Program-made: the position numbers and the translations under genes
Notes under the pieces: model-generated
Seen by the model: the letters and a program-made list of their open reading frames with translations, nothing else
Databases searched by the model: none
What the model was told of the DNA's origin: nothing
Virus record (IMG/VR): IMGVR_UViG_3300031708_000011
Location: 1-29,899 of that record
Direction: 5' to 3' (one strand)
From: a virus
DNA: 29,899 nt
Part shown: positions 1 through 29,899 of the stretch, one piece after another
How positions within the stretch are numbered: position 1 is the first letter of the stretch
How the letters are laid out: every line of letters begins with the position of its first letter

Positions 1-124
1 CGGGGGTCCGCCGGGTGCGTGCGGGGTTGTTGCGGGTCCGCCGGTGCTCGGCGGCGTACCGGGCGCATTTGACGCGGTTCCGGTTGTGTTTCCGGTTTTT
101 GCGTCCCTGCTTGTGGTTGGCCAT
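1..124 (-). CDS. Small very basic phage protein (3' end outside window)
   Basis: An open frame starts at ATG 124 and runs off the left edge without a stop, so at least 41 residues are visible. It opens MANHKQGRKNRKHNRNRVKC and is dominated by Lys, Arg, Asn and His. Short proteins of this look recur in actinobacteriophages, and I know of no assigned function. The strong positive charge suggests nucleic-acid contact, which is inference only. A purine-rich GGGGG lies about 11 bases before the ATG and falls inside a small hairpin. The gene diverges from the plus-strand gene at 273. Confidence 0.7.
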   Translation of the reverse strand, partial: MANHKQGRKNRKHNRNRVKCARYAAEHRRTRNNPARTRRTP

Positions 125-140
125 GGGGTGCTGTCACCCC
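125..140 (-). promoter_or_regulatory. Hairpin over the ribosome-binding site of the basic protein gene
   Basis: The minus-strand transcript reads GGGGTG-ACAG-CACCCC directly before the ATG at 124. This is a perfect 6-bp stem with a 4-base loop, and the G run that would serve as Shine-Dalgarno lies in the stem. The structure is seen in the sequence. A role in reducing translation is inferred. Confidence 0.4.
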
Positions 141-272
141 CTTTCCTGCTAGGCGGCTATCTGCCTGGCAGGAGCTGCCGGGTGCGCATCGGCTGGCCTC
201 CTTTCAGAATGCGGTTACTTTCCGCAGGATCAGGTAACGGAGAGCTGATCACCATGGTAGGGTCACCGGGCT

Positions 273-740
273 ATGGGCTTGTATGACATCGTGCTGGGCG
301 ACGGGCTCCAGCAGGAACGCGGGATGGTTTACCTGGGTCTGCTCGGCTTCCCGCCTGTCGCCCGGTTCCGGGATGCGTGGGTGGAAACCAGCGACGGCGG
401 CCCGGTGATCGCCATCTACACACGGCAGGGCGGCACGAACCGGGCTGGGTCCTGCGCGGAAAGCAACCGCCTGCTCGCCGCGCATCCGCTGTACGTGCGT
501 GACCGGGATGACACGTTCGACTCCACGTACTGCACGTTCTGGTTCAGGGTGCCCGCCGAAGCCCGTGAGGCGCTGGCCGGCGTGGCGGTGGAGCCGGCCG
601 ACATGAGTGCCCGCTGGCGGGAAGCTATAGCCAGGGTCGAACGCGGCGAATTGCGGCCGTCCGAGCGGGCGGCCATGGACCAGCTTGCGGCAGGTCTCCT
701 AGACGATTCCGGCGGCGGCCCGAAAGTCATCCGCATCTGA
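273..740 (+). CDS. Conserved phage hypothetical protein
   Basis: This 155-residue soluble protein begins MGLYDIVLGDG and contains an YTRQGGTNRAG stretch (about residues 49-59) and a DDTFDSTYCTFWF stretch (about 79-91). I recognise this arrangement from small unannotated proteins common in actinobacteriophages, which usually have the same start and an aromatic FDxTYxTFxF core. No catalytic motif is evident and no function is assigned. The ATG at 273 was chosen because the conserved N-terminus begins there. An upstream ATG at 254 has a better GGAGAG ribosome site but encodes only ten residues in another frame. The gene ends about 50 bases from the convergent gene at 790. Confidence 0.75.
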   Translation: MGLYDIVLGDGLQQERGMVYLGLLGFPPVARFRDAWVETSDGGPVIAIYTRQGGTNRAGSCAESNRLLAAHPLYVRDRDDTFDSTYCTFWFRVPAEAREALAGVAVEPADMSARWREAIARVERGELRPSERAAMDQLAAGLLDDSGGGPKVIRI

Positions 741-789
741 GAACGCCAGTCTCGTCAACCTGAAACGCGTCAACTCTCTCCTGTGCTGG

Positions 790-1221
790 TCAGATCAGGG
801 CGGTGACGGCGGATAGGCCGGCTGCGACGGCGAGCACCCCGTAGGTTTCGAGGATCGCCCGCACGCCGGTTTCGGGCCTGAGCCAGGACACCAGCCCGGC
901 GGCGGCGCAGACGAGGACCAGCGCCGGGATGAGCGCTGCGGCGCCGCCGGCGAGCAGGTACGGCGCTGCCGGGATGACGGTGCCGCTGAATGTGGCGGCC
1001 CCGCACGCGAAGGCTGCGAGCCAGTCCCCGGTGCCGCTGGACAGGTACTCGCCCGATGCCATGCCGGTGAACGAGGCGGTGCCGGCGGCGAGCGCTGCCC
1101 GCCAGATCACGGTGCGGGGCTCCCCGGCGACGGCCAGGCCGGCGAGGATGCCGAGGCCGGTGATGATCCCGTCAGCGGCACCGAAGATCACCGGTGCCCG
1201 CCGCCGGCTGGTGTCACGCAT
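790..1221 (-). CDS. Minimal VIT1/CCC1-like membrane protein
   Basis: This 143-residue protein is almost entirely hydrophobic, with about four to five membrane segments. It carries the features of the vacuolar iron transporter family: a VIFGAADGIITG first segment, a MASGEYLS motif, and a later GAATFSGTVIPAAPYLL segment. In full-length VIT/CCC1 proteins a cytoplasmic metal-binding helical region separates the second and third segments. Here the GEYLS motif runs almost directly into the next segment, so that region is missing. Small forms of this kind occur in actinobacteria and their phages; whether they move metal is unknown. The ATG at 1221 overlaps the upstream stop by 8 bases (ATGCGTGA), which supports this start over a longer one within the neighbouring gene. 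It is the last gene of a four-gene minus-strand run. Confidence 0.7.
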   Translation of the reverse strand: MRDTSRRRAPVIFGAADGIITGLGILAGLAVAGEPRTVIWRAALAAGTASFTGMASGEYLSSGTGDWLAAFACGAATFSGTVIPAAPYLLAGGAAALIPALVLVCAAAGLVSWLRPETGVRAILETYGVLAVAAGLSAVTALI

Positions 1222-1783
1222 TGACGAAGGCGCCGTCGCGGATCCAGCCGTGCCATTCACGGGATGGCGTCCGGTCGTCGATCGACGGGTGGACGGTGAT
1301 GCACGGGGGTTCGCCGGTGACATCCCAGTAGGAGCCGATCCGGTTCCCGCCGGCGGAGGCGCGGTCGTTGGTGGACCAGTGGGTGCCGTTCGGGAGGAAG
1401 ACGATCCACGCTGGCGGCCGGCCGGGATGGTCGGCCCATTCGGCTCGGATCATCGCCCCGGGCGGGCCTTCCCACGCTCCGATACCCCACGCGAACCGGT
1501 GGCCGCCGCCCTCATACCACGAATGCTGGATGACCTGCCAGCTGTCGGCGGCGGTGAACTGGCAGCCGCATCCGCACGCAGCGGGCCAGCGGGGATCATC
1601 ATGCGCGATGAGGTCCTCCGGGGTGCGGCGGATGCCATCCGGGTCACGGCCGTACTCCGGTGCGCTCTCGCTGATGACGGCCATCGCATTGTGGTAATGC
1701 TCGCTGCCGCTTTCCCCGTACCGGAACCGGCGCAGCGACACACGGCAGGTGCCGTCCGGTTCCGCGATGAACAGATCCGTCAT
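1214..1783 (-). CDS. Hypothetical protein, 189 aa
   Basis: This is a soluble, Trp-rich protein of 189 residues with no signal peptide or membrane segment. It has a CGCGCQF cluster near residue 70 and several conserved-looking Trp/His stretches, including HSWYEGGGHRF and HPGRPPAWIVFLPNG. The cysteines could bind metal, but the pattern is too short to name a fold. The start at 1783 is preceded by a strong GGAGGGGAG ribosome site, and the 3' end overlaps the VIT-like gene by 8 bases, so the two are probably translated together. I do not recognise a family. Similar Trp-rich proteins are common as unassigned accessory genes in actinobacteriophages. Confidence 0.65.
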   Translation of the reverse strand: MTDLFIAEPDGTCRVSLRRFRYGESGSEHYHNAMAVISESAPEYGRDPDGIRRTPEDLIAHDDPRWPAACGCGCQFTAADSWQVIQHSWYEGGGHRFAWGIGAWEGPPGAMIRAEWADHPGRPPAWIVFLPNGTHWSTNDRASAGGNRIGSYWDVTGEPPCITVHPSIDDRTPSREWHGWIRDGAFVNA

Positions 1784-1797
1784 CCGGCTCTCCCCTC

Positions 1798-2181
1798 CTA
1801 GCGGCTGATGCTGGCCTGGTACTCGGCCTCGCAGGTTTGCAGGTCCTCTAGCGCCTGCGCCCAGGACTGGAACCGGATTGCCCGGTCATCGATATAGGCG
1901 ATCGCGAGAGGCTTCCGGTTCGTGACCAGCACCGTTTCCTGGTCCTCCCAGCGGCCGTGCTCCCCTGCGGGGTCGGCGATAGCGGGGATGCCGTGCTCGT
2001 TGAGCCACGCCGCGACCGTGACCGGGTCGCGGCAGGTGTGCACGGCGACCGCGTAAACGCGCTGGAGATCCCGGATGGCGGCGAACGCGCCGGGGACCGG
2101 CTCGTCGTAGATGCTGCCGTCCTGCCAGCCCTTTGAGTATGCGTGGATGACGCCGTCGAAGTCGGCCGCGACAGTTAGCAA
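1798..2181 (-). CDS. HAD-superfamily phosphatase-like protein
   Basis: This 127-residue protein has the HAD hydrolase signature. DFDG with Asp7 and Asp9 is motif I (nucleophile and acid/base). Thr49 in VHTCRD fits motif II, Lys90 fits motif III, and Asp98-Asp99 in AIAYIDDRAIRF fits motif IV, the Mg2+ site. The order and spacing match small cap-less phage HAD proteins, many of which begin with the same DFDGVIHAYSKGW stretch. The substrate is unknown; nucleotides or sugar phosphates are the usual guess. The start is TTG at 2181, with AGGGG seven bases upstream. The gene is preceded by a 131-base gap after the HNH-like gene, in which I see no convincing gene. Confidence 0.8.
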   Translation of the reverse strand: MLTVAADFDGVIHAYSKGWQDGSIYDEPVPGAFAAIRDLQRVYAVAVHTCRDPVTVAAWLNEHGIPAIADPAGEHGRWEDQETVLVTNRKPLAIAYIDDRAIRFQSWAQALEDLQTCEAEYQASISR

Positions 2182-2312
2182 TGAAAGCCCCTAAACCGGA
2201 GAGAATTGGTGTTATGGCGACCGGGAACCAGCGAACTGGGCTGCCGAGCGTGAGCGCACATCGAAGCCTTCATGTTGCCGAGCGGAAGGCCCGCCGTGAA
2301 CTGGACCCGCGC

Positions 2313-2819
2313 CTATTCGGCTGCCGCCTCCTCGCCGTCGCCGGCGGGGGTGAGGAACTCCCAGTCGTCGCGGGCGTAGCGGTCAAGTAGCCATCCCGGG
2401 TATGTGACAGAGTGAATGCCTGTGCCGACGTGACGATGGTGCTTGTCGCAGAGAATCATCAGCCCTCCTTCGCTTTCCGCGAACCGGAGGAAGTCGTCGT
2501 CAGAGTGCAGTGCGGCTTGCGGGAAATCTCTGGAGACTTTCTGCCAGTCGATCTCGTTGAGGCCAGCGTATTCGGCGATCGCGTGGTGCGCCTCGATCTG
2601 GGTAGCGCCATAGCAGCGATGGCCGGCGGCTAGGCCAGCACGAACCTGGGGAAGTGTCGCGCCGCCTATCCAGCAGCCCACGCTGAGCACATGGACTAGA
2701 TGGTGTTTCGCGTGCTCGAACACCTGGTATTGCGGATCACCCTCACGTGGCCCGTGTGGCGGGTAGGCGATGACCTCACGGAGGGTGCGCCGTTCATAGT
2801 GCGGGCTCGGCTCAGCCAT
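2313..2819 (-). CDS. HNH-like nuclease family protein
   Basis: The C-terminal half of this 168-residue protein has the pattern of a compact HNH-like domain: IEAHHAIAEYA (His78-His79), then about 40 residues later LMILCDKHHRHVGTGIHSVTYP (Cys124, His127-His128, His136), followed by GWLLDRYA. Phage proteins with an E-x-HH motif, an ILCxxHHR motif and a later IHxxxYPxW are usually annotated as HNH endonucleases or as hypothetical. The canonical central Asn is not obvious, so activity is uncertain. The start at 2819 has GGAGG spaced well upstream. This is the first gene of the leftward accessory operon (2819 to 790) and diverges from the gene at 2889. Nicking or cleaving host or phage DNA is inference. 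Confidence 0.55.
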   Translation of the reverse strand: MAEPSPHYERRTLREVIAYPPHGPREGDPQYQVFEHAKHHLVHVLSVGCWIGGATLPQVRAGLAAGHRCYGATQIEAHHAIAEYAGLNEIDWQKVSRDFPQAALHSDDDFLRFAESEGGLMILCDKHHRHVGTGIHSVTYPGWLLDRYARDDWEFLTPAGDGEEAAAE

Positions 2820-2888
2820 ATCGCGCCTCCAAGATTGTGACTGATGCGATACGATGCGTGCTCACCCGAGGGAAGGGAGCTGCGTGCG

Positions 2889-3224
2889 GTGGGTTTGCGG
2901 GTTGAGATGTACGCCGGGGGGAAGTGGAGTGAGGCCGGCCTGCTGAAACCCGGCGATCAGCCGGGGAGCTTGAGCGACAGCAGCATCGGTGAGACTCCTG
3001 CGCGCCGCGACGTGCTGATTTTCCGGTGCCTCGGCGATCGCAGCAGGGTCACCCGCTCGGCGGGCGGCGTGGACTTGTGCACCGGACCGGACCGCCATGT
3101 GGCCACTGTCGCTGAGGAGATGCTGGCGGACCTGCAGCCGGGCCAGTCGTTTGAGAAGACGGTGTGGCTTGACAGCGGCCGTTCGTTCCTCGTGCGGTGG
3201 ACGCATGTGGCGGATGCCGGATGA
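2889..3224 (+). CDS. Hypothetical protein, about 111 aa
   Basis: This is a small soluble protein whose core reads LRVEMYAGGKWSEAGLLKPG, and the remainder is rich in short polar strands, suggesting a beta fold. I place the start at GTG 2889 because GGAAGGGAG lies nine bases before it. An in-frame ATG at 2844 would add 15 residues and has no ribosome site. The stop overlaps the next start as ATGA, so the pair is translationally coupled. No family is recognised and no function can be assigned. Confidence 0.6.
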   Translation: MGLRVEMYAGGKWSEAGLLKPGDQPGSLSDSSIGETPARRDVLIFRCLGDRSRVTRSAGGVDLCTGPDRHVATVAEEMLADLQPGQSFEKTVWLDSGRSFLVRWTHVADAG

Positions 3225-3463
3225 TCGATGTTGTCCCGTACACGGTCGAGATCATCGGCGCGGTGACCGGTGAGACCCTGTGGGCTGTTTCTGTCTGCCA
3301 GCCGATGCCCCGGGTTCCGGTGCCGCGGCCGGCTGAGCTCGATTGCGACTGGGCGATGCTGCGGGTGACGTTCGCGGACGGCACGACTGCGGAGACGGAG
3401 CTGATCAGTCGTGTTCCGTGCGACGCAGCTGGCGGCGGACCCGGATGTCCATCGCCGAGTTGA
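3221..3463 (+). CDS. Hypothetical protein, 80 aa
   Basis: This gene starts at ATG 3221, overlapping the stop of the previous gene by four bases (ATGA). The product begins MIDVVPYTVEIIGAVTGETL and looks like a small beta-rich domain ending in a low-complexity Gly/Pro/Ser tail. The last 59 bases overlap the 3' end of the convergent membrane-protein gene at 3405, so the tail may be non-conserved. It has no recognised family and forms a two-gene plus-strand unit with its neighbour. Confidence 0.55.
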   Translation: MIDVVPYTVEIIGAVTGETLWAVSVCQPMPRVPVPRPAELDCDWAMLRVTFADGTTAETELISRVPCDAAGGGPGCPSPS

Positions 3464-3746
3464 CCAGCCAGATTCCTTGGACGGCGGTGAACACGACGAG
3501 GGCCTCCGGGGAGAGGCCTCCGGCGCCGGGGACCTGGACGCCGGCGGCCTGGAGTGTGGCGACGGTGACGTAGACGGCGGCGGCGGCGACCCGGCAGGTG
3601 GCGGTGCGGGTGTAACCGCGGCCGGCGAGGCGTTCGGCTGGGTAGCGGGCATGCTGGCGCCACAGGTGGATAGCGGCGCCGGCCTGGAGGGCGAGACTGG
3701 TCCAGGAGACGACGAGCATGAGCAGGAGCAGGTTGCCGCCGTTCAT
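3405..3746 (-). CDS. Small membrane protein at the end of the late operon
   Basis: This 113-residue protein has an N-terminal membrane segment (about residues 5-27), a basic loop, a second segment around 51-67, and a third hydrophobic stretch near 83-96. The C-terminus is basic (RVRRQLRRTE). The start overlaps the upstream coiled-coil gene by four bases (ATGA). It is one of three consecutive membrane-associated proteins after the tail genes, where siphoviruses often place holins and accessory lysis proteins. A lysis role is inferred from position only, as no endolysin is visible nearby. Confidence 0.65.
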   Translation of the reverse strand: MNGGNLLLLMLVVSWTSLALQAGAAIHLWRQHARYPAERLAGRGYTRTATCRVAAAAVYVTVATLQAAGVQVPGAGGLSPEALVVFTAVQGIWLVNSAMDIRVRRQLRRTEHD

Positions 3747-4102
3747 TTCGGCGGCTGCCCGATGAGGCGCTGCAGGGACGCGACGTCGGTTTCCAGGTCG
3801 GTGATCCGCCGGCGGGCCGCGTCGAGCTGGGTTTCGTACTCGATGCGCTGTTTCTCCATGGCCGCCTGGTAGTCGGCGCGCTGCCGGTCCATGTCGCCGT
3901 GGAGCCGCTGGATTTCCCGGCCGAGTGCCTCATTGAGGCTGCCCCAGGAGGCGATGGATTCCTCGGCGGCGTCCTCGATTTCGTCGGCCTTGGTTTTCTT
4001 CCCGTTACGCCGCTCGATGATGACCGGGGTGATAGCGCCGATCGCGGCGGCCGCGGCACCGACAATGGCGGTGAGGACGGTCGGGTCAGCCACTGTCATC
4101 AT
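3743..4102 (-). CDS. Single-membrane-segment coiled-coil protein, possible lysis accessory
   Basis: The protein has one N-terminal hydrophobic segment (TVLTAIVGAAAAAIGAITPV), a basic stop-transfer stretch (ERRNGKKTK), then a long charged helix with heptad-like spacing to the end (about residues 45-115). This layout is typical of small phage proteins next to holins in actinobacteriophages, including those grouped as DUF2746, but I cannot confirm membership. The start is uncertain: ATG 4102, ATG 4099, or GTG 4093, which would overlap the upstream stop by eight bases (GTGGCTGA). The downstream gene is coupled by ATGA. The longer frame upstream of 4102 lies wholly inside the neighbouring gene and is rejected. 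Confidence 0.6.
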   Translation of the reverse strand: MMTVADPTVLTAIVGAAAAAIGAITPVIIERRNGKKTKADEIEDAAEESIASWGSLNEALGREIQRLHGDMDRQRADYQAAMEKQRIEYETQLDAARRRITDLETDVASLQRLIGQPPK

Positions 4103-4586
4103 CACGTGGTGGCTGGCGGATACGGACGTGGACTTCCTCGTAGCCGAGCATGAGGAGTGCCCGGAGCAGCAGGTAGTCGTTGACAGCCCAGGACACCCAC
4201 GTCTCGGGGGTGGTGGATGAGCTGGTGAGCCAGCGGATGACGAATCCGGCACACCAGGTGGTGGTGATCGCCAGCCCGAGGGACAGGGCGGCGATGGACA
4301 TCCACCGGTAGCGGTGCCCGAACCGGAGGGCAGCGGCCAGGCCGGCTGTGGTCACGGCGAACAGTGTCCCCCACGCCTGCTGGTCCATGATGATGAGCAG
4401 GTTGTGGTAGGCGGGGGTCTGCGCCCACCGGGCGGGCTGCAGCAGCAGGGAGAGCGCGTAGATGCCGTAGGCGATCGTGACGACCAGCATGCTGGTGCGC
4501 GGGGTGGGGCGCAGGCTGGGGAGGTGCCGGCGGGGCGCCTGGGCGGGCGGGCCGGGCGGGGCCGGGGTCTGTGGCTCGTCATCCAT
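4086..4586 (-). CDS. Multi-pass membrane protein, holin candidate
   Basis: This 166-residue protein has a Pro-rich basic N-terminus of about 30 residues. Four hydrophobic segments follow: LVVTIAYGIYALSLLL, a second around WGTLFAVTTAGLAAAL, MSIAALSLGLAITTTWCAGF, and a weaker one near NDYLLLRALLMLGY. It follows the tail genes and precedes a coiled-coil membrane protein. Position and topology are compatible with a holin or another membrane protein of the lysis module, but there is no family-specific motif. The start at ATG 4586 has GGAAGG upstream. Confidence 0.65.
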   Translation of the reverse strand: MDDEPQTPAPPGPPAQAPRRHLPSLRPTPRTSMLVVTIAYGIYALSLLLQPARWAQTPAYHNLLIIMDQQAWGTLFAVTTAGLAAALRFGHRYRWMSIAALSLGLAITTTWCAGFVIRWLTSSSTTPETWVSWAVNDYLLLRALLMLGYEEVHVRIRQPPRDDDSG

Positions 4587-4604
4587 GGGGGGCCTTCCGG
4601 CTTG

Positions 4605-5144
4605 CTAGTTGGATATCCAGGCGATTTCCATGACCGGGTTGAGGCCGGCACCGACTTCGGTGGTCGCCGCCGCGCTGATCCACGCCTGGGGCTGCACGTA
4701 GTCGAGGCCGCCGATCATGGGGACGCGGATGGGTGCGCAGACGATCCCGGCGGACGGGGATGCCGGGGTGGATGCGGCACCTGCCTCGTACTGGGTGGTG
4801 CCGGACAGCAGCAGGGCGGGTTCCAGGTGGGCGGCGACGTTGAGGATGGACACGGTGACGGTGACCTCATACCAGCCGTCGTAGGGTGCCAGCCAGCTCC
4901 ACGCCGGCTGGGCCGACGTCGCCACTGACGAGTAGCCGCCGTACGGGTCCTCGAGGATGCTGTTGAGCTGGATGACCGTGTAGGTGCCGCTGCTGAGGGA
5001 CTGCCCGGTGTTAGTCTGCTGGCCGCGGAACACGACTTTCCCGGTGGCGAACGCGAACGGGGTCTGTATCCAGCTGTCGAAATCGCTGGGGGCGGGGGCG
5101 TACCCGGCGAGGAAGGAGGGGACGGCGACGGGGGCGGCGGTCAT
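4605..5144 (-). CDS. Beta-rich tail-associated protein
   Basis: This 179-residue protein looks like one beta-sandwich domain. It has a strand pattern with KVVFRGQQTNTGQSLSSGTY, then WSWLAPYDGWYEVTVTVSIL, which resembles the C1q/TNF-like folds at the tips of phage tail fibres (aromatic-Gly-Trp-Tyr followed by alternating hydrophobics). The downstream member of a pair, it starts one base after the stop of the larger tail gene. Binding to a cell-surface receptor or decorating the tail tip is inferred from fold type and neighbours. Confidence 0.65.
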   Translation of the reverse strand: MTAAPVAVPSFLAGYAPAPSDFDSWIQTPFAFATGKVVFRGQQTNTGQSLSSGTYTVIQLNSILEDPYGGYSSVATSAQPAWSWLAPYDGWYEVTVTVSILNVAAHLEPALLLSGTTQYEAGAASTPASPSAGIVCAPIRVPMIGGLDYVQPQAWISAAATTEVGAGLNPVMEIAWISN

Positions 5145-8100
5145 GTCAGCTGGCCCGCCACACGGCGATCAGGCGGGTGGTGTTGTTCCCGGTGGACCCG
5201 ATGGTCTGCGCGTTGCTGCCTGAATCGAGCTGGTAGACGTTGAGTTTCACCGTGTCTCCCTGGTTGAGGCGCAGCCGCCGCCGGACAACGCAGTTGTGGC
5301 CGAGGTTGGAGGCGGTGGAGGACGCGTTCGCGGGGACCTCGTAGTTGCCCCACATTTCGGTGGGTGACCCGCCGTTGTAGTTGCTGCTCGTCACGAGGAG
5401 CTGCGCGGCACGGCCGGTCCCGGTGGTGATCCCGGCGACGGTGAAGCAGACGACGGCGTACATGTACCAGATCCCGGCGCGCGGGCACGTGAACGTGTTC
5501 GTGGCCGTCGAGTACGCGGAATAAGTGTCGACGGTCGCCGTCGTGAGAATCGACACGGTCGTGGACGTGGCGCTGGGGATCGACTGCGACCCGGTCGACG
5601 TGTATTCCAGGAACGGCGGGTATGCGAGGTATCCGATGGTGTTCTTGATGTTCGCGTTGAGGGCTGCGCTGGTGATGTATGACGGGGGCACCGGCCATGC
5701 GGGGTTCGACGGGACCGCCAGGCCTGTGGTGCCGGCCGCCGCGGCGATCCACTGGCAGGACAGCACCGGGTATTTCGATGCGGTCGCCGCGGTGTTCTGC
5801 GCGGCGCCGCTGGACTGGTAGGTTGCGGCCTGCGCGTAGTCGGTGCCGGGTGTCTGGACGGCGAGGACCAGTTTCGCTGCGGTCGGGTGGGCGATGTACC
5901 CGGATTCGATCCGCGAACGGCCCCCGTTCGCGGTCACCAGCGCGGCGCCGTTCGACACGTACCCGATCGCGCAGGTCTGCGTGCCGGTCCCGCCGGTCCC
6001 GCCGCCCGGCACGGCGGATTCCACCAGGTACCAGCCGGGCAGCGGGAAATACCAGTTCGTCGTCGTGGCGGCGAGGAATCCCTGCCACGAGTCGGTGATG
6101 ATCGTGCCGAGCGTGACCGGGGTGACGGTGATGTTCGTGATCGACTGGACGGCAGCACCGGACCCTATGAACAGCGGCGGGTTCCCGAACAGCGACACCG
6201 CGTTGGCGACATCGTTGCGCAGGGTCGGCACGAGGACGAGCTCGGGGCCGTTCGCGCCCCACGTGTAGGGGGCGGGGATGACAGGGTAGGGGGGAAGCGG
6301 CACGCCAGCCTCCCCCCGCACCTAACCAGGGCAGCCTGTTGCTGCCGTTGAGCTGCCCGTAGACGGGGCTGTCACACATGAGAGCAGTGCCGGTGTAGGT
6401 GACGATGGTGAGTTTCGTCTGCCATTTCCCCGGGCCGGTGTCGTGGGCGACGGACATGACCTGGCCGGGCAGCGACATCTGCAGGAGCTCGTACAGCCGC
6501 CGGTTCACGGTGGATACCTTGCCGACCTCGGCGCCGAGGACAACCGGCCACAGGGCCGGGTTCGCGGCGGCGTCCAGGGTCATCTGGGATACCCGGATGA
6601 GGGGCTGCCGGGACGTGTACAGGATGTAGTTGGCCAGGTCGGTGACCGAGCTGGCCTGCCACAGGTACACGGTCTCCTGCAAGTCCAGGTCACCGTAGGC
6701 GTTAAGGGACGTGGCGTCCTTGATGGTGACGGTGATCCCTGCGTTCGCGCCCCCGGCGGCTTGCGGGGCGGCGAACTGCTGCAACTGCACGTCATTGTAG
6801 ATTTGCGACGGGTCGAAATCCAGGGCGATATCGGGGAGGTAGCCGGCCTCCCATGCGGTCGCGATCGCGTTCTGCACATACAGCAGGTTCCCGGTCCCGG
6901 GGGTGCCGGCGAGGCCGACGACTGGCTGCGCCTGGGTGATCAGCTCCCCGTAGGGGACGGTGGCGGTCGCCTGGATCAGCGTCCACGTCTTCGCGGTGAG
7001 CACCGCTGCCTGGGTGACGGCGGTGACAGTGGAGCCGCCGGCGGTCTGCAGGTTGAACCCGATGGTCACCTGGTTCCAGGCGAGCGGGGAATACACCCAC
7101 GCGGTCATAAGATATGACAGTCCCGCGGTGACCGGTACGGCGGTGTCCTGGATCGTGGCGGCCGGCTGGCCCCCGGAGGGGGTGAGCAGCGCCGAGTACG
7201 TGTACGGACCGGCGATCGCCGTACTGGAGGTGACGGTCCCGTTGACGGCGGTCCACGGGGTGATGACGGCCGGGGTGAACTGCGGGTTGGCGTTCAGTGC
7301 GGCCGCACTGAAATCTTCCCCGAACGTCTGCCATGCCGGCAGGTTGTACCCTGCCCGGCGGGACAGGTACCGCAGGTAGCCGCCGGCGTCGCACACCATG
7401 AGCCCGGAATCGGATTCGGCGACGTTCACCAAGTTCTGCTGGGTGGTCTGCCCCTGGATGTCCAGGGCGCCCTGCACGTCATCGGGGGTTGTCCCGATGT
7501 AGCGGGGCACCCCGGCTAGCGACCCGGCCAGGAGCCGTTCCATCCGCATCATGGACGTGTCGGTGCCGCCGAAGGCGAGCAGCCCGGCGAGGTAGTGGTT
7601 GAGGTGCCGGTGCACTGGCAGCAGCCCCGCGTAGATGCCGAGGTGCCCGGCGAGGCCGTTCCAGCAGCCGCCGGAGTAGAACCGGTCCGCGATCCCCGCG
7701 AATTCGACCCACGCCCAGGTGCCGGGAAGGTTGCAGATCCCGGAGGCGCCGGTGACGGTGCCGCCGTTGATGATGATCTGCCAGGTGGCCTGGGTCAGGT
7801 TCAGGGCGATCCGGAACGGGTTCCCCTGCTCGCCGCCGCTGTAAATCCAGTTGCTGCTGCTGATGACGGTGTTGGTGCGGACCTTGGTTGACTTGTCCCA
7901 CACGGCGAGCATGATCTGCCCGGGGTTGGATCCGTTCGGGTTCCCCAGGTACACCTGTGCCAGTGCGCCGCTGGTGTTTTTCAGGATGAACAGGATGGAG
8001 TCGCTGTTGGGTCCTCCGGTGAGGACCTGGAACCAGCCGGTGACCGTGACCCCGCCGGACAGCGGCGGCAGGTTCGAGTCCTGGTAGTAGAGGCAGTATC

Positions 8101-10132
8101 CCTGGGTGGTTTCCGTGGTCGTGAGGCCCTGCTGGGACCACACTGTGCCGCCCGGGTCACCGGCCAGGTAGGCGCCGGGGTCGGCGCCGAACGAGTACGT
8201 GGCACCGCCGGCGCCGGCCCGGGATGCGGCGACCATCAGCGGGCCCGCCGGGGTGGACGCGTAGTTGATCGCGTACGAGGCCCCGGCGAGGTCCGAGCAT
8301 GGCCACAAGGCCCACGGCTGGTCCTGCAGCATCTCCTCCCGCAAGATCGTGTCCATGAGGGTGGTGAGCGTCGCCCACACGTCAGTGCTCACTGCGTTGC
8401 AGTCCTGGACGAGGGCCGGGGTCAGGGACTGCGGCCACCGTTCGACCAGCCCCCGGTGCACGATGTAAGTGCGGGCAGCGGTCGACGGCGGCGGGGGCCA
8501 CACGGCGATGATCCGCAGCGGCGTGTACACGGTCACGTCCGGCCAGTACGGGGAGCTGCTGAAACCCGGGGTGAGGGCGCCATCCTGGTTGAGGAAACGG
8601 TGGTTGTGCACCCCTGCCTGGATGGTGTCCAGCTCATACTGCTGCCCCCGCTGGCCTTGCATGCCGAGCCACCGGGCGGTGAGGTCGGTCCAGGACACCT
8701 GATCCCACGGGGTCCGCGCACCCGAACCGAACCCGGCGTACACCTTGATGTACGGGAAGTTCAGGTTCGGTGCGGGCAGCCCCCCGACTGCCGGGGCGGC
8801 GGGCTGGGTGATGATCGCGACGGAGATCACGGCGATATCCAGCACCGAAGGCGACACGGTCCACGTGGCGGCGGTCGCCCCGGTTGTCACCTGGTAGGCC
8901 GCGGTCGCGGTCAGGTCGCTGAGCCGGTCGGCCCCGTTGGAGGCGACCGCCGGACCCAGGGCCGTCCACCCGCCGGAGGCGACGGAGACCGTGTCGAAGT
9001 TGTTGTCCGTCGCCGCGGCGGTGATCACCAGTGCCTGCGACGCCGGGGCGGCCAGGCTGAGCGTCGCGGGGGCCGGCGCGAACACCTGGTTGCCGTACCC
9101 CAGCGCCAGGGACGCCAGGGCCAGCCACGGGGAAAGCCCCGACACCTCCAGGACGATGACGGCGATCGACTGGCAGTACGCGGTCGGTGCCACGTACAGG
9201 TTCCCGGCCGGGAACGGGCTGGGTGCCACCCACACTGAGCAGCGGGTCACCCCGGCCGCACTCGATGTCCCCGAGGGGGCGCCGAGCGGCTCCCACCAGT
9301 TCCGGACATCATCGGCGACCGATACGGTCCCGCCCCACCCGGCGTACGGCTGCCGCCACGTGCAGATCGCGATCAGCCAGTTCCCCGGCGCCCCGGTGTT
9401 CGCTACCGGCACCTGCGCTGGCATCGTGGACGGGTACGGGGCCGACCCGGCGTCGGGGGCCGCCCATGTCCCGGTCCACTGGCTGACGATGATGACGCCG
9501 CTGGCGGGGATCTGGGCGGTCCACACCCCGCAGTACCCCTGCCCAGGCTGCCCGGTGTAGGACTGCTGCACCCACGTCAGGCCGCTGGTGTCCGTAACGG
9601 TCATGTCGGCCAGGCCGGCGCCGCCGTTCGCGGTGACGATCGCGACCAGCAGCGTCCCGTTCGGCGGGGTGAACGCCGCGGTGGTGACCGTGCCCAGCGC
9701 GGTGGTTTCCGCGACGGCGGGACTGGACGCGTCCACGGTGATGGACCCGCCCGACTCGAGGATCTCCACTGCGGCGAGGCCGCCGCCGGCGGCTGCTGCC
9801 GATCCGACAGTTTTCGTTCCGGGGGTGCCGGTCGGGCCGCTGGAGAACGTGGCGTAGTTGACGCCGTTCACCACGTCGAGGACATTGTCGATGGCGGTGC
9901 ATCCGCTGTCGAGGGTCATGGCGGCTGCCGCGGACTCGTTCAGGAGCGCCCCGTACACCTGGGATCCGGTCGCCGAGGTGGTGAACGGGGCCTGATGCGC
10001 GGCCGCACCGGACTGCCCGGCGGCCTGCGGGGTGCCCGCGACGGCGGCCTGATCCAGGACCAGGACGCGGAGCAGGATGCCGTTCCCGGCCCCCGCCCCG
10101 CCCGCAGTCGCCGTCACAGTCCGTGTCGCCAT
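5141..10132 (-). CDS. Large minor tail (hub/adhesin) protein; genuine coding probably ends near 6325
   Basis: As written, the frame is 1663 codons, but only about the first 1270 look like protein. Residues 1-445 hold three or four related Ig-like modules, each with a hydrophobic LLVAIV or WLIAI strand followed by an aromatic strand. A tail-hub domain starts around 457 (FPYIKVYAGFG). A lectin/LamG-like region follows (about 650-800), then a carbohydrate-binding-like domain (about 960-1100) and a final hub segment ending MCDSPVYGQLNGSNRLPW. Phage tail hub proteins of this type usually end within about ten residues of such a motif. Beyond that point the frame is rich in Arg, His and Pro and is out of frame with the overlapping gene at 5146-6303. 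A one-base deletion in TGGTTAG would give LPW-stop. The start at ATG 10132 has GGGGAGGG upstream. Confidence 0.8.
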   Translation of the reverse strand: MATRTVTATAGGAGAGNGILLRVLVLDQAAVAGTPQAAGQSGAAAHQAPFTTSATGSQVYGALLNESAAAAMTLDSGCTAIDNVLDVVNGVNYATFSSGPTGTPGTKTVGSAAAAGGGLAAVEILESGGSITVDASSPAVAETTALGTVTTAAFTPPNGTLLVAIVTANGGAGLADMTVTDTSGLTWVQQSYTGQPGQGYCGVWTAQIPASGVIIVSQWTGTWAAPDAGSAPYPSTMPAQVPVANTGAPGNWLIAICTWRQPYAGWGGTVSVADDVRNWWEPLGAPSGTSSAAGVTRCSVWVAPSPFPAGNLYVAPTAYCQSIAVIVLEVSGLSPWLALASLALGYGNQVFAPAPATLSLAAPASQALVITAAATDNNFDTVSVASGGWTALGPAVASNGADRLSDLTATAAYQVTTGATAATWTVSPSVLDIAVISVAIITQPAAPAVGGLPAPNLNFPYIKVYAGFGSGARTPWDQVSWTDLTARWLGMQGQRGQQYELDTIQAGVHNHRFLNQDGALTPGFSSSPYWPDVTVYTPLRIIAVWPPPPSTAARTYIVHRGLVERWPQSLTPALVQDCNAVSTDVWATLTTLMDTILREEMLQDQPWALWPCSDLAGASYAINYASTPAGPLMVAASRAGAGGATYSFGADPGAYLAGDPGGTVWSQQGLTTTETTQGYCLYYQDSNLPPLSGGVTVTGWFQVLTGGPNSDSILFILKNTSGALAQVYLGNPNGSNPGQIMLAVWDKSTKVRTNTVISSSNWIYSGGEQGNPFRIALNLTQATWQIIINGGTVTGASGICNLPGTWAWVEFAGIADRFYSGGCWNGLAGHLGIYAGLLPVHRHLNHYLAGLLAFGGTDTSMMRMERLLAGSLAGVPRYIGTTPDDVQGALDIQGQTTQQNLVNVAESDSGLMVCDAGGYLRYLSRRAGYNLPAWQTFGEDFSAAALNANPQFTPAVITPWTAVNGTVTSSTAIAGPYTYSALLTPSGGQPAATIQDTAVPVTAGLSYLMTAWVYSPLAWNQVTIGFNLQTAGGSTVTAVTQAAVLTAKTWTLIQATATVPYGELITQAQPVVGLAGTPGTGNLLYVQNAIATAWEAGYLPDIALDFDPSQIYNDVQLQQFAAPQAAGGANAGITVTIKDATSLNAYGDLDLQETVYLWQASSVTDLANYILYTSRQPLIRVSQMTLDAAANPALWPVVLGAEVGKVSTVNRRLYELLQMSLPGQVMSVAHDTGPGKWQTKLTIVTYTGTALMCDSPVYGQLNGSNRLPWLGAGGGWRAASPLPCHPRPLHVGRERPRARPRADPAQRCRQRGVAVREPAAVHRVRCCRPVDHEHHRHPGHARHDHHRLVAGIPRRHDDELVFPAARLVPGGIRRAGRRDRRDRHADLRDRVRVERRRAGDRERGPFADRIRVHRPPDRSETGPRRPDTRHRLRAGRNLPVQRRRAEHRGDRIEIPGAVLPVDRRGGRHHRPGGPVEPRMAGAPVIHHQRSPQREHQEHHRIPRIPAVPGIHVDRVAVDPQRHVHDRVDSHDGDRRHLFRVLDGHEHVHVPARRDLVHVRRRLLHRRRDHHRDRPCRAAPRDEQQLQRRVTHRNVGQLRGPRERVLHRLQPRPQLRCPAAAAPQPGRHGETQRLPARFRQQRADHRVHREQHHPPDRRVAGQLT
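5146..6303 (-). CDS. Tail tip/fibre protein with C1q-like C-terminal domain
   Basis: The N-terminal part (about residues 1-150) contains NWYFPLPGWYLVESAVPGGG, and the C-terminal part (about 225-385) contains RAGIWYMYAVVCFTV and ends with NNTTRLIAVWRAS. The C-terminal layout, with small strands and aromatic residues, matches C1q/TNF-like receptor-binding domains in tail fibres. I place the start at GTG 6303 because a strong GGGGGGAGG sits five bases before it; GTG 6321 would add six residues. A TAG directly precedes GTG 6321 in the same frame. The long tail-hub frame continues through this gene in another frame, and that part reads as noise. Confidence 0.75.
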   Translation of the reverse strand: MPLPPYPVIPAPYTWGANGPELVLVPTLRNDVANAVSLFGNPPLFIGSGAAVQSITNITVTPVTLGTIITDSWQGFLAATTTNWYFPLPGWYLVESAVPGGGTGGTGTQTCAIGYVSNGAALVTANGGRSRIESGYIAHPTAAKLVLAVQTPGTDYAQAATYQSSGAAQNTAATASKYPVLSCQWIAAAAGTTGLAVPSNPAWPVPPSYITSAALNANIKNTIGYLAYPPFLEYTSTGSQSIPSATSTTVSILTTATVDTYSAYSTATNTFTCPRAGIWYMYAVVCFTVAGITTGTGRAAQLLVTSSNYNGGSPTEMWGNYEVPANASSTASNLGHNCVVRRRLRLNQGDTVKLNVYQLDSGSNAQTIGSTGNNTTRLIAVWRAS

Positions 10133-10173
10133 CGGCCCTCCCCTGTCCCCCGGGCCCGCACGCCGGGCGGGGG

Positions 10174-13100
10174 CTAGCGTGCGGACAGGGAAAGGCCGTT
10201 GGTGGTGTTACGGCGGGCGTTCTGCAGCACGACCCGCTGCATGACCAGGAACAGGGCCTGCGACAGCTGCTGCTCACTGCCGATAAACCCGGCGGGCACT
10301 GACACGGACACGTTGATGACCGTGTTCCCGCCTGGACCGCCCGCGCTGCCGGCCGGCCCGGCCAGCGACCCGGCCAGGCCTGTCATCGCCGCGCCAACCC
10401 GGTCCTTGCCGCCTTCGATGCCCTGGGCGAGACCCAGGGCGATGTAGGAGCCGAGGTCGCTCATCACCTGCGACGGCGAGTGGATTTTCAGCTCGTTCTT
10501 GATGGTGGCGACCATGTTCGCCGCGATCTTCTTCATCACGGCGTTGATGGCGCTGACCTGGCCTTCGAGCCCGGAAAGGAACCCTTTGCCGGCGTCTTTC
10601 CCGCTGTCGTACATGGCGTCCGCGGCCGAGTCGCCGAGCTGGGTGGCCGCCGCGCTGATCGCCGACGTGGTCTTGTTGATCTGGCCGATGTAGGACCGCG
10701 GTCCGGACAGGAGGGCCTGCGCCATCTGGTCACCAGTCACCGGGCCCGCCTGGATGATCTGATCCAGGGTGGTCTGGTTCAACCCGAGTTTCCCGAGGGC
10801 TGTCAGGTCCTTGGAGAACTGCCGGATCTGCGCGAGGTTCGTGGCGAGCCCGCCGGCGATCCCCGCCGCGGTGGTCGTCTGGTCACTGGTCAGGTTCGAC
10901 AGGCTGGCGAACGACACCGCCGACGAGGTGACGGATGCGGCGTACTTGTCCGCGGTCGTGATCGTGGCCTGCAGCGCGGCCCGCTGGGTGGCGAGCTTCT
11001 GCAGCCGGCTGTTGTCCGCCTCGACGAACTTCGTGTAATAGCTCGATGTCGCATACGACATGTCGCTGTCTTCGTAGGCGTCCTTCAGGTCAGCAGCGAC
11101 TTTCGCGGCCGCCGCCTTGACCTGCGACACGGTGCCTTCCAGTCCCTGGATGAGACCTTGGGTGATCTGCAGGGCGAACTCATAGAACACTTTCGACGGG
11201 GAGGAAATCCCCATCGCGTCCGCGAACACATCCGCGATCCCGGTGCCGATGCCGGCGACGGCACTGCCGAGGTCACCCTGTTTCGACTGGATGCCGTTGA
11301 TAAGGCCGGTGATGATCGCCTGGCCTTCCTCGGTGAGGAGAACCAGGTCTTTCGGCAGCGGCCCCTTCAGGTGCTTGATGAACCCGGCGATCCCGGAGAC
11401 GACACCGCCGAGCTTCCCCATCGAGTCCTCGATGCCCTGGATGAGGCCGCCGATAATGGCCTCACCCGCACCCAGGAGCAGGGATCCGAGGTTGCCGAGC
11501 GCGGCAATGATCTTCCCGGGGACAGCCTTGAACCAGGTGACGACTGTGCCCCAGGCGTGGACGACATCGGCGTAGCAATCGTCCCACACTGTGATAAGGA
11601 ATTGCCGCACCTGATCGAATGTCAGGATCGCGTTATTCTTTATCGTATCCCAGGTGGTTTCAAGGAATGCGAGGATATTCTGCCAGGTCTGGATCGCGAG
11701 CGTTTTAAGGGCATCCCAGCTTGTGCCGAGGAATGCGGTAATGGCATTCCACACCTGGGTTGCGGTGGCTTTGCAGTCATCCCACGCCTGCGCCCAGTGG
11801 CCGGTAATCAGGTCGAGGGCGACAGAGAAAATGCCGACGATGATATCCCAGCCGATTTTCGCTACCAGCTTGACGGCGGCTATCCCGATATCGAACGTGC
11901 CGGTTATGTCATCCCAGCCGGTTTTCGCTACCAGCTTGACGGCGGCTATCCCGATATCGAACGTGCCGGTTATGGCGGCCCAGCCGAGCCTGACAGCCAT
12001 CTTGATGAACGCGAACGCGATATCGACCGCGCCGGTGACCTGCTGCCACAGCAGGTCCCACATAGCGGAGATAGTCGCCGTGAACAGGGCCCATCCGGCG
12101 AGGAACGCGCCGATGAGCGGGTCCGCGCCACCCAGGAAGTTGTGCCACTGCTGGGTGAATACGGCGGTGATCCCTTCCCAGGTACTCGACCAGACCTCTT
12201 CCAGTTCGCTGCCGTGGGTCTTCCACCAGCCGTCGAACCCGCTGCTTATCGCCTGCTTGATCCGGTCGAATTCGCGGACCACCGGTGACAGGAGCGTCCC
12301 GAACACCGCATCCCACGCCCCGGCGAACGCCCCGGCGGACCGTTTCCCGGCGGTACTGCCCGCCGTCGTCCACGCGGAGGCGGTCTTCTGGGAGGCGGCG
12401 GCCCCGGCGGAGATGAACGCGTTGCTGCTCGTCGTGGCCGCGGTGCTGCCTGCGCGGGTGAACGCGGACGCGGTTGCCTGGGCGGCGCTAGTGCCCGCCC
12501 TCGTGAACGCGTTGCCGACAGCCTGGGCGGCGGTGCTGCCCGCCGCTGTCCACGCGGCGGCGGTCTTCTGGGCTGCGGCGGTCCCGGCGGACAGGAACGC
12601 GCTGCCGGTCTTCTTCGCGGCGCTGCTGCCCGCGGTGGCGGCAGAGTCACCGGCCGCCCCGGCGACATCCTTCACGACAGAGGAAATCGCGGTCGAAGCG
12701 GAATGGAATACGTCCTTGAATCCGGAGAGGATATTCCCGCCGAGGTCGGTGAACGTTTTCTCTACGCCACTGCCGAGCGTCCCGATTTCGTCTTTCAGGG
12801 TCGAGACCATAGTCTCGGTGAGGTTCTCGACCGCCGCCCACGCTTTACCCCAGTGACCGGTTATCAGCGCGAGGAAAATCGTGATGATGTCTTCGATGTC
12901 AGTAATGGCACCGCGGACGTCTTCCGCGATGATATTCCAGGCGGTTGTCACGACATCACGGATTACACCCCAGTACATATCCCAGACGGCGGTCACGTAC
13001 GCGATGCTGACCGTGATCTCAGCCCAGATAGAGGCCAGGTAAACGCCGATGGCATCCCATACGACGTGCCACACTTCCTCGATTTCCGTCAGGTTCGCCG

Positions 13101-14967
13101 CCCACCACACCTTGAACTGGGCGATTTCCTGCCTGATAAACGCGAGCGGCCCGTCCGCGAACCAGGTGATGACTATCCCGGCTGCGTGCATCGCGGCGTT
13201 GAAAGCGTCAGCGATCGCGCGGCCGGCGTCGGCGACCGCATCCCGGACGATCTTGAAATGCTGGTACAGCTCATAAAGGCCGACCGCTAGTGCCAGCACA
13301 GCGACCAGGACAAGGGCCAGGACATTGGAGTCCATTGCCGCGTCCAGGGCCGTAACCTCGGGGACGTCCGCCGCGGCGGCCTTCCCGATAAGCCCGACCG
13401 CCGCCGCGGCACCCTGCATGATGGACTCGACGGTGGCGAACAGTTTCAGGGCGGCGACAATCGCCAGGATCCCGCCGGCGAACGCCGCCAGCCACCCGTT
13501 GTCCTCCAGGAATGTCCCGAGCCGGGCGAGCATCCCGACGACTTTCGTCACCGCGGGAAGCAGGGCGGTGCCGAAGGAGATCGCGAGGGCGTCGAGGCCG
13601 GATTTCAGGTCGGCCCACTGCTGCGAGAGGGTCTGGGTGGTGGTCTGCCACGCGTCACCGAAATCCCCGGCTGCTTTCTCGATCGCCGGGTATTTCGACT
13701 GGAGCCGGCTCATCTGCTCCAGCAGGATCGCGACACCTGTGCCGGCACGCTTACCGAAAATGGTGGTGATGTAGCCGCCTTCCTCCTTGGCGGTTATCCC
13801 GGCTTTCTGGAATTTCCCGGTAATGTCATCCAGGGCCGCCATGAGGCCGCCGTTCTGCATGTCAGTCCGGAGAGATGTCATGGTCAGGCCGAGGCCGGCA
13901 AGAGTGGACTGTGCGGTAGTCAAGGGCACCGAGAGTGCCTGGACAGCCATCCGCAGGTCAGTGCCTGCTTTCGCGCCCCGGATGTTGTTGTCGCCGAATG
14001 TGGCGAGTGCGGCGCCGACATCTGTCAAGGAAAGGCCGTAGCCTTTCACGACGGCGAGCATCCCGGTGCCCATCGCGTCGGCGAGATCCTGCATTTTCAT
14101 GTCGCCGGACCCGACCGTCGCATTCAGTGCGCCCATGGCCTGCTGGTAGTTCTGGACACCCGGAATCCCCGACGCGACCGCGGCGGTGAGCGCGTTCGTG
14201 ACGTCCACGAGGTCGGCGCCGCCAACCCGGGCACCCTCCGCGGCGACCTGCACCATCGACAGGGCCTTCTGGCTGCTGATACCGAGCGATGCCATGTTCG
14301 ACTCGACGTGGTACAGCGAGTCGGCGAGATTCCCGGGGCTTTCCCCGACCTGCCCGGCCAGCTGCAGGACCCCTTGCGACAGGGCGGCGAGCTTGCTCTT
14401 GGACACCCCGGCCTGCGTGTTCAGCATCGTGATCGCCGACTGGAACTTGGCGGCCTGGTCGACGCTGTACGCTGCGGCGACCGCGACGGCCAGGAGCGCC
14501 GTTTTCATCGACCCGATACCTGCGCCGGCCGCCGCCGAGGATCCGGCTTCGGCGTCGTTCGCCTCAGCTGCCTCGGCGGCGGCGGCGGCCTGCTCCCGGA
14601 GTGCGAGAACCAGGTCATCGATCGCGGTGGTCTGCTCGCCGATCGCCGTGACTACCGCGTCGATCGACTCGGTCTGGATTTCCAGTTCAGCCTGGACCAT
14701 CCGGATGGCTTCGGTCTGCTCATCCAGCGCCCCGGTGACTGCCTCGGTCGCCTCGGTGAGCCGGGCGTCCGCTGCTGCCGCAGCATCCACGGCACCGGAG
14801 AGGCCCGCGTTCATTGAGGCGGCCATCTCCGCGCCCATGTCACGGGTCAGGTCGATGATCTCGTCAATCGAGACAGCGAGTTCCTCGTTGGCGTCGAGCA
14901 TCTCATCGATGCCGTCCAGGTACGCCGCTGCGTTCAGCAGGTAGGTCTGGGTCACCTCGGGGAGCAT
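10174..14967 (-). CDS. Tail tape measure protein
   Basis: This 1597-residue protein lies directly downstream of the chaperone genes and upstream of the tail hub gene, the standard place for the tape measure. The first 130 residues form charged helices. Residues about 150-470 match the TP901-type tape measure core, with KSKLAALSQGVLQLAGQVG and later NNIRGAKAGTDLRMAVQALS. Hydrophobic segments around 470-570 would act in DNA passage through the cell envelope. The middle carries 15-residue Ala-rich repeats and 22-residue repeats, then Trp-rich segments at about 11-residue spacing. At roughly 0.15 nm per residue, a rule of thumb for tape measures, the tail would be about 240 nm. The start at ATG 14967 has a strong GGGGAGG site. 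No lysozyme or peptidase domain was noticed. Confidence 0.95.
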   Translation of the reverse strand: MLPEVTQTYLLNAAAYLDGIDEMLDANEELAVSIDEIIDLTRDMGAEMAASMNAGLSGAVDAAAAADARLTEATEAVTGALDEQTEAIRMVQAELEIQTESIDAVVTAIGEQTTAIDDLVLALREQAAAAAEAAEANDAEAGSSAAAGAGIGSMKTALLAVAVAAAYSVDQAAKFQSAITMLNTQAGVSKSKLAALSQGVLQLAGQVGESPGNLADSLYHVESNMASLGISSQKALSMVQVAAEGARVGGADLVDVTNALTAAVASGIPGVQNYQQAMGALNATVGSGDMKMQDLADAMGTGMLAVVKGYGLSLTDVGAALATFGDNNIRGAKAGTDLRMAVQALSVPLTTAQSTLAGLGLTMTSLRTDMQNGGLMAALDDITGKFQKAGITAKEEGGYITTIFGKRAGTGVAILLEQMSRLQSKYPAIEKAAGDFGDAWQTTTQTLSQQWADLKSGLDALAISFGTALLPAVTKVVGMLARLGTFLEDNGWLAAFAGGILAIVAALKLFATVESIMQGAAAAVGLIGKAAAADVPEVTALDAAMDSNVLALVLVAVLALAVGLYELYQHFKIVRDAVADAGRAIADAFNAAMHAAGIVITWFADGPLAFIRQEIAQFKVWWAANLTEIEEVWHVVWDAIGVYLASIWAEITVSIAYVTAVWDMYWGVIRDVVTTAWNIIAEDVRGAITDIEDIITIFLALITGHWGKAWAAVENLTETMVSTLKDEIGTLGSGVEKTFTDLGGNILSGFKDVFHSASTAISSVVKDVAGAAGDSAATAGSSAAKKTGSAFLSAGTAAAQKTAAAWTAAGSTAAQAVGNAFTRAGTSAAQATASAFTRAGSTAATTSSNAFISAGAAASQKTASAWTTAGSTAGKRSAGAFAGAWDAVFGTLLSPVVREFDRIKQAISSGFDGWWKTHGSELEEVWSSTWEGITAVFTQQWHNFLGGADPLIGAFLAGWALFTATISAMWDLLWQQVTGAVDIAFAFIKMAVRLGWAAITGTFDIGIAAVKLVAKTGWDDITGTFDIGIAAVKLVAKIGWDIIVGIFSVALDLITGHWAQAWDDCKATATQVWNAITAFLGTSWDALKTLAIQTWQNILAFLETTWDTIKNNAILTFDQVRQFLITVWDDCYADVVHAWGTVVTWFKAVPGKIIAALGNLGSLLLGAGEAIIGGLIQGIEDSMGKLGGVVSGIAGFIKHLKGPLPKDLVLLTEEGQAIITGLINGIQSKQGDLGSAVAGIGTGIADVFADAMGISSPSKVFYEFALQITQGLIQGLEGTVSQVKAAAAKVAADLKDAYEDSDMSYATSSYYTKFVEADNSRLQKLATQRAALQATITTADKYAASVTSSAVSFASLSNLTSDQTTTAAGIAGGLATNLAQIRQFSKDLTALGKLGLNQTTLDQIIQAGPVTGDQMAQALLSGPRSYIGQINKTTSAISAAATQLGDSAADAMYDSGKDAGKGFLSGLEGQVSAINAVMKKIAANMVATIKNELKIHSPSQVMSDLGSYIALGLAQGIEGGKDRVGAAMTGLAGSLAGPAGSAGGPGGNTVINVSVSVPAGFIGSEQQLSQALFLVMQRVVLQNARRNTTNGLSLSAR
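11851..11982 (-). repeat. Two near-identical tandem 66-bp repeats in the tape measure gene
   Basis: Units 11851-11916 and 11917-11982 differ at only a few bases and each encode 22 residues built on ITGTFDIGIAAVKLVAK-GW. A diverged copy precedes them in the protein (VDIAFAFIKMAVRLGW) and another follows (IFSVALDLITGHW). In-frame tandem repeats fit a part whose copy number sets tail length. Confidence 0.85.
12311..12630 (-). repeat. About seven 45-bp repeats in the tape measure gene
   Basis: This stretch encodes seven consecutive 15-residue units following the pattern S/T-x-A-x-x-x-x-x-x-A-F/W-x-x-A-G, for example STAAQAVGNAFTRAG and TSAAQATASAFTRAG. The units are degenerate at DNA level but in perfect register. 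They probably form an extended Ala-rich helix in the tail lumen. Boundaries are approximate. Confidence 0.75.
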
Positions 14968-15017
14968 GGTTTTCCTCCCCTGGTGCTGCTGAGGCGCAGG
15001 GGCGGGGTGGCAGGGTG

Positions 15018-15503
15018 CTAGAAGCCGAGGGTCACGGTGAACGCCCGTTCGGCGGCCTGCGCGAGTGCCCCGCTGGCGAGGGCCTCGGCGAGGGCCAGGG
15101 CCATGTAGGGGCGGGCGGGGATCCGGACCGATTCCCCGAACCAGCCGCGCAGCGGGTTGCCGAGCTGCGGGAAGTTGATGGCGTCGATCTTGCCGCCGTA
15201 CTCCTGGATGACCGCGTACACAATGTCCGGGGAGATCAGGGCGACGGCGACGCCGGCGTCTACCTGGTAGGCGACCGCCTCCACTGACCTGAGCAGATCA
15301 CCGGTGATCATCGCCGGGGGCTCCCCGGGCGCGGCTGGTGTCCGGGTGCCCGCCTTGTGCTGTTTCCGGGCCAGGATCAGCTTGACGTCCATCTCATGCT
15401 GCCGCCCGGCGGCCCGGGCGCCGGCGAGCGGCGCGGGACCGGCGGCGAGCGCCCGGATCACCTCCAGGCCGGCGATGACTTCCCGTGCGGCGTTGCCTGC
15501 CAT
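15018..15503 (-). CDS. HK97-gp10-like tail/neck morphogenesis protein
   Basis: The 161-residue product contains PGEPPAMITGDLLRSV, then SPDIVYAVIQEYGG, then RIPARPYMALALAEA. This order matches the HK97 gp10-like family of head-tail joining and tail completion proteins, with a TGxLxxSv motif, a YAxxxExGG motif and an RPYM motif before a final helix. Such proteins usually lie before the tail terminator gene. Here the gene sits between the chaperone pair and the tape measure, which is less usual. The start at ATG 15503 is 20 bases after the chaperone frameshift stop, with GGGGG upstream. Confidence 0.7.
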   Translation of the reverse strand: MAGNAAREVIAGLEVIRALAAGPAPLAGARAAGRQHEMDVKLILARKQHKAGTRTPAAPGEPPAMITGDLLRSVEAVAYQVDAGVAVALISPDIVYAVIQEYGGKIDAINFPQLGNPLRGWFGESVRIPARPYMALALAEALASGALAQAAERAFTVTLGF

Positions 15504-15523
15504 CCGGGGTCACCCCCTGCCGG

Positions 15524-16176
15524 TTACTTGCGCTTGGCCCGTTCGGCTTCGCAGCGGCGCCGGATCACCATCAGGTCCGTGCAGAACTTCCGGACGTACG
15601 GCGGGGTGCGTTCCATCTCTGTCCAGGACCAGGCCATTTCCCGCATCAGCTCGTAGTCGACGATCTCGGCGGGCACCGGGCCGCTGCCCCAGGTGCCGTC
15701 GTAGATGCTCTCGGCGGGCGCTAGGACGGAGTCGTAGTACCAGGTTCCTGGCTCGTCTTCGGGGATGCTTTTCCCAGTTCAGCCCCGAGCCGTTCGATGA
15801 TCTCCAGGGGGAGTTTCGCGATCAGGTCCGCGGTCGCAGGCAGCGGCAGCAGCGGCTGATCGCCGGTGATGTTCCCGGCGGCGTCGACCTGCGGGACAGC
15901 GGTGGCGTCATACACCCGCCACGCGACGATCATCCGCGCGAACATCCGGTAGGCGGCGTCCATGTCCCGGTCCCCCGCCGCCGCCGCGACGGCGGCGGCG
16001 GCGGGGTCATCGCCTCCGGCGGCCGCGGCGGACTCCGGCGAGATCTTCTCCGCGTAGGAACGCAGCTCGGTCGCCGGCATGAGCTTGGGGTTGCGGAGCA
16101 GGATGAAGATCGGGTCGCCGGTGTCCTCGGCGAGCTCGGGGAAGTCGATGCGGATGATGCGGTTCTTGTAACCCAT
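15524..16176 (-). CDS. Tail assembly chaperone, -1 frameshift fusion product (gpG-T type)
   Basis: This is the long product of a programmed -1 frameshift, 217 residues. Residues 1-136 come from the upstream frame, and the ribosome slips at GGGAAAA (15775-15769). The next 81 residues are read in the -1 frame to TAA at 15526-15524. The second part contains REMAWSWTEMERTPPYVRKF and then CTDLMVIRRRCEAERAKRK, a hallmark of the second chaperone domain in actinobacteriophages. The second frame has no ribosome site of its own and is open from the slip point. In lambda the equivalent gpG and gpGT coat the tape measure and recruit tail tube subunits, and the same role is expected here. Confidence 0.9.
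15721..16176 (-). CDS. Tail assembly chaperone, short product (gpG type)
   Basis: The unshifted product has 151 residues, begins MGYKNRIIRIDFPELAEDTG and has an Ala-rich middle. It lies between the major tail gene and the tape measure region, as expected for the first chaperone. It ends at TAG 15723-15721, a short way after the slippery site, so most ribosomes would make this form. The start at ATG 16176 has only a distant GGGGG, so initiation may be weak; a CCGTTAACGG palindrome lies just upstream. Confidence 0.85.
   Translation of the reverse strand: MGYKNRIIRIDFPELAEDTGDPIFILLRNPKLMPATELRSYAEKISPESAAAAGGDDPAAAAVAAAAGDRDMDAAYRMFARMIVAWRVYDATAVPQVDAAGNITGDQPLLPLPATADLIAKLPLEIIERLGAELGKASPKTSQEPGTTTPS
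15769..15775 (-). promoter_or_regulatory. Programmed -1 ribosomal frameshift site GGGAAAA
   Basis: The heptamer is in the X-XXY-YYZ register, G-GGA-AAA, with GGA as codon 135 of the chaperone gene. This allows tandem slippage to GGG-AAA, and the frame entered is a recognisable chaperone second domain. Confidence 0.9.
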
Positions 16177-16228
16177 GTGAAGCGGTACCCCCGTTAACGG
16201 ATGGAGCGGATGAGAGAGACAAGGCCCG

Positions 16229-16256
16229 TCACCGCCCCGCGGCGGCGGGGCGGTGA
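16229..16256 (-). terminator. Strong hairpin after the major tail gene
   Basis: A perfect 12-bp stem (TCACCGCCCCGC and its complement) with a 4-base loop lies 11 bases past the major tail stop and before the chaperone gene. No U tract follows on the minus strand, so it may attenuate transcription or protect the 3' end of the abundant tail-tube message rather than fully terminate. Confidence 0.55.
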
Positions 16257-16266
16257 TACGGGAATG

Positions 16267-17442
16267 TCAGTAGGCGGCGGTGACGAAATTACTGAGCGTC
16301 ACCTGGGTGACGCCGACGTCGGTGGTGTTGTTGATTCCGGCCAGGTCGAATGACGCCTGGACGTAGGTGCTGGACAGGTCCACTTTCCCGGTGCTGTAAC
16401 CGGACTTGCTGGTGGTGATCGCGATGGACGCGCCGCCGAGCAGGACCGCCTGGGAGACGGTGGCGACCGTCGCGGTCTGCGTGTAGTTGATGTACAGGTT
16501 CAGGTCAAGGTCGTTTTCGAAGATGGCCTTGTAGCTGCCGTCGACTTCGAGGGCGCCGGGGAAGATGTCCCTCGGCTGCTGCTGCCCGTCCGACCCGTCG
16601 ATGATCTCCGTGGCCCTTTTGAACGTGTAATCAAGGGTGAGGCCGCGGGTGGACGCCGCGCCGGCGTTGTTCATCGTCCACGCCCAGCCCGCCGCGGGCG
16701 CCACCTGGGAGCCGGCCCACGTGAACGACGCCACGGTCGCACGGGGGAACCCCATGTATTTCGGGTTGAAGGTGATCAGGGCCTTCGGGTCGATCTTGAT
16801 GGCGAGTTCGCTCATCACGCAGCCCGCATAGCCGAGGTTGTCGGTCATGTCGTTGATCGTGAACGAGTATGTCGGCCACACTGTGGAGCTGGTGCGGTTC
16901 TGCGCGAAGGTGTGCTTGGTCTGGGTGACGACCGTGCCGCCCGCCGCGGTGTGCGCGTGCAGGGTCGTGTTCCCGCCGGTCCCGCCGCCGACCACGATCG
17001 GCGCCGTGTACGGGCCGCTGCCGGTGACCGTGCCGACCTGCACGTACTCCTGGTTCGCGCCCGCCGCGTCGGAGACGGACAGGATCGAGTTGGCCGGCAC
17101 CGACGCAGTGAGGGGGATCGTCGCGGCGTTCGCGGTCGTGTTGCCTGTCAGGGTCGTCGACGTCGCCGCGGTGACCGTGTCCGGGCCGATCATGGCCCGG
17201 AAGAAGTTCCCGACGATGTCCGCGTAGCCGTTGACTTCGAGATCCCACGTGGAGGACCACGGACCCTGGTAGAGGCCCTGCAGCACCACGTCGTTGTTGC
17301 GGACCGATTCGTCCCGCAGCGGGGTGATCACGTCGTTGAAGTCGCATTTGCTGAACGGCACCGACCACGCCGGGACGAGGTACTGGTACTGGGTGGTCTC
17401 CTTGGCCATGCCGAGCGCCGCGAGCCTGCTGAGCTGGGTCAT
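16267..17442 (-). CDS. Major tail protein (tail tube)
   Basis: This 391-residue protein is encoded just before the chaperone pair, where the tail tube gene is expected. The N-terminal part has SSTWDLEVNGYADIVGNFFR, and the C-terminal part has a mixed sheet with SELAIKIDPKALITFNPKYM and an ending AGINNTTDVGVTQVTLSNF, in keeping with a tube fold. Residues about 95-170 are Thr/Gly/Ala-rich and look like an inserted surface loop or small beta domain. The start overlaps the upstream gene by four bases (ATGA), and the gene is followed by a strong hairpin, in line with high expression. Confidence 0.85.
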   Translation of the reverse strand: MTQLSRLAALGMAKETTQYQYLVPAWSVPFSKCDFNDVITPLRDESVRNNDVVLQGLYQGPWSSTWDLEVNGYADIVGNFFRAMIGPDTVTAATSTTLTGNTTANAATIPLTASVPANSILSVSDAAGANQEYVQVGTVTGSGPYTAPIVVGGGTGGNTTLHAHTAAGGTVVTQTKHTFAQNRTSSTVWPTYSFTINDMTDNLGYAGCVMSELAIKIDPKALITFNPKYMGFPRATVASFTWAGSQVAPAAGWAWTMNNAGAASTRGLTLDYTFKRATEIIDGSDGQQQPRDIFPGALEVDGSYKAIFENDLDLNLYINYTQTATVATVSQAVLLGGASIAITTSKSGYSTGKVDLSSTYVQASFDLAGINNTTDVGVTQVTLSNFVTAAY

Positions 17443-17696
17443 TTCGCTGTGTCCCCCTTCATGTCGTCGGTGCTGGCGGCAGTCCGTGCCGGTTTCGGCG
17501 GCGGGTCAGGTTCCGGTGCCGGCTTCGGCTTGCGCCCGGCCGCGAGGAGGGTGAGGCCGGTGACCGACCCGCCTGCCTCCGGGTCGTGGGACAGGGCGAT
17601 CTGGTCCTCGTCCACCTCGCCGCCGTCCGGGAGCGGCTCCGGGAGGCCAGGCACGATGAGCGGGTAGCCGGTCTGGTTGCGGTAACGGCGAGTCAC
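17439..17696 (-). CDS. Small tail-module protein, 85 aa
   Basis: The start is GTG 17696, with GGAGG nine bases before it. A longer upstream frame lacks coding character. The product opens VTRRYRNQTGYPLIVPG and has an acidic, Pro/Lys-rich C-terminus (KPKPAPEPDPPPKPAR). Short proteins with an N-terminal RYRN-type beta strand precede tail or head genes in many actinobacteriophages and are unassigned. It is coupled to the major tail gene by ATGA. Divergent to it, 28 bases upstream, begins the promoter of a plus-strand cassette. Confidence 0.6.
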   Translation of the reverse strand: MTRRYRNQTGYPLIVPGLPEPLPDGGEVDEDQIALSHDPEAGGSVTGLTLLAAGRKPKPAPEPDPPPKPARTAASTDDMKGDTAK

Positions 17697-17723
17697 GGGA
17701 GACGACCTCCGGGAAGTTTTTGC

Positions 17724-17752
17724 TTGACGGGAAACATTGACAGGAGTACTGT
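17724..17752 (+). promoter_or_regulatory. Plus-strand promoter P1 (TTGACG-N17-TACTGT)
   Basis: A -35 TTGACG at 17724-17729 and a -10 TACTGT at 17747-17752 are separated by 17 bases. It is one of five sites with the same form, each upstream of a plus-strand gene. It would serve the genes at 17869 and 18198. Confidence 0.65.
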
Positions 17753-17868
17753 CGGAGGCGGTGCGGGGAACCGCGGGGCACGGTAAGGAACGGCATCCCA
17801 CTGCTGTCCGCGCGGCCGTGTGGGACACCCCGGTTTCCCGCACCGCCCGGACCCCGTGGAGGCAGCAG

Positions 17869-18201
17869 ATGCGGACCCCCGACTACGCCGCCGGCGATGT
17901 CACCTACCAGGCCTTGCCGGCGCGCCGCGCCGCCTCTGTGCCGCCCGAGCTCGCCTGCTGGGCCGAATGGGTCGTCGTCAGGGACGGGCAGTCCAGCCGG
18001 CCGGCCGGCTGGATCGTCACCGACCCTGGCGGCCATGACCAGACCGGCGAAGGCCCCTACGCCTGCTACCTGGGGTCCGGCGGCCAGGAGGAACCGGCGT
18101 ACATCCGCAACGTCGTGTCACGGAGCCAGGGAACACGGGTCGTCGGGGACGCCGACAACGCCGCCGCCATCCTGGCCGGGCACAGGCAGGGGGCGCCGTG
18201 A
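17869..18201 (+). CDS. Hypothetical protein in plus-strand cassette, 110 aa
   Basis: The start at ATG 17869 has GGAGG six bases upstream. An in-frame GTG at 17761 would add 36 residues of poor quality. The protein opens MRTPDYAAGDVTYQALPARR, has a compact polar core (WAEWVVVRDG, then AGWIVTDPGGHDQTGEGPYA) and no membrane segment. It is transcribed against the tail operon from its own promoter P1, like a moron. It overlaps the next start by four bases (GTGA). I do not recognise a family. Confidence 0.55.
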   Translation: MRTPDYAAGDVTYQALPARRAASVPPELACWAEWVVVRDGQSSRPAGWIVTDPGGHDQTGEGPYACYLGSGGQEEPAYIRNVVSRSQGTRVVGDADNAAAILAGHRQGAP

Positions 18202-18416
18202 CCGAGATACGCGCCGATCAGGTCCAGAGGCTTACGAGGGCACTCGCGGCGCACATTGCCGCTGTCGTCTGGCACGGCAGGAACAGCATCCAGGCTGCCC
18301 GCGCCGAAGCGGTCGCCTCTGCGGCAGCCCGCAACTCTTCTCTCGAGGAACGACGTGCTGCGGCCGCCGGGCTGCTACCGGAAAACCCGCACGGCGAAAC
18401 TGTGTGTGACGGCTAG
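18198..18416 (+). CDS. Small helical protein in plus-strand cassette, 72 aa
   Basis: The GTG start at 18198 overlaps the preceding stop by four bases. The product is almost all helical, with repeated Ala and Arg (QVQRLTRALAAHIAAVVWHG, then AARAEAVASAAARNSSLEER). It is probably soluble and possibly a helical bundle partner. It is the second gene of the P1 unit. No family is recognised. Confidence 0.5.
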   Translation: MTEIRADQVQRLTRALAAHIAAVVWHGRNSIQAARAEAVASAAARNSSLEERRAAAAGLLPENPHGETVCDG

Positions 18417-18426
18417 GATCCCCCCC

Positions 18427-18770
18427 ATGACACGCGTCACCGGCACGGCAAGGCGGCAGGCTGCTGGACAGGCTCCGGCGGGAAGGGATCGTCCCGGACC
18501 GCTGCCTCCGCTGCGATTGAGAGCCGCTGCAAGTCCCTAACCCAGCGGAAAGCGGGGCAGTGGGCCTGGTATGCGACCTGGACGGACCCGGCGGACGGCG
18601 AGACGATCCGTGCCGCCGGAAGCCGGCGGACGATGGGAGAGGTGCTGAGCTGGCCCGTGTGGGCGCTCACCGCCGATGACCTCGGCGACATCAGCATCAC
18701 CCAGGGCAAGCAGCGGGAATACCCGGTGCTTGCCGGATGGCGGGAGTCTGGCGAACTGGAGCCGGGCTAG
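18427..18770 (+). pseudogene. Possible frameshifted gene
   Basis: The frame ending at TAG 18768-18770 has strongly G/C third positions and protein-like sequence with several Trp (KAGQWAWYATWTDPADGETI, then SWPVWALTADDLGDI), but it lacks a start codon before the conserved part. Just upstream, a different frame reads RLLDRLRREGIVPDRCLRCD before a stop, and an ATG at 18427 lies in the third frame. One or two single-base changes could have broken a gene of about 110 codons. Its stop shares CTAG with the stop of the convergent tail terminator gene, a tight fit that supports a real end here. The alternative is a minus-strand frame at 18437-18709, which uses the same wobble positions and cannot be excluded. 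Confidence 0.35.
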
Positions 18771-19291
18771 GCGTCGAAGTCGGGGTCGACCGCCGCGTAG
18801 CTGAACTCGCCGTACAGGTACCCGTCGCCCAGTGTTTTCTCAGGGTCATGGAAATCGACGGAGAAGTGATCAGCGGCGGGTGCCTCGCCGACTGCGAGGA
18901 ACCGGCCGCCGTGGGTCTTGTCCAGCAGCAGGCCCCGGACCCGGAACCCGATCAGCGACACGGCCTTGTCGAACGCCCGCTGTTCCTCCTGGACGATCCC
19001 CGACGCGGGGCGTACCGGCCAGATGAGGCGGAGCTGGAACGCGTACAGGTCGATGCGGCGGATGTTCGCGAACCGCTGCTCGGTGAGCCGGTCCCGCAGC
19101 ACGTAGATGCCGGCGGCTTTCGCCTGGACGGGCCGCGGCCAGTACGCTTCGATGACCTGCCACGGGCCGGCTGGGGCGAGCAGCGGCGGGATACCGTTCT
19201 GGATGCTGCGCAGCCACGCGGTTTCCCGGTCCACCGCATCGGAGGTGTCCCCCGGCACGGGAAGCGATGACGGCATCGGCGGCATGCTCAC
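18767..19291 (-). CDS. Probable tail terminator protein
   Basis: This protein of about 174 residues begins after a short Met/Pro-rich leader with DRETAWLRSIQNGIPPLLAP. Later it has RRIDLYAFQLRLIWPVR and an ending YLYGEFSYAAVDPDFD. Its position after the connector and a small basic protein and before the tail tube gene, its size, and its central strand-helix pattern fit tail terminator (completion) proteins that cap the tube. I chose GTG 19291, which overlaps the previous stop as GTGA with GGATGG eight bases upstream; ATG 19285 is an alternative. A much longer upstream frame is a shadow of the preceding gene. Confidence 0.6.
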   Translation of the reverse strand: MSMPPMPSSLPVPGDTSDAVDRETAWLRSIQNGIPPLLAPAGPWQVIEAYWPRPVQAKAAGIYVLRDRLTEQRFANIRRIDLYAFQLRLIWPVRPASGIVQEEQRAFDKAVSLIGFRVRGLLLDKTHGGRFLAVGEAPAADHFSVDFHDPEKTLGDGYLYGEFSYAAVDPDFDA

Positions 19292-19659
19292 GTCGCGGAC
19301 CATCCTTTCGTTATCCCGGCTTTCTTCTTGCCGTCCGCGAGGACCTGGGCGGGGGTGAGCGGCACCGCGACCTTGAGAGGCGACGGTTTCGCGGCAGCCA
19401 CAGCGGCGGGGGTTTTCCACGCGTATTTCCGCGGGACCGCCGCTGACGGGAATGTCTTGTATTTCCCGGCGGTGATGACGGCGACCGCAGGCAGGTTGTT
19501 TTTCGCGTACACCCGCCAGATAGAAGTGGTGGCGTGCCGGGAGAACACTTCCGGCTGCCAGATGGTGCCGTGCCGGGCGAACTCCTTGTGCCGGCGTCCC
19601 TTGTGCGCACGGAACGTGACCCGGGGCGGCTGGTAGTACCTTTTGAGCTTGATCGCCAC
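19288..19659 (-). CDS. Small basic head-tail region protein, 123 aa
   Basis: The protein starts at GTG 19659, three bases after the connector stop. It is rich in Lys, Arg and aromatic residues (KLKRYYQPPRVTFRAHKGRR) and ends with an Ala/Lys stretch. The position between the connector and the tail terminator is where head-closure or stopper proteins usually lie, but no signature lets me name it. The last bases overlap the terminator start by four. Confidence 0.6.
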   Translation of the reverse strand: MAIKLKRYYQPPRVTFRAHKGRRHKEFARHGTIWQPEVFSRHATTSIWRVYAKNNLPAVAVITAGKYKTFPSAAVPRKYAWKTPAAVAAAKPSPLKVAVPLTPAQVLADGKKKAGITKGWSAT

Positions 19660-19662
19660 AGG

Positions 19663-20343
19663 TCACCGCCCGGTCGTTTTCTTCGCGTTCCGCATGAACC
19701 CGTCGAGTGCCAGGATCGCGTCGGCGTACAGCTGGGCGGGATCATGCTCAGTGGACTGCGGGTCAAGCTGCCGGACCAGCAGCCACGCCGTCATGGACTC
19801 GTTCGCAGTCACCAGCGACGCGGGTGTCGCGATCGTGTACCCGCCCGAGTAGGTGGTCTTCAGGGTGGTGCCGGGCGGGACGAACGTGCCCAGCTGGAAC
19901 CGGACATGCCCGGTGTCCGGCTCGTACTGGATCTGGGACACGTCGACTTCCTGGATCCCGGAGAATGACCGGAGGAGGAAGATCGAGGTGATAGACCCGT
20001 CCCACATCTCCGGGTAGCGGGGCGGCGCCTCCTTGACCCAGAAATGGCGGACCAGCAGGGTGCTGCCCAGGGACATGGCCCGGGAGAAACCCAGCTGCGA
20101 GGTCGGGTCCAGCGGAACATAGGCATCCAAGGCGTCTTCGACATCCAGCTTGTCGGCCCGCTGGGTATCCACCACGTTGGTGAACGGGGAAAGCCTGCGG
20201 TCGCAGATGTCCTCGCACAGCCGGGTGCCCTCGCCCAGTTTCTGCAGGACGAGCTCCGGTTTGAGTTCCCGGGCCAGGCCCGCGAACGGGCCCGCCATGA
20301 ACTGCGCGAGCGTGCACAACGGCACCACCGGGTCAGCGGCCAC
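19663..20343 (-). CDS. Head-to-tail connector (adaptor-type) protein
   Basis: This protein of 226 residues includes PFAGLARELKPELVLQKLGE, a DICDRRLSPFTN stretch, and C-terminal MTAWLLVRQLDPQSTEHDP. Helical N- and C-terminal parts flanking a beta domain (EVDVSQIQYEPDTGHVRFQL), together with the position after the capsid genes, fit an adaptor-type connector that joins portal and tail. I place the start at GTG 20343, six bases after a G-rich ribosome site; GTG 20346 is also possible. The minus frame extends further up but overlaps the plus-strand gene at 20379. Confidence 0.6.
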   Translation of the reverse strand: MAADPVVPLCTLAQFMAGPFAGLARELKPELVLQKLGEGTRLCEDICDRRLSPFTNVVDTQRADKLDVEDALDAYVPLDPTSQLGFSRAMSLGSTLLVRHFWVKEAPPRYPEMWDGSITSIFLLRSFSGIQEVDVSQIQYEPDTGHVRFQLGTFVPPGTTLKTTYSGGYTIATPASLVTANESMTAWLLVRQLDPQSTEHDPAQLYADAILALDGFMRNAKKTTGR

Positions 20344-20378
20344 CACCCACCCCCCGTGACCTTGGCTATCGTGAAGGA

Positions 20379-20570
20379 ATGACAGCGGAACGGCTGGCGC
20401 AGCTGGCACTGTCCTGTGTCCTGTTCGACCTGGCCGCCGCGATCGCGATGCGGATATGGCCGGCGGAGGCGACAGGGATCCGCATGGCGGCGTTCGCGGT
20501 CACCTCATGCGGAGTGGGGATCACCCTGGCCCGGGACTGCCTGCGCAGCTCCCGGCGGCGCCGCCGGTAA
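20379..20570 (+). CDS. Small two-segment membrane protein on the opposite strand
   Basis: This 63-residue protein has two hydrophobic segments (LAQLALSCVLFDLAAAIAM and MAAFAVTSCGVGITLA) and a strongly basic tail (RSSRRRRR). It fits exactly in the 238-base gap between two minus-strand structural genes and ends 11 bases before the convergent vWA gene. The AAGGA directly before the ATG is too close for a normal ribosome site, so the start or the expression mode is uncertain. It may be a small inner-membrane protein such as a superinfection or lysis factor, but that is speculation. Confidence 0.45.
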   Translation: MTAERLAQLALSCVLFDLAAAIAMRIWPAEATGIRMAAFAVTSCGVGITLARDCLRSSRRRRR

Positions 20571-20581
20571 GCGGGGCGCCT

Positions 20582-21280
20582 TTACTTCGATGCGCCGCTG
20601 AGGATGCCGCCCGGACCGGTCGTGGCCGTGTCCGCCGGCGTGGCGATCCCGAGAGAATCAGGTGTCACCGCCGCAGTCCGCTCGGCGGCGTTGAACGTGT
20701 AGTTGCCGGTCATGGTGCCGCGGGCGACCATCGCCGATGCGGACGCGTACGTCCCGGCGGTCGCGGCGGCACAGTAGTTGAGGGTGGTGGCCTGCGGGAC
20801 ACCCAGGGATGCGCCGACCTGGAAGGCGTCCTGGTTGGCGCCCATGTACACGACCGTCCAGCCGTATGCCTCCTGCTGCCGGGCGATCATCGCCTGGACC
20901 TGCTCGAGGCTGAACGTGTGACTGGAGTTCTCTTCCCCGTCCGTGGCGATCAGGACGGTGACCTCACCGGGCCGGTCCTTTTCGTCCATGGCGGCCAGGT
21001 GCTCCCCGCACCGGGTGAACGTGAACCCGATCGCGTCGAGCAGGGCAGTGCCGCCGCGGGCCTTGAGGGTGTAGCTGGTGTCACCGTCGATGTCCCGGAA
21101 AAAGAACACCTGGTCGTGTGCGGTGTCGAATTCGGTGAGGCTGACGGTGCACTTGCCCGGCAAGGCGCGCTGCCCGGCAATATACGCGGCGATGCCCTCG
21201 CTGGTCGCGGCGGCGACACCGAGCATGGAGAAGGACCGGTCGCTGATGATCTCAAGGTGCCGGTAGTCAGGGTTGGTCAA
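20582..21280 (-). CDS. von Willebrand factor A domain protein
   Basis: This 232-residue protein carries the vWA metal-ion-dependent adhesion site: DRSFS with Asp14, Ser16 and Ser18 (DxSxS), Thr78 in KARGGTALLDAIG, and Asp114 in VLIATDGEENSS. Similar one-domain vWA proteins with a GANQDAF motif after the domain, seen here as MGANQDAFQVGASLG, are known from several phages and bacteria. Such domains bind partner proteins through Mg2+. A link to capsid or tail assembly or to a host factor is not established. The start is TTG 21280 with GGGGGA upstream, overlapping the previous gene by 14 bases. The C-terminal 60 residues are Ala/Thr-rich and may be an extended tail. Confidence 0.85.
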   Translation of the reverse strand: MTNPDYRHLEIISDRSFSMLGVAAATSEGIAAYIAGQRALPGKCTVSLTEFDTAHDQVFFFRDIDGDTSYTLKARGGTALLDAIGFTFTRCGEHLAAMDEKDRPGEVTVLIATDGEENSSHTFSLEQVQAMIARQQEAYGWTVVYMGANQDAFQVGASLGVPQATTLNYCAAATAGTYASASAMVARGTMTGNYTFNAAERTAAVTPDSLGIATPADTATTGPGGILSGASK

Positions 21281-21569
21281 CGTGTCCCCCGTTGATGGTC
21301 GTGACGATGATTTCGAAGAGGTGCCAGATGTAGCCCGCGGGGGTGCGGCCGGTGGTGCCGATGTAGCGGGCCCCGGCGGGTACCGGGCGGCCGGTGCCGA
21401 TCACCTGGAAGGTGCGGTTACGCGGGGTGTCGCGGGCCGAGTGGTGCGCCCAGAAGTCGACGGCGCTGTCCCCGGCTGCCTCGACGTGCACCGGGTCGCT
21501 GGTGAGCGGGATCACCCGCGGGCCCCCGTCAACGGGCAGCCGGTACCGGTGCATGCAGCCGGCTTTCAC
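21267..21569 (-). CDS. Conserved phage protein, DUF7352-like
   Basis: The 100-residue product contains MHRYRLPVDGGPRVIPL, DFWAHHSARDTPRNRTFQVIG and AGYIWHLFEIIV. This order of an N-terminal RYxLPVD strand, an FWA stretch, an FxVxGTG stretch and a WHLFE ending matches a small family of actinobacteriophage proteins that I recall as DUF7352. I cannot verify the name. The start GTG 21569 overlaps the previous stop by four bases (GTGA); ATG 21554 is an alternative. No function is known. Confidence 0.65.
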   Translation of the reverse strand: MKAGCMHRYRLPVDGGPRVIPLTSDPVHVEAAGDSAVDFWAHHSARDTPRNRTFQVIGTGRPVPAGARYIGTTGRTPAGYIWHLFEIIVTTINGGHVDQP

Positions 21570-21832
21570 TCCCGGACCGGCGTCCTGCCGCGCCGTCCCG
21601 CGGCCGGCCTGGCAGGTGCAGCCTCGGCCTGCTCGCCGCTCTCCTGCCCGCTGCCGGGGTCGCTGCCCTCGTCTTCCTGGCTGGCAGCCCCGGGGGCGAG
21701 CACCTCAGTGAAATCGTTGCCCGGGATGGCGAGGAGGCTGCCGCCGAGGGTGTCGGGCACCTCGACCGGGGTGCCTGGATCGGTCCACTGGTACTGGCCG
21801 ATGCCGCCAGCGGTCGCTTTCTTAAGCCACAT
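21566..21832 (-). CDS. Small head-tail region protein, 88 aa
   Basis: The product starts at ATG 21832 with AAGGGAAG upstream. It reads MWLKKATAGGIGQYQWTDPG and later VEVPDTLGGSLLAIPGNDFTEV, followed by an acidic, Gly/Ser/Ala-rich tail ending in RRGRTPVRE. Proteins with a VEVPxxLAxxLLAxPGxxF pattern occur after the capsid gene in many siphoviruses of actinobacteria (DUF7302-like, by recall) and are unassigned. It is the first gene of the minus-strand run that resumes after the plus-strand acidic gene. Confidence 0.65.
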   Translation of the reverse strand: MWLKKATAGGIGQYQWTDPGTPVEVPDTLGGSLLAIPGNDFTEVLAPGAASQEDEGSDPGSGQESGEQAEAAPARPAAGRRGRTPVRE

Positions 21833-21894
21833 GAATGTCTTCCCTTGGTGTGGTGACGTGGTACTGGTGCCGCCCGGACGGAACCACGGGCTGA

Positions 21895-21923
21895 TTGACT
21901 TACGTGTACTACTGGCGTACTGT
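21895..21923 (+). promoter_or_regulatory. Plus-strand promoter P2 (TTGACT-N17-TACTGT)
   Basis: TTGACT at 21895-21900 and TACTGT at 21918-21923 are separated by 17 bases and followed by TGAG. The expected start site is near 21930, about 47 bases before the ATG of the acidic gene. Confidence 0.7.
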
Positions 21924-21976
21924 TGAGCACCTGAGAACGAGAACAACCCCCACCGCACGGGGAGGAGGTTAAGCAG

Positions 21977-22105
21977 ATGGCGAACGTCGAGGACGACGAG
22001 CAGGAGACCCTGGATCTCGCTGACGAGGGTGACGAGACCGAAGAGGACGAGACCGGCGACGAGGACGAGGACGAGGACGAGGAGACCGGCGACGAGGTCG
22101 AGTAG
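21977..22105 (+). CDS. 42-residue hyperacidic protein in a self-contained unit
   Basis: The frame from ATG 21977 to TAG 22105 encodes 42 residues, of which 26 are Asp or Glu (62%), with no Lys, Arg or His. The middle is almost purely alternating D and E. It has a near-perfect GGAGGAGGT ribosome site seven bases upstream, its own promoter P2 and a strong hairpin 17 bases after the stop, all on the strand opposite the capsid operon. This is the architecture of a moron. Very acidic small phage proteins can mimic DNA and block restriction, CRISPR or other DNA-binding proteins, but the sequence alone does not show a target. Binding a basic virion protein is another option. Confidence 0.7.
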   Translation: MANVEDDEQETLDLADEGDETEEDETGDEDEDEDEETGDEVE

Positions 22106-22122
22106 TCCCATGTAGGAACTGT

Positions 22123-22151
22123 GAGGCGGGGCGCGTAATGCGCCCCGCCTC
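22123..22151 (+). terminator. Hairpin after the acidic gene
   Basis: A perfect 12-bp stem GAGGCGGGGCGC with a 5-base loop lies 17 bases after the stop codon at 22105. Only a weak T stretch follows (CGGTTTCC). It closes the plus-strand unit and may also act on incoming minus-strand transcription. Confidence 0.65.
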
Positions 22152-22200
22152 CGGTTTCCGCGCACCTGGTCGCTGAGCCGGACACCGGCTGAATCACCCG

Positions 22201-22244
22201 GCTTGCGGCCGGGACGCGCGTGACTTTGCGTCCCGGCCGCAAGC
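22201..22244 (-). terminator. 17-bp perfect inverted repeat after the major capsid gene
   Basis: Arms 22201-22217 and 22228-22244 are fully complementary over 17 bases, with a 10-base loop, and lie 15 bases past the capsid stop on the minus strand. No U tract is seen. It is likely a terminator or a stabilising 3' hairpin for the capsid message. Confidence 0.65.
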
Positions 22245-22259
22245 ATCTGCTGTTCAGGG

Positions 22260-23702
22260 TCAGATGTTGGAGTAGACCCTTGCTGCGCGCCCGACGTACT
22301 TTGCCGCCCTAATTGCGTACGTAGTATCCGTAACGAGGGCGAACGGGAGTGTGTCGGGTGCGGTGACGGTCGGGGCGAGCGGGATGACCTGCATGTCCCG
22401 CGTGTAGGGGCGCACGCCGAAGTCGGCGGTACGCGGGATGAGGTAGAAGTCCTCCGGTGCCAGGCCGGCGGTGACGGTGCCGCCGCTGGTGGACAGGAGC
22501 CGCGGGCCGGTGCCCGCGTTGGTGCCGACGTACGCGGTCGGGCCGGTCGCGCCTGCCGAGTTGGTCTGCAGGTTGGTGCCGGTGTCGATGATGGTCGTGG
22601 TCGCGGTGCCGGTGGTGTCGTACGCATCGACGACACCGAGCAGCGTCTCAGAGTTCGCCGCACCCGACGCCGCGGTCCGGTAGACCTTGTACATGATCGG
22701 CGACGCGCCGTCCGGGAGCCCGGTCGGCGTGGTGAAGGCCAGGCTGATCGTGTTCGTCGCGGCACCTGAGCCTGCCGCCTGGCTCACTTCAGCGCAGGCG
22801 ATGGTCTCCCCGAACCGGGCGACCACAGCGGACACGTAGTACTTGTACGCGGCCGACGCGGCGATGGTGCCGCCGGTCGTCGCCGTCGATCCGGACACGG
22901 TCGACATGGCGTAGGTGCGCGGCGACAGGAACGAGCTCTTGACGAGCGGGATGTCCCTGTAGCTGGGCACGTTGAGTCCGGCGGCGATCTCGACGGTCGG
23001 CGCCTGGAAACGCTGCTGGGACAGGAGCAGCTGCCCGACGCTGGCGACCATGCGCGGGCTCATGACGAACATGAAGTCCGAGCCGATCGGCATCGCCGCG
23101 TTGGTCTCGACCAGGTCGATGACCTCGTCCATGTACCGCAGCACGAACTGGCCCGCGGCCGCGTTGGTGATAACACCAGCGGAGCCGCCGCCGTAGTCCA
23201 TGGCGTTGACGAACGCCGCCGACCCGGTACCTGGCGAGAAATTGGACACCAGGTAGTCGAGGCCGTACGGGATCGGGTAGACGCCATTCGCTGTGGCGGG
23301 GTCGTTACCCCAGATGAACGCGTTCTCGATTGACCACAGCATCGACTGCACGGTGCCGTCGATTTCAAGCTGACGCAGGTCACCCACAAGGTCGCGGGTC
23401 ACCGTCTGGGCGAAGCCAGTTACCGAACCAACCGCCTGGAACAGCCGGATGTTGTAAATGGCCTGCTCGTATGTCGAGTTGCCGATCGGGCGGGCGCCGC
23501 CATCGGTGACGCCGCCCGCATCGGGCCTGGTCACGCGACGGTTGAAGTAGTACTGCGTGCTCCCCCACTGCTTGCTCGGAATGGCACGCAGGAGCGGGGA
23601 ATACCGGCGCTGGTATTCCAGCAGAAGCGGATCGATCTGCTTCTGGATCAACGGCGTTACGGTTGACGCGGCGGTAATTGCTTCCTCAAGCTCTGTAGGC
23701 AT
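22260..23702 (-). CDS. Major capsid protein with Ig-like insertion
   Basis: The start at ATG 23702 has a strong AAGGAGGTG ribosome site. The 480-residue protein has an N-terminal helical arm (MPTELEEAITAAST) and a capsid core from about residue 45 (YYFNRRVTRPDAGG, then TRDLVGDLRQLEIDGT). The later core has MFVMSPRMVASVGQLLLSQQ, and the C-terminal part ends FALVTDTTYAIRAAKYVGRA, as in HK97-fold capsids of actinobacteriophages. Residues about 270-385 form a separate beta module with YKYYVSAVVARFGE and IMYKVYRT, like a fibronectin-III/Ig-like domain, probably exposed on the capsid surface. It follows the protease-scaffold gene and is bounded by strong hairpins on both sides, which points to separate control of its abundance. 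An in-frame upstream extension crosses the hairpins and is rejected. Confidence 0.9.
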   Translation of the reverse strand: MPTELEEAITAASTVTPLIQKQIDPLLLEYQRRYSPLLRAIPSKQWGSTQYYFNRRVTRPDAGGVTDGGARPIGNSTYEQAIYNIRLFQAVGSVTGFAQTVTRDLVGDLRQLEIDGTVQSMLWSIENAFIWGNDPATANGVYPIPYGLDYLVSNFSPGTGSAAFVNAMDYGGGSAGVITNAAAGQFVLRYMDEVIDLVETNAAMPIGSDFMFVMSPRMVASVGQLLLSQQRFQAPTVEIAAGLNVPSYRDIPLVKSSFLSPRTYAMSTVSGSTATTGGTIAASAAYKYYVSAVVARFGETIACAEVSQAAGSGAATNTISLAFTTPTGLPDGASPIMYKVYRTAASGAANSETLLGVVDAYDTTGTATTTIIDTGTNLQTNSAGATGPTAYVGTNAGTGPRLLSTSGGTVTAGLAPEDFYLIPRTADFGVRPYTRDMQVIPLAPTVTAPDTLPFALVTDTTYAIRAAKYVGRAARVYSNI

Positions 23703-23721
23703 TGCACACCTCCTTAGAAAG

Positions 23722-23751
23722 AAAAAGCCCCGCCATTCTTTTGGCGGGGCT
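23722..23751 (-). terminator. Intrinsic terminator before the capsid gene
   Basis: On the minus strand the stem AGCCCCGCC/GGCGGGGCT (9 bp, 8-base loop) is followed directly by TTTTTC and more T. This is a classic intrinsic terminator located between the protease-scaffold gene and the capsid gene, 20 bases before the capsid start codon. Confidence 0.8.
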
Positions 23752-23827
23752 GAAATGTTCGCGGTAAAGCATCTAGTGGCGGGTATTGGTTGCGGGCGGG
23801 TAAGGGAACTCGCGGCGGGCATGACGG

Positions 23828-23867
23828 AGGGCCGGCAGCGGTCACAGGAGTGAGGGCTGCCGGCCCT
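23828..23867. repeat. 12-bp perfect inverted repeat between scaffold and capsid genes
   Basis: Arms AGGGCCGGCAGC at 23828-23839 and its exact complement at 23856-23867 are separated by 16 bases. No T tract is seen on either side. It lies between the scaffold stop and the intrinsic terminator and could act as a second hairpin in the same message. Confidence 0.6.
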
Positions 23868-23896
23868 TCAGGTCAGGCCGGTAACAGGGGTGCGGG

Positions 23897-24565
23897 TCAG
23901 GCAGCCGGGGAGGCTGCTGCGGCACTGGCGGCCGCGGCGAGCGCCGCCGGGGTCTGCTGGACCGCGGCGGGTGCCTGCGGGATCAGCTGATCCCACATCT
24001 GGCTGCGGTTGGCCCACAGGTCCTCCGGGGTCTGCGGCTTCTCGCCGCTGCCCCGGTGCTCGCTGCTCATCACCAGGCCCTTGCGCCTGGGCAGGCCGAA
24101 CGCCTCGAGGAGTTCGGGGATCGCGAGGCGCGCTGCTTCGAGGGCGACGTGCTTCGGGTCGACCGTCTCCGCTGCCGGCGCGGCGGCTGGCGCGGTTCCC
24201 TCGGCCGGGGCCGGGGTGCCCGCCGTCTCGGCGGCAGCGGGAGCCGCCGGGGCCTGGGCGGTGATGAGCGGCTTGATGGCTTCGGCGAGAGCGCCGGGAA
24301 GGCCGTCGAGGCTCGCTTTGACTGCTTCGGCGAGAGCGGACACATCAGCGCCGGCCGGCGCTGCGGTTTCGGTGGCGGGCTTGGCCTCGGCCGCTGGCGT
24401 GGTCTCGGCGGCGGGCTTGCCGGGGAGTGCCTTGGCGATCGCGGTCTCGACGGCGGCGCCGATCACCGGTCCGAGCGCGGCGGCGAACGCGGTGAGCGCG
24501 TCGGTGCTGATTGCTGGTGCGGCCGGTGCTGGCGTGGTCTCCGGCGCAGCGGGCTGGTCGGGCAT
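23897..24565 (-). CDS. Probable nested scaffold protein from internal start
   Basis: Within the polyprotein gene, ATG 24565 (residue 478, MPDQPAAPETTP) is preceded by AGAGGAGA with about seven bases of spacing, far better than expected by chance. The same-frame product would be 222 residues, Ala/Pro-rich with helical segments (ISTDALTAFAAALGPVIGAA, later ALAEAVKASLDGLPGALAEA). Lambda makes Nu3 scaffold from an internal start in gene C in the same way. That this phage does so is inference. Confidence 0.55.
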   Translation of the reverse strand: MPDQPAAPETTPAPAAPAISTDALTAFAAALGPVIGAAVETAIAKALPGKPAAETTPAAEAKPATETAAPAGADVSALAEAVKASLDGLPGALAEAIKPLITAQAPAAPAAAETAGTPAPAEGTAPAAAPAAETVDPKHVALEAARLAIPELLEAFGLPRRKGLVMSSEHRGSGEKPQTPEDLWANRSQMWDQLIPQAPAAVQQTPAALAAAASAAAASPAA

Positions 24566-25996
24566 GGTTGTCTCCTCTGTGGTGGAGTCCGGCGCCGGAG
24601 CGGCGTCGTCGGTGGCGGGGGTGACGTCAGCAGGTTCGGCTGCTGGCGGGTCATGCGCGGCGGCTGGCGCCGGGGTGGTCTCGGTGGTGGCGTTGCGGCG
24701 GGCGACCGCCGCGGCGACCTTGCGCGGGTCCGGGGTGGCACCGCTGGTGATGGTGAAGGACAGCGGGACGCCTTCGGTGGCGGTCGTGGTGACGTTGTAG
24801 GTGCGGGCCTCCGTGTCGTCGGGGCCTACGGCGGTGAGGTCGCCGCCGGCGAGATCCTCGCTGGTGCCGTTGCCGCCGGGTGCGTCGATGTCGCCGTCCT
24901 CATCCGGGTCGAGGGCTTTGATGGCCTGGAGGGCGGCGGCCATCGCCGCCTGGGCGATCGCGGGCATGTCGGCGGCGTCGATCCCGTCGTAGGCGGAGAC
25001 GCTGACCGTCAAGGGGCCGTTGAACGCGGAGATGCTGAAACCGCAGCATCCGGCGGCCGCCCATTCGGTGACCGCGCCGGTCGTCGTCTCGCCGAGCGCA
25101 CCGCTGCCCGTGAAGCTGGAACTGGCGGCGGCGGTCTTGATCCCGAATTTCTTCGCCGCGGCGTTGATCTTCGACTTGATGGAGGCGAGCTGCTGGGAGG
25201 TGTACTTGCCGGCGTTCTTCGCCTTCGCGATATAGGCCAGAGCCGCGCGGACGTGGGCGATCGTGTCAAGGGGGTACCTGGCCTTGCCGTCCTTCTGCAG
25301 GCCCGGGTCGGCGTAGGTGACATCCCCGTACGGTTTCTTCGGGTCCTTCGCCTCGCTGGCGCCGGCTGTGGCGCAGGTGACGCACAGGGCGCCGTCGTCA
25401 TCCAGGACATGCTCACGGCTGTCACCGTCCAGGCCGGGCGGCGGGGTATCCTCGGTGATGGCGTGCGCGGTGATCGTCTCGGTCACGATGTGCCTCCCCT
25501 GCACGGCGGATTCCTGGCCGCGCTGCTCGTTGCTGCTGACAGTGCGGATCCGGGCGGCGAGGACCCCCGGTGAGCCGGTGAAGTCGATCGCGTCGACCTC
25601 CAGGTCTTCGCCGACCTCGACCTGTTCCCCTTCGTGGTCTACGTGGCGGACATCGCCGAGCCACCACCCGAAAATGGATGTGGAGTCCAGGAGAGGGTTC
25701 TTGCGGTCCTTCACCAGGGACCACAGGTCATGCCCGGCCTGGGTGGCGGTGTTGAGGACTGCCCGGTAGGCCGCCTCGCCAGTTGCCGGGTCGACCTGGA
25801 CGCTGGTGACCCGCCCGACGATCCGCAGCGAGTCATCGCCGGCGTCGTGGTGGGTGCGCATGCTGATCGGGAGACCATCGGTGTCGGCGATCCGGGCCTG
25901 CATGCGGGCGGCGGTCTTGGCGATCTGCTCGCGGGTGTACAGCCGCTTGTTGCGGCTGACGCCGGGGGCGAGCATGGTGCCGGTGATCGACGGCAT
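23897..25996 (-). CDS. Capsid maturation protease / DUF6582-like / scaffold polyprotein
   Basis: This is a 699-residue protein starting at ATG 25996, which shares one base with the previous stop (TGATG). Residues 1-150 resemble a T4 gp21-like prohead protease: RNKRLYTREQ, His49-His50 in MRTHHDAG, Ser105 or Ser107 in LDSTSIFGWW, and VDAIDFTGSPGV near 135-145. Catalytic assignment is inferred. Residues about 217-286 match the DUF6582 pattern (KKPYGDVTYADPG, KARYPLDTIAHVRAA, then a Lys-rich helix ending AAKKFGI). The rest is Ala/Pro/Glu/Thr-rich, as in scaffold proteins, and ends in helical LWANRSQMWDQLIP. A strong internal start at 24565 probably yields free scaffold. Its neighbours are the MuF-type protein upstream and the capsid gene downstream. 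Confidence 0.75.
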   Translation of the reverse strand: MPSITGTMLAPGVSRNKRLYTREQIAKTAARMQARIADTDGLPISMRTHHDAGDDSLRIVGRVTSVQVDPATGEAAYRAVLNTATQAGHDLWSLVKDRKNPLLDSTSIFGWWLGDVRHVDHEGEQVEVGEDLEVDAIDFTGSPGVLAARIRTVSSNEQRGQESAVQGRHIVTETITAHAITEDTPPPGLDGDSREHVLDDDGALCVTCATAGASEAKDPKKPYGDVTYADPGLQKDGKARYPLDTIAHVRAALAYIAKAKNAGKYTSQQLASIKSKINAAAKKFGIKTAAASSSFTGSGALGETTTGAVTEWAAAGCCGFSISAFNGPLTVSVSAYDGIDAADMPAIAQAAMAAALQAIKALDPDEDGDIDAPGGNGTSEDLAGGDLTAVGPDDTEARTYNVTTTATEGVPLSFTITSGATPDPRKVAAAVARRNATTETTPAPAAAHDPPAAEPADVTPATDDAAPAPDSTTEETTMPDQPAAPETTPAPAAPAISTDALTAFAAALGPVIGAAVETAIAKALPGKPAAETTPAAEAKPATETAAPAGADVSALAEAVKASLDGLPGALAEAIKPLITAQAPAAPAAAETAGTPAPAEGTAPAAAPAAETVDPKHVALEAARLAIPELLEAFGLPRRKGLVMSSEHRGSGEKPQTPEDLWANRSQMWDQLIPQAPAAVQQTPAALAAAASAAAASPAA

Positions 25997-26439
25997 CAGG
26001 ACCGCCCCCACAAGCTGATCTCGCAGTCAGCGAACGACGGGGTGCCGCCGGTGAGCGTCCACTGGACCTGGACGAGCCCGGGGATGACATGCTCGTTGGC
26101 GGTGCCGGGACCGATGCACAGGTCGGTGGTGGCGCCTTCGGCGGTGACCGCCGCGGTGGTGCCGAGCAGGACCCCGCTGCCGGCCTGCTGCCCGGGCAGG
26201 TCAGCGGCGTACCCGGCGACGGATACGGTGAGCGACCCGGATGCGGCGCCGCCGATGTACACCATGAGGACCAGGTGCCGGTAGGGCCACGCGGCCAGCA
26301 GGGGCGTCCCGGAGTTCCCGGATGCGGCGATCGCGGGGCCGGGGCCTGGGGTGGCGAGGAGGTTGTTCCAGATCGGGGTCAGTTCCCCGGCGGGGTTCTG
26401 GAGCGACCCGACCGGGACGACCATGGGGTTGTGGGACAT
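25996..26439 (-). CDS. Small head-module protein, 147 aa
   Basis: The start is ATG 26439, which shares one base with the upstream stop (TGATG) and has AGGAGG upstream. A longer frame is a shadow. The product begins MSHNPMVVPVGSLQNPAGEL and is a beta-rich domain with HLVLMVYIGGAASGSLTVSV and an ending VQWTLTGGTPSFADCEISLW. The strand pattern resembles small jelly-roll or Ig-like modules. Its position between the MuF-type protein and the protease suggests a head decoration or portal-associated protein, but nothing confirms it. Confidence 0.65.
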   Translation of the reverse strand: MSHNPMVVPVGSLQNPAGELTPIWNNLLATPGPGPAIAASGNSGTPLLAAWPYRHLVLMVYIGGAASGSLTVSVAGYAADLPGQQAGSGVLLGTTAAVTAEGATTDLCIGPGTANEHVIPGLVQVQWTLTGGTPSFADCEISLWGRS

Positions 26440-27941
26440 CAGCCGCCTCCTGTTTTGAGGTAGGGCGTGAACACGGTGGCGGGCAGCTCGTCGGCTGGCT
26501 CGGGTGTGCACCGGCAGCCCACGTGGTCCGGGCACGGGGGGAACTGGTCCGGCGGGTACGGGCCGTCGTCTGAGAGCCCTTCGCATTCGGCGCAGACCCT
26601 GCCGTCTCCCGCAGTGACCCAGTTGAGGAGTGCTACGCGCTGGTCGCGGTACAGGGCGATGGCGCCTTTGGTGATGGCACCGGAGATCGCGTGGTCCAGG
26701 AGGGTGGTGACGGCGCGGATGCTGGTGCTGCCCGCGACGTGCATGACGGCGTCGAGCATGTCCTGGTAGGTGGCGCCGTCCTCAGCGAGTTTCGCGAGGA
26801 CCCGGCCGAGGTCTGACGCGCACCCGCCGATGATCTTGTGGACCCATTCGTCGCCCATGCCGGGCAGGCTGGGCAGGCCGGCGAGTGCCTCGTACGCGGC
26901 GGTGAACATGACGTCGATGTCGAGTTCGCTGGCTGCTATCCCGGCGGTCTCGGCGGCGTTGATCCGCGCCCCGGTCGATCCTTCAGCCAGGCCGGCGCGG
27001 AGGGCGGCGGCGATCGCCGCGGCGAGCTGCTGGTAGCGGGGGTCGTCGAGGATGCCGTACAGCCAGGCGGCGGCCAGGGATGCGGCTTCTTTCCGCCGGT
27101 CCTTGCCGCCCGGTGTCGCGGTCTCGCCGTGCAGGCCGGCCAGTGCCCGGTACTTGGATACGAGGGACCGGGCGTTGAGTGCGTGGATGAGGGTGCGCCA
27201 CTGGCCGGTGACGGTCTCGGTGCTGGTCTTTATGAGCTCGTCGCGGCGCCGGTAGATGACCGCCCACGATCCTTCGAGGGAGCCGAGCTTGAGGGCGGTT
27301 TCGAGGACACCGGGCTGGGTGGCGTGCCCGGCTGCCCATGCGGCGGCGGCGTGGCAGCCGGCGAGGACCCGGGGGGTGAACGGGCCGCCACTTGCCGCCC
27401 ACCCGGCCATGTACGCCTGCCGGGCGTACGGGGTGATCGGGTGGGCGGTCTCGGTGAGCCGGAACGGCAGGTTCGTGCGCTCTTTACCCCAGACGACGGC
27501 GAGGTGGGTGAAGGTGACGGGCCGGGCGGGGAGCCGCCACAGCGGGTCCGGGTCGTCGGCATCCTGGTAGCGGAGCGTGAGGTGCGGCGTGTACCCGTGC
27601 TCACGCGGGATTTCTATCCCGGCGCCGGCCAGGGCGGTGCGGGCGGCACCGCGGAGGTCTTCGAGGCCGGCGGAGTCGATGAGGGCGACGATGACGTCAC
27701 TGGCCCCGCCGGTGAACCGGGCGTGGCCGCTGACCGCACCTCGGACGGGTGCCCGGTCGAGGAGGGTCTCGGCGGCGGCGGTGAACTTGGTGAGGTCGAC
27801 GTCGGCGGCGTCGCCGAGGTAGGCGACGGTGACGTGCATTTCTGCGGCGGGGAGCCCGCCGGGGACGGCGAGGTCTCCGGCGAGGCTGGGCGGCGGGTAG
27901 AGGGCGAGCATGCATCCGCTGCTGTAATCCGGCTGCCCCAC
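26439..27941 (-). CDS. 2H-phosphoesterase fused to MuF-type minor head protein
   Basis: This is a 500-residue two-part protein. Residues about 8-160 carry the two signature motifs of the 2H phosphoesterase (LigT/2'-5' RNA ligase-like) superfamily, HVT at 36-38 in EMHVTVAYLGD and HLT at 120-122 in YTPHLTLRYQD, separated by 84 residues and flanked by the expected hydrophobic strands. Residues about 165-480 are helical like phage Mu F-type minor head proteins and end with a Cys-rich motif: Cys451, Cys454, His474, Cys477, Cys479. The start is GTG 27941 with GGGGGTG upstream. MuF-type proteins sit inside the capsid and can be injected, so the enzyme may enter the cell with DNA. Substrates could be cyclic-phosphate RNA or cyclic oligonucleotides; this is not shown by sequence. 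It is the first minus-strand gene of the late operon visible here. Confidence 0.8.
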   Translation of the reverse strand: MGQPDYSSGCMLALYPPPSLAGDLAVPGGLPAAEMHVTVAYLGDAADVDLTKFTAAAETLLDRAPVRGAVSGHARFTGGASDVIVALIDSAGLEDLRGAARTALAGAGIEIPREHGYTPHLTLRYQDADDPDPLWRLPARPVTFTHLAVVWGKERTNLPFRLTETAHPITPYARQAYMAGWAASGGPFTPRVLAGCHAAAAWAAGHATQPGVLETALKLGSLEGSWAVIYRRRDELIKTSTETVTGQWRTLIHALNARSLVSKYRALAGLHGETATPGGKDRRKEAASLAAAWLYGILDDPRYQQLAAAIAAALRAGLAEGSTGARINAAETAGIAASELDIDVMFTAAYEALAGLPSLPGMGDEWVHKIIGGCASDLGRVLAKLAEDGATYQDMLDAVMHVAGSTSIRAVTTLLDHAISGAITKGAIALYRDQRVALLNWVTAGDGRVCAECEGLSDDGPYPPDQFPPCPDHVGCRCTPEPADELPATVFTPYLKTGGG

Positions 27942-27955
27942 AACCGCACCCCCAC

Positions 27956-27984
27956 TTGACTTCAGTCATATGCCAGCGTAGTGT
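27956..27984 (+). promoter_or_regulatory. Plus-strand promoter P3 (TTGACT-N17-TAGTGT)
   Basis: TTGACT at 27956-27961 and TAGTGT at 27979-27984 are separated by 17 bases and followed by TGAACC. It lies between the divergent GTG of the 2H-MuF gene (27941) and the gene at 28020, with an expected start site about 30 bases upstream of that gene. Confidence 0.7.
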
Positions 27985-28019
27985 TGAACCTGTTGCAGCC
28001 GAGGGAGAAGGAGAGTGCA

Positions 28020-28226
28020 GTGAGACGTGATGCGATAGACCGGACCGAGCGGCGTTTTGAGGAAGCAGACTCCCTGGACCGTCTCGCAGGCCGGATCGGC
28101 CGCGGCGGCCGTCAGCTCACCGGCCGGACCCGCCGCTCCGTGCAAGCCAGGTCGGCCCGGATCGCCCGCGGCGCATGCCGGGACATGGCCGCCTACGCCC
28201 GCCACGGCATGCAAGACCCCGCCTAG
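28020..28226 (+). CDS. Small basic protein in plus-strand cassette, 68 aa
   Basis: The start is GTG 28020, preceded by AAGGAGAG. The product is rich in Arg and Ala, with RRDAIDRTERRFEEADSLDR at the N-terminus and Gly/Arg/Ser repeats after it. No membrane segment is present. It is the first gene of the P3 unit and lies 25 bases upstream of the DUF2786-like gene. A nucleic-acid-binding role is possible from its charge. No family is recognised. Confidence 0.5.
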   Translation: MRRDAIDRTERRFEEADSLDRLAGRIGRGGRQLTGRTRRSVQARSARIARGACRDMAAYARHGMQDPA

Positions 28227-28251
28227 ACCCACTACAGGAGAGGTAAGAACC

Positions 28252-28981
28252 GTGACCACTGAACCATCAACCACCCTGCTCGACCGGGTACGGAAACTGC
28301 TGGCCAAGGCCGAGGCGGCAGGTGTCACCCCGCCTGAGGCCGAGGCGCTGACCGCCAAGGCGGCCGAGCTGATGGCGCGGTACGGCATCGACCGGGCGAT
28401 GCTGGCCGCGTCGCAGCCGGGAACCGACAAGCCGGGCAGCCGCGTCATCGACGTCCCGAACCCGTGGGCGCAGGTCCGGGCGCACCTGCTGTCCGGGGTG
28501 GCCGGGGCGATGCGCTGCCAGTGCATCCTGCTCAACGCCGACGGGCCGGGAGCGCGGGTGCACGTATTCGGCTACGCGTCCGACCTGGAACGGGCCGACA
28601 TCCTCTACACGTCGCTGCTGCTGCAGATGGCGCACGGGCTGACCGCTGCGTACATGCCCGCCCGGGTATCCAGCGTCCGCGCTTGGCGGCGGTCCTGGCT
28701 GCTGGGCTTCGTCGCGGCTGTCGTCGCCAGGATCAAGGCAGCGGAGGAACGGGCAGCGTCCGCGCACGAGGCGGAGCACCGGCCGGGCCCGAGCACGGCC
28801 GCTGGTGCTCGCCGACCGGTCGGTCGTCATCCGGCAGCAGATGCAGGAGGCCTACCCGGTGACCAGGCAGGCCAGGATCACCTACACCGGGCGGGGCTAC
28901 CAGGACGGCTACAGCCAGGGGCAGCGCGCCGATATCGGGCAGGGCCGGGTGGCGCAGCACAGGGCGCTCAGCGGCGGCTGA
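28252..28981 (+). CDS. DUF2786/DUF7168-like protein, frame broken near 28795
   Basis: The start is GTG 28252 with GGAGAGG about eight bases upstream. Residues 9-50 match the DUF2786 pattern (LLDRVRKLLAKAEAAGVTPP, then LMARYGIDRAML). A second domain follows with PWAQVRAHLLSGVAGAMRCQ and ADILYTSLLLQMAHGL, as in proteins of this type, which I recall as DUF7168. After about residue 180 the frame loses protein-like composition and continues to 29064. The family-like ending, which reads LVLADRSVVIRQQMQEAYPV, is in the next frame and stops at TGA 28981. One extra base near 28787-28800 would explain this. The gene is followed by a good terminator hairpin. No biochemical function is known. Confidence 0.65.
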
Positions 28982-29005
28982 TTTGCCAGGTGCGCGCTTC
29001 ACGGG

Positions 29006-29041
29006 AAGGCCGCACCCCCGGTTCACCAGGGGTGCGGCCTT
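29006..29041 (+). terminator. Rho-independent-like terminator after the DUF2786-like gene
   Basis: A perfect 13-bp stem AAGGCCGCACCCC with a 10-base loop lies 24 bases after TGA 28981 and is followed by TTCC on the plus strand. The stem is symmetrical, so it could stop transcription from both sides. Confidence 0.75.
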
Positions 29042-29060
29042 TCCGTGCACGTGCGCCTGC

Positions 29061-29089
29061 TTGACGCCGGCAATGCACCTGAGTAGTGT
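29061..29089 (+). promoter_or_regulatory. Plus-strand promoter P4 (TTGACG-N17-TAGTGT)
   Basis: TTGACG at 29061-29066 and TAGTGT at 29084-29089 are separated by 17 bases and followed by TGACATTG. It lies right after the terminator at 29006-29041 and starts the transcription unit at the right edge. Confidence 0.7.
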
Positions 29090-29107
29090 TGACATTGATG
29101 GGAGGCC

Positions 29108-29200
29108 GTGAGGGACGTGTGGTGCCCTGGGTGCAGGGGACCTGGAGTTGACGCTGGCAGTATGGCCCCGTACTGTGAATGCCGTTCAAAGATCAACTAG
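29108..29200 (+). CDS. 30-codon Cys-rich ORF, possible zinc-binding peptide
   Basis: The frame from GTG 29108 (or in-frame GTG 29117) to TAG 29200 encodes 30 residues with VWCPGCRGPG and later APYCECRSKIN, giving a CxxC...CxC arrangement that could bind zinc. GGGAGG lies at 29100-29105. The stop is 12 bases before the next start, so the two would form an operon from P4. Doubts are the short length, the weak start spacing, and the fact that the frame covers the P5 promoter-like motif. Confidence 0.4.
   Translation: MRDVWCPGCRGPGVDAGSMAPYCECRSKIN
29121..29142 (+). repeat. Inverted repeat between P4 and P5
   Basis: GGTGCCCTG-GGTG-CAGGGGACC pairs eight of nine bases with a 4-base loop. It lies just after P4 and before P5. 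It could be an operator or an RNA structure in the leader, or simply part of the small ORF. Confidence 0.35.
29148..29176 (+). promoter_or_regulatory. Plus-strand promoter-like site P5 (TTGACG-N17-TACTGT)
   Basis: TTGACG at 29148-29153 and TACTGT at 29171-29176 have the same 17-base spacing as the other four sites. It falls 37 bases before the ATG of the multi-HTH gene. It also lies inside the small Cys-rich ORF, so one of the two readings may be fortuitous. Confidence 0.5.
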
Positions 29201-29212
29201 GCGGGAGCGTGA

Positions 29213-29899
29213 ATGGCGCAGGGGAAGCCGGCGGGCCGGCAGCAGGCGGGAACGCAAGAGAAGAAAGACGAACTGCCTCGCCTGGCCAGCTACAGCGACG
29301 TCGCCCCGCTGATCGGCCGGACCAAGCAGGACGTCCAGCAACTCGTCCAAGGGCACGCCAACGCACCCGTTCCAGTCGCGCGCCTGGCATCCGGCCCGGT
29401 GTTCAGGTTTGATGACCTGCTCGCATTCGTGAAAAACCCGGCGGCTGCCGGCGAGTGGGAGCCGTGGCCGGACAAGTGGGAACTAGCCGGCCGCGCCGAA
29501 GTCGCCGGGATCCTCGGCGTGTCCGGGTCCGGCGCCGAAGCGAAGATGAGGCAGGCGCACGCACCCGCGCATGTCGCGTACACCGAGAGCGCCAAGCGCA
29601 TCTGGCTGGTATCCGAGATCATCGCGTTCCGTGACGCGCCACGGCCGCCCAGGCACCGGTACGAGATCGACATGGCCCGCGCGCAGGAACTGAACGAGAC
29701 CCACAGCCTCAAGGAAACCGCTGACCTGCTCGCCGTCCCCCGGGACGTGCTCGTCAAGCGGATGCGCCAAGCCGGCATCGAACCCCGGTATGGCGCCCGG
29801 TACGCGGCCAGGTCCGGTGACGCGCCGACCGGTCACGGTAACCCTGTCACCGACCCGGAGATCGTGGCGATCCTCCAGGCGTTCGAGGAACCCGGCGCC
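29213..29899 (+). CDS. Multi-HTH DNA-binding protein (3' end outside window)
   Basis: The frame opens at ATG 29213, with GGGAG five bases upstream, and is still open at the right edge after 229 codons. It shows three helix-turn-helix-like modules. Residues about 23-75 are LASYSDVAPLIGRTKQDVQQ ending FRFDDLLAFVKN. Residues about 90-142 are LAGRAEVAGILGVSGSGAEA ending WLVSEIIAFRD. The third, around 163-192, is THSLKETADLLAVPRDVLVK. The first two look like repeats of a MerR/excisionase-type winged helix. Options are a regulator or a small terminase subunit with large terminase and portal beyond the window. The sequence does not decide between them. Confidence 0.65.
   Translation, partial: MAQGKPAGRQQAGTQEKKDELPRLASYSDVAPLIGRTKQDVQQLVQGHANAPVPVARLASGPVFRFDDLLAFVKNPAAAGEWEPWPDKWELAGRAEVAGILGVSGSGAEAKMRQAHAPAHVAYTESAKRIWLVSEIIAFRDAPRPPRHRYEIDMARAQELNETHSLKETADLLAVPRDVLVKRMRQAGIEPRYGARYAARSGDAPTGHGNPVTDPEIVAILQAFEEPGA

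Follow-up and report, generated by a model that had tools for sequence, protein, structure and literature searches.

A 2H phosphoesterase domain fused to a MuF-type minor head protein: a putative virion-delivered enzyme with relatives in actinophage head modules

In the IMG/VR record IMGVR_UViG_3300031708_000011, a 500-residue minor head protein joins an N-terminal 2H phosphoesterase domain, apparently catalytically intact by its sequence, to a C-terminal MuF-type part. The record is linear, and the stretch analysed here, referred to as the window, covers its positions 1 to 29,899 and is probably a fragment. We hypothesize, at a probability of about 0.6, that this is a MuF head protein with an active accessory 2H enzyme, which is packaged, ejected with the DNA and cleaves a host RNA or nucleotide as a counter-defence measure.

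Fusions of 2H to MuF or portal domains were described by Iyer et al. 2017, who proposed RNase action or the destruction of immune nucleotides (PMC5512222); packaging and injection were again inferred by Iyer et al. 2022, with SMODS, cyclic mononucleotide and CRISPR systems named (PMC9503650). As far as the relevant passages of these papers go, both the fusion type and the counter-immunity idea are thus already published, and the window gene is a well-supported new example, with the same two domains in one head polypeptide and the same proposal of packaging, injection and action on a nucleotide or RNA. That work is computational, and the passages concerned (PMC5512222, PMC9503650) cover neither the actinophage clade nor MuF homologues lacking 2H, nor the repeated gain and loss of the domain. 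Added here are that clade, the constancy of its slot across unrelated head modules, and the repeated gain and loss of 2H on one MuF backbone.

The gene, its MuF-type part and the head operon

The features of the gene and its neighbourhood are as follows.

26439..27941, minus strand: 2H-MuF minor head protein gene, 500 aa, GTG start; homologues share the start
27462..27941, minus strand: 2H phosphoesterase domain, residues 1-160 (PF13563, AlphaFold, LigT/CPDase folds)
27828..27836, minus strand: first catalytic motif HVT, residues 36-38 (sequence and alignment)
27576..27584, minus strand: second catalytic motif HLT, residues 120-122 (sequence and alignment)
26637..27449, minus strand: helical MuF-type region, about residues 165-435 (all-helical model, minor capsid/head morphogenesis fold matches)
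26508..26594, minus strand: C-terminal CxxC...HxxCxC motif, residues 450-478 (sequence; conserved in full-length homologues)
26446..26451, minus strand: AGGAGG ribosome-binding site for the next gene, within the 3' end of the 2H-MuF gene (sequence)
25996..26439, minus strand: next gene, about 147 aa; its start overlaps the 2H-MuF stop (TGATG)
23897..26011, minus strand: head maturation protease-like protein with DUF6582 (E=1.8e-15)
22260..23822, minus strand: major capsid protein (PHROG_752 major head protein, E=1.3e-18; SU10_MCP)

The sequence-only reading had placed an open reading frame at 26439-27941 without stating a strand; the frame is real and its coordinates hold, on the minus strand, where it runs from 27941 to 26439 over 500 codons and closes with a TGA stop codon. 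Full-length homologues with an identical start and architecture, at 38-48% identity, show that it is not a chance frame. Read on the plus strand, the interval contains internal stops in frame, and the open reading frames of that strand gave no matches that were pursued.

The MuF-type part spans residues ~165-485; in the model, helices make up residues 170-433, after which comes a small beta and Cys/His element. Its identification from the letters alone as a minor head part with a C-terminal Cys/His motif is borne out by the CxxC...HxxCxC residues C450, C453, H473, C476 and C478, which vary little or not at all among 17 homologues, by the helical model, and by PHROG head-morphogenesis families, which match the window protein at E~1e-5. 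The full-length model also matches annotated minor capsid or head morphogenesis proteins (E 2e-5 to 5e-4). On the window copy the curated profiles score below their cut-offs (PF04233, E=0.039, 15.1 against 29.6; TIGR01641, 18.6 against 39.65), their sub-threshold matches ending at the Cys/His motif, and the best PF04233 match in the family has E=4.8e-4; the assignment is therefore "MuF-type", resting on motif, fold and gene position, and not that of a curated MuF member. A weak match to Cas11e (E=0.09) in the helical region, the sole one there from a defence-system library, was taken as chance.

VIP2 toxin-MuF fusions are known in actinophages (PMC7302621). MuF polymorphic toxins resemble the window protein in that a MuF head domain carries an enzyme; however, the toxin lies C-terminal to MuF in the part of PMC12226406 that describes them, whereas here the enzyme is N-terminal and MuF C-terminal, and because of this reversed domain order the protein was not placed in that class.

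Since the TGATG overlap joins the 2H-MuF stop to the next start, with AGGAGG just before it, the 2H-MuF gene is the first of a translationally coupled series; the genes upstream of it point the opposite way. Searches of the roughly 147-aa product of 25996..26439 against Pfam and PHROG profiles found no family match. The PHROG_207 head maturation protease profile is weak on the product of 23897..26011 (E 0.31) and reaches 2e-5 in the homologue from the related locus L019; this DUF6582-bearing protein is most likely the prohead protease. Tail genes come after the capsid gene. Neither a portal nor a terminase was recognised among the window genes scanned, in which only the downstream side of the portal-protease slot is visible. 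Two further genes of the window may be recorded: a DUF2786-DUF7168 protein at 28057-29064 (plus strand), divergent from the head operon and with a C-terminal part that looks frame-shifted, and a 177-aa open reading frame at 790-1323 (minus strand) with a VIT1 (VIT family) match at E=8.6e-9, odd for a phage tail region.

The 2H domain and its possible substrates

Both HxT motifs that had been read at residues 36-38 and 120-122 are present in the sequence, and the PF13563 (2_5_RNA_ligase2) profile matches the window protein at E=9.1e-11, with 42.5 bits against a curated cut-off of 27 (hmmscan), as well as 17 of the 17 family members. None of the 25 aligned 2H domains departs from H36, T38 or H120, while residue 122 is T in 19 of them and S in 6; no loss of the HxT residues was seen in close relatives. 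The HxT/HxT pattern, with HxT or HxS as the second motif, is kept in 24 of 24 aligned relatives and in the majority of the more distant GenBank proteins examined; one fusion, that of Abt2graduatex2, has HVA as its second motif. Prediction of the structure and comparison with Acb1 and LigT, as the sequence-only reading had proposed, gave a 2H core (AlphaFold mean pLDDT 93.2; input alignment of 25 sequences) best matched by LigT/CPDase. The nearest viral predicted structures are actinophage proteins, several of them from head modules, with query TM 0.75-0.87 for the best. The fold alone does not reveal the substrate, because it is common to 2H enzymes whose substrates range from RNA 2',3'-cyclic phosphates to cyclic dinucleotides and 2'-5' oligoadenylate; for the window protein, an immune nucleotide (a cyclic oligonucleotide or a 2'-5'-type one) and an RNA 2',3'-cyclic phosphate end appear about equally likely.

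Against the PDB, Foldseek assigns the 2H model to LigT enzymes with probability 1.00, and Thermus 1iuh, E. coli LigT and Deinococcus CPDase 5h7e head the solved folds (query TM 0.57-0.67; 0.65-0.67 for the Thermus and Deinococcus LigT/CPDase enzymes), followed by Usb1 (0.58-0.63). The best matches are thus enzymes that act on RNA 2',3'-cyclic phosphates, and a virion-delivered 2H enzyme might act on RNA, opening the 2',3'-cyclic phosphate ends that defence ribonucleases, namely anticodon nucleases and toxins, leave behind, or trimming RNA in the manner of Usb1, with immune messengers untouched. Iyer et al. 2017 likewise offered an RNase reading, on the ground that RNase domains (PBECR) occur in the same MuF/portal fusions (PMC5512222). 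The LigT profile (E=0.003, hmmscan) is below its own cut-off, and TIGR02258 (RNA 2',3'-cyclic phosphodiesterase) gives a sub-threshold match of 24.7 bits, far from its equivalog cut-off of 65.7, for which reason the protein was not filed as a true LigT. The LigT/ThpR enzymes (1iuh, 5h7e, 5ldm) share the fold and the HxT tetrad with the window domain but only 18-20% identity, and they are free-standing cellular enzymes. Moreover, neither the window nor the listed loci showed a recognisable true ligase, kinase or phosphatase partner beside the gene, and the same passages of Iyer et al. (PMC5512222) report 2H domains as never seen with RNA ligases. Action on RNA in place of immune messengers is a possibility that we put forward only tentatively.

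The sequence-only reading had drawn a parallel to the Acb1-type anti-CBASS enzymes of phages. What stands of it is the likeness common to the whole 2H superfamily: the Acb1 profile PF23474 gives E=1.3e-4 and 22.1 bits, under its curated cut-off of 27 (hmmscan), and the structural similarity to Acb1 of phages BCSR5 and FBB1 (query TM 0.46-0.56) is lower than that to LigT, so that the fold leans towards LigT/CPDase as far as the model goes. An Acb1-like, virion-borne enzyme degrading CBASS-type cyclic oligonucleotides would be in keeping with the phage 2H fold and HxT tetrad, with the matches of the Acb1 profile to 16 of 17 family members at E<0.1, and with a short similarity around the second histidine, where the motif blocks of the window protein and T4 Acb1 align as YTPHLTLRY against YTPHITLSY. 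Acb1 stacks bases with the aromatic residues Y12, W74, F107 and W147, and also uses E141 (PMC9117128). These aromatics have no clear match in the window protein: the alignment to T4 gp57B extends over residues 25-119 only, with F107 opposite E114 and W74 adjoining F76. Because of the profile score and the base-contact residues, the protein was not filed as Acb1, and we regard anti-CBASS action of this kind as rather doubtful. Acb1 itself is free-standing.

Among the further matches are viral 2',5'-phosphodiesterases, including the domain of rotavirus VP3, which has the 2H fold (5af2, TM 0.53), although the virus and the capsid partner are unrelated, the identity is 9%, and the substrate of VP3 is known. 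VP3 is a virion-resident protein.

Relatives in the portal-protease slot

Close relatives in IMG/VR and genome collections, whose loci, like those of the GenBank phages, are designated by L-numbers (L019, L024 and L033, for example), comprise 2H-MuF fusions and solo 2H genes of 179-197 aa, the latter forming one group in the 2H tree (branch support 99/96). Some fusion loci lie in Streptomyces and Kitasatospora genomes and were taken as prophages. The gene order in L019 is TerL-portal-[2H-MuF]-protease-capsid, the capsid gene being assigned by position, and TerL and portal were likewise recognised ahead of the 2H-MuF gene in L033; L024 has portal-[solo 2H]-ClpP-like protease-capsid. L019 and L024 are different head modules with one common slot for 2H. 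A search of GenBank phages with the MuF part alone found only psiM100, weakly, and the family therefore occurs mainly in uncultured phages and Streptomyces/Kitasatospora prophages.

Related 2H domains are found in 67 to 119 GenBank phage records, from Gordonia, Arthrobacter, Streptomyces, Mycobacterium, Brevibacterium and a few other hosts, mostly under the label "RNA ligase". This appears to be a mere label taken over from the Pfam name of a 2H phosphoesterase, and a literal RNA ligase was accordingly set aside; the label is misleading for head-module 2H genes, and some copies go under the names aldolase, portal or capsid protease. The annotated genomes of ten phages were examined (DalanDe, Abt2graduatex2, Salgado, Cantare, Phrappuccino, Ottawa, Pleione, Pupper, GMA6 and GTE6), and in these the 2H lies downstream of the portal gene and usually ahead of protease or capsid genes; the GMA6 portal is as named in the part of PMC4524720 that covers it, and for GTE6 the upstream structural protein was taken as the portal. 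The genes of Gordonia phages GMA6 and DalanDe, Arthrobacter phage Salgado, Streptomyces phage Abt2graduatex2 and the Mycobacterium cluster C phages resemble the window domain in structure (the TM range given above for the best), in mostly keeping HxT and in following the portal, but share only about 24-34% identity, over the 2H alone, and differ in their partners: an XkdF protease, MuF ahead of 2H, or none. Salgado and Ottawa carry a 2H-XkdF protease fusion, and in Abt2graduatex2 MuF-2H stands within a 1,250-aa protease fusion. Fusions of 2H with MuF, for which a survey had been suggested beforehand, were seen as 2H-MuF, MuF-2H-protease and portal-Nudix-2H-MuF. An effector domain on a packaged-type head domain is seen both in the window protein and in the last of these, from L082.

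It is conceivable that the enzyme works late, in the producing cell only, and that its place among the head genes is a by-product of gene order. A late-gene position is by itself no proof of packaging, and the relatives include solo genes as well as genes located elsewhere than between portal and capsid, as in two large phages, where Finch gp221 is away from the head genes and Stormageddon gp17 directly follows the capsid gene. However, a 2H domain joined in several arrangements to MuF, portal or protease polypeptides could hardly escape incorporation, and we consider such late action improbable.

Several neighbouring or fused genes in these loci are of separate interest. The L082 polypeptide (L082:492-5744; 1,751 aa, portal-Nudix-2H-MuF-like) has a NUDIX match at E=1.8e-16 and a ParB-like stretch by eye. 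GMA2 Orf10 (L047:7981-10629; 883 aa) has a C-terminal 2H preceded, by eye, by an ADP-ribosyltransferase-like stretch; it is recorded as "putative structural protein", and the Gordonia phage study ran virion mass spectrometry, according to the parts of PMC4524720 concerned, which makes Orf10 a lead on virion presence rather than evidence of it. Directly after the 2H gene of GMA6 lies Orf13 (L012:7714-8829), a VIP2-type ADP-ribosyltransferase in the same source (PMC4524720), which places two putative injected enzymes side by side after the portal. In Mycobacterium phage Pleione (L046) and Gordonia phage Pupper (L049), a ThyX-like thymidylate synthase gene stands between portal and 2H.

Gain and loss of the 2H domain on the MuF backbone

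A search with the MuF part retrieved close homologues that start at the MuF part (L053, L054, L058/L059, L061, L065 and L070), and no 2H was found anywhere in these loci in six frames. On the MuF tree, the presence and absence of 2H requires five changes, at least four of them forced by well-supported branches; by these sequence comparisons, 2H was gained or lost at least four times on one MuF backbone. The 2H is at the same time the most conserved region of the full-length family, with a mean pairwise identity of 0.63 against 0.39-0.49 elsewhere and 37 of the 54 invariant positions. Because MuF homologues without it exist across the same tree, the domain is dispensable for the head. That it comes and goes, yet keeps its active site and the highest conservation, speaks, on sequence grounds, more for an accessory enzyme delivered by the virion than for a structural part. 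That the 2H is an element of head structure or assembly, with catalysis irrelevant, would suit its place in a head protein and its conservation there, but is highly improbable in view of the 2H-less homologues, the retained catalytic residues and the free-standing occurrence of the same 2H clade in other head modules.

As an accessory, virion-delivered enzyme, the 2H-MuF protein would be made together with the head operon, and its MuF part, judging by MuF biology and gene position, would build it into the head near the portal. The protein, or the 2H part alone, could then enter the cell with the DNA, where 2H may act on a small RNA or nucleotide made by the host, cleaving a phosphodiester or cyclic phosphate within the first minutes of infection, as a possible counter-defence step. 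A more specific form of this proposal, in which a swappable capsid-borne 2H destroys a CBASS-, CRISPR- or other nucleotide signal before phage expression, its loss and regain tracking host defences, is speculative; were it true, the domain would be the phage counterpart to the phosphodiesterase domain of rotavirus VP3.

To our knowledge, Acb1 and the other known phage nucleases that attack immune nucleotides are free-standing proteins made after infection begins; a head-borne enzyme, if this is what the 2H-MuF protein is, would act from the moment of injection. With activity on immune signals, a published prediction would become a demonstrated delivery route, and activity on RNA ends would amount to head-delivered RNA repair. 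The family is a good test bed, as natural MuF homologues with and without 2H permit comparison within the same head, and many of the relatives belong to culturable actinobacteriophages whose genes carry no label other than "RNA ligase".

In the 2H-less loci, the portal-MuF interval looks like an insertion hot spot of the head operon, since it is occupied by endonuclease genes of two kinds, GIY-YIG in L054 (L054:4848-5936) and HNH in L065 (L065:5100-6008), and a close copy of the GIY-YIG gene was recognised by eye at L058:4937-5941.
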